Of a stretch of DNA of 64,000 nucleotides, positions 1 to 64,000 are shown piece by piece (the first letter of the stretch is position 1; every line of letters begins with the position of its first letter). Both the position numbers and the translations under genes were made by a program. The stretch is from Gloeocapsopsis sp. IPPAS B-1203 (GTDB lineage: Bacteria; Cyanobacteriota; Cyanobacteriia; Cyanobacteriales; Chroococcidiopsidaceae), in NCBI RefSeq assembly GCF_002749975.1, contig NZ_PEIG01000017.1:1-64000 (forward strand), read 5' to 3'. The notes beneath the pieces were generated by a model. It was not told the DNA's origin. It worked only from the letters and a program-made list of their open reading frames with translations, and searched no databases.

Positions 1-9
1 CCCTCACCC

Positions 10-567
10 CTAGTTACTATTACCGTTACCCATAAATCCTAGTGTGAGACTGTCATGAGCTAGGAAGTGAGCTAAGTGATATGCTCTTTCTTCCGTCTCT
101 AGGAGAATTTTTTCGTAAAGGTAACGCGTAGCGCGATCGCCTAGACTTTCAGCTTGGGCTGCTTGGCGGCGAATTAAACCGATAAGCGCCTGTTCTGCAG
201 CTAAGTCATGTTCTACCATTTGACGACAGGAAAACACGCCATCGGGTTCTTGTTCAAAGCAGCATAGTTCAGCCAACTTACTAAATGTTGCAGCGGGGAC
301 ACCGCCAATTCCATCAAGACGTTCGCCGACATCATGGACGTGTTCTTGGACTTCGTCGTAGCTTTCGTTGAAGAATTGATGCAGTTGATAAAACTCTGCG
401 CCTTCGACGACAAAGTGATGCTTTTGATATTGGATATACAAAGCCTGGAAGCTAGCTAAGGCAGCGTTTAAGCCCTCGCAAATTGGCTCTGTTACTGAGC
501 GATCTAGCAGGACGGGGTTGTCGTAAACCTGCCCAAAATTACGTAATACGGTTTGAGCTTCAGCCAT
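10..567 (-). CDS. dps: Dps-family ferritin-like protein with His-substituted ferroxidase site
   Basis: Mini-ferritin of the Dps family, 185 residues from the chosen start; such proteins form dodecamers that oxidise and store iron, limiting Fenton chemistry. ATG at 567 is preferred over an upstream in-frame codon at 600 because GAGAGGAG lies just before it. Residue numbering lines up with E. coli Dps: H51 and H63 of the di-iron site are present, E82 is present, but the usual Asp at 78 is His and Asp67 is Asn. A His-type ferroxidase centre is known to me from a Nostoc punctiforme Dps (NpDps4); assignment to that lineage is inference. The N-terminus is short, without an obvious Lys/Arg-rich DNA-binding tail. 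It is followed after about 275 bases by a divergent small gene. Confidence 0.9.
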
Positions 568-841
568 AGTTCTCCTCTCTTTTTGAGCATTGTATTGCAA
601 GAATCAGTCTGCTCAACGTAGCGTCCAGTACCATTCTAGTTCGCTATAACGGCTGCGATCATTGCGATCGCTTTACTTTAGCGTTTACAAAGGCTTCATA
701 TACCACCTGATTTGCTTTTTTTTTGCAAAAGTTTTGAGAATTATTCGCAGTTAATGTATTCTAGATTTAAAGTTAAATTTTCCTGCGTTTTAAACATCAG
801 GAAATTTGCTGCAATCGGGTGGGTTCACTTAACGGAGCTTT

Positions 842-1102
842 ATGGAGGAAGTCGTCTTGGGGTCGGGGACTAGTCTGAATGTTGGCGAGATAGTGGAGGT
901 GCACTGTACATATAAATGGCAAATTTACCAACGACTACAAGAGCTGGCAATTCCTTGTTGGTGTGCCACTAATCAGCCATTACGAGTTCATATTGTTGAT
1001 GTCAACAGTGCCATTCAACTTTGGAGTGTATCAAGACAATTCAAAATGTCTCGTCATGATTTAATTTGCTGGCTAGAGTACTGCTGGGAACAAAACTTTT
1101 AA
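842..1102 (+). CDS. conserved hypothetical protein, 86 aa
   Basis: Small soluble protein of 86 residues with three Cys (a C-x-C pair at about residues 38-40 and one near the C-terminus) and several Trp. I do not recognise a characterised family; it resembles small conserved cyanobacterial proteins of unknown role. The ATG at 842 follows CGGAG at a normal distance. It lies 27 bases before the [2Fe-2S] ferredoxin-like gene on the same strand, so the two are probably co-transcribed, which hints at a redox-related job. No signal peptide or membrane segment is visible. Confidence 0.75.
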   Translation: MEEVVLGSGTSLNVGEIVEVHCTYKWQIYQRLQELAIPCWCATNQPLRVHIVDVNSAIQLWSVSRQFKMSRHDLICWLEYCWEQNF

Positions 1103-1129
1103 GACAAATTAAATACAAGGTACATAGAT

Positions 1130-1762
1130 ATGGGCAAGTCTAAAAGTAAAAGAGTATCAGAATTTACCTTAGAAGGAAGATTTTTGAATTTTGTTTTAGA
1201 GGATGGCTACAAGCTTAAATATTTGCGTGTAGCGAGTGCCGAAGGTGAATACTGGATTAAACCCTGCAAAGAACTACGTCAGCAAGAGTTGCAATTAATA
1301 CCAGGTGATTGGGTACAAGTGCTAGGTGAGCGCAAGCTTGACTTGAAGACTGGAAAACTAAAACTCAAAGCTGAACAAGTGACGCGCACAACGCCTCAAG
1401 CGCCAGAAAACGCAGTTTCTCCAAAAGTTGCACCAAGTAAAAAGAAAACAAGTATTCTGGTTTGTCAAAAGTCTAGCTGTATGAAACGGGGCGGTACAGC
1501 GGTTTGTCAAGCATTGCAGGCGACATTGAGCGATCGCGGTTTAGAAGATGAAGTCGCCATCAAAGGTACAGGTTGCCTGAAACAGTGTAAAGCTGGTCCC
1601 AACATTGTGATGCCTGATAAGACTCGTTATAGCCGTATTCAAGCAGCAGAAATTCCCGAGGTCATAGATCGCCACTTTACAACTTCCTGTGAAAATGCCT
1701 CAAAAGCAGAACTAGCACCAGTTTCACTAAATTCGACAGAGCAACTAGTATCTACTAATTGA
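1130..1762 (+). CDS. (2Fe-2S) ferredoxin domain-containing protein
   Basis: 210-residue protein with two parts. The N-terminal part (about 1-85) is basic and beta-rich, with no family I can name. The C-terminal part (about 105-185) is a thioredoxin-like [2Fe-2S] domain of the kind found in NuoE/HoxE-type subunits: it has VCQKSSCMKRGG with one Cys pair and GCLKQCKAGPNIVMPD with the second. The C-x4-C ... C-x3-C spacing is that of the family. It probably carries electrons for an unknown partner; no hydrogenase or NDH gene is nearby. A linker rich in Lys, Pro and Thr joins the halves, and the last 25 residues look disordered. Downstream of the 86-aa gene, likely one operon. Confidence 0.85.
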   Translation: MGKSKSKRVSEFTLEGRFLNFVLEDGYKLKYLRVASAEGEYWIKPCKELRQQELQLIPGDWVQVLGERKLDLKTGKLKLKAEQVTRTTPQAPENAVSPKVAPSKKKTSILVCQKSSCMKRGGTAVCQALQATLSDRGLEDEVAIKGTGCLKQCKAGPNIVMPDKTRYSRIQAAEIPEVIDRHFTTSCENASKAELAPVSLNSTEQLVSTN

Positions 1763-1829
1763 GAAAATATGACAAGTAGTTGAGAACAGTCTAATTCACA
1801 TTAATTTTCAAGTTTAATTTCAAAATTTG

Positions 1830-1880
1830 AGAGCGCAAAAACGCTTTTGACTTTGTGTAGGTGACGCGATCGCTCGTCAT
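1830..1880. terminator. possible terminator hairpins between convergent genes
   Basis: Two short stem-loops lie between the convergent ferredoxin-like and sulfurtransferase genes: GAGCG-caaaa-CGCTT followed by TTTG near 1830-1848, and TGACG-CGATCGCT-CGTCA at 1862-1879 with HIP1 in the loop. Stems are only about 5 bp, so this is a weak call. Confidence 0.3.
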
Positions 1881-1909
1881 CTGTGATATTGTAGTGCGCT
1901 ATATCAGGC

Positions 1910-2743
1910 TTATTGCTCGATTGGCATATTAGGAAGACGGCTCCATTCGTTCCACGAACCATCATAATTTCGGACGTGAGGATAGCCGAGTAAGTATTTC
2001 AGAACAAACCAGGTATACGCAGAGCGTCCACCAATAGCACAATAAGGAAACACTTCTTTGTCAGGGGTAATACCGTGACTAGTGTAAAGTGCGCGTAACT
2101 CTTGCGCTGATTTAAAAGTTCCATCTTCATTGAGAGTGAGGGTATGCTCAAGGTGTACAGCACCTGGAATATGACCGCCGCGTTCTGAACCTGCTGGCGG
2201 CTGCATCATAAAGATTTCACCACGGTATTCTTGAGAGGTACGGACATCGAGCAATACGCAATCTGTCCGGTTTAGCGCTGCTTGAACTTCTAGTTGTAAA
2301 ACTCGCAAATTCTCATCAAGAGGTTTTACATAGTACTGAGTAGGCGCGACATTTAGTGAATCAGATGCCAATGGACACCCTTGCGCCACCCATTTTTGAT
2401 AGCCACCATTAAGAACATATACGCGATCGTGTCCAAATAGTTTTAAAAGCCAAAAGATCCAAGCACCCGTGCCAGGATAACCACCATAGGCAATTACAGT
2501 TGTGTCATGAGAGATTCCTGATCGCCCGAGTAGTTTTTCCATAGCGGTTGGATCTAGATTTATGCGCAGGTTGGGTAGTAACAAATCTGTAAAAATATTC
2601 CAGAAAACTGCACCAGGAATGCGAGCATTTTTGTATGGTTCTGGACTCATATCAACTTCAACTACACGCACAGTCGGATCGTTGAGATGATTCATCAGCC
2701 ACTGCGTATCAACTAACACTTCAGGGTGAGCGTATTGGAACAT
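1910..2743 (-). CDS. sulfurtransferase (tandem rhodanese domains)
   Basis: 277-residue thiosulfate/3-mercaptopyruvate-type sulfurtransferase that moves sulfane sulfur to cyanide, thiols or acceptor proteins. Two rhodanese domains are visible: an inactive N-terminal one (about 8-120; contains the GGYPGTGAWIFWLL segment but no active Cys) and a catalytic C-terminal one (about 140-272). The C-terminal loop CAIGGRS carries the likely nucleophile C235. The motif DVRTSQEYRGE is the typical CH2A-like segment. The start ATG at 2743 is preceded by TAGGAGA. Length matches bacterial two-domain enzymes (about 280). The loop sequence does not separate rhodanese from mercaptopyruvate activity, so no symbol is given. 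Confidence 0.9.
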   Translation of the reverse strand: MFQYAHPEVLVDTQWLMNHLNDPTVRVVEVDMSPEPYKNARIPGAVFWNIFTDLLLPNLRINLDPTAMEKLLGRSGISHDTTVIAYGGYPGTGAWIFWLLKLFGHDRVYVLNGGYQKWVAQGCPLASDSLNVAPTQYYVKPLDENLRVLQLEVQAALNRTDCVLLDVRTSQEYRGEIFMMQPPAGSERGGHIPGAVHLEHTLTLNEDGTFKSAQELRALYTSHGITPDKEVFPYCAIGGRSAYTWFVLKYLLGYPHVRNYDGSWNEWSRLPNMPIEQ

Positions 2744-2838
2744 TGTTTTTCTCCTAGCGATCGCGCTTAGCTAAGATTAAAAGAGGTCAAGTAGCTTCGC
2801 CTAGTCCTCGATCGAGTACTCTTTTTGTTACTGCTAGC

Positions 2839-3522
2839 ATGACAAGTTCCTTGCAGGCTCTATTTACAGCAATCCAGCAAGCCAAGGATGAACAAGATCT
2901 GCGATCGCAAGTCGTGCCAAAAATTGGTGAATATTTTGCAGCCAAGCGACGGGGAATCTTTTTTTTCGATCAACTTCCTTTAGCTGATCGCAATCTTCAG
3001 AAGACGTTACAAGTCGGACTATCGACCAAACATAATCCAGTTGTGCGTTATTTAGTCGAGCGCCATGCTCCTGTGCATGAAGCATTAGTCGTATCGCCTA
3101 AAGTTTGGACAATGATTTGTCCCCGCCTGGATCATTGGCACGTCATGGTAGGACCAATCGTAAGTGATGGTCAATTAATAGGTGTAGTAGGCTGCACTCG
3201 CGAACAGTCAATGTTTGCTTTTGATACACAAAATCTTGCTGATTTGAGTGCAATTTGTTTGCACTTGTCTGTTTGGGCGGCAACAGTGCGATTGCGAAGT
3301 GTTTCTGTAGAAGTACAACAGCATGACCAAAGCGATCGCTTAACGCCGCGTGAATGGCAAATTGCCGAATTGGTTGCTTTAGGGCGAACCAACGCAGAAA
3401 TTGGAAAGGAGCTTTGGATTACTGAGAATTCGGTCAAGCAAGCGTTGAAGCGCATATTTCGTAAGCTTGAGGTTTCGTCGCGCGTGCAGATGGTTGCACT
3501 GCTTTTTGCCACAAAACCATGA
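2839..3522 (+). CDS. GAF domain / LuxR-type HTH transcriptional regulator
   Basis: 227-residue regulator. Residues about 10-150 look like a GAF sensor domain; residues about 165-225 form a LuxR/FixJ-type helix-turn-helix beginning LTPREWQIAELVALGRTNAE and including ENSVKQALKRIFRKL, the recognition helix region. The family binds target promoters as dimers; the ligand is unknown. It is upstream of and parallel to katG, so peroxide or redox control of katG is a reasonable guess only. A decayed fragment of a very similar gene lies between the two. No clear ribosome-binding site precedes the ATG. Divergent from the sulfurtransferase, with about 95 bases between them. Confidence 0.85.
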   Translation: MTSSLQALFTAIQQAKDEQDLRSQVVPKIGEYFAAKRRGIFFFDQLPLADRNLQKTLQVGLSTKHNPVVRYLVERHAPVHEALVVSPKVWTMICPRLDHWHVMVGPIVSDGQLIGVVGCTREQSMFAFDTQNLADLSAICLHLSVWAATVRLRSVSVEVQQHDQSDRLTPREWQIAELVALGRTNAEIGKELWITENSVKQALKRIFRKLEVSSRVQMVALLFATKP

Positions 3523-3624
3523 CGTGTTAGGGGTAGAACTACCTCAATACTTATCTAACAGTGAAACTTACTGGCAGTAGATAACACCAAACCAAAACCA
3601 AAGATTTTTGTCCATCTGTTGAAT

Positions 3625-3700
3625 TGGGAAATCTTTTCTCGCTCAACTTTCTTTGGCTGATTGCAATCATCAAGAAATACTGCAAGTTCAGTCTATCTAT
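3625..3700 (+). pseudogene. decayed fragment of a GAF-LuxR regulator gene
   Basis: About 75 bases here align by eye to 2950-3025 of the neighbouring regulator gene, sharing tracts such as ATCTTTT, CTCAACTTTCTTTGGCTGAT (versus TCAACTTCCTTTAGCTGAT), TTGCAATC and CAAGTTC. A small indel and many substitutions break the frame. It is best read as the remnant of a second tandem copy. The rest of 3523-3914 shows no gene; an alternative is a partial duplication rather than a lost complete gene. Confidence 0.6.
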
Positions 3701-3887
3701 TAGAGCAGAGACGCTACTTGAGACCTACGATTCAGGGTTAAAAGGTAATTAAAAGCGTGCGGAAGTTTCCGAGCCATGGCGATCGCACTTATTACAATAG
3801 TTTAAGAGTGTCCCCTAAAACAAAGTCATACCGACTATGATTAAACCTATAGCTATATAGTTTAAATCGTTTCTGCGGTAGCTCTAA

Positions 3888-6122
<2,235 letters not shown>

Positions 6123-6229
6123 TCTCAGCACAAAGGTCTTCAAGGGTTTCTCCGCGTAACTTCTACCGAGGCGACGCAAATAATCTGGCAAGATCCTGAA
6201 CGCGGATAGAAGAAGCTAGACACACATGG

Positions 6230-6261
6230 GGCGGCGTTTCGACTTGTCTTGAAACGCCGCC
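6230..6261. terminator. strong bidirectional terminator hairpin after katG
   Basis: Perfect 11-bp inverted repeat, GGCGGCGTTTC paired with GAAACGCCGCC around a 10-base loop, followed by TTAGCTTT. It sits between the convergent ends of katG and the polyferredoxin fusion gene and can serve both. Confidence 0.8.
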
Positions 6262-6279
6262 TTAGCTTTAAACCTTTGC

Positions 6280-8844
6280 TTATCGACCAACAACAATTAT
6301 CCAAATCATTGCGGTTAAGGCGATCGCTCCTAGATGTTGCGGTAAAAGTAGACGTAACGGTTGACGAGTAATTTTGTGTGTCAACACTATTGTTAGCAAT
6401 ACAGAAAAAACTAACGTGACTCCTTGTAAAAATGCAGTGACAGCAGGATGCGCGACGATAATTGGCATTCCTTGACCGCTATAGCCAAAAGTTGCTAATG
6501 TTACGGGAACAATCTTGCCAGCCTCTCCCAGGCCTAAACTTAGGTAGTGTGCCAGATTTCCACCTAACACAAGAGGTAAATAACCATAAGCTATCTCTAT
6601 AAAAGGTTTGGGCTTAGGAACAAAATGAGATTTGCTTTGTTTAATAAACTTGCTGAACAAATACAATAGCTGCATCAAACCGTATACCAATAGTGCAGCG
6701 ATCGCTGGAATCAATAGGGCGACCAACGATACTCCTAAATGTGGCAAGAACTGCGTTAAATCTAAATGCCATCCTAAAGTTGCTTGCAACTCTGGTAAGT
6801 GATGCAAAAATACTCCACCAAAAAGCAAAAACAACAACGCTACTTCATAAGAACGGGGTACATGTGTTGTCCATAATTCAATTCCAGGGGGACGCAAGTT
6901 AACTTCAACTGAACGGTGCGGACAAGCTTTCAAACACGTCATGCACAAAACACAATCGCGGTTATCTTCCAGTTGTGCGGGGTGCGAGTACAAAGGACAC
7001 CCATTTGTTTCCATTCCTTCGCCTTTTTGCGGACCACCTTTGTAACACTGATAGGTGGTACATTCTGCCGAACAAGTTCCTTGTTGCGCCCGCAATTCGA
7101 TCATTGATAATTTGGCAAATAACCCATTCATTCCCCCAATGGGACAAAGGTAACGACACCAAAATCGGCGCTCAAAAATTGCTGAGAAAATCATTGCCCC
7201 AGCAGTAATTAACAATAGCAAGCAACTAGAAAGATAAGCAGTATCTTCTAAATTCCAAAGTTCTTCCCACAAGAAAATTAGAGTAAATAGCCCAAATAAA
7301 AACCACCCACCCCATTTTTCGGCTTGATGACGCGGCCAAGGCTTTAATCGTCGTGGAAATAGCCAAAGAGAGAGCTTTTGCGTGACTTCCCCATATATCA
7401 TGAAGGGACAAAAGGCACACCAAATTCGTCCGAGGAACGGAAAACCAAGTAATATTAAAGGCCACCACCATGCCCAAAACATATTTAAGGCAAAGTTCTC
7501 ACTGCGATGTTGCGGACCAACGAAGAGGATAATGACAACGACAGCAAAAAACCATAAAGTAAAGCCATAATTGATCCGGTCTGGATACCAAGGACTGCGC
7601 AGAAAGCGCCGCAATCCAGAATACATATTTAGTAGATTGACACGGAATTGTTTTTTCTTCGTTTGGGCTGACCAGAAAATTTCTTCGGTAAGTTCCGATC
7701 CTCCTGCTGATTGAATAATTGCTCTTTCTACTAAGCTTTGCAGTTCTTGCAGATTACCAGGGAAATCATAAGATTGTAAGCGGCGTAGCGCTTCTGATGT
7801 AATTCTTGGTTTAGGGATGCCTTGACTGCGGCTGTAGAGACTAATGTAATACTCAGCTTGAGCTTTAATATCAGTTTTACGTACTCGTAGCGGGGGAACT
7901 TTGATAACTTGACCAGCGCAACGCTCGATTGCAGACTGAGTTTTTTCGGAAATCATCAAAATTCGAGCCTGAGAAATCCGAGATGCTGGAGTAGGTTCTC
8001 CAGAACGGCTGACTGGGGTATATGTACCTGTTTTAAGTAACTGTACTAACGAAGGAACTAACTCTGCTGGTAAATCTTGAATATTGTTCAGAACAAGCGT
8101 ACCATCTCCTAACCATTCGAGTAATCCGACTTTACCGCTTGCACGACCAAATAAATCTGCACCACTCGATTGGAGAATACTACAGTTTAGTTTAATAATT
8201 GGTTGTTTGCGCTGTGGAGAACCAAAGTGAATCAAAGCCGCAATATTGTCTTTCTCCAATCCTGGTTCGCCAAAGATTAACACTGAGTTGCGCTCCATGC
8301 TAGCTTCGCGAATTGCCGCACGCAAACGCACTGCATAACGACTTGTTCCGACAATCCCGCGTTGAGCTTTAGTCACTAAATAGGGACGTAGGGCTTGAGA
8401 ACGTTCTTGTTCGTAAGAGAGTGCTGAGGTGAGTTGTGCAACTTCTTGGACAAGTTGACGCGAGAATACCTGGGTAACTTCTGGATGTTGCGCCACAATT
8501 TGTTTAAACTGCGCCGCTGGAATAACCCAAAAGTGACTTTCGGTTATTGTTTTGATTGTACGTTGTGCAGGTTGATCTAATAAGAGTTCCTGGAGGTGAA
8601 CGACAGTTCCAGGCAGAAAGCTACATGCTGCTGCTAAACTACTTTGATTGGTGCGATAGCCTTCTAGCTTGCCTTGTTTAAGAATATAAAGTGCTTCTGG
8701 AGGCGTGTCTTCTGTGACGAGAGGATGGTTTTCTGGTAGAGTTGCTTCTTCAAGAACTTGCGCGATCGCTTCTAATACTTCAATAGAAAGAATTCCTAAA
8801 GCCGTTCGTTCTTGTAGCCATATCACGGTGTCTGGAGATGTCAT
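6280..8844 (-). CDS. cNMP-binding / degenerate NtrC-type AAA+ / NapH-NosR-type polyferredoxin fusion
   Basis: 854 residues in three parts. About 20-145 is a cyclic-nucleotide-binding-like domain (TPPEALYILKQGKLEGY, LPGTVVHLQELL). About 160-395 resembles the central AAA+ domain of sigma-54 activators (FGEPGLEKDN, FPGNLQEL), but the key residues are lost. The Walker A consensus GESGTGKE reads GEPGLEKD, Walker B DE reads NN (GTLVLNNIQDLP), the GAFTGA loop is absent, and the conserved Arg of GNxREL is Gln. About 420-854 is an integral-membrane polyferredoxin with many hydrophobic segments. Its metal-binding Cys are CAFCP (476-480), CRYLCP (563-568), CSAEC (591-595), C600, C616, CVLCMTC (631-637) and C641. 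It likely passes electrons across or along the membrane, gated by the N-terminal sensor; that is inference. Confidence 0.85.
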   Translation of the reverse strand: MTSPDTVIWLQERTALGILSIEVLEAIAQVLEEATLPENHPLVTEDTPPEALYILKQGKLEGYRTNQSSLAAACSFLPGTVVHLQELLLDQPAQRTIKTITESHFWVIPAAQFKQIVAQHPEVTQVFSRQLVQEVAQLTSALSYEQERSQALRPYLVTKAQRGIVGTSRYAVRLRAAIREASMERNSVLIFGEPGLEKDNIAALIHFGSPQRKQPIIKLNCSILQSSGADLFGRASGKVGLLEWLGDGTLVLNNIQDLPAELVPSLVQLLKTGTYTPVSRSGEPTPASRISQARILMISEKTQSAIERCAGQVIKVPPLRVRKTDIKAQAEYYISLYSRSQGIPKPRITSEALRRLQSYDFPGNLQELQSLVERAIIQSAGGSELTEEIFWSAQTKKKQFRVNLLNMYSGLRRFLRSPWYPDRINYGFTLWFFAVVVIILFVGPQHRSENFALNMFWAWWWPLILLGFPFLGRIWCAFCPFMIYGEVTQKLSLWLFPRRLKPWPRHQAEKWGGWFLFGLFTLIFLWEELWNLEDTAYLSSCLLLLITAGAMIFSAIFERRFWCRYLCPIGGMNGLFAKLSMIELRAQQGTCSAECTTYQCYKGGPQKGEGMETNGCPLYSHPAQLEDNRDCVLCMTCLKACPHRSVEVNLRPPGIELWTTHVPRSYEVALLFLLFGGVFLHHLPELQATLGWHLDLTQFLPHLGVSLVALLIPAIAALLVYGLMQLLYLFSKFIKQSKSHFVPKPKPFIEIAYGYLPLVLGGNLAHYLSLGLGEAGKIVPVTLATFGYSGQGMPIIVAHPAVTAFLQGVTLVFSVLLTIVLTHKITRQPLRLLLPQHLGAIALTAMIWIIVVGR

Positions 8845-8982
8845 TGGCGATTCTCCGATAATGCGGCTGATTCATGTATTATGAACTAAACACGAGCGAT
8901 CGCACTGTCAAACATTGCATTATATAAATACAACAACCTCAAATTGTTCCTAAAAACTCCTCCCTATCTCTTTTCTTTGCGT

Positions 8983-9020
8983 TCTCTGTGACTACCCTGC
9001 GGGAAGGCTACGCCAATGGG
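8983..9020 (+). repeat. fragment of a dispersed cyanobacterial intergenic repeat
   Basis: The stretch around CCCTGCGGGAAGGCTACGCC matches, from memory, a repeat word common between genes of filamentous and colonial cyanobacteria. Only this fragment is seen here; the flanks (8845-9065) hold no other recognised feature. Confidence 0.35.
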
Positions 9021-9065
9021 GTTCGTTTAAAAAAGCTGACAACTCAAACTAGAATCGTTACATCC

Positions 9066-9158
9066 ATGACCACAACAGATCTACCAAATCTTTGGGTTCC
9101 TTTAGCACTCCTAAGTTTAATCATCGGTGCTGCGATCTTCTTTAGCCGAGTTAAGTAA
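9066..9158 (+). CDS. putative 30-residue single-span membrane peptide
   Basis: A 30-codon frame starting MTTTDLPNLWVPLALL and ending FFSRVK: a short polar N-terminus, one hydrophobic span of about 19 residues (LWVPLALLSLIIGAAIFF) and a basic tail. This is the layout of small subunits of photosynthetic or NDH complexes. I compared it mentally with PsbX, PsbT, PsbN, Psb30, PsaM, PetG/L/M/N and NdhP and found no clear match. Support: it ends 11 bases before a good terminator hairpin and lies between genes in an otherwise open space. Against: no Shine-Dalgarno is visible. Function unknown. Confidence 0.45.
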   Translation: MTTTDLPNLWVPLALLSLIIGAAIFFSRVK

Positions 9159-9169
9159 AATACAGAACC

Positions 9170-9200
9170 ACCACAGCCATAGCCTCAAGATAGCTGTGGT
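9170..9200. terminator. terminator hairpin shared by small ORF and wrbA
   Basis: Inverted repeat ACCACAGCCAT / ATAGCTGTGGT (11-bp arms, one G-U type mismatch, 9-base loop) in the convergent gap between the 30-aa frame and wrbA, so it can terminate either strand. Confidence 0.65.
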
Positions 9201-9209
9201 AGTCAAAAA

Positions 9210-9821
9210 TTACGATCGCACCTTAGCTGCAACCTCAGCCACGCGACGACCCAATACTTTTGAGATTTCCAAGTCTTCTGATTTAGGTTGCAACTCACCC
9301 TTTCCACCTGCTATTGTTGTAGCCCCGTAAGGAGTACCACCACGCGCTTCTGTGTGAATCATACCTGGTGTAGAGTAAGGCACACCTACAATCAACATAC
9401 CTAAGTGTAACAGTGGAACCATCATTGTTAGTAGCGTTGTTTCTTGTCCGCCGTGAGTCGAAGCCGTGGAAGTAAAAACGCCTGCTGGTTTACCTTCCAT
9501 TTCACCATTGAGCCACAGCTGTGTAGTTGAATCTATCAACTGCTTCATCTGCGCACACATATTACCGTAACGCGTTGGAGAACCGAAAATTACAGCGTCA
9601 GCCTCGCGCAAATCATCAACTGTGCAAACGGGTATATTTTTTTGCTGTTCGCGGACTTGGCTAGCAAACTCATTTTGATCGATAATTTTGTCAACTTCTG
9701 GAAACTCTTGCACGCGCCGTAACATGACTTCGGCTTGCGAAATTGTAGCACCTTCTGCTACAGCTTTTGCCATTTGTAAGGTGTGACCGTACATTGAGTA
9801 ATAAACAACTAAAATTTTCAT
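9210..9821 (-). CDS. wrbA: NAD(P)H:quinone oxidoreductase, WrbA type
   Basis: Flavodoxin-fold FMN protein of 203 residues that reduces quinones by two electrons, avoiding semiquinone radicals. The N-terminal KILVVYYSMYGHTLQMAKAV is the phosphate-binding loop and first helix; SPTRYGNM and TSTASTHGGQETTLL are typical WrbA FMN and active-site segments. The 'GGAPYG'-like segment here reads GGTPYGATTIAGG. Length matches the family (about 200). Downstream, in the same direction, of the pirin gene and the MarR regulator, suggesting a small electrophile/quinone stress set. A stem-loop repeat lies in the 166-base gap before it, so co-transcription with the pirin gene is uncertain. Confidence 0.93.
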   Translation of the reverse strand: MKILVVYYSMYGHTLQMAKAVAEGATISQAEVMLRRVQEFPEVDKIIDQNEFASQVREQQKNIPVCTVDDLREADAVIFGSPTRYGNMCAQMKQLIDSTTQLWLNGEMEGKPAGVFTSTASTHGGQETTLLTMMVPLLHLGMLIVGVPYSTPGMIHTEARGGTPYGATTIAGGKGELQPKSEDLEISKVLGRRVAEVAAKVRS

Positions 9822-9838
9822 TTTTACCTCTTAAATTC

Positions 9839-9901
9839 TGCGAACGCCTGGTGACTAAAGTCACGGCTTTACAAACCAAGTCCACCTTCGTGGACTAACG
9901 T
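9839..9901 (+). repeat. dispersed double stem-loop repeat (partial copy)
   Basis: Contains GTGACTAAAGTCAC (hairpin) and AAACCAAGTCCACC followed by TTCGTGGACT (hairpin AGTCCAC-cttc-GTGGACT). Same family as the elements near 11262-11394, 41187-41225 and 50052-50176. Lies between wrbA and the pirin gene. Confidence 0.7.
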
Positions 9902-9987
9902 AACAACAAGGGTGATAAAACCTATGAAGATAGCTTTTGTTTGTGTAGCTGCGGTTTCTACCGAATCAGCTGATGCAGGATTCTTGA

Positions 9988-10686
9988 TTAGGCTAAATCA
10001 AATAGCAAAATTTCTGCACCGCTGTCTGTGCTGATTTTGAGTAACTCAGCTTCATTGACAGCAACACCATCACCTGCTTGCAAGGCGTGACCATTAAGAT
10101 TAACTGCACCTCTTGCTACTTGTAACCAACCGTAACGATTGGGTTGCAACTGATAAGACAAGCGATCGCCTGCTTTTAATACTGAACTATACAAATCGAC
10201 GTCTTGGTGAATCTTGACTGCACCATCACGCCCATCACTCGATGCAATTAGTCGCAGTTGCGATTGTCTTTCGGCTAGAGGAAACATCCGCTGTTCGTAA
10301 CTCGGTTCTAATCCTTGCTGATTCGGTAAGATCCATATTTGCAGCAGATGAACTGAATCAGTTTCTGAAGGGTTAAATTCACTATGAACAATCCCCGTCC
10401 CTGCACTCATCCGCTGAACTTCGCCTGGTGTAATGATTGCACCGTTTCCTAAGCTATCTTTGTGTTCAAGTGCGCCTTCGAGGACATAGGTGATAATTTC
10501 CATATCACGATGACCGTGTGCGCCAAAACCTCTCCCTGGATGAACCCGGTCTTCATTAATGACACGCAAAGCCCGAAACCCCATATGTTCTGGATCGTAG
10601 TAATTCGCAAAGGAAAATGTGTGATAGCTATCTAGCCAACCATGATTTGCATGACCGCGATCGCTTCCTGGACGTAGGGTAATCAT
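9988..10686 (-). CDS. pirin family protein (YhhW-like bicupin)
   Basis: 232-residue two-domain cupin. Bacterial relatives (E. coli YhhW) show quercetin 2,3-dioxygenase activity; physiological substrates are unclear. The cupin 1 metal ligands are visible as H-x-H in [19 protein letters not shown] and as H and E in [10 protein letters not shown]. The N-terminal signature [22 protein letters not shown] is diagnostic for pirins. The start is placed at ATG 10686, since AAGGAGG lies five bases before it; the preceding in-frame GTG is too close to the RBS. A near-palindrome lies in the gap to the upstream MarR gene, which probably encodes the local regulator. Confidence 0.92.
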
Positions 10687-10713
10687 CACTTCCTCCTTAG
10701 TTTTAAATTGAAT

Positions 10714-10729
10714 AGTTTAACGTTGAACT
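10714..10729. promoter_or_regulatory. candidate MarR operator
   Basis: The 16-base near-palindrome AGTTTAACGTTGAACT (14 of 16 positions symmetric) lies between the MarR-type gene and the pirin gene, just upstream of the pirin RBS. MarR proteins bind such dyads near their own targets. Binding is not shown. Confidence 0.4.
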
Positions 10730-10755
10730 AATTGGATAAAAAATAGTGCCAATAT

Positions 10756-11202
10756 TTATTCTTTTTTACCTAATCGCCGACACAAGCGACCAAGTTCTTC
10801 CTGTTCAGGCATACTTAATGTTGCCATTTCAGCAACTACCGCTGCTACATGAGTAGGAAAGATGCGGCTAATTAACTGTTTTCCAGCTTCTGTTAAGTTG
10901 ACTCTAATACAACGGCGATCGTCCGGTTCTCGTTCACGTTTAACTAGCGATCGCTTCTCCAAATTATCAATGACCAAAGTGATATTACCACCACTTTTGA
11001 GGAGTTTTGCGGCTAGGTCGCGTTGATACATCGAACCTAGGTGATACAGTGCCTCAAGTACACCAAATTGTGTAATTGTCAAGTTAGTTTCATCTAAATG
11101 GCGATGAATACGCGATGACACTGAGTCTGCTGCACGTATTAACTTAATATACGCGTCTAATGCTCTTACTTCTTCTTTTGTACCATGATATCGCGTTCCC
11201 AT
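10756..11202 (-). CDS. MarR family transcriptional regulator
   Basis: 148-residue winged-helix regulator. The DNA-binding core runs about 45-110: ITQFGVLEALYHLG, then MYQRDLAAKLLKSGGNITLVIDNLEKRSLVKRE as recognition helix and start of the wing, then the classic wing motif PDDRRCIRVNLTEAGKQL. Members usually repress nearby detoxification genes and release DNA when bound by phenolics or oxidised. It heads a same-strand run MarR-pirin-wrbA, the likely regulon. The gap to the pirin gene holds a candidate operator. The upstream flank (11203-11261) is very A+T-rich. Confidence 0.93.
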   Translation of the reverse strand: MGTRYHGTKEEVRALDAYIKLIRAADSVSSRIHRHLDETNLTITQFGVLEALYHLGSMYQRDLAAKLLKSGGNITLVIDNLEKRSLVKREREPDDRRCIRVNLTEAGKQLISRIFPTHVAAVVAEMATLSMPEQEELGRLCRRLGKKE

Positions 11203-11261
11203 TTATTGTTTGATGTTTATTTATTTAATATTAAAATATCATATTTGCTCTTTGGTTGTCA

Positions 11262-11394
11262 AGCTTGGCGAATGAATTCGCTACTACACAAACTAAGTCC
11301 ACCTTCGTGGACTCTACTGCTAAAAGACTACTAGCTTGGCGAATGAATTCGCTGCTACACAAACTAAGCACCTGCGTGGACTCATTGCTAAAGG
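11262..11394 (+). repeat. tandem pair of double stem-loop repeats
   Basis: Two copies of one about 65-base unit spaced 70 bases apart (11262 and 11332). Each has the palindrome GCGAATGAATTCGC, then CTACACAAACTAAG and a second hairpin AGTCCAC-cttc-GTGGACT; copy 2 has lost part of the second hairpin (AAGCACCTGCGTGGACT). They fill the gap between the MarR gene and the TPR gene's stop codon. Confidence 0.8.
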
Positions 11395-12306
11395 CTAATT
11401 GTCTTGACTACTAGCACGTTGTAGAAGTTCTTCTGCACTTTTTTGCCACTGTAAATTACCTTGAGATGCATACAAGGTTTTAGCAGATTCCAACACTGTT
11501 TGTGCGCTTTGATATTGCCCTAGATGCATATAGACTAGCCCAGCAGCGTAGTAGGCATTAGCATAGTTTCTATTTGCTAAGGCAGATTGGCGGAAAGCTT
11601 CTAGCGCGGATTGTAAAATGCCTTGCCTAAATAGAATCGCACCTAGATTGTAATAAGCTTCAGCGTAGTTTGGTTTAGTTTTGATTGCTTCACGAAAAGC
11701 TGTGGCTGCTTGTTCAACTTGATTTTGTTGAAGATAAACAACACCTAAGTGATAAGTAATTTCTGGTAGATTTGGGCTGTATTTTAGTGCTGTATTATAT
11801 GCGGCGATCGCTCCTTCCCAATCTTGCATTTGCTCTTTGACTAAGCCAAGATTGTAGTGCGCTAGTCCTAAATTTGGTTCAAGTTCTATTGCGTTTTGTA
11901 AAAAGTCTTGTGCTTGTTGGGGGTTATTTCCTTCTAGTAGGACTGCTCCCAAGTTAGCATAAGCTAAAGCAAACTTTGGATCGGCTTGAATTGCACGATA
12001 GAATGCTTCTGCAGCAGGTTGGAGTTGTTCAGTTTCCCGCAAAGCAAGTCCTAGGTTGTAGTGCGCTGGTGCTAATTTAGGGTCGAGTTTAGCTGCTGTT
12101 TCAAACGCAGCGATCGCATCTTTAAGTTGATTTTTTTGTACTAATTGTAGCCCTTGATTAACCCAATCAGCAGCCGTTTGAGGCTTTGTCTGTGCTAGGT
12201 AAGGTAGAGTTAAACCCGCTTGAGTACCAGAAGTTATTGTTAGTACGGGTATTAAGAATACGACTAAATATTTTAAAAGTAGTTCGCTCAATCTTAATTC
12301 TGACAT
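11395..12306 (-). CDS. TPR-repeat protein, exported or membrane-anchored
   Basis: 303 residues. The N-terminus (about 1-35, LLLKYLVVFLIPVLTITSGTQA) looks like a signal peptide or anchor. From about 45 to 290 there are seven to eight tetratricopeptide repeats of 34 residues, with recurring YNLGLAL, AYANLGAVL, YHLGVVYL and AYYNLGAILF helices. TPR superhelices serve as protein-binding scaffolds; no enzymatic domain is present and the partner cannot be named. It is transcribed away from the EF-G-like gene, with about 210 bases of A+T-rich spacer between. RBS-like AAAGGA precedes the ATG. Confidence 0.88.
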   Translation of the reverse strand: MSELRLSELLLKYLVVFLIPVLTITSGTQAGLTLPYLAQTKPQTAADWVNQGLQLVQKNQLKDAIAAFETAAKLDPKLAPAHYNLGLALRETEQLQPAAEAFYRAIQADPKFALAYANLGAVLLEGNNPQQAQDFLQNAIELEPNLGLAHYNLGLVKEQMQDWEGAIAAYNTALKYSPNLPEITYHLGVVYLQQNQVEQAATAFREAIKTKPNYAEAYYNLGAILFRQGILQSALEAFRQSALANRNYANAYYAAGLVYMHLGQYQSAQTVLESAKTLYASQGNLQWQKSAEELLQRASSQDN

Positions 12307-12517
12307 TCCTTTATAAAAGTTTAAGGTCTTGCATAAAAATTTGTTTTGCTTAATTAATATTCAACTAAATCTTACAAGAGACTACGATTTTTGTTGCTCT
12401 GATTAAAGATAGGTAATAGTGAGATTAAATAACAGATAATTTCCTACAGCATCATTATCGCTTCTCAAATTAAAAAGATGCAGCGCTTTCATGAGCAAAG
12501 TAGCTCAGGAGGATTTT

Positions 12518-14584
12518 ATGAACGAAAAAGGAAACATGGGCTTGCACAATGTCGCCATTGTCGGCCCATATTTAAGTGGCAAAACAACGTTACTAGAAAG
12601 TTTACTTTTCGTCACTGGAGCAATTTCTCGTAAAGGTAGTACTCGCGACGGCAATACGGTAGGAGATAGTTCAACTGAAGCTCGCGATCGCCACATGAGT
12701 GTAGAAGTGAATGCTGCCAGTACAGAGTATAACGGAGTACGCTTTAATTTTATTGACTGTCCTGGCTCAATAGAATTTGCTCAAGAAACTTACAATGCTC
12801 TGATGGGTGTCGATGCGGCGATTGTTGTTTGCGAACCAACGAATGATAATTCAAACGAATCAAAGCAACGCCTCCTTACACTCGCACCAATATTTAAATT
12901 TTTAGACGACTGGGAAATTCCTCACCTAGTCTTCGTCAATAAAATGGACAAAGGCAACAGCAACTTTATGGAAATGTTGCACGCCTTAAAATCAATTTCT
13001 AGCCGACCGATTGTTCCACACCAATGTCCAATTACGCAAGGCGAACAAGTTACAGGATTTATTGACTTAGTGAGCGAGCAAGCTTACCAATATCACTCAG
13101 GAGCAGCTTGCGATCCAATTCCGTTTCCTGAAGCATTTAAAGAACAGGAACAAGCAGCACGTGCCCAAATGTTGGAAGAACTCGCCAACTTTGACGATCA
13201 CTTGTTAGAAGAACTGCTAGAAGAGATTAACCCGCCGCAAGAAGAAATAGTGCAAGATATGCGGCTTGAACTAGGAGCAGATTTAGTTGTTCCGGTATTT
13301 TTTGGTGTTGCTGAACAAGATTCTGGCGTGCGATCGCTCCTCAAAGCACTTCTACGAGAAGCACCAACACCAGAGACAACCGCAGAACATCGCGGCGTTG
13401 TTTTACACAGCGAAGCACCACTAGCACAGGTTCTTAAAACTTACTACACTCCTCAAGGTGGCAAACTTTCTTTAGTCAGAGTTTGGCAAGGCAAGTTAAC
13501 CGACGGTATCGTCCTCAATGGAGTGCGTGCTGGTGGTATTTATCGCTTGATGGGACAACAAACGACCTCACTCACCGAAGCGCAAGCTGGCGATATTGTG
13601 GCACTCTCGCGCCTAGAAGGAATTAGTACAGGAGATACGCTGTCATCAAATAGCGAACTAGCATCAGAATTGCCTAAAGCTGAACATTTAGATCCAGTAT
13701 ATGCTTTAGCAATTACTCCTGAAAAACGCAATGACGAGGTAAAACTAAGTGGAGCACTCAGTAAACTTTTAGAAGAAGATCCTGCACTTTATTGGGAACA
13801 GCACGGTGACACGCACGAAGTGATTTTATGGGGTCAAGGGGAAATTCACTTGCAAGTTGCGTTAGATCGCTTGCGGCGCAAATACAATTTGCCCATGACA
13901 ACGCATTTGCCACAAGTACCTTATAAAGAAACTATTCGTAAACCAATTTCTTCGGTACATGGGCGTTATAAACATCAAAGTGGCGGTCACGGACAGTTTG
14001 GTGATGTGTATTTAGAAATTAAACCATTACCACGGGGTGAAGGCTTTGATTTCAAGGAAACTATTGTTGGTGGAGTCGTACCAAAGCAGTATATTCCAGG
14101 TGTGGAAACAGGGGTGCGCGAGTATCTTGCGCATGGACCTTTAGGCTTTCCGATTGTGGATGTTGCTGTTACACTCACAAATGGTTCTTACCATAGTGTA
14201 GATAGTTCCGAACAAGCATTTAAGCAAGCTGCACGGATTGCCATGCAAACAGGAATACCGCAAGGCGAACCTACGCTACTCGAACCAATTGTCTCTATTG
14301 AAGTGACGACGCCAAATGAATTTACCTCTAAGGTGCTACAACTTCTCAGCGGACGTCGAGGACAGATTTTAGGTTACGAAGGTAGAAGCGATTGGCAAGG
14401 CTGGGACAACGTAACTGCTTACTTACCACAAGCTGAGATGCACAGCTTTATCATCGAGTTGCGATCGCTTACTTTAGGTGTTGGTTCGTTCCATTGGCAA
14501 TATCACCATCTTCAGGAAGTTCCCGAAAAGCTAGCTGAAAGAGTTTGTTCGACGACTAACGGTAACGGCAATAATCATCGTTGA
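12518..14584 (+). CDS. elongation factor G-like GTPase (EF-G paralogue)
   Basis: 688-residue translational GTPase homologue with all EF-G domains. ATG at 12518 is chosen over 12491 because AGGAGG sits five bases before it. P-loop GPYLSGKTTL (16-25) and NKMD (141-144) are intact. Switch II reads DCPGSIEF instead of DTPGHVDF, so the His that positions water for hydrolysis is Ser84. Domain IV has the conserved YKHQSGGHGQFGDV. This divergence marks the EF-G-2/EF-G-like group found beside the canonical factor; its role is unsettled. The canonical fusA with its ribosomal-protein operon is not here. Stands alone, followed by a hairpin. Confidence 0.88.
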   Translation: MNEKGNMGLHNVAIVGPYLSGKTTLLESLLFVTGAISRKGSTRDGNTVGDSSTEARDRHMSVEVNAASTEYNGVRFNFIDCPGSIEFAQETYNALMGVDAAIVVCEPTNDNSNESKQRLLTLAPIFKFLDDWEIPHLVFVNKMDKGNSNFMEMLHALKSISSRPIVPHQCPITQGEQVTGFIDLVSEQAYQYHSGAACDPIPFPEAFKEQEQAARAQMLEELANFDDHLLEELLEEINPPQEEIVQDMRLELGADLVVPVFFGVAEQDSGVRSLLKALLREAPTPETTAEHRGVVLHSEAPLAQVLKTYYTPQGGKLSLVRVWQGKLTDGIVLNGVRAGGIYRLMGQQTTSLTEAQAGDIVALSRLEGISTGDTLSSNSELASELPKAEHLDPVYALAITPEKRNDEVKLSGALSKLLEEDPALYWEQHGDTHEVILWGQGEIHLQVALDRLRRKYNLPMTTHLPQVPYKETIRKPISSVHGRYKHQSGGHGQFGDVYLEIKPLPRGEGFDFKETIVGGVVPKQYIPGVETGVREYLAHGPLGFPIVDVAVTLTNGSYHSVDSSEQAFKQAARIAMQTGIPQGEPTLLEPIVSIEVTTPNEFTSKVLQLLSGRRGQILGYEGRSDWQGWDNVTAYLPQAEMHSFIIELRSLTLGVGSFHWQYHHLQEVPEKLAERVCSTTNGNGNNHR

Positions 14585-14640
14585 AGAAGAGTTCAGAGGT
14601 CAGGGATCGGAGGTCAGGGTTTTTTAAATGAAAGATTTCT

Positions 14641-14665
14641 AAGCTTGGAACCTCTTTCCAAGCTT
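14641..14665 (+). terminator. terminator-like hairpin after the EF-G-like gene
   Basis: Perfect inverted repeat AAGCTTGGAA / TTCCAAGCTT with a 5-base loop, followed by TCTAT. It lies 56 bases past the stop codon of the EF-G-like gene. Confidence 0.6.
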
Positions 14666-14696
14666 TCTATAACCCTTAGTTTTATCTTTTCGTTAT

Positions 14697-14745
14697 GGCA
14701 ATGGTTAATATAATTAAGGCACTCAAGATGCTCAGAACCATTGCC
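14697..14745. repeat. inverted repeat in the spacer after the EF-G-like gene
   Basis: GGCAATGGTT and AACCATTGCC are perfect 10-base inverted arms around a 29-base A+T-rich loop. Purine-rich and pyrimidine-rich words (GGTCAGGGATCGGAGGTCAG and CTGACCTCCGACCTCC) flank it on opposite sides, making a larger imperfect dyad. No coding content. Confidence 0.5.
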
Positions 14746-14812
14746 CTAACAAACTTTTAACCCTAACCTCTGTCTGACCTCCGACCTCCAATCCCTAATC
14801 CCCATCCTAAGT

Positions 14813-15004
14813 ATGAGTAACCATCCACAAGCTTGGTATATTATTAAACGTCCGACAGGTCACTGCGAAGTTGTACCAAGCGATCGCACTGATGACAAAC
14901 TACATGTATCAGCTAAAGACCGTTGGGGACCTTTTTCTTCTCAAGAGGAAGCTTTCGCACGACGGATAGGTTTAATTCGTGCGGGTAAGTGCCAACCTAT
15001 GTAA
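14813..15004 (+). CDS. small conserved hypothetical protein, 63 aa
   Basis: 63-residue soluble protein, WYIIKRPTGHCEVVPSDR at the N-terminus and WGPFSSQEEAFARRIGLIRAGKCQP at the C-terminus. I have seen short cyanobacterial proteins of this type; automatic annotation sometimes labels them transposase-related, but nothing here resembles a DDE catalytic domain. No RBS is obvious. It is convergent with the ctp-type protease gene, with about 20 bases between the stop codons. Function unknown. Confidence 0.7.
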   Translation: MSNHPQAWYIIKRPTGHCEVVPSDRTDDKLHVSAKDRWGPFSSQEEAFARRIGLIRAGKCQPM

Positions 15005-15023
15005 ACAAAATAGATTGTTAAGC

Positions 15024-16313
15024 CTACTGCGGCGTAACGACTGCTCGATTACCGCGTTGTGCAGCAATTTCTTTTTGTAACACGTTTAAAGCTGTAGAGA
15101 ATTGAGGATCGGCGGACGTGCCAATTTTCTCTCGATCTTGAACTAGCGATTCTTTTTGTTGGTCGGTGAGTTCGACTACCACATCAGGATTAATACCCGC
15201 TTTATTGATATCGCGACCGTTAGGGGTAAAGTACTTAGCAATTGTCACTGCTAAACCCGATCCATCTCCTAATCCCCGTACCGATTGCACTAAGCCTTTA
15301 CCAAATGTTCTTGTCCCTACTACCACAGCACGGTTATTGTCCTGCAAAGCACCAGCTAGTATTTCGCTTGCACTTGCTGAACCACCATCAACTAGAACTA
15401 CAACAGGTTTATCAGTCAGGGCGCGGTGGCTAGATTTTTCAATGTCTCTTTTTCCTTGGCGATCAACTGTAGAGACAATCGTGCCATCTTGTAACCACAT
15501 TTGGGCAATTTCTACACTGGAAAACAGTAAACCACCAGGATTAGAACGTAAATCCAGAATATATCCTTGAACTTGCTGTTTCTCTAAATCTCTAATGGCA
15601 TCACGCATTTCTGTTGCAGCATTAGCGCTGAACTGAGTCAAACGAATATAACCCAAGTTTCCTGTGGGAGATGTTTGCTGACTATAGCGAACAGGGTGTA
15701 ACTCGATTCGCGCCCGTGTAATTTGAAATTCTCTTTGCTGATTTTCTCGCTGAATTGTCAAGCGGACTTGAGTACCTGGTTTTCCTTTAATCATAGATAC
15801 CGCTTGATTAATATCCATGCCTTCAGTACTTTGACCGTCAATCTGAAGAATGATATCTTTTGCTATAATCCCTGCTCTTGCAGCTGGAGTGTCCTCTATG
15901 GGCGAAATTACAGTCAATTTATTTGTTTTTTCGTCCTGGGCAATTTGAATACCAATTCCGGTCAGTTCCCCAGAAGTCTCAACTTGCATGTTCTTAAATT
16001 CATCTGGATCCATAAACCGAGTATATGGGTCATCTAGTCTTTTGAGCATTTCTCGGATGGCTTTATAAGCATCCTCTTTGCTGTTGTAAGACTTGTTAAG
16101 GTACTCTCGGCGTACAGCCTGCCAATTAGCTTGATTAAATGTACCGTCTACATATTGACGGTCAATAATCTGCCAGACTTCATCTACTAATTCTTTAGGA
16201 CTTTCTTGAAAGAAAGCCTGACCCCGCGAGTGAATTCCCGCGCCGGCAACTGCAACCGTTGTCAGCATTGCTGCTGTAGCACCCAGAACAAGTCCACGTT
16301 TTGAAATGACCAT
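15024..16313 (-). CDS. carboxyl-terminal processing protease (S41, Ctp family)
   Basis: 429-residue S41A peptidase exported to the lumen or periplasm. The start is set at residue MVISKRGLVLGATAAML, which begins a typical signal peptide; an in-frame upstream codon at 16349 would add 12 residues. After the helical N-domain, a PDZ domain spans about 105-190 (ELTGIGIQIAQD, DIILQIDGQSTEGM). The catalytic core includes the nucleophile Ser in DGGSASASEILAGAL and the Lys in GTRTFGKGLVQS, the Ser-Lys dyad. Cyanobacteria have CtpA (processing of D1), CtpB and CtpC; the N-terminus resembles CtpC best from memory, but I leave the symbol empty. Confidence 0.93.
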   Translation of the reverse strand: MVISKRGLVLGATAAMLTTVAVAGAGIHSRGQAFFQESPKELVDEVWQIIDRQYVDGTFNQANWQAVRREYLNKSYNSKEDAYKAIREMLKRLDDPYTRFMDPDEFKNMQVETSGELTGIGIQIAQDEKTNKLTVISPIEDTPAARAGIIAKDIILQIDGQSTEGMDINQAVSMIKGKPGTQVRLTIQRENQQREFQITRARIELHPVRYSQQTSPTGNLGYIRLTQFSANAATEMRDAIRDLEKQQVQGYILDLRSNPGGLLFSSVEIAQMWLQDGTIVSTVDRQGKRDIEKSSHRALTDKPVVVLVDGGSASASEILAGALQDNNRAVVVGTRTFGKGLVQSVRGLGDGSGLAVTIAKYFTPNGRDINKAGINPDVVVELTDQQKESLVQDREKIGTSADPQFSTALNVLQKEIAAQRGNRAVVTPQ

Positions 16314-16505
16314 AATGACTGCAAAAGTCGTAGGGAAAATGCAATTCAAGTATGCTCAATGTAACACAGGATCTCAGTGAATAGGGTTCGGATACTAGGG
16401 GTCGGGGGGCTAAAATTCAAAAATTTACGAAGGATCAATATTCTTCAATATTCCTTCATTATTCTTAATTTACTTTACTGTTTTTCTCGCTGCTACGCAA
16501 AACTA

Positions 16506-16568
16506 TGAATTAAGAATTTTGAGTTATGAATTGAAGAAGTTTTACTCATTTTCAAAACTCAAAACTCC
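16506..16568. repeat. dispersed 'AACTCAAAACT' palindromic repeat, copy 1
   Basis: GAGTTATGAATTGAAG pairs imperfectly with TTCAAAACTCAAAACTC. Similar elements lie at 41240-41293 and 52079-52145, all between genes. Confidence 0.55.
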
Positions 16569-16574
16569 TAATTT

Positions 16575-17801
16575 TTATGGTTCGACCCAGCGTCCGTCTG
16601 ATTTGATGAGATTGATTAACTCTTCAACACCTTGAGCTTCAGGAACGCGCTTGATTTCGTCTCTACCACGATACAAAGAAATGTAACCAGGTTGCTTACC
16701 AACGTAGCCGTAATCTGCATCTGCCATTTCTCCTGGTCCGTTCACAATACAGCCCATTACTGCAATATCTAAACCAGTAAGATGTTTCGTTGCTTCGCGG
16801 ACTTTGTGTAACACCTCTTCTAAATTGAACAAAGTACGACCGCAAGAGGGACAAGCGACGTACTCCACCATTGTTTTGCGTAAACCAAGTGCTTGTAGGA
16901 TGCTATAGCAGACTGGAATTTCCTTCTCAGGTGCTTCAGTAAGCGATACGCGGATAGTATCGCCAATACCCTCTGCTAAGAGAGTACCAATTCCTGCAGT
17001 GGACTTGATGCGACCATACTCACCATCACCCGCTTCAGTTACTCCTAAATGCAAGGGGTAATCCATTCCTAATGCGTCCATTTTTTGAGCCATTAGACGG
17101 TAAGCAGCTAGCATCACAGGAACACGCGATGCTTTGAGCGAGATGACCAAATTCTGAAAATCTAATGACTCACAAATCCGAATGAACTCTAAAGCAGATT
17201 CCACCATTCCTTCAGGTGTATCTCCATATGTAAATAGCATTCTTTCGGCAAGTGAACCATGATTGACTCCAATACGCATTGCTTTGCCTTGGTCGCGTAG
17301 GGAAATGACTAAAGGTTCTAATGTTTCCCGAATTTTGTTACCTATTTCGTCAAACTCGGCTTGTGAGTATTCTGTACGATCTGTTTTTGGTTTTTCAAAC
17401 ACATATAACCCTGGATTGATGCGCACTTTATCTACGTGCTTAGCAACTTCCAAGGCAATTTTCATGCCATTGTGATGGACATCCGCAACGAGTGGTACAA
17501 ATTTGTAAGTTTGATGGAGTTTTTGCTTGATTTCTGCTAAAGCTTTAGCATGAGCCATGCTTGGTACAGTAACTCGGACAATCTCGCAGCCAATTTCGTG
17601 CAAGCGCCGAATGGCAGCAACAGAGCCATCTACATCAAGTGTGTCTTCATTAATCATTGATTGCACTACCACAGGATAGCCACCACCAATAGTGACATTG
17701 CCGACTTTAACTGGACGGGTTTTGCGGCGATGGATCGTGGTATCAGTTAATGACCCAGAGATAGGGTTAATAGTAGTTGATGGAGTAGGCAAGGTTTGCA
17801 T
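16575..17801 (-). CDS. ispG: 4-hydroxy-3-methylbut-2-enyl diphosphate synthase (GcpE)
   Basis: 408-residue enzyme of the methylerythritol phosphate pathway to isoprenoids (carotenoids, phytol, quinones); in cyanobacteria electrons come from ferredoxin. It reductively opens 2-C-methylerythritol 2,4-cyclodiphosphate. The TIM-barrel part begins [16 protein letters not shown] and has VQSMINEDT. The C-terminal [4Fe-4S] domain shows its ligands in VACPSCGRT and [10 protein letters not shown], with Glu as the fourth ligand in NGPGE. Length fits the short bacterial form without the plant insert. The N-terminal 25 residues are variable. Single gene, no obvious operon partner. Confidence 0.97.
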
Positions 17802-18114
17802 AACGCTGTTCGCTGGTTACTTGCGAAAAATTTAGATATTCCTCTCTGTTCTTCAGAGTGCCATACTTATGACAAATTTGGTGAAAACAGCGCTAGTTTA
17901 AACTATAAAAATGCATGATTTACCATAGGTAAGAAAGATAAAGTCAACAGATAGTTATTTGTTGGCAACTTTAGTTAAATTCTCCAATAAAAATAACCGA
18001 CTTGTTATGGTATCTTGTCTGTGTTCCATAACTTGCCGGAGCAGCTTTGCTTTTTCAAAGTCTAGTTAAGTGTTAGCAGATGTAGCTTTTACTCACTAGC
18101 GGTAACAAGGGTGA
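17802..18114. other. intergenic, no feature seen
   Basis: About 310 bases between ispG and the RRM gene. A+T-rich with no open frame of note, no strong hairpin and no recognisable RNA. Confidence 0.5.
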
Positions 18115-18405
18115 CTAGTACTCGTTTCTCCTCATACCAGTTCCATTGCGTCGATTATTTTCTTCACGCGGTTTTGCTTTGTTGACTCTCAGTTGACGTC
18201 CCATCCACTCAGCACCGTCCAATTCCGTAATTGCGGCATCTTCTTGAGCATCTTCTGTCATATCCACAAAGGCAAAGCCGCGCATCCTACCAGTTTCTCG
18301 GTCTGTTGGCAAGACAATTCTTTTGACTGTACCATACTCTGCAAATACTGCTCTCAAGTCGTCTTCTGTAGCGCGGTAGGAGAGGTTTCCAACGTAAATA
18401 GTCAT
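18115..18405 (-). CDS. RNA-binding protein, single RRM
   Basis: 96-residue RRM protein of the cyanobacterial Rbp type; members bind RNA, are often cold-induced, and help localise mRNA near membranes. RNP2 is IYVGNL (residues 3-8) and RNP1 is RGFAFVDM (about 42-49), both with the aromatic residues that stack on RNA. The tail after residue 82 is short, basic and Asn/Arg-rich rather than Gly-rich, so it is of the tail-less or short-tail type. ATG at 18405 is preferred to GTG at 18414 because MTIYVGNLSY is the usual family start. About 400 bases of leader precede it. Confidence 0.93.
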   Translation of the reverse strand: MTIYVGNLSYRATEDDLRAVFAEYGTVKRIVLPTDRETGRMRGFAFVDMTEDAQEDAAITELDGAEWMGRQLRVNKAKPREENNRRNGTGMRRNEY

Positions 18406-18789
18406 ATCGATCACGTAAGTCTGAACAGAAGCTGAAGTTCAGTTAAGTTAAGACAACTTCCAACTTTGTCAAGGAGGCTTGCCAAAAGTACAGTACGTCT
18501 TATTTACCAGTGATGAATTTCAAAACTAGCAACTGAGTTGGCAGTGTCTAAAACTCAACCAATGATAGGACTGAACTTACGCATACGGTTTTATCATATC
18601 CTATCCACTCAGTTGTCAAAGGTTACTTGCATTACAAAGATTGTATGTTTTGTATTTAGTTTAAATTCTCTAACGATGTCTAAATCCAAATATTTGAGTA
18701 GCAAGTCTTTCTACCGTTACTCTAAAAATATAATTTATAAGAAAAAATTATATTTGTGTATAGATTGAACTAAAGCCATATTAATAGCA
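18406..18789. other. intergenic, no feature seen
   Basis: About 385 bases of A+T-rich sequence between the RRM gene and the palindromic terminator of the next gene. Rbp genes often have a long 5' leader, which may lie in the left part; the one open frame of size has no coding character. Confidence 0.4.
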
Positions 18790-18813
18790 AAGTAGGTGCG
18801 ATCGCACCTACTT
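18790..18813. terminator. 24-base perfect palindrome with HIP1 at its centre
   Basis: Arms AAGTAGGTGC / GCACCTACTT around central GATC, so GCGATCGC forms the middle of a perfect palindrome. It directly follows the stop codon of the 71-aa gene on the minus strand and probably acts as its terminator. Confidence 0.6.
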
Positions 18814-18814
18814 A

Positions 18815-19030
18815 TTACTCAATTGATATTGACTGGGGACCACTTTTACCATTTTGTGCTTGACTCGTTGGCGATGCGTAGGTGGTGTAACCTAGCTGTT
18901 GATCGAGCCAACTTTTGACTGGATCTTCTCCAAGATTTAGCCGCAACAAGCCAGAAACGAAACCACCTAAAAAAGAGCCTGGGTGTTGAGTCAACTGCTG
19001 GAAAATTGGTTTTAGTTCGTCTCCAAACAT
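18815..19030 (-). CDS. conserved hypothetical protein, 71 aa
   Basis: 71 residues, starting MFGDELKPIFQQLTQHPGSFLGGFVSGLLRLNLGEDP. A short hydrophobic-amphipathic stretch (SFLGGFVSGLLRL) may interact with a membrane; the tail is Ser/Gln/Thr-rich. I do not know a family name, but the N-terminal half looks like a conserved cyanobacterial small protein. It starts about 50 bases downstream of the ribonucleotide reductase stop codon on the same strand, so co-transcription is possible. A palindromic terminator follows the stop. Confidence 0.7.
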   Translation of the reverse strand: MFGDELKPIFQQLTQHPGSFLGGFVSGLLRLNLGEDPVKSWLDQQLGYTTYASPTSQAQNGKSGPQSISIE

Positions 19031-19078
19031 ATATTTTTCCTATGTTCTCGATTGCTTTGTATTCTAGCGCGTGGCTGC

Positions 19079-22000
19079 TCAATTAGGTTTTTGGTCTGAG
19101 AACAGACATTTGTCAGAGTCACAACCTGCAGGTCCTACCTCTGATAAGTCTTTGGCGTCGTATTGAATTAACGCTGACTGAAAAACGTTGGTGCGACGTT
19201 GTGTTTTGACTTGTTGCATTAGTTGCTCATATTGTTGTTTAGATATTGGTTCAAAGGGTAGGCGAGGGAAAGTTTGATGATCGTCGAATCGTGCTAGTAG
19301 CGCAGCTGAGATATAGCCTTCATTATTTTGAATTGTCTCGTAAATGTGAGTACCCAAAGCTTCAACTTCGTTTTCCCGTAGTTCGATGGTGGCGGAAGTG
19401 TTGTGCGAGACATAATACTTTTGGACTTGCATATAGAAATCCATTTGAGCGATCGCACTAAATTGACTGATATCAATTTCATCTGCACCTGGTAAATCTG
19501 CCCAAGGTACAGCTACAGGAATTTCGACTAACCACTCAGTACAACGCGGATCGAACGGATCGTTAAGTAGATTGCCGTTTTCATCTTTATCCGATTGCGA
19601 TGGTATAATGTTGTAACCATAGTCAATACAAGCCAACGCCACAGGATCGTGACTGCGGAATGTGATGCGGCGAATAAAGCGTTGCGCTTTGGGAGGATGC
19701 CAACCAGGAGAAGCACCTGTCAGTAAAGATTTTGTTCCTGAAGGTTGTACAGTAGTACAGCGGTTCGGGCGTTTAATGTTGTGGCGATCGCAGTATTCCC
19801 AAATCACTTGATGAACAATTTCTTTCCACTTACTAAGATATTCTTGCTCTTTTTGTTTATACTCTAAGCCTTGTGGTGTTTCTGGTCTTCCTGCTGTCCA
19901 CCAATGTAGCCAATCAACACCGAAAGCACGAACAAAAAAGTCAAATAATCCTGTAAAAGATACACCAACAATTGGGTCTAACTCGCGCGATTTTTGATAG
20001 CGTGGTTCAATAAATTTGTGATTTAATAATGCCGCAACCGATAGTGCACCTGCGGTAAATGCTTCTCTTTGTTCTTGCTGATTATTCGGGTCAATTTGAT
20101 TGAGATGGATCTCAGACAAATTGCAATTTCCAGTTAAAGTATTGCCAAAAACTCCCTTATGGAATTCTGGTTCATTGAAGCAATAAGTATTGTGATCGCC
20201 TGGTAACTCTTCCACGCTTTTGATGACTTGCCATTTTCCTTTTGCTGTAGGCTTACATCCTTTACTTGTATCCAATCTCTGGCAAGGAATTTGATTGCAA
20301 TCAGTAATCTGCAAATAATATAGATCTTGCGATCTTTTACCTAAGTTTGTTGCAGATGCCTTACGAGCCATCATATTTACCGATGACTGAAGTCCGCATT
20401 TGGTTAAAAGTAGCTGTAATCGATGCGCTCTTTCGTAGTCAGCAATATAAATTCTAATGCCATTTCCTTGAGTATTAGAACCATCGGTATCAGCTAGCCC
20501 AGCTATAAAAGCAAGAATTGCTTGCTTGTTCCATGAACCAATTATATTTAACGCATCAGCTTGTGTTTTCAAGCGATATAAGAGTTCTCCTGAAAACCCT
20601 AAGTCAGTAATGTCTACAAAAGAAGGCAAGTAATCATAGTTTCTTAAAGGCGATTTTTTTCCAGAAACTAAAAGTTCAGCTTTCTTGGTGTATAGTCTGA
20701 TCTTTGCGTTGCCATTCCGATCTAAAGTTCCGTCACCTACAGCTACTCCTAATGTATAAGCATACGCAGGATCAATAGCTTCTCCATCTTGATATTCAAT
20801 TACAAACGGTTCTGTATGAATTGAGTATTTGCTATGCGATAATAAATCTTTTGTCTGGACTTCTTCATAGCTTTTACCAAATCTATCTTTAACAAAGAAT
20901 CGATGGTATTCTGTGACATCTAAATAAGAGCCATCACCAAATCTAACTCTATATAATTTCTGCCCAGTATTAGTTTGAAATGGAACAACTTTACTCCAGC
21001 GTTTACCATTCCAAATTTCAACTTCTTCGCCAACAATATCTTTAATTTTATGAATACCTTGGCGGGTAATTAACAAAGTTTCTCCTGAGACACAATGGAA
21101 ATTTGCGCCAACGATTTCTCCGCAAGGATTTAGGGCATATCTTGACAGTCGATGTGCGATTTCTTCAGGTGGAAATTCATTAAAGCGATCGCGCAACCAT
21201 GCTCTTGCTTGTTCTTTACCTTGGGAATAAGCTTGGATAAATCCGGTTTTGAGTTCGGGAGTTGTTAAGATATCTGCGTTAGCACGGGCGATCGCTTCTG
21301 GCGCATATTGAATTGCCCCTTCGCCGGAATAATATTGATTGCGTACGGCATCAACACATTCATCTAAAGTTGGTTGACGATGAAAAACGCGCGTATGATT
21401 TGCCATTCGTAGCGCATCGCGTTCAGGATCAATTCGCCAGTTACCATTCTCATCTTGTTGCCACAAATTACCTTTGGCATTGGCAAATAATTCATCGTTA
21501 CTGTCACCTTGGCGCATTCCAGCTGATCTTCGGACATTGCCAGCCACTACCACTACAGCAGCTTCATCGATTAATAAACAGCATTCTACAGAGTTGAGTT
21601 GGCGTCCTACAGCTTTATTGAGAATCGCGGCACAGCGTTGATATAGTTCTGGTAGCTTGATCGGGTTAGCAACGCCACCAAAGCCTTTGAGAAGTTCACC
21701 CGCTGGGCGGACATTCTGAAGATCAATGCGGACATTGACTTCCCCTGCAAATTGTGCATCGCTGGATAGTTCGAGAAGTGTTTGATACGATTTAACCCAA
21801 CCTTGACGACTATCACCGACATAAATTGTAATATCGTTACCAGAAATCTGAATTTCGGTGTTTTCTTTGCGTTCGAGTGCTGGTGTTATCCCAATTTCTC
21901 CAGTAATTGTCACGTTTAAGCGATTGCAAATTGGTGGGAGCTGATTGATGTATTGCGGTTCGAGAACAGCACCAGTGCCACAACCCATCATTGCGAGATC

Positions 22001-22351
22001 CATCATCAAACCAAACGCCCGCCAGTCAGTAACGTTGGTACTCGTGCAGTTATAGGCTCCAGAAAAATTTTCTTGCTTTTCGATCCATTCTGTACCACCA
22101 ACCCATAACCAACGTCCACTAGGAAGCGCTTTCATCTGGTGCTGCATTTTAGTGAGGATAGCAACTTCAGTATCAGTGAGTTTGCCCAACTTAACTAAAC
22201 CCTTGAGCGTGCGATCGCATACTTCTTCCCAGCTTTCGCGTCTACCATTCAGCTGGCGACGGCTATACGTTCTGAAAAATACAGGATTAGCAGCAGGGGC
22301 AGTTTCAGGGAACTGGCTAGTTTGATTAGTGCGCTCAAGCTCTCGAACCAT
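19079..22351 (-). CDS. nrdJ: adenosylcobalamin-dependent ribonucleotide reductase with intein
   Basis: Class II ribonucleoside-triphosphate reductase, monomeric type; it makes deoxynucleotides with a B12-generated thiyl radical. The frame encodes 1090 residues, of which 420-742 are an in-frame intein, leaving a 767-residue enzyme, normal for the family. The extein halves join as NPCGEI...NFH + CNLSEIHLNQIDP. NPCGEI holds the thiyl-radical Cys and the Cys at the splice junction is one of the redox pair. The C-terminal Cys pair is in GCDSDKC. The loop ALPSGRWLWVGGT and the segment FSGAYNCTSTNV are typical substrate-site regions. No cobalamin riboswitch is recognisable upstream. Confidence 0.95.
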   Translation of the reverse strand: MVRELERTNQTSQFPETAPAANPVFFRTYSRRQLNGRRESWEEVCDRTLKGLVKLGKLTDTEVAILTKMQHQMKALPSGRWLWVGGTEWIEKQENFSGAYNCTSTNVTDWRAFGLMMDLAMMGCGTGAVLEPQYINQLPPICNRLNVTITGEIGITPALERKENTEIQISGNDITIYVGDSRQGWVKSYQTLLELSSDAQFAGEVNVRIDLQNVRPAGELLKGFGGVANPIKLPELYQRCAAILNKAVGRQLNSVECCLLIDEAAVVVVAGNVRRSAGMRQGDSNDELFANAKGNLWQQDENGNWRIDPERDALRMANHTRVFHRQPTLDECVDAVRNQYYSGEGAIQYAPEAIARANADILTTPELKTGFIQAYSQGKEQARAWLRDRFNEFPPEEIAHRLSRYALNPCGEIVGANFHCVSGETLLITRQGIHKIKDIVGEEVEIWNGKRWSKVVPFQTNTGQKLYRVRFGDGSYLDVTEYHRFFVKDRFGKSYEEVQTKDLLSHSKYSIHTEPFVIEYQDGEAIDPAYAYTLGVAVGDGTLDRNGNAKIRLYTKKAELLVSGKKSPLRNYDYLPSFVDITDLGFSGELLYRLKTQADALNIIGSWNKQAILAFIAGLADTDGSNTQGNGIRIYIADYERAHRLQLLLTKCGLQSSVNMMARKASATNLGKRSQDLYYLQITDCNQIPCQRLDTSKGCKPTAKGKWQVIKSVEELPGDHNTYCFNEPEFHKGVFGNTLTGNCNLSEIHLNQIDPNNQQEQREAFTAGALSVAALLNHKFIEPRYQKSRELDPIVGVSFTGLFDFFVRAFGVDWLHWWTAGRPETPQGLEYKQKEQEYLSKWKEIVHQVIWEYCDRHNIKRPNRCTTVQPSGTKSLLTGASPGWHPPKAQRFIRRITFRSHDPVALACIDYGYNIIPSQSDKDENGNLLNDPFDPRCTEWLVEIPVAVPWADLPGADEIDISQFSAIAQMDFYMQVQKYYVSHNTSATIELRENEVEALGTHIYETIQNNEGYISAALLARFDDHQTFPRLPFEPISKQQYEQLMQQVKTQRRTNVFQSALIQYDAKDLSEVGPAGCDSDKCLFSDQKPN
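20126..21094 (-). mobile_element. intein with LAGLIDADG homing endonuclease inside nrdJ
   Basis: 323 codons, from Cys420 (CVSGETLLITRQG, splicing block A) to Asn742 (NTLTGN, followed by Cys+1). Block B is VTEYHRFFV with the T-x-x-H motif. Block F is YCFNEPEFHKGVFGN. The penultimate residue is Gly rather than the usual His, as in some other inteins. Two dodecapeptide motifs, YTLGVAVGDGTLD and FIAGLADTDGS, mark a complete LAGLIDADG endonuclease, each with its acidic residue. Inserted at the most conserved point of the host enzyme, immediately before a redox-active Cys that also acts as the splicing nucleophile. Confidence 0.93.
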
Positions 22352-22610
22352 AGAAAAGTGGTGTTGGTTTGGGACAGATTAAGACTATACGCGATATTCA
22401 CGAAGTGGTTCAAGAGTTTGGGTATTTAATCTTTAAATCACACAGTTGTTCATATATAGTGTTTAAGAGGTTGCATTTTCCCATTGATTACGCTATTTGT
22501 AGCGGTTTACGAAGTCCGGTGTATCAACATAATTGCGTAGTGCTCTGAATTGCTCATCAAGCTAAGATCTTAAACATTGAGTTGCACTTAATGCTCGTGT
22601 AGAGGCGGTT

Positions 22611-23314
22611 ATGGTACAGTACGACCCACGGCAATTGCCCACATCTGCTGAACTGCCTGATTCTGATGACACGCCGGTGGACAATGAACTACAAAATCTG
22701 ATTCCCAATCTTTTAGCAGCTATCTTAGCGTTCGTGTGGGCAAATCGCAGCGATTGGTTCTTTGGTGTTGATATGGGAATTTACGACGCCCCAGGAGAAT
22801 TAGCAATTGTTCCTAATGGTTTTTTAAGTTTGGGTGTCGATCGCTTTGTGGGTGAAGAAGGGCGTTTAAGTTATTTTTGTGGGAAGAAGATAATAAACTT
22901 CCGCTACTAGCGTTAGAAGTTGTTTCTAAAACGTATAGCGGTGAGTACGAACGCAAAAAGATTGATTATGCTCGCTTGGGAATTTTGTACTACGTTATTT
23001 ATGCTCCTGGACGTGGAAAGCGCCGCAAAAAGCCACCGCTAGAAATTTATCGCCTCGTTGACGGGCAATACGTACTACAAACTGATGAACCGTATTGTAT
23101 GCCAGAAATTGGCTTGGGGATCGGGCAAGATCAAGGAACACATCAAGGATGGACACGTGAATGGCTTTATTGGTACGACGCCGCTGGAAATCGCCTACTG
23201 ACTCCTGAAGAACTAGCAATGCAAGCAAGCGAACGAGCAACTTTAGCTGAACAACGTGCGCAGCGACTCGCAGCACGTTTACTAGAGAGGGGAATTGATC
23301 CTGATAGTCTTTGA
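22611..23314 (+). pseudogene. Uma2 family endonuclease (DUF820), frameshifted
   Basis: Two overlapping frames together make one complete Uma2-type protein of about 234 residues. The first (from ATG 22611) ends ...EEGRLSYF and then runs off into non-family residues; the second continues LWEEDNKLPLLALEVVSKTY through to a stop at 23314. The T run at 22874-22878 is one T short. The PD-(D/E)xK core is in the second part (LALEVVSKTYSGEYERKK). Family members are abundant in cyanobacteria; role unproven. Either a pseudogene or a homopolymer sequencing error. Confidence 0.85.
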
Positions 23315-23375
23315 ATACATCATTTCTTGTTTGTTAAGGCATGATGGCATTAGGTAAACGTATTTGGAAAAACTT

Positions 23376-23942
23376 GTGACTCCTTGGCGATCGCCGCTTG
23401 CGAGTGCTTTGCATAAAAATCGGCAACCATCTCGCTACTTACAACTTGCAACAGTACGTTTGGATAATCGCCCTGCAAATCGTACTGTTGTGTTTCGCGG
23501 TTTTCTTAAAGATACCGATCAATTAAAATTCATTGTTGATGCACGTACGCAAAAACCCGAACAAATTGCCTATCAACCTTGGGCAGAAGCGTGTTGGTAT
23601 TTTATTGATACCCGCGAACAGTTTCGCATCGGTGGTTACTTGAATTTAATTGACGAGGATTGCTCGGATACAACTCTACAGCAAGCACGTCAAGATACCT
23701 GGCGTGAAATTAGCGATGCAGCGCGGTTACTTTTTGCGTTTCCTCACCCAGGAAAACCAAGAGCAAATACAGGATTTGATGTTCCTCCACCAGATACAAC
23801 GCAACCTCTACCGCATTTTTGCCTGCTGCTACTCGAACCTATCGAGGTAGATCACTTAAAACTACGTGGTGAACCTCAGAATAGATATCTTTATACTCGC
23901 AGTAGCAATTGCACTTGGTCTACTCAAGAAATCAATCCTTAA
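23376..23942 (+). CDS. FMN-dependent PPOX-type flavoprotein (pyridoxamine-phosphate-oxidase-like)
   Basis: 188-residue split-barrel flavoprotein of a cyanobacterium/plant group related to pyridoxamine 5'-phosphate oxidase. The family start is near PWRSPLASALHKNR, so GTG at 23376 is chosen; a TTG at 23364 would add four residues. RYLQLATVRLDNRPANRTVVFRGF is the FMN-binding strand set and RIGGYLNLI a further barrel strand. The C-terminal WSTQEINP matches the W-x(4-5)-P ending of the family, so it is full length. The PNPOx catalytic residues are not all evident, so I would not call it PdxH. Convergent with cysE, with only five bases between the stops. Confidence 0.85.
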   Translation: MTPWRSPLASALHKNRQPSRYLQLATVRLDNRPANRTVVFRGFLKDTDQLKFIVDARTQKPEQIAYQPWAEACWYFIDTREQFRIGGYLNLIDEDCSDTTLQQARQDTWREISDAARLLFAFPHPGKPRANTGFDVPPPDTTQPLPHFCLLLLEPIEVDHLKLRGEPQNRYLYTRSSNCTWSTQEINP

Positions 23943-23947
23943 AGTGT

Positions 23948-24769
23948 TTAAATTCCAGCACCGTCTAAAAACTCTTGAATTGCTTTGTTTTTTAGTTGAC
24001 AAGCTGCGCCTTGAGTTGTTGGTATCTTGTCATGTTCGTTTTCGGCTGCGTCACTGATATCTTCCGCAGCGATCGAGATATGATACACAGGTGCAGGAGC
24101 TTGCTTGTGCTGTAATTTCTCTACTTGTTGCTCTAAAGATTCTATCCGATCAACCAAAGCACGAATGACTTCTGCTTCTGAATCTGGTAAACTACCATGT
24201 TCTAGAGGATCGACACGGACTCCAGAGCGATAAATGACACGTCCTGGCACACCCACAACTGTGCAATTAGAAGGGACATTACGCAGGACTACTGAACCTG
24301 CACCAATCCGTACATTATTACCAATTTCAATATTGCCCAGGACTTTAGCACCAGCACCAACTACAACATTATCGCCTAAGGTTGGGTGTCTCTTGCCACT
24401 TTCTTTACCTGTACCACCGAGTGTTACTCCTTGGTAAAGGAGAACATCATTGCCAATAATTGCAGTTTCTCCGATCACAACTCCCATGCCATGATCGATA
24501 AAAAATCCTTGTCCAATGACTGCACCTGGGTGAATCTCAATTCCTGTGATGAATCGTGCTATAAAAGAAATCAAACGAGGAATAAACGGAATACCTGTTT
24601 TGTAAAGCTTGTGTGCTATCCGGTGCAATAAGATTGCTTGTAAGCCAGGATAGAAAAATAACACCTCCAGCCAGTTACGTGCTGCTGGATCGCGCTCGAA
24701 AATAATTTGAAAGTCAGCAAGCAGGGTAGAGAACACCTTAAAATACCCATCGTAGGCAAAACATTTCAC
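23948..24769 (-). CDS. cysE: serine O-acetyltransferase
   Basis: Transfers acetyl from acetyl-CoA to L-serine, the committed step to cysteine. The N-terminal helical domain includes [27 protein letters not shown]. The left-handed beta-helix follows with hexapeptide repeats ([25 protein letters not shown]), where the catalytic His of IDHGMG and the Asp of RDPAARN-type region are conserved. The C-terminal extension (about 195-273) has a coiled-coil ([20 protein letters not shown]) and is longer than in E. coli, as is usual in cyanobacteria. The true start may be GTG at 24736, since relatives begin about there. Confidence 0.95.
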
Positions 24770-25018
24770 AATTTATCTTAGCGTTTTCTGTCGCTTGGGA
24801 ATTAAAAATTTAAAATGAGAAGTGCAACAATAGCCCTGTCTGAGTTGTGGAAATTATTGTTTAACGTAGGTAGGCTACTACGAAGATACAGAGCAAAGAG
24901 ATAAGGAGAGGTCTTCGCAAATAATTTAGGATGACAACTGAGTGCGATGGCGAAACGCCCCTACCTTCGGCAGATCGCTGCTGTAGAAAGATGTTGATTG
25001 CCAAAATATATAACTTTT

Positions 25019-25180
25019 ATGCCACCATTTTTACTAATCCTGTTTTTGCTTCTTACTTCTAGTTGGATAACTGAAATCTTTGTTTTAACTCCGCTAACTT
25101 TTATTAGAGAGTTGCATTTACCTAATATGCTGATTTGGGGTACGGTAGCACTGGTGTTGTTTTGGTGCTTTGGAGAGTGA
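25019..25180 (+). CDS. putative small membrane protein, 53 aa
   Basis: 53 codons from ATG 25019 (an upstream ATG at 24998 would add seven). Two hydrophobic segments, FLLILFLLLTSSWIT and NMLIWGTVALVLFWCF, separated by a loop with a few charges. It lies about 90 bases upstream of purH in the same direction. Small two-span proteins upstream of housekeeping genes are common in cyanobacteria, but I recognise no family and see no RBS. Could be a chance frame. Confidence 0.45.
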   Translation: MPPFLLILFLLLTSSWITEIFVLTPLTFIRELHLPNMLIWGTVALVLFWCFGE

Positions 25181-25269
25181 ACAGAGAGCTTGGATGCCAG
25201 TTACTAGATATGAAGCTTTGATCTATAAAAAATGCTATTATTTTCAATTCGGAAATAAGGAAGTTGCAT

Positions 25270-26814
25270 ATGGCGCGTTTGGCACTGCTGAGTGTATCTA
25301 ATAAAACTGGGGTGGTTGATTTTGCGCGGAGTTTAGTTGCAGAATTTGGCTTTGACCTGATCAGCAGTGGTGGTACAGCCCAAGCATTGAAAGATGCAGG
25401 ATTACCAGTAACAAAAGTTGCCGAATACACTGGTTCACCTGAAATTTTGGGTGGAAGAGTCAAAACGTTACATCCACGAATTCATGGTGGTATTTTGGCG
25501 CGTCGTGATGTTCCACAAGATCTAACAGATTTAGAAAATCATCAGATTCGCCCGATCAATTTAGTTGTTGTCAACTTGTACCCTTTTGAACAGACGATCG
25601 CTAAACCTGATGTCACCTTAGCAGATGCCGTTGAACAAATTGATATCGGCGGTCCTGCTATGCTTAGAGCAGCAGCAAAGAATTATGCTTACCTCACAGT
25701 ATTGTGTGACCCCGCAAGCTACGATGCTTATTTACAAGAATTACATCAACACAATGGCGAAGCGTCTCTAGAATTTCGCCAAGAATGTGCAATTAAGGCA
25801 TTTTCTCATACGTCGGGGTATGATCAGGCGATCGCATCTTATTTAGTAGGAGCGAGGGGCGAGGGGCGAGGGGCGAGGGAAGAATTTACATTAATAGGGG
25901 CACAGTTGCAAGTTTTGCGTTATGGGGAGAATCCACATCAGGAAGCAGCTTGGTATCAAAGTGGTACTAATGCAACTGGTTGGGCTAGTGCTACAAAGCT
26001 TCAGGGAAAAGAACTTAGTTACAATAACCTGGTAGATTTAGAAGCAGCGCGGCGAATTATTACTGAATTTACAGATACACCAGCAGCAACAATTATCAAA
26101 CACACAAATCCTTGTGGTGTTGCTTTGGGAGATTCTCTTGTAGAAGCTTATACTAAAGCTTTTAATGCTGATTCAGTTTCGGCTTTCGGGGGAATTGTTG
26201 CTCTAAATCATTCAATTGATGCGGCGACTGCAACTGAGTTAACGAAGACGTTTTTGGAATGTGTGGTTGCACCTGGGTGCGACGCAGAAGCCCAGGAAAT
26301 ATTAGCGGCTAAATCTAAAGTGCGCGTTCTAATTCTACCAGAGTTAAATGTAGGCGCAAAGGAAACTGTAAAAGTGATTGCGGGTGGATTTCTGGTACAA
26401 GCGGCGGATGACGTTGTTGCTGATCCTAATCAATGGCAAGTTGTAACACAAGAGCAACCGACGCCAGAACAATTAGCAGAATTGTTGTTTGCCTGGAAAG
26501 TTTGCAAGCACGTCAAGTCAAATGCAATTGTGGTGACGCGCGATCGCACGACTGCGGGTGTCGGTGCAGGGCAAATGAATCGTGTTGGTTCAGTACAAAT
26601 TGCTTTAGATCAAGCCGGAGAAAAAGCTAGTGGTGGATTCTTAGCAAGTGATGGTTTCTTTCCGTTTGATGACTCGGTAAAAAATGCTGCTACTGCAGGA
26701 ATTTCTGCGATCGTGCAACCTGGTGGTAGTATGCGCGATCAAGATTCGATTAATGCAGCGAATGAGTTAGGTTTAGTCATGGTATTTACAGGAATACGCC
26801 ACTTTTTGCATTAA
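25270..26814 (+). CDS. purH: bifunctional AICAR transformylase/IMP cyclohydrolase
   Basis: 514 residues; does the last two steps of IMP synthesis. ATG at 25270 has AAGGAAG before it. The N-terminal IMP cyclohydrolase (MGS-like fold, 1-195) has SNKTGVVDFARSLV, ISSGGTAQALKDAG and GRVKTLHPRIHGGILARR. The transformylase (about 205-514) has LRYGENPHQEA, IKHTNPCGVALG with the catalytic Lys-His, and ASDGFFPFDDSV. Between the two, at about residues 195-204, four copies of a G+C-rich heptamer (GAGGGGC) are inserted in frame and read ARGEGRGARE. This hinge linker should tolerate it. Confidence 0.97.
   Translation: MARLALLSVSNKTGVVDFARSLVAEFGFDLISSGGTAQALKDAGLPVTKVAEYTGSPEILGGRVKTLHPRIHGGILARRDVPQDLTDLENHQIRPINLVVVNLYPFEQTIAKPDVTLADAVEQIDIGGPAMLRAAAKNYAYLTVLCDPASYDAYLQELHQHNGEASLEFRQECAIKAFSHTSGYDQAIASYLVGARGEGRGAREEFTLIGAQLQVLRYGENPHQEAAWYQSGTNATGWASATKLQGKELSYNNLVDLEAARRIITEFTDTPAATIIKHTNPCGVALGDSLVEAYTKAFNADSVSAFGGIVALNHSIDAATATELTKTFLECVVAPGCDAEAQEILAAKSKVRVLILPELNVGAKETVKVIAGGFLVQAADDVVADPNQWQVVTQEQPTPEQLAELLFAWKVCKHVKSNAIVVTRDRTTAGVGAGQMNRVGSVQIALDQAGEKASGGFLASDGFFPFDDSVKNAATAGISAIVQPGGSMRDQDSINAANELGLVMVFTGIRHFLH
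25851..25880 (+). repeat. in-frame heptanucleotide tandem repeat inside purH
   Basis: About four copies of GAGGGGC (or GCGAGGG, depending on phase) in tandem. The same word, in reverse complement, occurs between genes at 51471-51486 (CTCGCCCCTCGCCCCT). Such short tandem heptamers are known between cyanobacterial genes; here it is inside a coding sequence without breaking the frame. Confidence 0.8.
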
Positions 26815-26904
26815 AACTGCGTACACATTGCCGGAATTCATAATAATACTGTGTAGTATATGTAGTATATGTGGAATACTACTAAAGGAATTGTCGGCTA
26901 AACC

Positions 26905-27795
26905 ATGAATCAACACTACTTTCAACAGTCTTTTTCTAGCGATCCCACTTTATACAAACGATTGTTTACATTGCTAGAAACCGTATTTTCTAGTTTTGGT
27001 TTTGACATTAGCAACTTAGTTGAATCTGCAAGAAAACTGGGCGCACCTTGGGAGACTACTTCTACTCCGTTTATACGGTTTCACGATGACATTGCGGTTT
27101 CACACGTCGGCGTTTTAGAAATTCCACTCAACATTATGGGCGAAAGTGTCACAGCAGGAGGAATTCACGCTGTGGCAACGCATCCTGAATATCGTCGTCG
27201 CGGGTACTATCGGGAGATTATGACGGAAGTGCTGGATTATTGCGATCGCCGTTATGAAATATTAGTACTGACAACAACGCAACCTGAATTATATGCACCT
27301 TTTGGCTTTCGTGTTGTGGAAGAACACAAGTTTGTGACGCAGTGTGATGCAAAAGCAAGTAGCGATCGCTTGCGATTATTAGATTTTTCCAACTCTAATG
27401 ATGTTAAACTACTGCATCGACTTTTAGAAACTCGTACACCCGTCTCGAATATTGTCGGAGTTTTGCCGCAGCAGGAGAAAGCTTTATTTTGCGTTAATGA
27501 AGCAACTCGCCCTCTATACTATGCAGAAGATTTAGATGTGATGATTTGTATGGAAATTGAAGATACTCAACTCAAGCTTTTTGATTTGGTAGGAACGAAC
27601 ATCCCTACATTAGATGCAATTTTGGCAAGGATTTTCCAGCATATTAAAGAGATTATAGTATACTTTAGTCCCGATCGCCTAAATGCAAACTTTCAAGCTG
27701 TTCCTCATGTCCTAGACGAAGCATTCTTGATGGTGCGTGGCAAGTTTGCAGCAGAAGGTAAGGAATTTATGTTACCGCGTTCTGCGCGTTGTTGA
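26905..27795 (+). CDS. GNAT family N-acetyltransferase
   Basis: 296-residue protein with an N-terminal GNAT fold (about 50-165). The acetyl-CoA site is GIHAVATHPEYRRRGYYREIM, matching the Q/R-x-x-G-x-G/A pattern, followed by VLTTTQPELYAPFGFRVVEE, the usual beta-bulge end. The C-terminal 130 residues form a second domain of unknown function, like the two-domain Eis-type layout but shorter. The substrate cannot be told. Preceded by an A+T-rich spacer with repeats of GTAGTATATGT and a weak RBS AAAGGA. Single gene. Confidence 0.85.
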   Translation: MNQHYFQQSFSSDPTLYKRLFTLLETVFSSFGFDISNLVESARKLGAPWETTSTPFIRFHDDIAVSHVGVLEIPLNIMGESVTAGGIHAVATHPEYRRRGYYREIMTEVLDYCDRRYEILVLTTTQPELYAPFGFRVVEEHKFVTQCDAKASSDRLRLLDFSNSNDVKLLHRLLETRTPVSNIVGVLPQQEKALFCVNEATRPLYYAEDLDVMICMEIEDTQLKLFDLVGTNIPTLDAILARIFQHIKEIIVYFSPDRLNANFQAVPHVLDEAFLMVRGKFAAEGKEFMLPRSARC

Positions 27796-27827
27796 AGTGC
27801 ATTTTTTATACAATGACCTATTTACTA

Positions 27828-28481
27828 TTACCAATTACCATTTTCTTTAAGAATGTTTTCAAATTCTCTTAAGGCAACACTAGAACCTGCATTCCAACTA
27901 CGTTCTACATATACGGGAATCAGTTCTTTGACAGGAATCGTTGGAAATAGTGAAGTTTGCAAACTTTCTTGATACTGCTGCCCATCAAAAAGATAAATGT
28001 GAAGTGTTTGATTGCGGTAGATCCAAAGTTCCGGAACACCAATAGCTGTGTAATCTTCAGGTTTGGTAAATGATGTCAAATCTATCTCTAGCGCTAAATC
28101 AGGAGGTGGATCTTTTTCTAAATCAATTCTTTCTTTTCCCAAAATAGCAGCACGATTTTCAATATAAAAGCAAGCATCTGGTTCTAACCCCTTTTGCTCA
28201 AACCGTTTTAGTGTAATTGAATCAAAGCTTACCCAGTCTTGCTTGAGGTGTCGCAAAAGACTTTTGACTAAATCAGAAAGCGTATCAGATTTATTACCGT
28301 GTTCGGGCAAAGGTGCCATAATGCGAATCTCGTGCGTTGTTGCGTCAAAATAGATTTTAATTGCTGCTTTATCTTGACGACTTGCTAATAACGCTTGATA
28401 ATCTAACCAAGTTTGATGACGTAAGACCACTTCTGCACCTGATGGCAAGTCAATGCTGTTTTTGGTAATAGTTAGATGCAT
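27828..28481 (-). CDS. Uma2 family endonuclease (DUF820)
   Basis: 217-residue PD-(D/E)xK-fold protein. The putative catalytic residues are Asp in PDACFYI, Glu in DLALEIDLTS and a downstream Lys/Thr region (FTKPEDYTAIGVPELWIY). Uma2 proteins are multi-copy in cyanobacteria, two others lie in this window. Their role is unproven; nuclease activity is predicted from fold only. The C-terminal part after about 150 (LHIYLFDGQQYQES) is standard. A+T content like its neighbours. Convergent with the GNAT gene. Confidence 0.88.
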   Translation of the reverse strand: MHLTITKNSIDLPSGAEVVLRHQTWLDYQALLASRQDKAAIKIYFDATTHEIRIMAPLPEHGNKSDTLSDLVKSLLRHLKQDWVSFDSITLKRFEQKGLEPDACFYIENRAAILGKERIDLEKDPPPDLALEIDLTSFTKPEDYTAIGVPELWIYRNQTLHIYLFDGQQYQESLQTSLFPTIPVKELIPVYVERSWNAGSSVALREFENILKENGNW

Positions 28482-28544
28482 TGATCAACTCAGAGTAACC
28501 TATGTTTTAGTATAAGCATTAAGAATCAGCAGAGCAATCCTTAA

Positions 28545-28952
28545 CTAAATATAGAACTCTAACCCCTCCCAAGGTTTTTCCTTGGATGTCTTAATTCTTG
28601 TTGCTAAATCTGATGCATGAATTTCTAGCTTATGATTGTTTGGATCTGTAAAGTAGAGAGAAGCACCTTCACTAGTGTTTTCCTGCCAGATTATTGCTTG
28701 AGAATGTTTTATACGGTTACTCATCGCTTCAAAATTTTGTTCAGAAACTGTAAAAGCAATGTGTGTATAATCAAGTTGGAATGTTGAAATGTTTTGATCT
28801 TGAATAATACAAAACCACAAATCTCCAGCAAGGAAATAAGCTCCTTTTTTCCATTTAGCTATAGGTTTAAAACCTAAAATATCTTGATAAAACCTGAAGG
28901 ATTCTTCTAAGTTTTTAACAGCTAAAGTAATGTGATTAATACCAGTAATCAT
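28545..28952 (-). CDS. FosA-like glyoxalase/bleomycin-resistance-fold enzyme
   Basis: 135-residue vicinal-oxygen-chelate protein. Start at M28952 gives numbering identical to FosA: metal ligands H7, H64 and E110, plus T9 and R119 that contact fosfomycin in FosA, and the potassium-loop SEG at 94-96. Against a straightforward fosfomycin transferase, FosA Lys90 is Gln and Arg93 is Thr. The closing PWEGLEFYI matches the family end. So it is a FosA relative, perhaps glutathione- or thiol-dependent, but resistance is not assured. An upstream in-frame codon at 29015 would overlap galU and is unlikely. Follows galU on the same strand. Confidence 0.85.
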   Translation of the reverse strand: MITGINHITLAVKNLEESFRFYQDILGFKPIAKWKKGAYFLAGDLWFCIIQDQNISTFQLDYTHIAFTVSEQNFEAMSNRIKHSQAIIWQENTSEGASLYFTDPNNHKLEIHASDLATRIKTSKEKPWEGLEFYI

Positions 28953-28992
28953 TTCACTGTTTGCCTCGTACCATACTTTTTTTGGAGTTGTA

Positions 28993-29889
28993 TTACTTAA
29001 TCTTCCTAAAATCAATCATTGTTTGGAGATAAGCATCGGGCATTCCTGTATCAAAACAACGTCCCTCAACAACGTAGCCTATCATTTCTTCGGCTGCTCG
29101 TAGTTGATCGAGGGCAGATGTTAGTTGAAATTCACCGCGATCGCGGCTATCGTTCTTAATATTTTCTTCTAAAAAATCAAACAACTTTGGTGATAATGCG
29201 TATAAACCAAAGATACACAAGAATTTGTCTTCAGGTATTCCCTGAACACGTAAGTGCTGACGCGCATATTCAATTGAAGGTTTTTCATAAACTTGCGTAA
29301 CACTAAGAATCGAATCTTGTTGCCAAGTACCTGCAATACAACCAGCTTTATGAATAGTTTCTGCTGGCATTGTTGTTAAGCCGATTGTATTTTGATTGAC
29401 TTTGTTGTAAATATCTAAAACTTGTGCAGTACAAGATTTATTAGTATCAGAAGCGTAGATATGGTCGCCTAGCATTAATAGAAAAGGTTGATTATTTACC
29501 CATTCTTTAGCACAAAATACTGCATGACCGTAACCTTCTTGTATATCTTGCGTCAAGATTGTTATTTTACTACCTAGAATTTGGAGATATTGACTGTATT
29601 TTTGGTTCTGTGGGGATAGTTTGGGAAAAAGTTCTGGTTTAGGTGGGGATTTAAAGAAATCTTCAAAAAGAGAGCGATCGCTTGTTTGGACAATTATTGC
29701 AACTTCTTCAATTCCGGCATTAACGGCTTCTTCTACAATAATTTGAATAACAGGCTTTGCTCTTCCATCTTTATCAATAATCGGGAAGAGTTCTTTTTTA
29801 ATAGCTTTGGTTGCAGGATATAAACGAGTGCCAAAACCTGCTGCGGGAATTACCGCTTTGCGAATTTTTCTTGTGTGATTTGTCTGCAT
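28993..29889 (-). CDS. galU: UTP-glucose-1-phosphate uridylyltransferase-like nucleotidyltransferase
   Basis: 298-residue sugar-nucleotide pyrophosphorylase; forms UDP-glucose from UTP and glucose-1-phosphate for polysaccharide and lipid sugars. The N-terminal nucleotide motif is PAAGFGTRLYPATKAIKKELFPIIDK, close to GalU. LMLGDHIYAS has the metal-binding Asp, and GLYALSPKLFDFL and DTGMPDAYLQ are typical acceptor-site segments. It differs from standard GalU by an insertion (DGRAKP) after the signature. Its 5' end and upstream flank are repeated in decayed form at 35205-35433. The FosA-like gene follows 41 bases on. Confidence 0.88.
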   Translation of the reverse strand: MQTNHTRKIRKAVIPAAGFGTRLYPATKAIKKELFPIIDKDGRAKPVIQIIVEEAVNAGIEEVAIIVQTSDRSLFEDFFKSPPKPELFPKLSPQNQKYSQYLQILGSKITILTQDIQEGYGHAVFCAKEWVNNQPFLLMLGDHIYASDTNKSCTAQVLDIYNKVNQNTIGLTTMPAETIHKAGCIAGTWQQDSILSVTQVYEKPSIEYARQHLRVQGIPEDKFLCIFGLYALSPKLFDFLEENIKNDSRDRGEFQLTSALDQLRAAEEMIGYVVEGRCFDTGMPDAYLQTMIDFRKIK

Positions 29890-29935
29890 ATTTTCAACGT
29901 TCTATTAACGCATACTAGTAGGGAAGACAGCTAAG
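29890..29935 (-). pseudogene. decayed 3' tail of a DUF2283 gene upstream of galU
   Basis: Read on the minus strand, the flank before galU (CTAGTATGCGTTAATAG) aligns with the intact DUF2283 C-terminus at 35400-35440 (CTAGTAAGCGTTAGTAG). It is therefore part of the repeat that flanks the siderophore cassette. Short, so the call rests on the larger alignment that continues into galU. Confidence 0.5.
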
Positions 29936-30061
29936 CTAAGGAATTCTTTTCTAACACATTAAATTCTCCTGGCTCCTGCCCTCTGCCTTTCTTCGGTGAA
30001 ATAGTAGTAGAATTATTAAGAAAGATTTGCATTTAAATTTCCTACCAAGTTCAGCTTTACC

Positions 30062-31081
30062 ATGACGCTCATCCTTAATAAATTTGACTGGGATGAATTA
30101 CTTTGGCAGACTCTCACTACCCATTCTGACAATTTAGTGCTTGATGAGTTTGAGGAGCTTGTAGAAGTACCAAAGCAGATAGGGCAAGGATATTGTCGCA
30201 TGCTGGAGTTGCTGCCTGGGATGTGGCTGGATTTGTGGGAGCGCGAATTTAATCAAGATTTGATTGTAAAAACGCCTGTCCACGAGCATTTGATTCAAAT
30301 TTCAATTCTTTTATCTGGATTTGTTTATTGTGATGGAGTTCACCCCGACTTAGGCGGAATGCGTAGCTATTTCTCTGGTAGCGGTATCTCGCCTGCTTAT
30401 ACTGAAAGATGTCGAGGACAAGAGCGATCGCTCATTATAAATGTGGAGGTTGAACCGGAACTGCTGAATTCGTTTTTTTGCAACAACAAACAACAGTCCT
30501 GCGACTCTTGGAAACAGTTGTTTAGAGGTGATGATTGGAAAGTTGCGTTCTATCCAACCGTGACTCCTGCGATGCGAGCGATCGCTCAACAGTTATGGAA
30601 CTCCCCCTATCGAGGCGAAGCGAGACGCTTGTATCTTCACTCTAAAGTGTTGGAACTGTTAGCAATGCATCTCAATTTGATTGGGGAGGATCAGCATCAC
30701 CTGACAGATTGGCAGTTGAAACCATCGACGATCGACTGTATTTATTATGCTAGAGATATTTTGTTGACAAACCTGGAGCATCCACCTTCAGTTATAGAAT
30801 TAGCTCAACAGGTAGGAGTAAGCGATCGCACCCTGCAACGCGGATTTCGAGAACTGTTTGGCAAAACGGTATTTGGCTACCTCACCGACCAGCGCATGGC
30901 GTTGGCTGAACAGTGGTTACGACATGGCAATATCACCATTACTGAAGTTGCTATGATAACGGGTTATTCCAATCCTGGGCATTTTACGGCAGCGTTTAAG
31001 CGTAAGTTTGGCATTACTCCCCGTGAGTGTATATTGGGCAAAAAGTCTGTTTTGCGATCATCCAAGTCCGTTTTGGAGTAG
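30062..31081 (+). CDS. AraC family transcriptional regulator (siderophore-cluster type)
   Basis: 339-residue regulator with an N-terminal sensing half (about 1-230) of the PchR-like kind and two helix-turn-helices in the last 100 residues: LAQQVGVSDRTLQRGFRELFG and VAMITGYSNPGHFTAAFKRKFGITPRE, the diagnostic AraC pattern. Relatives next to TonB receptors bind ferric siderophore and activate uptake genes. It directly precedes the receptor gene on the same strand with 93 bases between, so it is likely its activator. A possible iron-regulated promoter could not be assigned by eye. GTG or ATG start: ATG 30062. Confidence 0.93.
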   Translation: MTLILNKFDWDELLWQTLTTHSDNLVLDEFEELVEVPKQIGQGYCRMLELLPGMWLDLWEREFNQDLIVKTPVHEHLIQISILLSGFVYCDGVHPDLGGMRSYFSGSGISPAYTERCRGQERSLIINVEVEPELLNSFFCNNKQQSCDSWKQLFRGDDWKVAFYPTVTPAMRAIAQQLWNSPYRGEARRLYLHSKVLELLAMHLNLIGEDQHHLTDWQLKPSTIDCIYYARDILLTNLEHPPSVIELAQQVGVSDRTLQRGFRELFGKTVFGYLTDQRMALAEQWLRHGNITITEVAMITGYSNPGHFTAAFKRKFGITPRECILGKKSVLRSSKSVLE

Positions 31082-31174
31082 ACACCATCCTCAGCGCTTC
31101 TCTAAACTAAGTTTCATCTTATTAAGAAGTCTTCGCAAAAAGTGGAGTTGGTCGATGGCGTGTGAGGAGTCAGT

Positions 31175-33706
31175 GTGAGCAATCAACGTTTGGCGTTGCC
31201 TTCGTGGAAATTATTGTTTCAGGTTCATTTTTGGTTATTGGCAAGTTTAGCGAGTTGTATTGCAAACGGTTGGGGAATGTCGCCGGTTTTGGCACAGGAG
31301 GAACAGTTAGCAAATCGCTCCCATCAATTAGGCAACAAGCAGCCAGCAACAACAGTTGAAGAGTGGCTCGCACAGATTGAAGCGTCGATTGTGCAAATTA
31401 CCAACGTGTGCGTAGAAGCAACCGAGGAAGGCTTGCAGGTAATTTTAGAAACGGCAGAAGGTGAACTGTCTGTTCCAGAAACTCGAACTGTCGGCAATGC
31501 ACTGACTCTAGAAATTCCCAACGCCAGAATTGCCCAAGAATACTTTCAGGAAAACGCGATCGCAGGGATTGCATCAGTAAATGTGACCCAGTTGCCAGGC
31601 GATCAAGTGCGGGTGGCGATTACAGGAACCGATGCGCCGCCAGTGGCTGAGGTAACAGCAGAAGCACGGGGATTAGTGCTAGCGGTAACGCTGGGGGAAG
31701 TTGGAGAAGTTACAGAGGAAGACACGATTGAGATTGTGGTAACGGGTGAGCAGGATGAAGGATATAATCCATCGAATGCGACAACTGCAACACGAACCGA
31801 TACACCACTGCGAGATATTCCTCAATCAATTCAAGTTGTGCCAAGACAAGTGCTAGAGGATCGTAATGTAACAGATCTAGTTCAAGCAGTAGAAACAGTC
31901 AGTGGCATTGTAGATGGCGGCAGATACAACCTTATCCCAGCAGGGGGATATACCATCAGAGGATTTACACAAAGCGGAAATTTTCGCAATGGCTTCCGAG
32001 ATACGGATTTTTACAGCTTGACAGGACTCAGTACTATCGAACAAGTAGAAATTCTTAGAGGACCTGCCTCAGTTTTGTATGGAGCCGTAGAACCTGGAGG
32101 TATCATCAATGTAATTACTCGGCAACCACTCAGTGAACCTTACTACAATCTTTCCTTTGAGGCAAGAAGCTATAACTTTTATCAACCCAGCATTGATTTA
32201 TCGGGTCCTGTGGATGAAGAGGAAACGGTACTCTATCGCTTTATTGCCAGCTATCAAAATGCAGGCAGTTATCAAGATTTTGTCAACACAAGTTTTATTG
32301 AAATTGCACCCTCAATCACATTTAGATTAAGCGATCAGACTGATCTGAATTTTTACTATGAGTACATGAGGTTTAGTGCAGATCCGCCTCTAGCATTCAG
32401 TTCGCCATCCGGTCGTTGGGCTTTCAGCAACGGTAGTCTTGTCACTCGAACTTTCTTTCCATCCTATCCTGACATACACTATAGCGCCCAGACAGTCCAC
32501 CGATTAGGCTATACATTCAGTCATGAGTTTAGCGATAACTGGCAAATTCGTAACAATCTTGCTGTGTTGTTTAATAGAACAGAAGAAAATACAAATATTC
32601 CAACAGCGCTAGTGGATGATCGTTTCTTCGAGATAATTGGTGAAGATCGTGAATTTACGATAGACAACTACTTTGGACAAGTTGATTTGCTTGGAAAGTT
32701 TGATACGGGAACGATATCGCATCAATTATTACTAGGTTTCGATTTTAATCGCTATGTCAATTATTTTCGAGTCAATTCATTCAACCTTCCCAATCTCGAT
32801 ATTAATAACCCAAATTACGTCATTCCAATACCAGAATATGACATAACCCCCCTCAGATTTAGTTTTGGTCAATCTTATGGTGTCTATCTTCAGGATCAGA
32901 TCAGCCTTCTAGATAACCTGAAGTTATTAATTGGTGGACGCTTCGATTGGGCTTCAAGTGGGGGAGAAGAATCTGATACTTTGAATAATGATGCCTTCAG
33001 TCCCCGCGTCGGTTTGGTGTATCAACCCAGCGATACGGTGTCTCTCTACGCTAGTTACAGCCGATCTTTTGTTCCTTCATTCAGTCGTAACCCTGATGAC
33101 GAGTTGTTCGTACCGACCCGAGGAACTCAATATGAAGTGGGTGTCAAAGCAGACTTTTTAGAGCGCAGACTTTCAACTATATTGTCAGCTTATGAAATTA
33201 CTAAGACGAATGTGATTACAGCAGATCCTGATCCTGTACGAGCGGTGCAGGGTTTTTCCGTTCAGGTGGGAGAGCAGCGCAGTCGAGGAGTTGAGTTCAA
33301 TACTATAGGTGAAATTTTGCCTGGTTGGAATATAATTGTTTCTTACGCTTATACCGATGCAGCGGTTACTGAAGATAACTCTATTCTTGTGGGGGATCAA
33401 CCAGCGGGTGTGCCGGAACACCAAGCCAGTCTCTGGACTACCTATAAGATTCAAGATGGCGCTCTAGAGGGATTAGGATTTGGTCTGGGGTTATTTTATG
33501 TGGGCGCTCGACCAGTAGATTTGCCAAATACTTTTGAAGCATCGAGTTACTTACGTACTGATGCAGCAATTTACTATCGTAGAGGTCGTTTTAATGGAGC
33601 GCTCAATATTCGTAATCTTTTCGACGCAGACTATAGCTATGGAACAGCCTATCTTTTTAGAAGTGATCCCCGTGCAATCACTGGTTCTATCAGTTGGGAG
33701 TTTTAA
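31175..33706 (+). CDS. TonB-dependent siderophore receptor with AMIN domain
   Basis: 843-residue outer-membrane receptor. GTG start at 31175 has GAGGAG five bases upstream. The signal peptide (about 1-40) ends near SPVLAQEE. Residues about 65-180 form an AMIN domain (SIVQITNVCVEATEEGLQVILET), a feature of many cyanobacterial receptors. A short linker with a TonB-box-like EEDTIEIVVTGEQ precedes the plug (TPLRDIPQSIQVVPRQVLEDRN, IRGF, EILRGPASVLYGAVEPGGIIN). The 22-strand barrel ends in SISWEF with the terminal aromatic needed for assembly. It takes up ferric siderophores with TonB-ExbBD energy. Lies between the AraC regulator and the binding lipoprotein. Confidence 0.96.
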   Translation: MSNQRLALPSWKLLFQVHFWLLASLASCIANGWGMSPVLAQEEQLANRSHQLGNKQPATTVEEWLAQIEASIVQITNVCVEATEEGLQVILETAEGELSVPETRTVGNALTLEIPNARIAQEYFQENAIAGIASVNVTQLPGDQVRVAITGTDAPPVAEVTAEARGLVLAVTLGEVGEVTEEDTIEIVVTGEQDEGYNPSNATTATRTDTPLRDIPQSIQVVPRQVLEDRNVTDLVQAVETVSGIVDGGRYNLIPAGGYTIRGFTQSGNFRNGFRDTDFYSLTGLSTIEQVEILRGPASVLYGAVEPGGIINVITRQPLSEPYYNLSFEARSYNFYQPSIDLSGPVDEEETVLYRFIASYQNAGSYQDFVNTSFIEIAPSITFRLSDQTDLNFYYEYMRFSADPPLAFSSPSGRWAFSNGSLVTRTFFPSYPDIHYSAQTVHRLGYTFSHEFSDNWQIRNNLAVLFNRTEENTNIPTALVDDRFFEIIGEDREFTIDNYFGQVDLLGKFDTGTISHQLLLGFDFNRYVNYFRVNSFNLPNLDINNPNYVIPIPEYDITPLRFSFGQSYGVYLQDQISLLDNLKLLIGGRFDWASSGGEESDTLNNDAFSPRVGLVYQPSDTVSLYASYSRSFVPSFSRNPDDELFVPTRGTQYEVGVKADFLERRLSTILSAYEITKTNVITADPDPVRAVQGFSVQVGEQRSRGVEFNTIGEILPGWNIIVSYAYTDAAVTEDNSILVGDQPAGVPEHQASLWTTYKIQDGALEGLGFGLGLFYVGARPVDLPNTFEASSYLRTDAAIYYRRGRFNGALNIRNLFDADYSYGTAYLFRSDPRAITGSISWEF

Positions 33707-33946
33707 CTTGCCCTCTTGTTAGTCACCAATAAAAAATCTGCCCAGACACAGCACGTTCATATTGTGGATGATGTGCAAGTATACGTTGGGGAAGTATTCT
33801 TCGTAATGGAAAAGAGATTTAGTCGTGCAATTCAGTTATTCCTGTTTGATGTCAAAGCTGTTTTACTTCCTGCTTCAGCTAAGTTTGCTTGGGTCGCCCA
33901 TTTTGTTCTTTCAAGGTTGCAGGTACTATGGCAACCTCGAAAGATT

Positions 33947-34918
33947 TTGAACAAAGGCAAGTTTTTACCCATCTTTCTGACAACTGTTACAGTTATAGCG
34001 ATCGCAGCCTGCGCTGATACATTGCAGCTAGAGCAAAGGCAGTCAAATTCAACTACTATAGACATCGCCGACTGCCGTACTATTAAACACGCAATAGGAT
34101 ATACCTGTGTTCCCAATAATCCCCAACGTGTTGTCACCTTGTCCCCATTGGCTTTAGGTAACGCCCTTGTCCTTGGCATTAAACCCATTGGTAGTAATAA
34201 TCTTGTCTATTGGGGGGAGAGGCTCCCTACCTATTTAGGGAATAAAACTGAAGGGATAGAAACACTAGGAACTGAGGAGCAGTCAAATTTAGAAAAGATA
34301 TTATCCCTAAAGCCTGATCTAATTGTAGGTAATAATCTTTATCATGAAGCAATTTATCCCCTGCTTTCAAACATTGCTCCTACTGCACTACATCATTTTC
34401 AAGGTAATATAATTTGGCGAGATGTTTTTAATTTCATGGCTGAAGTACTAGGGAAGCAAGACATTGCTCAGCGAACATGGAATCGCTACTATCAACGAAT
34501 TGAAGAATTAAAACTCGCTTTAGGCGATCGCTATCAAGACAAGACGATTTCCGTCAGTTGGTTCTACTTTGGTCGGATAGGGAGCAATGTAAAAAACTCA
34601 TTTGATGGCTCCATTCTCAATGATGTTGGATTAAAGCGTCCTGCCTCACAAGATGTGACAACGGACTATGGTTATATTGATTTTTCTGAAGAAGAATTGG
34701 AGAAATCTGATGGCGATGTTATGTTCGTAATGTCTTTTACAGACAATGATGAGCAGGCTCTCAAACAGCTACAACAAAGACCACTTTGGAATCAACTGAA
34801 AGCCGTTCAACAAAATCAAGTGTATTTTGTGGATCAATTAACCTGGACAGGAGGAAATTTGTTGGCTGCTGATGCTGTGATTGATGACCTTTACAAATAC
34901 CTCGTCAATACACCTTAA
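33947..34918 (+). CDS. iron-siderophore ABC transporter substrate-binding lipoprotein (FecB-like)
   Basis: Periplasmic component for ferric siderophore uptake, class III binding protein. TTG 33947 is chosen because it gives a proper lipoprotein signal NKGKFLPIFLTTVTVIAIAAC with lipobox AIAAC. ATG 33806 and a codon at 33716 are open upstream but would put the hydrophobic segment deep inside the protein. The two lobes are visible: VTLSPLALGNALVLGIKPIG and LSLKPDLIVGNNLYHE in the first, SWFYFGRIGSNVKNSFDGSIL and ADAVIDDLYKYL in the second. Follows the receptor closely and is probably co-transcribed. Its permease partners may be the FecCD genes at 53-55 kb; no ATPase was found. Confidence 0.9.
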   Translation: MNKGKFLPIFLTTVTVIAIAACADTLQLEQRQSNSTTIDIADCRTIKHAIGYTCVPNNPQRVVTLSPLALGNALVLGIKPIGSNNLVYWGERLPTYLGNKTEGIETLGTEEQSNLEKILSLKPDLIVGNNLYHEAIYPLLSNIAPTALHHFQGNIIWRDVFNFMAEVLGKQDIAQRTWNRYYQRIEELKLALGDRYQDKTISVSWFYFGRIGSNVKNSFDGSILNDVGLKRPASQDVTTDYGYIDFSEEELEKSDGDVMFVMSFTDNDEQALKQLQQRPLWNQLKAVQQNQVYFVDQLTWTGGNLLAADAVIDDLYKYLVNTP

Positions 34919-35054
34919 ACTGATATCCAACCATATCCGCTTCGTCTGCAAACCCTGTTATCATTCCTCCAAAGCAAGACCCAAACATCAACCTGCTGAC
35001 GGCACTAATTTACTTGACAAACTCAGCACGTTATACAGTTACTATTACATTTTA

Positions 35055-35200
35055 ATGAGTCTGAAATTCAGCCTGTAGATATACGATAAACTTTGCGCGA
35101 TCGCCTTCTCCACCTGTATAATTTGGTACACTCAAATTCACTAAATCTGCGGCAATGTCATGTTCCGGTGAGTTGTATAAAATCCAAATTTCCTCATTCT
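35055..35200 (-). pseudogene. orphan C-terminal coding fragment
   Basis: On the minus strand an open stretch of about 45 codons reads EEIWILYNSPEHDIAADLVN and ends in ...VYLQAEFQTH and a stop, with a TAG just before it and no start codon. It reads like the C-terminus of a real protein, but I do not recognise the family. It abuts the decayed galU copy. Could be chance, although one HIP1 site lies in frame. Confidence 0.35.
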
Positions 35201-35204
35201 AATA

Positions 35205-35391
35205 TGCTAATTTCCTCAATTCCTGCGTTGATTTCTTCTTCAGCAATAATTTAAATAATATGTTTTGCTCTTCCCTTATCAATAATTGGTAAGAGTTCTT
35301 TTTTAATGGCTTTGCTAGCTGGAAATAAAAGAGTACCGAAACCTATGGCAAAAATTACCGCTTTGCAATTTTTTGTATGATTTATGTGCAT
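35205..35391 (-). pseudogene. decayed copy of the galU 5' end
   Basis: Aligns with the first about 60 codons of galU (29889 downward) and continues into the flank. Readable as MHINHTKNCKAVIFAIGFGT, then FPASKAIKKELLPIIDK, GRAK, then a TAA nonsense codon where galU has Gln (VIQII), then IIAEEEINAGIEEISIL. No downstream galU remains. With the flank to 35433 it forms a direct repeat with 29698-29933. Confidence 0.85.
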
Positions 35392-35406
35392 ATTTTTAAG
35401 TATCTA

Positions 35407-35646
35407 CTAACGCTTACTAGCGTGTAAGATAGTTAATCCAATAATTTCGTCATGTTTGTTATAGCGAATAATAACATCATCATGTGTGAGTTCACTGTCA
35501 TCAGCAGATGCCGCAGGATTTTGAAAATTAATATACACAACATCTGCTTTTGCATCGTAAGATAAATAAAAATCTTGGGAAGGAAGATGTTTAATATTAG
35601 TCACTAATTGCGTATAGAGACTGAGATCAATCTTAGCTAAGGTCAT
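35407..35646 (-). CDS. DUF2283 domain-containing protein
   Basis: 79-residue small protein; the core FYLSYDAKADVVYINFQNPAASADDSELTHDDVIIRYNKHDEIIGLTILHAS is the DUF2283 fold, whose beta-hairpin 'D-x-D-Y-xx-F' pattern is clear. Family function is unknown. It is followed upstream on the same strand by a decayed small gene that forms a frequent pair with DUF2283 proteins in cyanobacteria, possibly a toxin-antitoxin-like couple (inference). Its 3' end is duplicated beside galU. Stop TAG-like codon at 35407. Confidence 0.8.
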   Translation of the reverse strand: MTLAKIDLSLYTQLVTNIKHLPSQDFYLSYDAKADVVYINFQNPAASADDSELTHDDVIIRYNKHDEIIGLTILHASKR

Positions 35647-35669
35647 ATTTGTTTCCTGCGAGTTAAGTA

Positions 35670-35936
35670 TTAACGGCGGGTTAGAAAGGCTGTAATAATG
35701 AATCCATCATTAATGAGTTCGCGATAAGCAACTATAAGCTACTTTCCTGATTAAATTTCTTGCATAGCTAGCAGTTCGCTTTCTCTACCTTCTAGAATAC
35801 ATTCGGGCTGAGCGATCGCGTCAAGTATTTGTGTTTTACTGTCAACAAGTTCGGGATGTTCTTCAAGAATGTGTTGCCAGCGTTTGTCTGGTAGTCGAAT
35901 TGGGATATTATTTTTGGAAAGTGCGATCGCAGTCAT
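35670..35936 (-). pseudogene. small cyanobacterial protein (partner of DUF2283), two nonsense codons
   Basis: Reading from MTAIALSKNNIPIRLPDKRW, the frame runs ...LLAMQEI, then TAA (35751-35753), SGK, TAG (35739-35741), then LIVAYRELINDGFIITAFLT with RR and a real stop at 35670. Restoring the two stops gives a normal family protein of about 88 residues with no frameshift. The stops replace what were probably Glu and Trp codons. The family resembles DUF4258/PBECR-like small RNase-fold proteins; that match is from memory. Confidence 0.8.
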
Positions 35937-36130
35937 TAACAGCACAAGCAGATTTACTAGATGTTGGAGTTTACTGTTGGCTATCTACAAGAAGCAGGTT
36001 TAAATATGTTTGATTGAAGATTGAGAATTCATAAATTATGGTTGAAGGCGTATGCTCCCCTTTCTTTTTTGTGCGGTAAAATTGATTTTATCGGTAAAAG
36101 CTAAGGCTTTAGCTCTAACAATGGCATCAA

Positions 36131-36490
36131 ATGAATAAACAAGCTGTAGTCCGAACGGAGCGGGGATTAACAATTGCAGGAACCCGCATCACCCTGTACG
36201 ATGTGATGGACTATGTGATAGCTCAATATCCACCCAGGTTTATTCAAGGATTGTTTGAGCTAACAGAGGAACAAATTAATGTTGCACTAGCTTATATTGA
36301 AGCCAATCGTGCTGAGGTAGAAGCTGAGTATCAGCAAGTTCTTAAAGAGGCTGAGGATCTGCGGCAGTACTACGAAGCACAAAACCGTGAGCGAGTTGAC
36401 CAAATCCTAAGACAACCTCCTAAACCAGGCACCGAAGCCGCTTGGGAAAAACTCCGAGCCGTGAAAGCAAAGCGCGAATCTGCGGCATGA
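36131..36490 (+). CDS. DUF433 domain-containing protein (putative antitoxin)
   Basis: 119 residues. The N-terminal 55 (ERGLTIAGTRITLYDVMDYVIAQYPPRFI) is the DUF433 winged-helix; this family often serves as antitoxin to PIN-like proteins. The C-terminal half is a Glu/Arg/Gln-rich coiled-coil (about 60-115). The stop codon TGA overlaps the ATG of the following PIN-like gene (ATGA), the typical arrangement of an antitoxin-toxin operon. Start ATG 36131 fits the conserved N-terminus; no clear RBS. Confidence 0.85.
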   Translation: MNKQAVVRTERGLTIAGTRITLYDVMDYVIAQYPPRFIQGLFELTEEQINVALAYIEANRAEVEAEYQQVLKEAEDLRQYYEAQNRERVDQILRQPPKPGTEAAWEKLRAVKAKRESAA

Positions 36491-36881
36491 TTTTTCTGAT
36501 CGATCACAATCTCAGAGGTCATGCCTTAGTTTTCTTTGTGCCATTGCCCGTCAAGGCTGGCTAGATATTATTCCAATCCAGTTTGTTACTTTCGCAGAGT
36601 TGGAACTACCTACTGATAGTGATGACAGGGTTGTATGGCGATTAGCACAGACAAACCAAATGATTCTGCTCACAGCTAATCGCAGTATGAAAGGGAAAGA
36701 TTCGCTGGAGCAAGTGATGCGTGAGGAAAGCACATCCGCCTCCTTACCTGTAGTCACAATTAGCAATGCTGACCGGCTACTCAATGAACCCGAATATCGA
36801 AGTCGGTGCGTCGAAAGCTTAATTGAAATTGTACTTAGTATCGATAGCTACCGAGGCGCACGACGGATCTTTATCCCATAA
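36487..36881 (+). pseudogene. PIN-like (DUF5615-type) toxin homologue, frameshifted
   Basis: Starts MIFLIDHNLRGHALVF, then goes out of frame near 36529-36537 in TTAGTTTTCTTTGTG and stops soon after. The next frame continues without a gap (LCAIARQGWLDIIPIQFVTFAELE, WRLAQTNQMILLTANRSMKG) to a stop at 36881. A single missing base, probably in a T run, explains it. Asp/Glu residues of a PIN-like site (LIDHN, AELE) are visible. With the toxin broken, the DUF433 gene is orphaned, unless this is a sequencing error. Confidence 0.8.
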
Positions 36882-36944
36882 AGACGAGCGTAGTATTTGA
36901 CAAGAAACGCAGCATAACAAACTCAATGCACCCAACCACCGAAA

Positions 36945-36990
36945 GTCAAACCCTAAGTAGGTTGGGGTGGTTTACGGCGGGTGATTGAAA
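36945..36990. repeat. imperfect dyad between PIN-like gene and leuS
   Basis: CACCCAACCACC and GGTTGGGGTGG form imperfect inverted arms. Similar 'GTAGGTTGGGTGG' words recur between genes of many cyanobacteria; it may also end leuS transcription. Confidence 0.35.
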
Positions 36991-37015
36991 ACGATCGCTC
37001 TACGCTGAAAATATC

Positions 37016-39598
37016 TTATCCAACGACGAAGTTGACAAGTTTTCCAGGTACAACAATGACCTTTTTTACGTCTTTACCTTCGATGTAACGCTGCGCAGCT
37101 TCAGATTCGCGGGCAAACTTTTCAAGTTCAGCTTTGTCAGCTTGCGCGGGTACTTGTAAGTCACCGCGTTTTTTACCGTTGATTTGAACTACTAACGTGA
37201 TTTCGTCAGCGACTAAGGCTGATTCATCGTATTTCAACCAAGGTTGAATGTGAATTGATTCGGTGTTACCCAAACTGTGCCACAATTCCTCAGCAATATG
37301 AGGTGCAAAAGGTGCTAGCAATATTAGTAAAGTTTGAATACCTTCAGTGTAAATTGCCGAGTCTTTGCACGGTGCATCAGCAAGTGCGTTACTTAATTTC
37401 ATTAACTCAGAAACGGCGGTATTAAATTGATATTCGCCTTCTAAGTCTTCACTCACAGCTTTAATTGCAGTATGAATCGCCCGTCGCAGTTCTTTTTCTG
37501 GTTTGGTTGATGCTGGTTGCTGACTAACGACTGCTGGCTGATTGCTGTAATCGGTGACTAAACGCCAAACACGATTTAAAAAGCGAAATTGTCCTTCAAC
37601 ATCGGCGTCTTCCCACTCTAAGTCTTTTTCTGGAGGTGCTTTGAATAAGATAAACATCCGTGCAGTATCCACACCATATTTGGCTAAGACTTCTTCAGGA
37701 TCAATACCGTTGTATTTAGATTTAGACATCTTCTCATAGAAGACTTGCAACGGTTCGCCAGTTTCGGGATCTTTAGGATCGTTAGGATCGACTTGTGCGG
37801 GTGAAATGTACTTACCTGTAACAGGATTTTTGTAGGTTGTTCCTTGTACCATCCCTTGCGTTAACAGGCGTTGGAAAGGTTCGTCAAAGTTTAATAAGCC
37901 TCTATCGCGCAATACTTTAGTAAAGAATCGCGAGTACAACAAGTGCAAAATCGCGTGTTCGATACCGCCAACATATTGATCGACTGGCATCCAATCATTC
38001 GTTTTTGCTGGATCAAACGCCTGTTGATCGTTTCTCGCATCAGGATAACGCAAATAATACCACGACGAATCAATAAATGTATCCATCGTATCAGTCTCCC
38101 GTTTAGCGGGCGTTCCACAAGTTGGACAAGGTACATTTACCCAGTCTAATTGCGTTAAAGGCGAACCACCACGACCTGTAAATTCAACTTCTTCTGGCAA
38201 TTCTACAGGTAAATCCTCATCGGGAACTGGGACTATGCCACAGTTAGGACAATGAATCACAGGGATCGGTGCGCCCCAATATCGCTGTCGAGAAATTAAC
38301 CAATCGCGCAGGCGATACTGAATTCGTGCATTACCAAAACCATGTTTCTCGGCGTGTTTGACAATCGCTTCTTTCGCATCTGTAGAAGCCATCCCATCAA
38401 ATTCACCCGAATTTACCACAATTCCTGGTTCAACGTATGCTGCTGTTAGTGTTGATGCGTCACTGTTTTCAGGAATAATCACAACTTTGATTGGTAAATT
38501 CTTCTCTTGGGCAAATTTGAAATCACGCACATCGTGGGCGGGAACTCCCATGACTGCACCAGTACCGTATTCGTACAAGACATAATCTGCGATCCAAATT
38601 GGAATTTCTTCGCCAGTAAAGGGATGAATTGCTTTACCACCTGTCGGAATTCCCCGCTTCGGTTTATCTTCAGCGGTGCGTTCTAATTCACTTTGGTTTG
38701 CAACTTCTTGCACGAATGCTTCTACTGCGGCTTGCTGTTCGGGCGTGGTGACGCGCTTTGTTAAAGGATGTTCGGGTGCTAAGACAACATACGTTACGCC
38801 ATAAACAGTGTCAGGGCGTGTTGTGTAAACGCCGATTTTTTCATCCGAATCGACAATGGGAAATTCCAAGTACGCACCGATTGACTTACCAATCCAGTTT
38901 GCTTGCATTAACTTGACGCGCTCAGGCCATCCTGGTAGTTTGTCAAGATCATTTAACAATTCTTCAGCGTAATCGGTGATTTTCAAGAACCACTGACGTA
39001 ACAATTTGCGTTCTACTTTCGCACCACTGCGCCACGATCGCCCTTCACTATCTACTTGTTCGTTAGCGAGGACAGTTTGATCGATCGGGTCCCAATTGAC
39101 TGCGGCTTCTTTTTGATATGCAAGTCCTGCTTGAAGAAATTGCAAGAAAATCCACTGCGTCCACTTGTAATAATCAGGCGAACACGTAGCGACTTCGCGA
39201 TCCCAGTCAATTGATAAGCCTAAGCGTTGAAGTTGCGATCGCATCTGGCCAATATTTTGATACGTCCACTTTGCTGGTGGTATTCCGCGATCAATTGCTG
39301 CATTTTCTGCAGGTAAACCAAAAGCGTCCCAACCCATAGGGTGTAACACCCGATATCCTTGCATTCGCTTTTGTCGGGCGATAACATCCGTAATAACATA
39401 GTTACGAACATGACCCATGTGCAGACTACCCGATGGATAGGGAAACATTGATAGCGCATAAAATTTTTGCTTAGCACTATCTGTCTGAGTTTTGTCTAAA
39501 CCAAGATCAGCCCAAGTTTGTTGCCACTTTTCCTCGATTGCTGCGGGGTTGTAACGCGACTCCACGAAAGTCACTCCTGTTATTGTCTCTGTCCCCAT
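37016..39598 (-). CDS. leuS: leucyl-tRNA synthetase
   Basis: 860-residue class Ia synthetase; attaches leucine to tRNA-Leu. HIGH motif appears as [15 protein letters not shown] (about 53-67). The CP1 editing domain contains the Thr-rich segment [15 protein letters not shown] and [11 protein letters not shown], whose Asp is required for editing. KMSKS is [11 protein letters not shown] (about 625). The zinc-finger-like CPNCG and CPTCG pairs (about 445-500) are seen. The anticodon-binding and C-terminal domains ([20 protein letters not shown]) are complete. Length is normal for bacteria. The start MGTETITG is followed by the conserved [11 protein letters not shown]. Single gene. Confidence 0.97.
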
Positions 39599-40181
39599 AT
39601 TTTAGATGGTTCTCGGTGCAAATAAAGGTCTTTACCAAAATCAAAAGTTACTTAGTTACTATATATGTATAGATATATACGATACGATACTAAGTATTTA
39701 TGCAATTTCGTCTTGTGTCACTAACGCTTTACTGACTTTATTTCTGACCTTTTCTCACTTTTTCTCACTCCCTATTTTCCTTAATTTTTTTTAAAATCTT
39801 AAATGGTTGATATAACAAGCATAAAGATTTGACAAAAGTATAGTCTTTTGAGTGATACTATTTTTTCATGAGTGATAATACGTAGGTAATATAATTAAAT
39901 TTATTACTTATTGTTCAGGAGCGATCGACTAGTTTAATGATTAATAAATATGGATGAAGAGACTATTTTTCTACAAACAATGAGACGAAATAATAGGTAA
40001 AATCACAAGCAATTATGAAGAACTAAGAATGCCACACGATATGAAATATACGCAAGCAATTTCAAATTAAATTATAAACAACAGTAAAAATAGTGACTTT
40101 AAAATTAAAGCTAGGGTAAATGCAAATACATTTTATGAGTACTAAAGGCTACATATTTGAGATTGAGCACATAGCGTTACC
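39599..40181. other. intergenic, no gene seen
   Basis: About 580 bases of strongly A+T-rich sequence between leuS and the diguanylate cyclase. It has a run of short ATA/GATA words (39660-39690) and no convincing hairpin, RNA or frame. It probably carries both divergent promoters, which I cannot place. Confidence 0.5.
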
Positions 40182-41159
40182 ATGCACTCTTCAATTTTGA
40201 CTGTTGGCGGACAAGATTTTTTTGACAAGCTGCCATACCAGATTCGGCATGGAACAGACTTTACTGTAGAATTTGCTATTAATGTCAACGAAGCACAAAA
40301 TTGGATCGAGGTTAGACCACCAGATATTCTTCTGGTACAAGCTGGCTTAGAGCAAAGTTTAGATCTTTGCCAGTGGCTGAAACAGCAAGCACCCTTATCG
40401 TGGATATATTGCATTCTCGTCGAGGATCGCGTACAACTTATCGAAGAAAGAAAGCGTGCAAATTGGGATTGGGAATTTGATGCAACTGCTACAGCATTAG
40501 AAGAAGCTGCTGATGCTTATATATGGCTACCAGATGATTTGAATTTAGATAAATTGCAACCAATTACACGTTTGTTACTTGCCCATATTCAAGTTGGTTT
40601 ACGTAAGGTAAAAAAATACCGCGACCTGATTCAAAAAAATGATGTTCTATCAACGATCGCATATATAGATGCCTTGACAGAACTCAATAATAGACGCGCT
40701 TTAGAAAGTAATTTACTTCGCCAAATTAGAACTAGCCGAAACTACAAAATTCCTTTAAGTATTTTGATGCTAGATGTCGATTATTTTAAAGTTGTCAATG
40801 ATACATACGGACATTTAATTGGCGATCGCATTCTCAAATTACTGAGTTCGCGCTTGCGCTATAACTTGCGATCAAACGACATTCCCTTTCGCTACGGTGG
40901 TGAGGAATTTGTGATTTTGCTGCATAACACTAACTGTCAAGACGCATCAGTCGTTGCTCGTCGATTGCAACGCATTGTGAGTGAGCAACCATTTGTCATT
41001 AATAATTATTTGGCAATTCCCGTTACAATCAGTATCGGGACAAGTTGTCTTAGAGCCTCTGACGATCCTGAAGGCGTACAGATCTTAGCCCGCGCTGACG
41101 AATATTTGTTGCAAGCTAAAGCTGCTGGCAGAAACTGTATTGTCAATTGCACAGACTAA
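40182..41159 (+). CDS. diguanylate cyclase (GGDEF) with receiver-like N-terminus
   Basis: 325 residues. The C-terminal GGDEF domain (about 155-322) makes cyclic di-GMP from GTP: DALTELNNRRALE, LMLDVDYFKVVNDTYGHLIGDR and the active loop GGEEF at 239-243 are intact. The product-inhibition site R-x-x-D is RSND (230-233), at the right five-residue spacing. The N-terminal about 125 residues resemble a response-regulator fold (PPDILLVQAGLEQS) but the phospho-acceptor Asp and Lys are not evident, so it is probably a pseudo-receiver. No adjacent kinase. Start ATG 40182 without strong RBS. Confidence 0.93.
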   Translation: MHSSILTVGGQDFFDKLPYQIRHGTDFTVEFAINVNEAQNWIEVRPPDILLVQAGLEQSLDLCQWLKQQAPLSWIYCILVEDRVQLIEERKRANWDWEFDATATALEEAADAYIWLPDDLNLDKLQPITRLLLAHIQVGLRKVKKYRDLIQKNDVLSTIAYIDALTELNNRRALESNLLRQIRTSRNYKIPLSILMLDVDYFKVVNDTYGHLIGDRILKLLSSRLRYNLRSNDIPFRYGGEEFVILLHNTNCQDASVVARRLQRIVSEQPFVINNYLAIPVTISIGTSCLRASDDPEGVQILARADEYLLQAKAAGRNCIVNCTD

Positions 41160-41186
41160 CTACACTGTTAATGGCTAGAATGCTGG

Positions 41187-41225
41187 GCGAATGGATTCGT
41201 ACACTATAAACAAAGTCCACCAATT
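41187..41225 (+). repeat. fragment of the dispersed stem-loop repeat
   Basis: GGGCGAATGGATTCG followed by ACACTATAAACAAAGTCCACC is a worn copy of the 11262-11394 element; the second hairpin is missing. Confidence 0.55.
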
Positions 41226-41239
41226 TAGAGTCGTGAAGT

Positions 41240-41293
41240 GTTGAGTGTTAAATTATGAGTTATGAAAATTCTTTTAATTCAAAACTCAAAACT
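41240..41293. repeat. dispersed 'AACTCAAAACT' palindromic repeat, copy 2
   Basis: ATGAGTTATGAAAATT and AATTCAAAACTCAAAACT form an imperfect hairpin; see copies at 16506 and 52079. Confidence 0.55.
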
Positions 41294-41322
41294 ATGTTTG
41301 AACTGACTACTTAAATAATTAT

Positions 41323-42021
41323 TTAACCAACTAGATTTGATTTTAGTGTTAATGAATCAATTAAATCACTACAACTAGCAACATCAGTGCGTTCTTGCAT
41401 TGCAGTAACTAAAGCTTCATACGTTGCCCAATTTTGTTTTAGTAAGGTACACGCTTGTAAGCTACAAAATCGCTGCTTCAGTTCTACACTTGCAGCAGAA
41501 AATCCCAACGATGAAAGCACGGTCTGAAGATGTTGACGGTCATCAGCACCACCTTCGGCGCGATCGTATACTAAGGTTTCTGCAGCGATTCCTGCCATCC
41601 AGATTGTACAGTAACGATCTAACAATTGAGCTGAGATTGTTCCCTGGGCGAGTTGAGATGCAACTTCGGTATCATCAAAGCTTACCCCACCTTGTCCTGG
41701 ATGTTTTTGTTGTAAAGCTTCCCAAGCACTTAAAGCATAGCCTGTAACCGGAATGCCTAAAAGATGCGCGACAAGAAAGTGTCCAGCTTCATGGCGAATA
41801 ATGCGATCGCGGTGTTGAGGAGAAAAACTTGCTAACCAGTCTAGTATTAGTGTACCGCCCTTACCCTGTAAGCCGAAACTATCTAACGTAGCAAGCCCTA
41901 GAAGGCTAAAAGTCGCGATCGCGGGAAGTGTAGGGGACAGATTAAACATTGGTCCTAGCAAAGCTGTCATTGTCGTTAGAAATATGGCGATCGCCGTTAA
42001 ATTAAGCGCAGTTTGACTCAT
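41323..42021 (-). CDS. FtsH-like M41 peptidase without AAA+ domain, membrane
   Basis: 232 residues. Two hydrophobic segments at the N-terminus (NLTAIAIFLTTMTALLG and LPAIATFSLLGLATL) are followed by a peptidase M41 domain: the zinc site HEAGH at 77-81 within RHEAGHFLVAHLLGIPV, and a later Asp in GGADDRQHL like the third ligand of FtsH. There is no AAA+ ATPase module, so unlike FtsH it cannot unfold substrates by itself. Such proteins occur in cyanobacteria and plastids. Substrate unknown. It runs convergent to the diguanylate cyclase and divergent from a Uma2 gene. Confidence 0.85.
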   Translation of the reverse strand: MSQTALNLTAIAIFLTTMTALLGPMFNLSPTLPAIATFSLLGLATLDSFGLQGKGGTLILDWLASFSPQHRDRIIRHEAGHFLVAHLLGIPVTGYALSAWEALQQKHPGQGGVSFDDTEVASQLAQGTISAQLLDRYCTIWMAGIAAETLVYDRAEGGADDRQHLQTVLSSLGFSAASVELKQRFCSLQACTLLKQNWATYEALVTAMQERTDVASCSDLIDSLTLKSNLVG

Positions 42022-42162
42022 AGTGTAATTTTATTTCTAATTGTAACGATTCTTAAGTATTAGATTATCGTGCAGAGGTTTGGCGTTCAAGAACACAGCG
42101 ATAGAGAAAAGCTCTGTTGAAGTAACATATTTAATATCGGACAATACTAGAAGCTTGCGGCG

Positions 42163-42816
42163 ATGGTTAATCCACCTCCAGTCTTAAACACCGTTCCTAC
42201 TGACACCTGGGTAGCAGCAGCTTGGGAAGATTTTCTGACGTTTGCGGACGATCCGACTTTAGTAAGTGGAAGGTTTTACTACGATGAAGGCTGCATGAGG
42301 ATTGAGATGTCGCCATTAGGTTCTGCGCACGGTCAAGATAATTCCGTTGTTTCTACCGTTATTGTTTTATATGCAGCAATGAAGAACATTGCAATTAAAG
42401 AATTGACAAACACCAGTTTTAGAAAAGCTCGATTGCAAGAAGCACAACCTGATATTGCATACTATGTCGGCAAAAACTTGAGATTTCCGCCGCGTAATAA
42501 TGCACCTGTAAACTTAAATGAACTCGATCCACCAACACTTGTAGTTGAAGTTGCGGCTTCTTCCCTAGAAGACGATAGCAATCGCAAACAAAAGCTTTAT
42601 CAACGCATGGGCGTACAAGAATACTGGGTTGTTGATGTTAATGCAGGTAAAGTGATTGTAAGTTGTTTAACACCAACACAGAGTCATTTCATTCGTGAAT
42701 CACAAGTGTTACCAGGACTAGATATTAACTTAGTAGAAGAAGCCTTGAAACGTTCTCAAACTGAAGATGACGGGGCAATTAGTCGGTGGTTAATTGCTAC
42801 ACTAAATCAACAATAA
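42163..42816 (+). CDS. Uma2 family endonuclease (DUF820)
   Basis: 217-residue PD-(D/E)xK-like protein, complete. Candidate catalytic residues: Asp in QPDIAYYVG, Glu in TLVVEVAASSLEDDSNRKQKLYQRMGV with Lys in RKQK. Its closing segment QEYWVVDVNAGKVIV is typical. Only distantly like the Uma2 gene at 27828, so it is not a recent duplicate. No neighbours that reveal its role. Confidence 0.88.
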   Translation: MVNPPPVLNTVPTDTWVAAAWEDFLTFADDPTLVSGRFYYDEGCMRIEMSPLGSAHGQDNSVVSTVIVLYAAMKNIAIKELTNTSFRKARLQEAQPDIAYYVGKNLRFPPRNNAPVNLNELDPPTLVVEVAASSLEDDSNRKQKLYQRMGVQEYWVVDVNAGKVIVSCLTPTQSHFIRESQVLPGLDINLVEEALKRSQTEDDGAISRWLIATLNQQ

Positions 42817-42946
42817 GGTCAACGCAACCTCACAATTTCCTCAAGTTGTTTTCCTATAACTAAAGATGTAAAAATGAGAAGTAAATCGCGAGTTCTCCAC
42901 AAAAGCTTCTCACGAAAACTAACTAATGCTAAGAGGAAGTTGATTG

Positions 42947-45382
42947 ATGTTGCAAACTACGGTTGCTCAAACTGCTGGTAAGCAAGCTTTCGTGTTGGAA
43001 CTAGATACAGTTAGCTTAGCTGATCTCGCCTTGGTGGGTGGTAAAAATGCTTCTCTAGGAGAAATGATCCAGCAACTATCCAACCAAGGAATCAACGTTC
43101 CCAGTGGTTTTGCTACCACCGCAACGGCTTATCGCTACTTTATGCAGTCGGCTGGATTGGAAGCAGAATTAGGTAAATTGTTTGCAGATTTAGATATTGA
43201 AGATGTCAACCAACTACGACAAAAAGGTAGACAAGCACGTTCCTTAATTTTGCAAACCTCATTTCCCACAGAACTAGAAGAAGCGATCGCCACTGCTTAC
43301 AATCATTTGTGTCAGCGTTACGGTTTTGATACCGATGTTGCGGTGCGTTCTAGTGCTACTGCTGAAGATTTACCCGATGCAAGTTTTGCCGGACAACAGG
43401 AAACTTATCTCAATGTCCACGGATTAGCCGCAGTTCTCGACGCTTGTCATCGATGCTTTGCTTCCTTGTTTACAGATCGGGCAATTTCCTATCGCCAAAT
43501 CAAAGGATTTGATCACTTAGATGTTGCACTTTCTGTCGGCGTGCAAAAGATGGTGCGATCGGATATGGCTGCTTCAGGAGTTATGTTTTCGATTGATACC
43601 GAATCTGGTTTTAAAGACGCAGTGTTGATTACTGCTGCTTACGGGTTAGGGGAAAATGTCGTCCAAGGAATGGTTAACCCTGATGAATACTTGGTGTTTA
43701 AACCAACCTTAAAAGCTGGCTTCCGCCCGATTTTAGAAAAGCGCATTGGGACAAAAGAACTGAAACTTGTTTACGATGTTGGTGGTTCTAAACAAACAAA
43801 AAACATCCCTGTACCCCTTGACGATCGCACACAGTTCACCCTTAACGACGAGGAAGTTTTGCAACTAGCGCGGTGGGCTTGCTTGATTGAAGATCACTAT
43901 TCCCAAGTGCGAGGAACTTTCACCCCGATGGACATTGAATGGGCGAAAGACGGGATTACAGGAGAAATGTTTATTGTCCAAGCGCGTCCTGAAACGGTGC
44001 AATCGCAAAAACATCAGAATGTATTGCGAAGTTACTCGCTGCAAGAACGTAGTCGAGTCCTCGTGACAGGACGCAGTATTGGCGAAGCAATCGGTCAAGG
44101 AAAAGTCCGCGTGATTCTAGACGTTCACAAACTCGATCAGTTTAAAGCGGGAGAAGTTTTGGTGACTTATAAAACCGATCCTGACTGGGAACCGATCATG
44201 AAAAAAGCGAGTGCGATTGTCACCAACCAAGGCGGACGGACGTGTCATGCTGCAATCATTGCCCGCGAGTTAGGAATTCCGGCGATCGTTGGTAGTGGTA
44301 ATGCAATTAGTTTGTTGAAAACTGGTCAAGAAGTCACAGTTTCTTGTGCTGAAGGTGAAGAAGGTAAAGTTTATCAAGGCATATTACCTTATGAAGTTCA
44401 AGAAGTAACGCTGGAAAATTTACCGCGCACCCGCACGCAAATCATGATTAACTTGGGTAATCCTGCAGAAGCGTTTGGTGTGGCTGCAATTCCTAATGAT
44501 GGTGTCGGATTAGCACGGTTGGAGTTTATTATCGCTAACCATATTAAGGTGCATCCGTTGGCGTTGATTCACTTTAATGAACTTCCAGAAGATGCAATCA
44601 AAGATCAAATTGCCACATTAACTTCGCAATATGAACATAAACCGCAATACTTTGTGAATAAGTTAGCGCAAGGTGTAGCAACAATTGCGGCAGCTTTTTA
44701 CCCAAAACCTGTAGTCGTCAGGCTATCAGATTTTAAGAGCAATGAATATGCCAATCTCTTAGGTGGACGCGATTTTGAACCACAAGAAGAAAACCCTATG
44801 ATTGGCTGGCGCGGCGCATCTCGGTATTATAGCGATCGCTACCATGAAGGCTTTGCTTTGGAGTGTCAAGCTATCAAGAAAGTCCGCGAAGAAATGGGCT
44901 TGACAAATGTCATCTTAATGGTTCCGTTTTGTCGCACTCCTGATGAAGGACGTCAAGTTTTAGCAGAGATGGCAAAACATGGCTTGGTACAAGGTGAAAA
45001 CGGGTTACAAGTTTATGTCATGTGTGAATTGCCTAGCAATGTACTGTTAGCTGAGGAATTCAGCCAAGTTTTTGATGGCTTTTCGATTGGTTCTAATGAT
45101 TTGACCCAACTTGCATTAGGTTTAGACCGCGATTCAGCAATGGTTGCAGACTTATTTGATGAACGCAATGATGCTGTGAAAAAATTAGTTCAAATGGCGA
45201 TCGCAACTGCGAAACAATACAATCGCAAAATTGGTATTTGCGGTCAAGCACCCAGCGATTATCCCGAATTTGCCCGTTTCTTAGTTGAGCAAGGAATTGA
45301 TTCAATTAGCCTCAACCCCGATTCTGTACTTAAAACTCTACTACAAATCGCCGCAGTAGAAGGAATAGAAGTCAAATCATAA
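42947..45382 (+). CDS. ppsA: phosphoenolpyruvate synthase
   Basis: 811 residues; makes phosphoenolpyruvate from pyruvate and ATP (products AMP and phosphate) for gluconeogenesis. ATG at 42947 has AAGAGGAAG before it. The N-terminal ATP-grasp part shows LVGGKNASLGEMI, VRSSATAEDLPDASFAGQQETYLN and MDIEWAKDG. The swivelling His domain has the phosphohistidine in GGRTCHAAIIAREL. The C-terminal PEP-binding barrel has RLSDFKSNEY and the catalytic Cys in GICGQAPSDYPEFA. A same-strand universal stress gene follows 46 bases later, likely one operon. Confidence 0.97.
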   Translation: MLQTTVAQTAGKQAFVLELDTVSLADLALVGGKNASLGEMIQQLSNQGINVPSGFATTATAYRYFMQSAGLEAELGKLFADLDIEDVNQLRQKGRQARSLILQTSFPTELEEAIATAYNHLCQRYGFDTDVAVRSSATAEDLPDASFAGQQETYLNVHGLAAVLDACHRCFASLFTDRAISYRQIKGFDHLDVALSVGVQKMVRSDMAASGVMFSIDTESGFKDAVLITAAYGLGENVVQGMVNPDEYLVFKPTLKAGFRPILEKRIGTKELKLVYDVGGSKQTKNIPVPLDDRTQFTLNDEEVLQLARWACLIEDHYSQVRGTFTPMDIEWAKDGITGEMFIVQARPETVQSQKHQNVLRSYSLQERSRVLVTGRSIGEAIGQGKVRVILDVHKLDQFKAGEVLVTYKTDPDWEPIMKKASAIVTNQGGRTCHAAIIARELGIPAIVGSGNAISLLKTGQEVTVSCAEGEEGKVYQGILPYEVQEVTLENLPRTRTQIMINLGNPAEAFGVAAIPNDGVGLARLEFIIANHIKVHPLALIHFNELPEDAIKDQIATLTSQYEHKPQYFVNKLAQGVATIAAAFYPKPVVVRLSDFKSNEYANLLGGRDFEPQEENPMIGWRGASRYYSDRYHEGFALECQAIKKVREEMGLTNVILMVPFCRTPDEGRQVLAEMAKHGLVQGENGLQVYVMCELPSNVLLAEEFSQVFDGFSIGSNDLTQLALGLDRDSAMVADLFDERNDAVKKLVQMAIATAKQYNRKIGICGQAPSDYPEFARFLVEQGIDSISLNPDSVLKTLLQIAAVEGIEVKS

Positions 45383-45428
45383 AATTCCAATAATTACCTA
45401 TTACTAACTTTCATTGAGGAGCGTTTTT

Positions 45429-45956
45429 ATGTACACCAGAATTCTCGTTGCACTCGATCGTTCTCCTATGGGCGAACAAGTTTTTCAACAAGCAATTGAT
45501 GTGGCTAAAGCAACGAATGCTAATGTCATGTTGTTGCACGTTCTTTCTCCAGAGGAACAAGGAAGTCCAGATACTTCTTTGATGAGAGAAGAATACTATC
45601 CTGGTTTAAGCAGTGAAATTGCCGAGTTGCATCGTCAGCAATGGCGGGAGTTTGAACAACAAGGAATTGAGATGCTACGCGATCGCAGCGAACAAGCCTC
45701 TCGTATGGGTGTTAAAGCTGCTTTTGAGCAGGTTTTTGGTACTCCTAGTCGTGCGATTTGTGACTATGCACGTCAATGGAATGCTGATTTAATTATCTTA
45801 GGAAGGCGCGGTCATTCTAGTCTAAAAGAGTTGTTTCTTGGTAGTGTGAGTAATTATGTTCTTCATCACGCTCCTGCTTCAGTTTTGACGATTCAATCTG
45901 TTAGTAAAGAAAGTCCTCAAGACAGTCAAAAACAACAAGTAGAAGCATTATCTTAG
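45429..45956 (+). CDS. universal stress protein (UspA family)
   Basis: 175-residue Usp-fold protein, ATP-binding type. ATG 45429 has GAGGAG before it. The N-terminus YTRILVALDRSPMGEQVF is standard; the nucleotide loop G-R-R-G-H-S-S-LKELFLGSVS fits the G-x2-G-x9-G(S/T) signature. The middle contains an inserted acidic/Gln-rich region (about 45-85) longer than average. It lies after ppsA and may share its mRNA, suggesting a link to energy stress. Partner unknown. Confidence 0.92.
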   Translation: MYTRILVALDRSPMGEQVFQQAIDVAKATNANVMLLHVLSPEEQGSPDTSLMREEYYPGLSSEIAELHRQQWREFEQQGIEMLRDRSEQASRMGVKAAFEQVFGTPSRAICDYARQWNADLIILGRRGHSSLKELFLGSVSNYVLHHAPASVLTIQSVSKESPQDSQKQQVEALS

Positions 45957-46107
45957 TTCTCAATTTCAAAACTGCTGCTAGTTTCCGACTAGCGCAGTTA
46001 CTTATGTCTGAACTACAGAGGCACAGAGTAAAGAATAACTATTTCCTTATCGGATACAAATGTGAGGCAAAATCTGCAAACTATATTAATAGTATTGGAG
46101 AAAAACA

Positions 46108-46650
46108 ATGGTGCGTTTGAGAAGAAAACGAAGGTCATTGTACCAAAATCTTTTGCAAACTGTGCTTTGGCTGTTACTACTAGGAATATGGACAATAATT
46201 ATATTCTTAGGTATTGGAACTTTCATCTCACAGCCAGTACTTGCAGCGGTTAGTCAAATTGAAGCACCAGGAGAAATACTGTATCGTTCTCAGCAGAGAT
46301 TAACAGATTCTTCCGGAAATTCCTGGCAAGTCATTTTGTTTAAACAAGCGAAACCTGGACAATCAGCTTTAATTAATTTAAGACTCGTAGGATTTCCAAC
46401 AGTTGCAGAGTTAGTTCATCCACAACCACTCCGAATTACAACGCCTACAGGCGACACTTTGACAGCAAATGATGTGTTTTTAGATGAAGCACCTGCACCA
46501 ACAATTGCTCAATATGACTTCAAAGATGTTTTACCAAATTTACCTACAGAATCATTAAAACTGAGTTTACCTTTAGTTGGCGATCGCTTCATTCATATTA
46601 CTGTTCCACGCTTTGTTGTACAGGAATGGCAAGAAGTTGCAGCTACATAG
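46108..46650 (+). CDS. DUF3122 domain-containing protein
   Basis: 180 residues. A basic N-terminus (MVRLRRKRRSLYQN), one membrane span or signal segment (about 17-45, LLLLGIWTIIIFLGIGTFI), then a DUF3122 domain: APGEILYRSQQRLTDSSGNSW, VILFKQAKPGQSALINLRLVGFP, APAPTIAQYDFKDVLPNLP. The family is cyanobacterial with unknown function and is predicted outside the cytoplasm. A small lipoprotein-like gene follows on the same strand. RBS-like GGAG upstream is weak. Confidence 0.88.
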   Translation: MVRLRRKRRSLYQNLLQTVLWLLLLGIWTIIIFLGIGTFISQPVLAAVSQIEAPGEILYRSQQRLTDSSGNSWQVILFKQAKPGQSALINLRLVGFPTVAELVHPQPLRITTPTGDTLTANDVFLDEAPAPTIAQYDFKDVLPNLPTESLKLSLPLVGDRFIHITVPRFVVQEWQEVAAT

Positions 46651-46682
46651 GTGCATTAGTAAAAACACTGGAGAAATTGATT

Positions 46683-46817
46683 ATGAGGCGTAAATGGCGT
46701 ACTGCTAGCACAGGATTTCTCTGCACTTTACTACTTCTTCTTGTTACCTCAGTTTGGTCGTTAGCAAGTTGCAGTGGAGATCAAGTGATTATTGGTGCAA
46801 ATAATCATCTTTCTTGA
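46683..46817 (+). CDS. putative small lipoprotein, 44 aa
   Basis: 44 residues starting MRRKWRTASTGFLCTLLLLLVTS, i.e. a basic n-region and hydrophobic core, ending with a lipobox-like LASC near residue 27 and a short mature part (SGDQVIIGANNHLS). GGAGA stands about nine bases before ATG 46683. It begins shortly after the DUF3122 gene. No family recognised; a short exported peptide is the best reading. Confidence 0.5.
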   Translation: MRRKWRTASTGFLCTLLLLLVTSVWSLASCSGDQVIIGANNHLS

Positions 46818-46894
46818 CTTAGGTGCGTTATGGATGTGGATACGCAACAAACACGATTGCACGCCAAAAGAAGATCAATTAATAGCAGTATAAA

Positions 46895-49800
46895 TTACAA
46901 CCTCGTCTGAATCTGATGCAAAATGCTTTTATCTTTGATTTTGTCATCATTTGCCAGTAATAAAATCTTACTGATAACCTCGCTGATCTTTGAATCGCCA
47001 CCATCGCTAAAAGGCAAAAAAAGTTTCTGTCGTTTTCCCCAGCGATCCGGAACAATACAAAGATGATGACCTGGTTCAATGTGAATTGCTGCACTAGCAA
47101 GATGTACTTGATAGCAAGCTAATTTTCCTTGTACTTGCGCAAAATGTCCTGCGACAGTCACATTTGCTAAACCCAAATCAGCGACTAGCGTTCTGATTAA
47201 GTCCCCACGTTGTTGATAAGTCTCTTGTGATAAACGTGTGTCTCCCTCGCGTTGTGCTACCGAAACGACTAAATCAGCATCACGCATCACTTCAGAGAAA
47301 ATGACTGGCGGGATATCAACTAAAGGTAACGCTGTTCCATCAATAAATTGATCGGCTTGAAAATAAATGCGATCGCTTGTAATCTCCTCTGATGCAGATA
47401 AATAGTAACTCGCATCTTGAAACTCAAAATAGGCAACTAAATCTAATTCAGGAAAGACTTTAAACGGTATCGGATATTCACCATAACCAAGCTGCCAACC
47501 CCGCGATTGTAATAGCCTAGCAACGACCCGTGATTCTAGTTTATGTCCTGCAAAGCGATACGAATAATTGTAAGTTTCTTGTTCCGCAGGTGTCACCAAA
47601 TAAAGTTTGCGAAATACTTGTTTAAAAGGCTGTACAAGGCGTTGACGCACAATTTCTTGTTGCCATGCTGCTAATTCACCTTTGTGAAAAAGATGATCTG
47701 GATGAGCGATATAAGTTTGATTCTGTAATGGTATCAATTTGCCATCCAAGTTTTGTACTGCTAAGGTATCAGCCACAAACAAACCACAGCTTTGTTCCGT
47801 CAATAAAACAAGTTGATTCAACATATCCCGTGCGATCGGGATTTGACTAAAGATACTCAGTTCCTCATAGCTTAGCTTCTGCCCTGTTGCCATTATTTCC
47901 TCAAAATGACAGCGAAAGCGAGTTATCTGATTGCGCAGTTGCTGTATTGTCGCTTTAATTTCGGTATAGATTTGATTTTGGCGAACAACTGTAGGCACAG
48001 ACTTAAGCAAGCGATCGCCTCGGTATACTCTAAGTTGAACATCAGCTTGGCTCAAAGCAAGGGTTAGTTGATATTCACCAATTGACCAATGACACGTTTC
48101 TGGTGCTATCTTTTGGTTAAAACGCGCCTCCATCATCAACTCTAAGCTTTGCGCGTTGGGATAACCTGCGACTTGTGCTAAATACGCTAAAGCTTGTTGC
48201 ACTGCTGTTTGTTCGTTTGCCTGTTTTTCTGCACCAAATTTTTTGCTTTCTTTGAGAAACTGCTGTAGAAATAAATAACGTTCTAGAACTTCTTCTTGTC
48301 CCTGTTCGAGGGGTAACAAACCATAAGCTTTGGCAGCAAACTGCTTGCGTTTAGGTAGTGACTGTTCAATTTCTGTACGATTCCAACCCGCGATCGCCTC
48401 AATCAAAAATACAGTATTCTTATCAAAAACTTTAGCCTCACGCCATAGCGTCCAAATTTCGCGTCCTAAATCCCCAGCTTTTACAAAAGCACTTCTCAGC
48501 GCAGCAACTGTTTTTAAATCAAGTTCTACTTCAAATGTATCGGCAGTGTTTTGTTTAATAATTTTCAGTATATTTGTTAAGGGTAATGCCTCATCCCAAC
48601 CCAAAGCTACACACAATACATTCTGGCTATTTTGAGCAATCGGTAGTAAATATTTTAATGAAGTAAAAGGTAATCTTTGCAACTGAGCAACAAGTGTTTT
48701 ACGATCTGTGGGTGATTCTGGTTCAGTATCAGTTGCTTGTGCCAAGTTAAGCACAGCCCTCGTAATTCCATCTTGCCACTTAATTTTGTTCGGATTTTGC
48801 CTGTAATACTTGTTGGCGTGAGGATACACCAGCTTACCAAGTTGAAATATGCTATGTTGCCTAACAGATTCTAATAAATAATGACTGCCTTGAATCTTAA
48901 TTCGTGTCAGGATGTAGTAGTTTTCTTTTGAAAGGTTTTGGGCTGTTTCCCGTACTAATTTGTCACAGTATTCTACAATTACTCGGCTAAATTCATCGCT
49001 AACTTGCGCGTGAAAAGTAGTGATAACTCCATCAGCAGTCAATTCACAAGCATCATTAAGAATGTGTGGTAAATGTTGTACAGCTTGACAAAATTCTGTA
49101 TAGCCGAAACGTCCATATTCATGCAAACGATTCATCAAGCGTGGAAAGTAATAGCAAAGTCCTTTGTCTGATTGTGAGTAGAAACCACGTCCGTAAATTT
49201 GATATGCCCGAATTGATTTACAACTGTCAAAATCATATGGGTACGCATATGCATCAAAGTTGAATTGCCATTGCTGCTGTTGAGACTTGGCATCATCGTT
49301 GTAACAAGGAAACCCTTGAGGAGTGTAGTACATTTTCCCAAAGTAATTAGCAGGATCGAAAGGTCCAAAATCCCATTTTCCAAGCACAAGTTGTTCAACT
49401 AGATGTATGTTTTGCGAAGATGGTGGTAGCTCTAGCACTAACGCTAAGCAATCTTGTAAAGTTGGTGTTAAATACAATTCAGGAACACAGCAAATCCTCT
49501 GACGCTGTTTGATTTCGACTTCGTTGGTATAAAAGGGATTTGCCAGAATTTGTATCAATCTTGTTGCTAGGCGATCGCAGATGTCAGGTGGAGTAAATTC
49601 AATCAAGCAGGCAGTTAAGATTTCTACAACAGCTTGATATGCTGGTGCATTGAGTATGTAAGAATGCCACAGTATCGGATTGAAATACATATCAGCCGCC
49701 AAGCTACCTACTTCAGTTATTGGCAAGCGTGTTATTAATTGCTCTAAACTTCTTTTGACTAATGATGGCGATCGCCCAAAATCGTGAGGCACACTCCAAC

Positions 49801-50011
49801 CAAAAACTATATGCCCACTAGGAGTATTGAGCATTGCCTCATTGCTCAAGGTTGCCATTTCACCCCTAAGTAGCAACTGGTAAATTCCTTGTTGGGTATG
49901 GAAATGCTGGTAAGTCTTAATCTGATCTATCTGCCATACATCTACAAGTAAAGAGGAAATCTCTCGTTCAAATAAAGTAACTCTTTCTTGCAGCGAGGTT
50001 GGTATTTCCAT
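46895..50011 (-). CDS. large DUF4132/DUF5724-DUF7737-type protein (MolR-like), unknown function
   Basis: 1038 residues, cytoplasmic, no membrane segment. The N-terminal 600 residues are helical and Trp/Tyr-rich with no domain I can name. The region about 640-880 resembles DUF4132/DUF5724 (for example YRFAGHKLESRVVARLLQSRGW). The C-terminal part (about 900-1030) matches DUF7737 as I remember it: DIPPVIFSEVMRDADLVVSV, then LACYQVHLASAAIHIEPGHH and LCIVPDRW. Relatives include E. coli MolR/YehI-type proteins, whose molecular role is unknown. The gene before it on the same strand encodes a ubiquitin-like protein ending in Gly-Gly, with a repeat element between. No ATPase or E1-like domain was seen. 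Confidence 0.8.
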   Translation of the reverse strand: MEIPTSLQERVTLFEREISSLLVDVWQIDQIKTYQHFHTQQGIYQLLLRGEMATLSNEAMLNTPSGHIVFGWSVPHDFGRSPSLVKRSLEQLITRLPITEVGSLAADMYFNPILWHSYILNAPAYQAVVEILTACLIEFTPPDICDRLATRLIQILANPFYTNEVEIKQRQRICCVPELYLTPTLQDCLALVLELPPSSQNIHLVEQLVLGKWDFGPFDPANYFGKMYYTPQGFPCYNDDAKSQQQQWQFNFDAYAYPYDFDSCKSIRAYQIYGRGFYSQSDKGLCYYFPRLMNRLHEYGRFGYTEFCQAVQHLPHILNDACELTADGVITTFHAQVSDEFSRVIVEYCDKLVRETAQNLSKENYYILTRIKIQGSHYLLESVRQHSIFQLGKLVYPHANKYYRQNPNKIKWQDGITRAVLNLAQATDTEPESPTDRKTLVAQLQRLPFTSLKYLLPIAQNSQNVLCVALGWDEALPLTNILKIIKQNTADTFEVELDLKTVAALRSAFVKAGDLGREIWTLWREAKVFDKNTVFLIEAIAGWNRTEIEQSLPKRKQFAAKAYGLLPLEQGQEEVLERYLFLQQFLKESKKFGAEKQANEQTAVQQALAYLAQVAGYPNAQSLELMMEARFNQKIAPETCHWSIGEYQLTLALSQADVQLRVYRGDRLLKSVPTVVRQNQIYTEIKATIQQLRNQITRFRCHFEEIMATGQKLSYEELSIFSQIPIARDMLNQLVLLTEQSCGLFVADTLAVQNLDGKLIPLQNQTYIAHPDHLFHKGELAAWQQEIVRQRLVQPFKQVFRKLYLVTPAEQETYNYSYRFAGHKLESRVVARLLQSRGWQLGYGEYPIPFKVFPELDLVAYFEFQDASYYLSASEEITSDRIYFQADQFIDGTALPLVDIPPVIFSEVMRDADLVVSVAQREGDTRLSQETYQQRGDLIRTLVADLGLANVTVAGHFAQVQGKLACYQVHLASAAIHIEPGHHLCIVPDRWGKRQKLFLPFSDGGDSKISEVISKILLLANDDKIKDKSILHQIQTRL

Positions 50012-50051
50012 GATTTATACCGTTAGCTAAATGCCATGAACTATAAGCACC

Positions 50052-50176
50052 TTGACTGAAGTCGAGGCTACTTAAGCAAAGTGTGCATTCGCACACTAAA
50101 TATGAGAGTTTGATCGCTAAGTCTACGGAGGTAGACTTTGCTTGTTTAGCTGCGAATAAATTCGCTAAGCGTTCAT
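50052..50176 (-). repeat. dispersed stem-loop repeat between the Ubl-like and DUF4132-type genes
   Basis: Several hairpins: GTGTGCATTCGCACAC, AAGTCTACGGAGGTAGACTT and GCGAATAAATTCGC. The last two plus TTTGCTTGTTTAGCT are the inverse complement of the element at 11262-11394. Confidence 0.7.
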
Positions 50177-50177
50177 G

Positions 50178-50618
50178 TTAACCACCTACCAATGGCATTA
50201 ACCGCAAGAATACAACTTTTGTTTCTCGACTCAGCGTTATTTCTGCTTCTAAGTTTTCTACTTGCTGACCGTTGACTAAAATAATGTATGCCCCATCAGT
50301 AAACGCTTGCAGTGCCTTTTTCACCTCTATTTTGGTATCAATTTGAAGTGTATTATGTGGCTTTGAAGGAAAGCGTACAGCTCCTTGTTGCGCTTGCTCG
50401 GCAATTTCTGATGTGGTTAAATACTGACGTTCTAAAGCACGACGCACTTGCTGTGCATCCATTTGATGTTGTATCTGTAACTCGCGAACCTGGGCTTCTA
50501 CGCTGCGTTGAATCAGTTCAGCGACTCTAAGATGTTGGGAGTGCAATAAGACTTCTGGTAGTTGTGGTGCTTCTGGAAGCCCACCAAAAACTTGAGTACG
50601 AACTGCGATCGCTGGCAT
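50178..50618 (-). CDS. ThiS/MoaD-like ubiquitin-fold protein with C-terminal Gly-Gly
   Basis: 146 residues. Residues 1-12 are a beta strand, about 30-85 are a helical insertion rich in Gln, Glu and Arg, and about 95-146 (QAFTDGAYIILVNGQQVENL, then VVFLRLMPLVGG) look like the last half of a beta-grasp fold. The ending VFLRLMPLVGG resembles the MoaD/ThiS C-terminus, where the exposed Gly-Gly is adenylated by an E1-like enzyme to carry sulfur or form isopeptide bonds. This is inference from pattern; I know no named family. An inverted repeat abuts its start codon. It precedes the DUF4132-type gene. Confidence 0.7.
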   Translation of the reverse strand: MPAIAVRTQVFGGLPEAPQLPEVLLHSQHLRVAELIQRSVEAQVRELQIQHQMDAQQVRRALERQYLTTSEIAEQAQQGAVRFPSKPHNTLQIDTKIEVKKALQAFTDGAYIILVNGQQVENLEAEITLSRETKVVFLRLMPLVGG

Positions 50619-50658
50619 AGTACACTTGCTTTTTGCTAAGACTAGAACAAGTGTACTA
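50618..50658. promoter_or_regulatory. inverted repeat abutting the start codon of the Ubl-like gene
   Basis: Perfect 11-base arms TAGTACACTTG / CAAGTGTACTA with a 19-base spacer; the left arm touches the ATG (50618-50616) on the minus strand. It may bind a dimeric regulator or form an RNA hairpin over the translation start. No Shine-Dalgarno is visible, which strengthens the second option. Confidence 0.55.
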
Positions 50659-50713
50659 CTAATTAACAGGGCGATCGCACAACTTCAAGATATCTTTAAG
50701 GGAACCTAGTAAT

Positions 50714-51385
50714 TTAATCTATTTGCTCTAAAGCCGTTTTAGCTTCCTGCGCTACAGCTTCTACTTCGTCGTTTGCCATTTCTGCTAATATTGACCGTGC
50801 TTGCGTTCCACCCAATTTTCCTAAAGATTGAGCAGTACGATAGCGTACTTGCCAATCTGCATTAGAGACGTGAGGGGCTAGAAGTTCTACGGCGCGTGCG
50901 TCTTTTAAGTCTCCCAACGAACTAATTGCTGCAGTTTTTACTAAGTCAATATCTGAATTTAGTGCTTCTTTAAGCAAGTCAAAGGAACGCGGATCGCCGA
51001 GTTCACCTAACGTAGCGACAATACTAAACTTGATCAGCCACTCACTTGTACTGTGATAGAGTTGCTCTAAATCAGTATATGCCTCAGTTAACTTCAAAGC
51101 ACCAATACAGTCGGCAGCAGCAGCTTGAACATCAGGTTCAGGGTCGTTTTTGAGGCGATCGCGCAATAAATCGAGAGACACTTGCAAATTCTGTCCGCCT
51201 AATGTATCCATTTGACTAACTGCCGAGTAGCGAACACGAGCATTAGTATCTTGAACAGCACTTTGAGCTAATTCAAAAGCAACCGCTGTATCTTCTAGTT
51301 CCCGAATTTGATTTACCGCCCGCAGGCGTTCTCCCAAATCCTCAGAACTAAGCATTTGTTTAACAGTTTCAGGTGTCACAGTCAT
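50714..51385 (-). CDS. nblB: phycobilisome degradation protein NblB-like (HEAT repeats)
   Basis: 223 residues of HEAT-type repeats, related to the CpcE/CpcF bilin lyases. NblB is required to dismantle phycobilisomes under nutrient stress and interacts with bilin sites. The N-terminus VTPETVKQMLSSEDLGERLRAVNQIREL and later KNDPEPDVQAAAADCIGALKLTEAY and IVATLGELGDPRSFDLLKEALNSD agree well with NblB from memory. Length is close to the Synechococcus protein (about 220). Stand-alone gene; no cpc genes nearby. Some caution, since related HEAT lyases share the pattern. Confidence 0.85.
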   Translation of the reverse strand: MTVTPETVKQMLSSEDLGERLRAVNQIRELEDTAVAFELAQSAVQDTNARVRYSAVSQMDTLGGQNLQVSLDLLRDRLKNDPEPDVQAAAADCIGALKLTEAYTDLEQLYHSTSEWLIKFSIVATLGELGDPRSFDLLKEALNSDIDLVKTAAISSLGDLKDARAVELLAPHVSNADWQVRYRTAQSLGKLGGTQARSILAEMANDEVEAVAQEAKTALEQID

Positions 51386-51470
51386 TTAATTATTCCAGTT
51401 TTAAATTAAATCAATCTACAAATTTCAAGCAACGAGTAGAATACACGTAAACTATACTAATCCCTCACTG

Positions 51471-51486
51471 CTCGCCCCTCGCCCCT
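51471..51486 (-). repeat. intergenic copy of the GAGGGGC heptamer
   Basis: CTCGCCCCTCGCCCCT: two reverse-complement copies of the heptamer seen inside purH, here just after the CBS gene's stop codon. Confidence 0.6.
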
Positions 51487-51946
51487 AATCTTCCGCTGCC
51501 ATTGCCCGTACTACATCTCCACGGGTGAGAATGCCAATAATCTTTCCTTCTGAGTCGATAACAGGTAGGCGGCGCACTTCGCGATCGTGCATTAACTTAG
51601 CAGCCTCTCTCAAAGTTTTATCAGGGGAAACAGTAACCGGATCGCTACTCATTACTTCCCCGACAGTTTGCCCTAGGGCTTTATGTAAGTCGCGCTCGTA
51701 TTTGGCAGGATTTTGTAAATAAATCACACTATCGAGAATCATAATGTATGCAGGAGGGGTCACACCTGTTTCCTGCCACATCAAGTCGCTTTCAGAGATA
51801 ATGCCGACTAATTTGCCAGTATCATTAACAACAGGCAAACCACTGATACGTTTCTCTGCCAGAATTTGAATAGCTTCGTTCAAAGGTGTTTCTGAGCGTA
51901 CGACAATTGGATCGCGGCTCATCACCTCAGCAACAGTCTTAGGCAT
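51485..51946 (-). CDS. CBS domain-containing protein (tandem CBS pair)
   Basis: 153 residues, two CBS motifs forming one Bateman module: VAEVMSRDPIVVRSETPLNEAIQ with RISGLPVVNDTGKLVGIISESDLM (about 4-60), and VGEVMSSDPVTVSPDKTLREAAK with REVRRLPVIDSEGKIIGILTRGDVV (about 92-150). It probably senses an adenosine nucleotide and regulates an unknown partner. The 30-residue linker is longer than usual. No fused effector domain. Same strand as nblB but about 100 bases apart. Confidence 0.93.
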   Translation of the reverse strand: MPKTVAEVMSRDPIVVRSETPLNEAIQILAEKRISGLPVVNDTGKLVGIISESDLMWQETGVTPPAYIMILDSVIYLQNPAKYERDLHKALGQTVGEVMSSDPVTVSPDKTLREAAKLMHDREVRRLPVIDSEGKIIGILTRGDVVRAMAAED

Positions 51947-52078
51947 TTAATTAAAGATATCTACAATTTAAGTCCTCTGCGATCATTGTATAAAATTCAG
52001 ACAACTAACCCGCATAGGTTTATGGTTTGTAACTAGAGAGTGAGTGGTGAGTGACTAGTGGCTAGTAGTTAGTGATTA

Positions 52079-52145
52079 GTTTTGAGTTTTGAATTGAAAG
52101 AATTGAAAGAATTTTAAACTTTGGGTTTTCTTAACTCATAACTCT
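52079..52145. repeat. dispersed 'AACTCAAAACT' palindromic repeat, copy 3
   Basis: GTTTTGAGTTTTGAATTG with the downstream partner CTTAACTCATAACTC; longer and more worn than copies 1 and 2. Preceded by a GTGAGTGGTGAGTGACTAG low-complexity run (52038-52076). Confidence 0.5.
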
Positions 52146-52204
52146 CCAGACTTACTTAGCTCCTCCCGATCTAAATTTCTCTAGTTCGGTATGTTCTAAA
52201 TCGC

Positions 52205-53242
52205 TCAATTAAAGGGAGTTTCGCAGAAGGCTTGGAGTAATTTAATGCAGTTAGCGATCGCACCCAAGTGAGCAATTTCATAACCGTGGGTATTTTGTGT
52301 CGGAAATGCTAAACACGCCGCACGGGGAACATGACCAAATTTCATGGCGATCGAAGCATCGCTACCAAAACCACTCAAGGTTGCGAGTTGTACTGGCATA
52401 TCTAGCTTTTGTGCTACTTGTCTTAGTTGTCCGTTAAGCGTTTCATCGTAAATTCCGTATCCATCTTGCGAGAGAATTACGGGTGCTTCTCCAGATTTAA
52501 TTGGGTATTCTGGCGCTAAAGGACAAATTTCTAATGCAATTAAAGCATCCAAATGCTGCTTTTGACTAAAATACAGCGCTCCCACTGCACCCACTTCTTC
52601 TTTTGCTGAAGCCACAAGATAAGTATCAACAACTGGCTGTTTGATTTGTTCTGCTAATGCCAGCAAAATTGCCACAGAAGCTTTATTATCCAGCGTGTAA
52701 CTTGCAATATAATCTTTCAATCGCGCTGGATGTTTGCGATGTTTCCCGATGACTACCCGCGTTCCTGGGCGAATTCCTGCATCGTCGAGTTCTTCTGGCG
52801 TACACTTCGTCTCAATCCATGCATTTTCCCACTTTACAGGAGTATCTTCTTGCAACTCTTTTTGCGGCGATTCGTGCGATACATGGCGCGAACCAAAGCT
52901 GAGAATACCGCTAATCGTTTCATTGTCACCAAGTAAATCGACAACGCCTTCACCATAAATCCAAGGATAAGAACCTCCTAGCCTGCGAACTTCGACTTGC
53001 CCTTCATCACCAACTGTTTTGACAATTGCACCAATTTCGTCTTTGTGTGCGGTAATTGCAATAGATCGACTCGCGTCACGCCCTGGAATTTTGGCAATAA
53101 TGTTATCGGCGCGATCGCACCAGACTTCTACTGAAAGTGCCGCAAATTGTTGCAGTAATAATTGATTAATCTCTCCTTCTGCACCACTCGGCGAATGATG
53201 CATCACTAATTCTTGAATAAGTTCAAATATTTCGTCGTACAT
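52205..53242 (-). CDS. M42 family metallopeptidase (glutamyl/leucyl aminopeptidase-like)
   Basis: 345-residue di-metal aminopeptidase of the M42 (FrvX) family. Ligand segments: ITAHKDEIGAIVK (His-x-Asp), TLDNKASVAILLAL (bridging Asp), SAKEEVGAVGA (catalytic Glu pair) and a closing His near TQNTHGYEIAH. The apical domain GEGQ... lies about 75-150. It trims peptides in the cytoplasm; often annotated as 'endoglucanase', which is not justified. Single gene with divergent small repeats upstream. Length is normal. Confidence 0.92.
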   Translation of the reverse strand: MYDEIFELIQELVMHHSPSGAEGEINQLLLQQFAALSVEVWCDRADNIIAKIPGRDASRSIAITAHKDEIGAIVKTVGDEGQVEVRRLGGSYPWIYGEGVVDLLGDNETISGILSFGSRHVSHESPQKELQEDTPVKWENAWIETKCTPEELDDAGIRPGTRVVIGKHRKHPARLKDYIASYTLDNKASVAILLALAEQIKQPVVDTYLVASAKEEVGAVGALYFSQKQHLDALIALEICPLAPEYPIKSGEAPVILSQDGYGIYDETLNGQLRQVAQKLDMPVQLATLSGFGSDASIAMKFGHVPRAACLAFPTQNTHGYEIAHLGAIANCIKLLQAFCETPFN

Positions 53243-53341
53243 GAGCTAGGAAATGAGGACCAACACAATTCACAAAAGCGGAGGAAGACAATTCATCTAC
53301 CAACAACTAGTCACGAGTGACTTACTACATCATTACCCAAA

Positions 53342-54385
53342 TTACTGATTGCGCTTCTGCACTAATAAATACATAAAATAAGGAGCACCAATAACCGCAG
53401 TCACGATACCACAAGGAATTTCAATCGGAGCAAATAGGGTACGTCCTAATAAATCAGCAACAACAACAAGCATCGCACCCATCATCCCTGCAACTGGAAC
53501 GAGCGAACCATGTGTAGAACCTACGAATTGACGTGCCATATGAGGAGCCATTAAACCGACAAAACCAATTGCACCAGCCGTTGCTACCGCAGATCCAGCA
53601 AGCGCTGTACTAATCAGTAACAACCAGCCGCGCTGCCACTCTACATGACAACCTAATCCAGTAGCAAGATCGTCACCTAAAGCTAAGGCATTGAGTTGTC
53701 GAGTCTTAACTAAAGCCAATGGCACAAATACAGCAAGCCAAGGTAAAAAGGCAAAAACCTGCTCCCAACTACGTCCGTAAACACTTCCTGCTAACCAGAC
53801 TAAAGCTTGGCTAACGCTGTTAATCTCACCGAATGTCACAATTACACTCGTGCAAGCACCAATCACAGTAGCAATCCCAACTCCAATTAAAATCAACCGC
53901 AACGGAGAACTGCCCCCCTCCCATGCTAAAAAATAAATCAGCAATGAAACTACTAGCGCCCCAGCAAAGGCAGATAAGGGTAAAAACCCTACAGGAACAT
54001 TAGGAAACAAGACAATCAAGCTCACAGCGGCTAAACTTGCACCAGCATTAACACCAATAATGCCAGGATCTGCAAGTGGGTTACGGGTAATTCCTTGCAT
54101 GATTGCGCCAGAGATCGCGAGTGCTAGCCCTACTAGACTTGCTACTAAAGTTCTCGGTAGTCGCAGTGTATTAATCACAAATGCGTAGTCAGAATTTCCT
54201 TCTAACCCCAATACCGTTTGAATAACAGCAAGTGGTGGTATGGGATATTCTCCATACCCAATGCTAGCAATCATTGCTACCAAAGTTACAAGTAACAACA
54301 ATAGCAACACAGTTAGAACACGCTGCTTGATGCGGAGTGATAGCGGTAGCGATCGCGAACGAAATTGAAAGGTATTTTGCTTCAT
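53342..54385 (-). CDS. FecCD-family iron-siderophore ABC permease, second subunit
   Basis: 347 residues with about ten transmembrane helices, BtuC/FecCD fold; forms the membrane channel for ferric siderophores. Signature segments: LPRTLVASLVGLALAISGAIMQGITRNPLADPGIIGVNAGA and GAIGFVGLMAPHMAR. The coupling-loop motif that contacts the ATPase is present (GLMAPHMARQFVG). The start ATG overlaps the stop of the upstream permease by four bases (ATGA), so they are translationally coupled. Neither ATPase nor binding protein lies beside it; a FecB-like lipoprotein is at 33.9 kb. Confidence 0.93.
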   Translation of the reverse strand: MKQNTFQFRSRSLPLSLRIKQRVLTVLLLLLLVTLVAMIASIGYGEYPIPPLAVIQTVLGLEGNSDYAFVINTLRLPRTLVASLVGLALAISGAIMQGITRNPLADPGIIGVNAGASLAAVSLIVLFPNVPVGFLPLSAFAGALVVSLLIYFLAWEGGSSPLRLILIGVGIATVIGACTSVIVTFGEINSVSQALVWLAGSVYGRSWEQVFAFLPWLAVFVPLALVKTRQLNALALGDDLATGLGCHVEWQRGWLLLISTALAGSAVATAGAIGFVGLMAPHMARQFVGSTHGSLVPVAGMMGAMLVVVADLLGRTLFAPIEIPCGIVTAVIGAPYFMYLLVQKRNQ

Positions 54386-55398
54386 TTACTAACTTTCATC
54401 CGAGCAAGATAAACAAAGAAGGGCGCACCAACTAAGGCTGTTACGATGCCTACGGGCAATTCTTGTGGTCGAATAATCAGTCGCGCAACAACATCGGAAG
54501 CTAGCAATAATATCGCACCGAATATTGCACTATATGGTAGAAGCCAGCGATAATCTATCCCAATCAGTAAGCGGACAATGTGAGGAACGACTAAACCAAT
54601 GAAACCGATAGGTCCTGCTGCCGCAACAGCACTACCAGCTAATAACAATACAGCGACAGCAGCAGCAATTTTCACCCAGGCAGTTTTTTGTCCTAAGCCT
54701 TTGGCAACATCTTCACCAAGATTGAGAATGTTAATTTGTCTTGCTAAAGCAAGTGCGAGTACAATGCCAATAATAATGTATGGCAACACTTGTCCAATAA
54801 TTGCATAATCGCGACCAGCAACACTTCCTGCTAACCAAAAGCGAATTTCATCAAGAGTGCGTTGACTCACAATCAAAATGCCTGTTGTGATTGCTGAAAG
54901 TAATGCTGCGATCGCCGCACCTGCAATTGTCAGATTGAGCGGAGTAATACCACCACGCCCTAAAGAACCCAGAAGGTAAACACTCACAGCACTTGCACCA
55001 GCACCGAAAAACGCACACCAAACATAAAAAATGGGTTCAGAAGTCCCAAAAAGAAAGATAGCAATAACAACAGCAAACGCTGCACCTGCATTGATTCCCA
55101 AAATTTCGGGATCTGCTAAGGGATTACGGCTAATACCTTGCATAATTGCTCCAGCAATAGCGGTTGCTGCACCAACAAGAATTGCTAGCAGCGATCGCGG
55201 TACGCGCACTGTACGAATGATCAGATGTTCCGTTGAACCATCAAAAACAGCGATCGCCTCATAAATTGTTTTCAATGAAATGTCCGCTGCACCTAAGGCA
55301 ATGCTGACAAATAGACAGATCATCAATAACACTAAGCTGATAATTAAGCCTATCAGTGGCGATTTACTCGTTTGTTCTCTGTTTGCTAATTCTGCCAT
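54382..55398 (-). CDS. FecCD-family iron-siderophore ABC permease, first subunit
   Basis: 338 residues, about ten helices. RVPRSLLAILVGAATAIAGAIMQGISRNPLADPEILGINAGA and GPIGFIGLVVPHIVRLLIG are the FecCD signatures. Forms a heterodimer channel with the following gene product. ATG 55398 has AAGG a few bases upstream. The A+T-rich 5' flank (55400-55560) has several GATA-like words that could be iron-regulator sites, but I could not define a Fur box. First gene of the two-gene operon. Confidence 0.93.
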   Translation of the reverse strand: MAELANREQTSKSPLIGLIISLVLLMICLFVSIALGAADISLKTIYEAIAVFDGSTEHLIIRTVRVPRSLLAILVGAATAIAGAIMQGISRNPLADPEILGINAGAAFAVVIAIFLFGTSEPIFYVWCAFFGAGASAVSVYLLGSLGRGGITPLNLTIAGAAIAALLSAITTGILIVSQRTLDEIRFWLAGSVAGRDYAIIGQVLPYIIIGIVLALALARQINILNLGEDVAKGLGQKTAWVKIAAAVAVLLLAGSAVAAAGPIGFIGLVVPHIVRLLIGIDYRWLLPYSAIFGAILLLASDVVARLIIRPQELPVGIVTALVGAPFFVYLARMKVSK

Positions 55399-56045
55399 AC
55401 CTTAGTTTTCATACCTTATTGTTGCTTAGATACTGCGATCGCATACGTTCATTTTTTGGCAGTTGTGGACAATCAACATCAAAAATTACTCTCAACTATT
55501 GGCAAATTCTATCAATAATTTTGTGAAATTTATCATTCTATTCTTCTTGACTGAGTAAAATCAATTTTATTTTAGAAGAGCAAAGAGCAAGTATTTAGTA
55601 CAAATGCACTAAAAGTAACAATACCTTTTTTTAGCGATCTTAGTTCTAAACGGTTGATGTAGTTCAATCTTAAATTAAAAAAGCTCTCTTAAACTTCGCG
55701 TCTTAGAAGTTTAAAAAGAGCAAAAATAAGTATATTAATCAAATTAAAGATTAAGTATGAGATATAGCATTTCTAAATGATTCACGAACTTACCAACTTG
55801 TTAGCTAATAGCTAAGAACAATAAATAAGTCTTTTCTTAGCAATCAACCATTATTAATTTCAAGAAAATATTCATAACTCAGATAGAAATGCCATATGTA
55901 TCTTACTTACTGATATTCAACAAACATACTGTATTTAATCAATTTAATTCATTCGATTGTTTTTTAGTTATTTGTAGAGTTATTAAATTAGCCAAAACCC
56001 CTTTTTTTGCCAATATTGTTTCTCCAAAAAATCATTTAAGCATTG
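55399..56045. other. intergenic, no gene seen
   Basis: About 650 bases, strongly A+T-rich, between the permease operon start and the MshEN-repeat gene. It holds direct words such as AGAGCAAAGAGCAAG and GTTTAAAAAGAGC, but no frame with coding character and no clear RNA or terminator. The forward frame at 55889 is dismissed. Confidence 0.5.
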
Positions 56046-56378
56046 TCAAGAAATTATGCATTTTTCAACCAGTAACTGCCCCAACTGTTTATTTGAGTGG
56101 CGTTGTTCAAGTAAAACTTGTTTGAGTTCGTCTAAAGAAATAACTTGCTCTTGAAGAAGTAACTGACCAAGCTTAATATTTTGTTCACCTAAAACTCTAT
56201 CGAGAGTTTCTTGAGGAATTATGTTTGTTTCTACTAAAATTTGTCCTATTTGTTTTCGTTTTTGGCTTTGTTCAACTAGAACTTTTTCTATTTTTTCTTG
56301 AGAAACTAAGCCTTTTCGTACTAGCATTTTGCCTAGTGCTACTTTTTCTACTTTTCTCTCAAAAGTATTAGTAAACAT
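56046..56378 (-). CDS. MshEN-type repeat protein, 110 aa
   Basis: Three full and one partial tandem repeats of about 27-30 residues: LGKMLVRKGLVSQEKIEKVL, IGQILVETNIIPQETLDRVL, LGQLLLQEQVISLDELKQVL, LGQLLVEKCIIS. This is the N-terminal domain of type II secretion/pilus ATPases (MshEN/GspE-N), which in MshE binds cyclic di-GMP. The conserved Arg at repeat start and the central Gly are mostly lost, so binding is doubtful. There is no ATPase domain. The last repeat stops abruptly, perhaps a truncation. Diguanylate cyclase is elsewhere in the window. Confidence 0.75.
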   Translation of the reverse strand: MFTNTFERKVEKVALGKMLVRKGLVSQEKIEKVLVEQSQKRKQIGQILVETNIIPQETLDRVLGEQNIKLGQLLLQEQVISLDELKQVLLEQRHSNKQLGQLLVEKCIIS

Positions 56379-56503
56379 TACTAAACCTTGAATAAATTAT
56401 GTTTATCTCATTATAGTGGTAACAAATCAATGATTACCTAAAAAAACAGAGTAACATTGACTCATTTTTTATAAACTTTATCAGTTCAAATTAGGCATTT
56501 ATA

Positions 56504-56525
56504 CAAAAAACCTTTCTAAAAAGGT
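56504..56525 (-). terminator. rho-independent terminator
   Basis: On the minus strand ACCTTT-TTAG-AAAGGT is followed by TTTTTTG, a classic hairpin plus U-run. It stands about 220 bases past the stop of the 168-aa exported protein gene, its probable source. The rest of 56379-56747 has no gene. Confidence 0.65.
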
Positions 56526-56747
56526 CTGTATTTATATTATTCCCTTCTTTAAGAATTCTGGGTATAGAAACTGTAAAGACATCAAGAATCTTTAATGTTT
56601 AGCTGAAAATTAATGACTAATGATTCAAGTGGCTTACGAGACAAGATACAAGCGATCGCGCTTTCAATAGTAACTAGCTACTCAATATCCATGTTGCCAA
56701 TTACAAAATTATTTTGAAATGCGATCGCGCCTTCAACTTCAGGTCAT

Positions 56748-57254
56748 CTACTTCTTCGGAGCCTGCGGACGATAATTACCGCTAGTAGATACTTGTCTTG
56801 CTGGCTTTTTAGCACTTTGCTGCTGATAAAAATCGAGTACCGTTTGCACATAAGTAGCTGTAGAACTACTACTACAACCGCTTGTGCTTCCTGTCATCCA
56901 CCAACAGGCAGTACGACGTATTGCTGTTATTTCGTTGTTGCTACTCGCTGCGTACTGCTTTTGTAACTCTCGGCGTGTAATACAAGAAACGATTTCTCTT
57001 GCTTTAGCGGGGCTAGCTTCAAGTTCTTGCGGTGTGAGTTCTCTGCCGATACATTGTTTAGACCAACTTGGTATAATTCCTGGCGTAATTTGCCATGCAC
57101 TATAAAGCCCATCATTTGTCTTACCAGTTTTAGGCGCAGCTAGCCGTAATGCTTCCACCATGGCTTCAACTTGTGTATTAGTCACTTGTTGTGCTTGAAC
57201 TGGTAGTGTCCACAGTCCTAAACTCACAATTATTCCACCAAGCAGTACACGCAT
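56748..57254 (-). CDS. exported hypothetical protein, 168 aa
   Basis: A signal peptide is clear: MRVLLGGIIVSLGLWTLPVQA, cleavage near AQAQQ. The mature part (about 147 residues) has five Cys in a spacing that could form disulfides (CIGRELTP, VSCITRRE, RRTACWWMTGS, SGCSSSS) and a Lys/Pro-rich tail. I do not recognise a named family; it looks like a conserved cyanobacterial periplasmic protein. Single gene. Confidence 0.8.
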   Translation of the reverse strand: MRVLLGGIIVSLGLWTLPVQAQQVTNTQVEAMVEALRLAAPKTGKTNDGLYSAWQITPGIIPSWSKQCIGRELTPQELEASPAKAREIVSCITRRELQKQYAASSNNEITAIRRTACWWMTGSTSGCSSSSTATYVQTVLDFYQQQSAKKPARQVSTSGNYRPQAPKK

Positions 57255-57344
57255 GATTCTCCTCTGGCACTCTGAAATTAAAAAGCAATCAGGTAGGTAA
57301 TTCTAGCATTGTCTAGAGTCAACTTAGCCACTTGGTATTACCCA

Positions 57345-57600
57345 AAAGGAGCGAGGAGCGATTTCTTTGCAGCGGGACGAAGTCCGGAGCGAGAGAAAAA
57401 GCTTCAGTTGGAGATCAAAAGCCCCCTCTCTTGAAAACTCCCGCATCGTGACGGGAACCGCCCGCCGCAGGATGCCCAAAGGGCTGTAGACACGGGGTTT
57501 TCGCTAAATTTAATTAAATTATGTTGAGGACGTTGTGACTCCCCCGCCTCCGCACCTTGTCGTCCGTGGGATTGCTGGCAACAAGACATAATCAGTCAAT
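57345..57600. repeat. G+C-rich non-coding island, possible dispersed element
   Basis: A 250-base stretch of much higher G+C than its flanks, with short hairpins (GCCCAAAGGGC; CCGCCCGCCGCAGG vicinity) and GGAGCGAGGAGCG heptamer-like words at its left end. An open frame on the minus strand (57404-57589) has no protein character; I recall similar spurious ORFs in many cyanobacterial genomes. Could be a repeat element or a structured RNA. The gene-free space is 57255-57773. Confidence 0.4.
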
Positions 57601-57773
57601 ATTTCAATCTTCTGCTTTTAAGTAATCGAGATTTAATCAACTTTCCCAGCGTATCCAGCATACAGCCTTGTCAGATGTAGCTTGTTTAGTGGCTACGCAA
57701 AAATTCAACTTTATAGCCATCGCTCAATCTAATGCATTTGCAATAATATCTGCTATGATGTTAAAGCTGACAA

Positions 57774-57855
57774 GCGGATGTGGCGGAATTGGCAGACGCG
57801 CTAGATTTAGGTTCTAGTTCCGAGAGGAGTGGAGGTTCAAGTCCTCTCATCCGCA
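57774..57855 (+). tRNA. tRNA-Leu (anticodon UAG)
   Basis: Cloverleaf by eye: acceptor GCGGATG/CATCCGC, D arm GCGGAATTGGCAGACGC, anticodon stem CTAGA/TCTAG with loop TTTAGGT (anticodon TAG), a long variable arm (TTCCGAGAGGAGT) as in class II tRNAs, and T arm GAGGTTCAAGTCCTC. Discriminator A; CCA is not encoded. It reads CUN leucine codons. Confidence 0.95.
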
Positions 57856-58034
57856 TATAAACTAAAATAGCTGAAATGGTTATTTCGCAAGTTAGTCTGT
57901 AACTTTAGGCAAATTTTCTCTACGTAGGAATTTCTCTAGAGAGATACTTTAATATGAAAAGAATCAGTCTTAACTAGAGTGTTAAAAACAGGGAGCATCA
58001 CAGATCCCAAAGCCCAAACTCCAAATTGGATAAG

Positions 58035-60023
58035 ATGTTAGGCAAGCTAATACGCGATCGCTATCAGATTGTTCAAGTCCTCAACACAGAAGGCTTCTGT
58101 CACACATACCTTGCCAAAGATACTCATCAACATCACCCAACAACTTGTATTGTTAAACATTTTCAGGCTGTCAGTGACCATCCTGAGTCTTTAGCCACTC
58201 TTAGAGGATTGTTCATTAGAGAAGTAGAAGCCCTAAAAAAACTGGGTGACTACGACCGAATTCCTCAACTTTTGTGTAATTTTGAAGAAAATCAAGAGTT
58301 TTACCTCATACAAGAATTCATTGCGGGAAATCCATTAAGTACAGAACTAGAACCTGGACAGAAATGGAGTGAAAGCCAAGTTATTCAGCTACTGCAAGAA
58401 GTATTGCCGATTTTAGAGTTTATTCACAGCCACGGGCTGATTCATCGCAACATTCAACCTAAAAATATCATTAGAAGACAACATGACGATCGCCTAATAT
58501 TAGTAGATTTTAGTTCTGTAAAACAAGCTTGGACACGAGTCGTTACTAATCAGGGCAAAACTAGTTCTAACTATTTTCTCAGCGGACCTGCAACAATTGC
58601 TATCGGCACAGCAGGCTATATGCCAACCGAACAAGCCCAAGGAAAACCACGTCCAAACAGCGATATTTACGCGCTTGGGATAATTGGAATTCAAGCTTTA
58701 ACAGGTTTAAACCCCACACAATTTACACAAAACTTTGAAACAGGAGAAATTAACTGGCAAGATCATTGTCCTCAGGTTAGCCCAGAGCTTGCTAATGTGT
58801 TAAATAACGCAATCTGCTATCACTACAGAGATCGATACCAAAGCGCAACTGAAGCACTGCAAGCAATACAACCTTTAGTTATGAAGCAGTTACTTTCTCC
58901 AACAGTTATCAGTCAGAAAACTCCGACATCAAATTCAGATACAACTTATTTAGATAAAGACTTAAAACAGCAAGGAGACAAACGCGATCTCACTTTTCCG
59001 AGTAAATCTACACTACTTTTTGGAAGTTTAATTGGTAGTGTGGCTGCTGTTTTGATTATTGGTGGTAACTACTATTTCACGCGATCGCTACAGCGTACTC
59101 CAGAAATACGACCTTCTGTTTCGCCTTCCCCAACTACGCTGAACAAGATTGTATTAGATAAAACACTCTCAGGACATTCTGATACTGTCTGGTCGGTGGC
59201 GGTAAGACCAAATAGCCAGAATATCTTAAGTGGTAGTAGCGATCGCACAATTAAACTGTGGGATTTTAGCAGTGGTAAACTACTGCGGACTTTTTCTCGA
59301 CATTCTGGTACAGTTTGGTCAGTTGCTGTTAGTCCTGATGGGCAAAGCTTTGCTAGTAGTAGCAGTGACAACACCGCAGATGTTTGGGATTTAACAACAG
59401 GAAAATTTTTATGTACGCTTGCTGGACATTCTGGTATAGTTTGGTCTACTGCTTTTAGTCCAGACAGTGAAACTCTGGCGACTGGTAGTGACGATCGCAC
59501 AATTCGGCTGTGGAGTATGACTACAGGAAAAGAATTTCGTCAGTTATCAGGACATTCTGATGCAGTAAGAGCGATCGCCTTTAGTCCTGATGGGCAATAT
59601 TTAGTCAGTGGAAGTAGTGATACGACAATTAAAGTTTGGGACTTCCGTAGTGGAAAAGTTTTAAGAACACTGCAAGGACATAGCGATCGCATTCTCACTG
59701 TTGCAATTAGTCCAGATAATCAATTACTCGTCAGCGGTAGTGTAGATAAAACAATCAGAATTTGGCAACTTAGCAGTGGAAAATTATTACGCACTTTGTC
59801 TGGAAATCCTCATTGGGTAAATACCGTTGCTATCAGTCCTGATGGTAACTTGCTTGCAAGTGGTATTGGTAAAAAATTAGAAGTTTGGAATCTCAATACT
59901 GGCGAGAAGAGATATATACCCTTTCAAGAAGCAAGTGACATTACTTCTATTTTTTTCAGCACAGATAGTAAAAATATTATTAGTAGTAGTAGAGATAATT
60001 CAATCAAGATTTTGCGATTATAA
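58035..60023 (+). CDS. serine/threonine kinase-like protein with WD40 propeller, probable pseudokinase
   Basis: 662 residues. ATG 58035 is used (a TTG lies nine bases upstream). A Hanks-type kinase fold runs about 10-275. Lys41 (CIVKHF) is present, but the glycine loop is degraded (NTEGFCHTY), the catalytic loop HRDxKPxN reads HRNIQPKN (137-144; catalytic Asp is Asn139) and DFG reads DFS (158-160). So it is probably catalytically dead or very weak. A transmembrane span follows (about 326-348, LLFGSLIGSVAAVLIIGGNYYF). Seven WD40 repeats (about 375-662, each ending LWDFSSGK, VWDLTTGK, ...) make a complete propeller, presumably outside the cytoplasm. Confidence 0.9.
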   Translation: MLGKLIRDRYQIVQVLNTEGFCHTYLAKDTHQHHPTTCIVKHFQAVSDHPESLATLRGLFIREVEALKKLGDYDRIPQLLCNFEENQEFYLIQEFIAGNPLSTELEPGQKWSESQVIQLLQEVLPILEFIHSHGLIHRNIQPKNIIRRQHDDRLILVDFSSVKQAWTRVVTNQGKTSSNYFLSGPATIAIGTAGYMPTEQAQGKPRPNSDIYALGIIGIQALTGLNPTQFTQNFETGEINWQDHCPQVSPELANVLNNAICYHYRDRYQSATEALQAIQPLVMKQLLSPTVISQKTPTSNSDTTYLDKDLKQQGDKRDLTFPSKSTLLFGSLIGSVAAVLIIGGNYYFTRSLQRTPEIRPSVSPSPTTLNKIVLDKTLSGHSDTVWSVAVRPNSQNILSGSSDRTIKLWDFSSGKLLRTFSRHSGTVWSVAVSPDGQSFASSSSDNTADVWDLTTGKFLCTLAGHSGIVWSTAFSPDSETLATGSDDRTIRLWSMTTGKEFRQLSGHSDAVRAIAFSPDGQYLVSGSSDTTIKVWDFRSGKVLRTLQGHSDRILTVAISPDNQLLVSGSVDKTIRIWQLSSGKLLRTLSGNPHWVNTVAISPDGNLLASGIGKKLEVWNLNTGEKRYIPFQEASDITSIFFSTDSKNIISSSRDNSIKILRL

Positions 60024-60033
60024 AAACAGCCTA

Positions 60034-60243
60034 TCACGGCTTTGACTCATTACGAAAACGCTTAGTAAATTCAGGATAATTTTCTAAATCTTGCAATGAC
60101 TCCAATGGTAGCATCTCAATCCAGTTTCCTTCTACATGGAGTTTGTCTATATAAGTATAAAAAGCCTCTTGATCGTCTCGATGTGTAAGAACATAATCGT
60201 GCAATTCTTTTTGAGACATAGCTTGAAAGTTAAGTTTACTCAT
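60034..60243 (-). CDS. DUF6887 family protein
   Basis: 69 residues from ATG 60243, MSKLNFQAMSQKELHDYVLTHRDDQEAFY. This is the small cyanobacterial family now called DUF6887, usually next to DUF6888. The ATG overlaps the stop codon of the preceding DUF6888 frame (ATGA), so the pair was one translationally coupled unit. A start five codons upstream is possible but would overlap more. Function unknown; a toxin-antitoxin-like pair is a guess from its layout. Convergent with the WD40 kinase gene, ten bases apart. Confidence 0.75.
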   Translation of the reverse strand: MSKLNFQAMSQKELHDYVLTHRDDQEAFYTYIDKLHVEGNWIEMLPLESLQDLENYPEFTKRFRNESKP

Positions 60244-60416
60244 GCAATGTATCTCCATCTGCCGTTTGCATATATTTCTATGATATTTTCTTCTCTTGCT
60301 AAGCGAAAGATGTTTCCTGTACGTTCATCCATGCGAACGATGTTGATAGGTAAGTAAAGCTTAGTGAAGCAGCAGCACAATACATAACACTGCGTTTTTT
60401 GCTCCAGTGTAGGGAT
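60240..60416 (-). pseudogene. DUF6888 family gene without a standard start codon
   Basis: An open frame of 58 codons reads (I)PTLEQKTQCYVLCCCFTKLY, then PINIVRMDERTGNIFRLARE and ends GRWRYIA. The family normally begins MPT..., but here that position (60414-60416) is ATC instead of ATG, with a TGA stop seven codons upstream and no ATG/GTG/TTG between. GGAG is still present at RBS distance. The rest is intact, so loss is recent, or ATC is used as a rare start. Confidence 0.65.
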
Positions 60417-60452
60417 ACCCTGAACTCCTCAATCTTCTTCAATATTCCGTGA

Positions 60453-61112
60453 TTATCGCACACCTGCCAAGATGAATGCGATCGCCTCTTGAGTATGTTT
60501 TTCCAACATTGCTTTACTGAAAACCCGTTTACCTTGAGGATGTTGTTGAATATTTCCCGCACCAATGAAATAAAATAAGCAACTTCCCATAATATTAATT
60601 GCTGAGATAAAAGGATCGATTTGACGAAATACTCCCGCTGTAACTCCGCGATCTAAGATATTTACCAAAGTTGTATCAATGCTTAAAGAACTACTGCGCT
60701 TATAGTATTTCCCTTGATTTTGTACAGCTTCATGAAACATGATTGTTGGTAATTTTGGGTTGCGTGCGACACAATCAAGCAATGCTGTCAAAAACTTCTC
60801 TAATGCTGCTTCAGGAGATAGCGCTTCTAAATTCAATTGTTGAGTAACTTGTAAAAGTTCTGCGTGCGATCGCTCCAACACTGCTTGATACAAACCCTCT
60901 TTGTCTTTGAAATAATAATAAATCATCGACTTTGCCACACCTGTTTTTGCGGCGATCGCCTCAGTTCTCGCAGCCATTAACCCATGTTGGGCAAACTCTG
61001 CTTCTGCTGCTGTCAAAATAACGGCTTGAGTTGCTTCAGCATCTCGACACTTCTTAACCCTCTGTACTTTTTCAGATTTTGCTGGACGCACCACAGTTGT
61101 TTTAAGAATCAA
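60453..61112 (-). CDS. TetR/AcrR family transcriptional regulator
   Basis: 219 residues. The DNA-binding helix-turn-helix is at about 30-75: AEAEFAQHGLMAARTEAIAAKTGVAKSMIYYYFKDKEGLYQAVL, a textbook TetR match. The ligand domain that follows is variable (TALLDCVARNPKLPTIMFHE, GSCLFYFIGA). The start is uncertain: TTG 61112, or GTG at 61091. It is divergent from the flavin monooxygenase gene, with two operator-like repeats in the 125-base gap, so it probably represses that gene. Effector unknown. Confidence 0.93.
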   Translation of the reverse strand: MILKTTVVRPAKSEKVQRVKKCRDAEATQAVILTAAEAEFAQHGLMAARTEAIAAKTGVAKSMIYYYFKDKEGLYQAVLERSHAELLQVTQQLNLEALSPEAALEKFLTALLDCVARNPKLPTIMFHEAVQNQGKYYKRSSSLSIDTTLVNILDRGVTAGVFRQIDPFISAINIMGSCLFYFIGAGNIQQHPQGKRVFSKAMLEKHTQEAIAFILAGVR

Positions 61113-61136
61113 TAGCAGTGGTTAGTATAACGTTTA

Positions 61137-61212
61137 TCGACCGAACAGTCAGTTGACAAAGACAAAGTTAACTTATTTAATTAAAATTAATCGACAGACT
61201 TGTCAGTTGATA
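61137..61212. promoter_or_regulatory. two operator-like direct repeats (TetR sites?)
   Basis: Sites at 61137-61158 and 61191-61212 share TCGAC, GA and GTCAGTTGA in the same spacing (17 of 22 bases identical). Each includes partial dyad symmetry around GTC. They lie between the divergent tetR-type and monooxygenase genes, as expected for autoregulation. Confidence 0.55.
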
Positions 61213-61237
61213 AAAATCCTAGAAGGAGCTAAACAAA

Positions 61238-62371
61238 ATGCATGCGGCAAAAATAATTATCATTGGTGGTGGAATTGGTGGTGCAGCAACAGCATTAGCT
61301 TTACATCGTGCGGGCTTTGATTTCACAGTTTATGAACGATCGCAACAATTACGCGAGGTTGGGGCTGGGATTGCACTCTGGGCAAATGCAACACATATCT
61401 TGCAGAATTTAGGTTTACTGAATAATGCAATGCAAGTTGGTTGTCTTACCACAAATTATCAATTCAACTCGCAACACGGTAAGGAGTTAGTCAACATTGC
61501 TGTAGATAATTTTGAGTTACCCGTTATCGGAATTCATCGCGCCGAATTACATCAGTTACTATGGCAGAATGTTCCGCGTGAAAAGTTCATTTTAGGAGAA
61601 ACCTTTGAGCGATTTGAACGTAGTGAAAGCGAAGTTTGTGCTTACTTTAAGTCAGGTTTGAGTGTTACCGGAGATGCTTTGATTGGTGCGGATGGTTTGC
61701 GATCGCGAGTGCGAACATCACTGCTAGGCGATCAACCGCTAACGTACCGTAACTTTAAAACTTGGCGTGGTTTGACCGATTATATTCCGAGTAGATATCG
61801 CCCTGGCTACATTCAGGAGTTTTTAGGGCGTGGTAAAGGTTTTGGGTTTATGATGCTAGGCAAAGGAAAAATGTATTGGTACGCCGCAGCTTACGCCCCA
61901 GAAGCCCAACCGGATGCGGCGATCGGTCGTAAACAAGAATTAGAAAGAATGTATCAAGACTGGTTTCCATCGATTCCTGAATTGATTGCTGCCACAGAAG
62001 AAGCTAACATTTTGACAACGGATCTTTATGATCGTCCCCCAATCCAACCGTGGAGTCAGCAAAATATAACATTACTTGGTGATGCTGCGCACCCCATGCT
62101 ACCTACAATGGGACAAGGAGCTTGTACTGCTTTAGAGGATGCGTATGTCATTGCCAAATGCTTGCAAGCATCAGATCCAATAACTGCTTTCCAAAATTAT
62201 GAATCCTTACGATTTGAGCGCACTAAGGCGATCGTTGTGCAGTCTTTACGCTCAAGCAAAATGGGTGAATTAACACATCCTTTAGCTGTAGGCTTTCGCA
62301 ATACTTTTATGAAAGTTATGAGTTCAGCAATTAGTAACAGCTTCCAGTCACTTCATGCTTACAGAGCTTAG
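61238..62371 (+). CDS. FAD-dependent monooxygenase
   Basis: 377-residue class A flavin hydroxylase. It has the Rossmann GxGxxG in [28 protein letters not shown], the DG motif ([12 protein letters not shown]) and the GD motif ([31 protein letters not shown]). Such enzymes hydroxylate aromatic or epoxidise terpenoid substrates with NAD(P)H and oxygen. The middle (about 170-290) is variable and does not reveal the substrate. AAGGAG lies eight bases before the ATG. It is divergent from a TetR gene, its likely repressor, and overlaps the convergent ABM-domain gene by four bases. Confidence 0.93.
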
Positions 62372-62667
62372 ATATTATTCAATACGGTTTCATAATGTTC
62401 TACCGTTGGAAACGGCTCATAGAAATGATGCAATAGAGAACGCCACTCTTGATACTCTGGAGATTGTCGAAATCCAACTATATGATCTTCTAACTTTTGC
62501 CAGCGTACAAGCAATATATATCTATTTGTAGTTTCTAAGCAACGTTGCAGTTCATGAGAACTGTATCCAGGCATAGAAGCAATGATAGTTGAAGCAGTTT
62601 TGAAAGCAGTTTCAAATTCAACAGCCAAACCAGGCTTAATGTCGAGAATTGCAACTTCTAGTATCAC
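62368..62667 (-). CDS. antibiotic biosynthesis monooxygenase (ABM) domain protein
   Basis: 99-residue ferredoxin-like fold protein: [70 protein letters not shown]. The Trp/His-containing core ('W...H..FR.S..Y..W') is the family signature. Members include small oxygenases and haem-degrading enzymes; its substrate is unknown. Adjacent to, and convergent with, the flavin monooxygenase, which hints at one pathway. The last bases of the two genes overlap. Confidence 0.85.
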
Positions 62668-62736
62668 AGGTTGGAATCCTAACTCAACATCGATTGCGAC
62701 TTCTCTTAAAGTACTACCATTACTAATAAACTTCAG

Positions 62737-62883
62737 CTAACTTGAGCCTAGATGCTGGTAAAGCTTCAAGTACTGTGCCCCACGCATAGCTTGAGGGTTT
62801 TGATACCAATCATGTTTGCCACCGTGACGGATGAAAACACAACCCATTTCCTCAATCTTCTTAATTAAGTCTCTGCGCTTCAC
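62737..62883 (-). pseudogene. hicA: HicA-like toxin gene with corrupted 3' half
   Basis: GTG at 62883 overlaps the stop of the HicB gene (GTGA). The first 31 residues, KRRDLIKKIEEMGCVFIRHGG and KHDWYQNPQ, are classic HicA, including the catalytic His of RHGGKHD. From there the sequence (AMRGAQYLKLYQHLGSS) no longer matches HicA, whose usual continuation is a Pro-x-x-Arg-His strand plus a final helix. Only 48 residues remain of about 60. A deletion that fused another sequence is likely. Confidence 0.75.
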
Positions 62884-63068
62884 AGCACTGCAAGTTCTGC
62901 AACTTTACGAACATTTGGAATAGTGCCACTTGTTAACTCATTGTAAATATCGAGCAGATTGTCTCTTAATTCCTCTTCCGTCTCGCCTTGAGTCCAATAG
63001 TCAGGATATTCTTCGAGAAAGCCTAACCACATATCATCATCTTGCCAATAAATGTACCTCTGTTTCAT
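62880..63068 (-). CDS. hicB: HicB-family antitoxin-like protein
   Basis: 62 residues, partial RNase H-like fold of HicB: YIYWQDDDMWLGFLEEYPDYWTQGETEEELRDNLLDIYNELTSG, with the usual 'G.T.eEL..NL' motif. No C-terminal DNA-binding helix-turn-helix. It precedes hicA on the same strand with a 4-base overlap. The partner toxin looks broken, so this antitoxin may be an orphan. Start ATG 63068 has AGAGGTG before it. Confidence 0.8.
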   Translation of the reverse strand: MKQRYIYWQDDDMWLGFLEEYPDYWTQGETEEELRDNLLDIYNELTSGTIPNVRKVAELAVL

Positions 63069-63230
63069 CTGGCACCTCTTTTTGAACTAAGAAGTAAGTC
63101 AACTGAAGTAAATATTCTTAAGTTAAGGCAGGTAAGATGCCTACCCCACATTTAGTGTTTGATCTAATGCACTTACTTAAATTGTTTGAGTATCAAAAAG
63201 TAACTGCTATTGCTTGATATATAGATACAT

Positions 63231-64000
63231 TTACCTCACAGAAAATGCTTCACTAAAGCGCCGTGTTACTGGTTCGAGTAAGAACGTTAAAACTGATTTG
63301 CGGCGAGTGACAATTTCGCCTGTTGCACTCATACCTGGAGTCAACTGTACTTCTTGACCGCGAACTTGTAGTGCATTTCTCTCTAATTTAAGTCGTGTGG
63401 GAAATACTAAGCCTAACTTTTCGTCGTTAACGGCATTAGGACTCACACTAATCACTTCAGCATTAATTGTGCCAAATTCTTGAAAAGGGAAAGTTGCCAA
63501 TTTTACTTTTGCCCGCATTCCTTCGCGAATGAAACCAATATCGCGGTTGAGAACGCGAACTTCTAGTAACAATTCTTCACCATCAGGGAGAATAGATAGT
63601 AACTCTTCTCCTGGTTGTACTGGTCCACTTGTGGCTTTGATGCTATAAATTGTGCCATCGACTGGAGCTGTAATAACTTCTTGTTCGCGCTGTTTTTGGG
63701 CTTGAACTAGTTGTCCTTGAACTGTTGCTTGCTCTTCTCGCCGTCTATTAAGTTGCGTTAAGATTTCGCTTTGGCGTTCTGATGCCAAACTTGCTGCTTG
63801 ATCGCGTGCTGCTTGATACGCTTGTTCGGCTTGGCGCACTTGTTGTGCTTGAGCCGCAATCTCTTTTTCTATTGACATCACGCGATCTTGTGCTTCGACA
63901 ATGCGCGATCGCGCATTAGTGATTCCATCTTCGGCGTTAGTCACACCTGCTTGCGCTTGCAAAACAGCGTTTTGTGCTTCGATATAATCGAGGCGAGGTG
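63231..64000 (-). CDS. HlyD-family membrane fusion protein, 5' end outside window
   Basis: Partial gene: 256 codons are visible and the frame stays open to the right edge. The visible part starts in a long coiled-coil (about 105 residues, QAGVTNAEDGITNARSRIVEAQDRV...) and then has the lipoyl/barrel core VITAPVDGTIYSIKATSGPVQPGEELLSILPDGEELLLEV, followed by the beta-domain with GMRAKVKLATFPFQEFGT. The C-terminal LTPGMSATGEIVTRRKSVLTFLLEPVTRRFSEAFSVR is typical of RTX/peptidase-type exporters. The ABC exporter partner should lie to the right. Confidence 0.9.
   Translation of the reverse strand, partial: PRLDYIEAQNAVLQAQAGVTNAEDGITNARSRIVEAQDRVMSIEKEIAAQAQQVRQAEQAYQAARDQAASLASERQSEILTQLNRRREEQATVQGQLVQAQKQREQEVITAPVDGTIYSIKATSGPVQPGEELLSILPDGEELLLEVRVLNRDIGFIREGMRAKVKLATFPFQEFGTINAEVISVSPNAVNDEKLGLVFPTRLKLERNALQVRGQEVQLTPGMSATGEIVTRRKSVLTFLLEPVTRRFSEAFSVR

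What the first reader, a model, noticed from the sequence alone, without database searches (positions are those of the whole stretch)
46895..50618. Candidate undescribed pair: ubiquitin-like Gly-Gly protein plus a large DUF4132/DUF7737-type protein
Seen: a 146-residue protein ends VFLRLMPLVGG, and its last 50 residues follow the strand pattern of ThiS/MoaD. Next on the same strand is a 1038-residue protein with C-terminal blocks resembling DUF4132/DUF5724 and DUF7737. Known: Gly-Gly tails of ThiS/MoaD/ubiquitin-like proteins are activated by E1-like enzymes; the DUF4132 group (MolR-like) has no defined biochemistry. Inference: the large protein may be the target, carrier or enzyme for the small one. 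The helical insertion of about 60 residues is not seen in ThiS or MoaD. No E1, JAB protease or molybdopterin gene is nearby.
Basis: partly seen in the sequence, partly recalled or inferred. Interest (0 to 1): 0.8.

Follow-up and report, generated by a model that had tools for sequence, protein, structure and literature searches.

The report
DNA-damage ubiquitin-like protein with giant partner
A small protein with a ubiquitin-style Gly-Gly tail sits, in distantly related bacteria, beside the same giant protein of unknown function, and the pair appears to be switched on by DNA damage, which turns two unexplained genes into one testable system.

Summary
The pair is real and not a local accident. 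The 146-aa protein ends in PLVGG; the 1038-aa neighbour carries the DUF5724 end, DUF4132 and DUF7737. The small family has no accepted match in four family libraries, yet it lies before the large gene in 18 of 18 cyanobacterial loci whose contig allows judgement, and in 7 of 7 loci holding it in Deinococcus, Nonomuraea, Novosphingobium and Bacteroides. Of 27 readable C-termini, 26 end GG; Bacteroides ends GRLW. One Cys of the large protein (C985, DUF7737) is present in all 22 readable partners of GG-type genes and is Ala in Bacteroides, though 2 of 40 other invariant columns behave likewise. The window operon has an exact LexA box with the same arms as the one before lexA. The Deinococcus orthologues DR_A0165-DR_A0166 are published as DNA-damage induced, and DR_A0165 as MoaD-like in predicted structure but Deinococcus-specific. 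My own fold tests were inconclusive. Best reading: a damage-inducible ubiquitin-like protein, activated in trans by the housekeeping MoeZ-type E1 and handed to the large protein. Partnership nearly certain, damage control likely, GG chemistry unproven.

The parts
50178..50618 (-). small GG-tail protein gene, 146 aa
   Evidence: ORF; family alignment of 23 members
50181..50186 (-). codons of the C-terminal Gly145-Gly146
   Evidence: sequence; GG in 26 of 27 readable homologues
46895..50011 (-). large partner gene, 1038 aa
   Evidence: ORF; Pfam domains
48140..48352 (-). C-terminal end of DUF5724 (residues 554-624)
47495..48010 (-). DUF4132 (residues 668-839)
46910..47215 (-). DUF7737 (residues 933-1034)
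47057..47059 (-). Cys985 codon, the only invariant Cys in the last 520 residues of 16 aligned large proteins with a GG-type partner
48002..48004 (-). Lys670 codon, which varies across the sequences in the same way as Cys985
50644..50657 (-). LexA box AGTACACTTGTTCT, 25 bp before the small gene
   Evidence: exact match to the published consensus RGTACNNNDGTWCB; conserved in three close relatives; a site with the same arms lies before lexA
50619..50628 (+). inverted copy of the left part of the box (AGTACACTTG) directly before the start codon
   Evidence: sequence; alignment

Best explanation
A two-gene, DNA-damage-inducible ubiquitin-like system. Shown here: the small GG-tail protein and the DUF4132/DUF7737 protein travel as a unit across phyla, and the window operon carries a LexA box. 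Published for Deinococcus: the operon is a DdrO target and is induced by DNA damage. Inferred: the small protein is a ubiquitin-fold protein whose C-terminal glycine is adenylated in trans by the housekeeping MoeZ-type (ThiF plus rhodanese) E1, as TtuC serves several such proteins in Thermus, and is then delivered to the large protein. Most speculative: transfer is to C985 (thioester or acyl-persulfide) near the conserved H970, with K670 as a possible second site; the HEAT/DUF5724 part of the longer family members would bind the client. The large protein would then be carrier and effector, not merely a neighbour.
For: Large gene after the small one in 18 of 18 judgeable cyanobacterial loci and in 7 of 7 others that hold the small gene. 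In 388 genomes of the order: small 22, DUF7737 18, both 16, Fisher 1.2e-21 with every row counted. Distance matrices of 16 pairs correlate, r=0.92, 0 of 5000 permutations. GG in 26 of 27. C985 in 22 of 22 readable large proteins from genomes with a GG-type gene, absent in the 3 of 3 resolved ones without. ThiF-rhodanese E1 in the genome. LexA box. RDRM within 1-2 mismatches of the published consensus before the gene in 4 of 4 Deinococcus loci, and the published DRA0165 site itself exactly in D. radiodurans. Papers, passages only: PMC8533742, PMC9650054, PMC3980101.
Against: No similarity to ThiS/MoaD above shuffled controls and no significant fold match for the partial model. No dedicated E1 beside the pair. 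C985 is one of 3 of 41 invariant columns that change in all three exceptions, so any chosen column would do so about 7% of the time. The second Nonomuraea copy and two fragmentary genomes keep the Cys without an adjacent small gene seen. In print, 157 proteins were shared by pull-downs of DR_A0165 with N- and with C-terminal tags, which does not favour conjugation through a free tail (PMC9650054). No LexA box at up to 1 mismatch in 13 of 16 further cyanobacterial loci (in two of the 13, G466 and G513, the promoter is not in reach), nor in L009, L010 and L011. Four motif types were scanned before the LexA box was singled out. The gene is broken in G005, G365, G513 and G392.
Confidence: 0.42

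Rival explanations
1. Non-covalent subunit: the small protein is a regulatory or scaffold subunit of the large one. Its GG tail fills a pocket for binding only, with no E1 and no bond.
For: Pairing and correlated divergence need only binding; Bacteroides keeps the pair with a GRLW tail; no E1 beside the pair; no sequence link to ThiS/MoaD.
Against: A bare GG at the very end, kept in 26 of 27 over four phyla while members fall to 22-29% identity with the window protein, is more than docking usually demands (judgement); Cys985 is lost in the one case where GG is lost.
Confidence: 0.33
2. Sulfur carrier: the tail becomes a thiocarboxylate (MoaD/ThiS/TtuB chemistry) and the large protein is the enzyme that spends the sulfur on an unknown product during DNA damage.
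For: The genome's E1 is fused to a rhodanese; the Deinococcus orthologue was predicted similar to molybdopterin-synthase-related structures including MOCS2 and SAMP1; a shared E1 has precedent.
Against: Pfam finds only DUFs in the large protein, no known sulfur-using enzyme; damage control is unusual for sulfur transfer (recalled).
Confidence: 0.2
3. Redox regulator: as proposed for DR_A0165, the small protein binds and inhibits thioredoxin; the large gene is a bystander in the operon.
For: Knock-out survives H2O2 better; pull-down with the product of the neighbouring thioredoxin gene (PMC9650054, passages).
Against: A thioredoxin gene is next door only in D. radiodurans among the 4 Deinococcus loci read, whereas the large gene is there in every judgeable locus.
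Confidence: 0.1
4. Anti-phage or conflict system using a ubiquitin-like tag.
For: Two of six wider-family DUF4132 loci read sit in AAA/VWA/DUF5682/SWIM clusters on plasmids; patchy distribution.
Against: No PADLOC model matches 6 of 6 proteins tried; no relatives in four viral-contig scans and one phage search, which see only part of the possible relatives; no defence genes recognised by eye around the pairs.
Confidence: 0.08

Closest known systems
DR_A0165 (SEP068184) / DR_A0166 of Deinococcus radiodurans
   Same: Orthologous pair (identified in L025 by gene order after the thioredoxin gene and by the exact published RDRM): 2-bp gap, DUF5724-DUF4132-DUF7737 partner; damage-inducible in print
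   Different: Large protein 1626 aa instead of 1038; DdrO/RDRM control instead of a LexA box; tail ALAGG; in print as unknowns, the small one as not conserved outside Deinococcus
MoaD / ThiS / Urm1 / SAMP / TtuB ubiquitin-like sulfur carriers and modifiers
   Same: Small protein with bare C-terminal Gly-Gly; published model of the orthologue resembles this group; E1 in the genome
   Different: No detectable sequence similarity; extra stretch before the last strands; own giant partner; damage control
MolR/YehI-type DUF4132 proteins
   Same: DUF4132 domain; MolR is called a LexA-regulon member in PMC8533742 (passage)
   Different: Six wider-family plasmid loci read (Streptomyces 2, Rhodococcus 2, Iodobacter, Allorhizobium) have neither a small homologue nor a DUF7737 match; E. 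coli itself was not examined
Bacterial ubiquitin-like conjugation operons (Bil and related; recalled)
   Same: Ubiquitin-like protein encoded with a partner
   Different: No E1 or JAB gene on the window's contig; E2 not searched

Membership tests
ThiS/MoaD/Urm1-type ubiquitin-like carriers | C-terminal Gly-Gly | tested here: met
   26 of 27 readable C-termini
ThiS/MoaD/Urm1-type ubiquitin-like carriers | beta-grasp fold | tested here: inconclusive
   Whole-protein model pLDDT 43.5; last 62 residues pLDDT 69.3, E-H-E-E-E, 0 Foldseek hits at E<=0.001; published prediction for DR_A0165 resembles MOCS2 and SAMP1
ThiS/MoaD/Urm1-type ubiquitin-like carriers | sequence or profile similarity to PF02597 members | tested here: not met
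   hhalign not above controls; positive control between two PF02597 groups found; no Pfam match
ThiS/MoaD/Urm1-type ubiquitin-like carriers | activation by an E1-like enzyme | not testable with these tools
   A ThiF-rhodanese protein exists elsewhere in the genome
DUF5724-DUF4132-DUF7737 proteins | all three Pfam domains above cut-off | tested here: met
   DUF5724 only over profile positions 1140-1211 of 1214
LexA (SOS) regulon of the host | LexA box in the promoter | tested here: met
LexA (SOS) regulon of the host | LexA binding and damage induction | not testable with these tools
   none for this organism
Deinococcus RDR (DdrO) regulon, orthologous operon | RDRM in the promoter | tested here: met
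   L025:4065-4084 exact to the published site; 4 of 4 loci within 2 mismatches of the consensus; ChIP-seq and induction published
Bacterial ubiquitin-like conjugation operons | E1 and JAB encoded beside the ubiquitin-like gene | tested here: not met
   No ThiF or Prok-JAB match on contig C17
Bacterial ubiquitin-like conjugation operons | E2 encoded beside the ubiquitin-like gene | not tested
   E2 families were not searched for
MoaD-MoaE molybdopterin synthase | partner is MoaE | tested here: not met
   Pfam scan of the large protein shows no MoaE
Known anti-phage systems | PADLOC model match | tested here: not met
   0 of 6 proteins

The most novel reading that the evidence does not exclude
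A DNA-damage-induced ubiquitin-like conjugation system of bacteria in which the DUF4132-DUF7737 giant is a new class of Cys-dependent carrier or ligase: the Gly-Gly of the small protein is loaded by the housekeeping E1 and passed to Cys985, then to client proteins held by the HEAT/DUF5724 part. Bacteroides, which lacks both the GG and the Cys, would be a natural double mutant that keeps only the binding.
Probability: 0.22. Interest if true: 0.93.

Novelty: new variant of a known kind. Interest (0 to 1): 0.74.

Why it matters
It joins three unexplained things: the DUF4132/DUF7737 giants, an orphan GG-tail family, and a strongly damage-induced Deinococcus operon whose role is said in print to remain to be discovered (PMC8533742). 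If the tail is chemically active, bacteria would have a ubiquitin-like arm of the DNA-damage response, under LexA in one phylum and DdrO in another. It yields sharp tests in a harmless, tractable organism: GG deletion, one Cys, one E1.

Tried and rejected
Single-protein scan of genome contigs found one relative only, the split gene of Gloeocapsopsis crepidinum. Four viral-contig scans and one phage search gave no relatives. Searches of solved structures gave nothing meaningful. hhalign against ThiS/MoaD, also with the insertion columns taken out and with shuffled controls, gave no support. Structure models: whole protein useless, C-terminal part suggestive only. The 'helical insertion' is not constant in length over the family.

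Rows dropped: G001 (E 0.004, residues 8-65 inside an 806-aa frame) and G430 (E 0.008, inside a 330-aa frame; like frames gave weak second hits in G445, G466 and G313) are treated as chance in the text but are counted in the Fisher values quoted. A second C-terminal fragment in G414 (C337) was not read. G392's small gene is broken and has no readable tail. My first conserved-residue count picked sequences by the PFKQ motif, kept 17 of 20 loci and so biased that motif; it is replaced. In one search the second Nonomuraea copy was read in a wrong frame; one search reads it rightly, one search leaves it out. The third DUF4132 place in Nonomuraea was not read. DUF7737 is off the contig in G442, G434 and not matched in G392, so C985 is unread there. 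L028:5950-6402 in the alignments starts mid-frame, not at a start codon.

Considered and rejected: chance GG (family-wide conservation); molybdopterin synthase (no MoaE in the partner); known defence system (no PADLOC match); LexA control as a general rule (most cyanobacterial loci scanned lack the box). The published statements that DR_A0165 has no RDRM and is not conserved outside Deinococcus are contradicted. That paper limited its peptides to 100 aa, whereas the ORF I use is 134 aa, so its start codon may differ.
Full report
Observation. The large protein has the end of DUF5724, DUF4132 and DUF7737 above cut-off; the small one reaches no cut-off in Pfam or NCBIfam, and neither matches PADLOC or PHROGs at E<=0.01. 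The one named relative of the small protein found in genome contigs is Gloeocapsopsis crepidinum, whose contig has the length and coordinates of G005:C31, scored as the same genus.

The pair across cyanobacteria. Among 292 genomes drawn over the phylum, the small protein is in 6 (one, G001, a weak hit I discount) and DUF7737 in 6; five genomes have both (Fisher 2e-9 counting G001). With a profile of eight members, 22 of 388 genomes of the order match (21 without G430), 18 of 388 have DUF7737, 16 have both (Fisher 1.2e-21 on all rows). In 18 of 18 loci whose contig runs on, a large homologue follows the small gene on the same strand: the window, G143 and G014 and 15 more. These 18 include G005, G365 and G392, where the small gene is broken, and G392 where the large one is in pieces too. 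In G414, G513 and G080 the contig ends first, in G080 behind an IS200/IS605-like element. DUF7737 without a small gene: G357 and G369, on short contigs, not followed further.

Other phyla. In the plasmid collection the same order occurs in four Deinococcus species, Nonomuraea gerenzanensis, Novosphingobium humi and Bacteroides finegoldii, with gaps from -4 to 37 bp. DUF4132-DUF7737 proteins without a detectable small gene in the stretch read exist too: Acetobacter, a second Nonomuraea copy, and G044, a genome marked 7% contaminated. Six wider-family DUF4132 loci had neither a small homologue nor a DUF7737 match. Distances between small proteins and between large proteins correlate over 16 pairs (r=0.92, 0 of 5000 permutations; shared ancestry contributes).

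The tail. All 20 readable cyanobacterial C-termini end PLVGG, those of the broken genes of G005, G365 and G513 included; four Deinococcus end ALAGG, Nonomuraea PLVGG, Novosphingobium PLKGG; Bacteroides ends LSGRLW. That is 26 of 27.

A cysteine that goes with the tail. The window's C985 in DUF7737 (motif LCIVP) is Cys in all 22 readable large proteins from genomes with an adjacent GG-type gene (in G005 and G365 that gene is broken; in G080 and G332 part of the pair is on another contig). It is Ala in Bacteroides, whose partner has no GG, and Phe and Asp in the Acetobacter and G044 proteins, for which no partner was seen. Cys is also kept in the second Nonomuraea copy (the GG gene is elsewhere in that genome) and in G357 and G369. 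Fisher 4e-4 without these three, 6e-3 with them counted against me, ignoring relatedness. Control: of 41 columns invariant in 16 GG-partner sequences, 3 change in all three exceptions, K670, C985 and L1018, while 20 are kept in all. So the pattern is suggestive, about 7% for a chosen column, but it picks out the only invariant Cys and an invariant Lys.

Regulation. 25 bp before the small gene lies AGTACACTTGTTCT, an exact match to the published cyanobacterial LexA box RGTACNNNDGTWCB (PMC3091678, passages, where it was one of four motif types scanned). The window has three exact matches, 0.48 expected; the other two lie inside long coding frames. The narrower AGTACNNNTGTTCT, which I wrote after seeing the site, occurs four times in 5.9 Mb (reversed control: once); one is 30 bp before lexA itself, the other two lie inside reading frames. 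The box is unchanged in three close relatives, but 13 of 16 further loci have none at up to one mismatch, two of them without the promoter in reach. In D. radiodurans the operon DRA0165-DRA0166 was found by ChIP-seq, RNA-seq and motif to be a DdrO target, and tagged DRA0166 rises after mitomycin C in wild type but not without IrrE (PMC8533742, passages). I find that motif at L025:4065-4084 and like motifs in the other three Deinococcus promoters, against the statement in PMC9650054 that there is none. That paper also reports induction by radiation and H2O2, better H2O2 survival of the knock-out, binding to thioredoxin, a predicted structure similar to MOCS2, SAMP1 and other entries it links to molybdopterin synthase (1WGK among them is Urm1 by my recall), and no conservation outside Deinococcus (passages). 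The last point does not hold.

Fold. My tests do not settle it. Profiles do not link the family to ThiS/MoaD, while the positive control is found. The whole-protein model is poor (pLDDT 43.5). The last 62 residues alone give strand-helix-strand-strand-strand at pLDDT 69.3, without a significant PDB match.

Enzymes in trans. The genome has a ThiF-rhodanese protein (the MoeZ type) with a Prok-JAB match about 200 bp away on contig C2, and a second ThiF/JAB pair on C13. Thermus TtuC serves several ubiquitin-like proteins, and TtuB is also conjugated (PMC3980101, passages), so a missing E1 in the operon is no obstacle. G014 and G080, 2 of 6 genomes tested, have the pair without a Prok-JAB match, so JAB seems not needed. 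A parallel worth noting: Urm1 conjugation to a yeast peroxiredoxin is reduced in thioredoxin mutants (PMC7016264, abstract).

Verdict. Partnership: nearly certain. Damage control: published for Deinococcus, likely for the window. Ubiquitin-like chemistry: plausible, unproven. Literature: full-text searches for DUF4132 (3 papers), DUF5724/DUF7737/MolR/YehI (40 of 201 listed), DRA0165/6 (20 of 28 listed), ubiquitin-like with SOS terms (15) and a mixed search (8 of 324 listed) showed no paper that describes the pair as a system; the library holds open-licence papers only.

Noticed in passing
L012/L013 (G005), L100 (G365), L101 (G513), L102 (G392): The small gene is broken in several genomes: split between two contig ends in G005, internal deletion in G365, split frames in G513, truncated against a damaged large gene in G392; in G005 the large gene is also frame-shifted near its end. 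The operon seems dispensable and decays.
   Followed up: partly
L011:10921-12617: IS200/IS605-like TnpA and TnpB-like genes (recognised by eye) directly after the small gene in G080, apparently separating it from the large gene (L022, another contig).
   Followed up: partly
G000 contig C2:556362-557642: ThiF-rhodanese protein with a Prok-JAB match beside it, far from the window: candidate activating and cleaving enzymes in trans.
   Followed up: partly
L138, L139: Plasmid clusters DUF4132-DUF4132-AAA-DUF5682-VWA (Iodobacter) and DUF5682-DUF4132-VWA-SWIM (Allorhizobium): another branch of DUF4132 without a GG protein.
   Followed up: no
window 19079-22351: Ribonucleotide-reductase-like protein with what looks like an intein in the middle (recognised by eye, no search).
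   Followed up: no
L026:2167-3921 and 9454-9924: In Bacteroides a rhomboid protease gene ends 7 bp before the small gene and a GAF-domain gene follows the large gene after 7 bp; possible further partners there.
   Followed up: no
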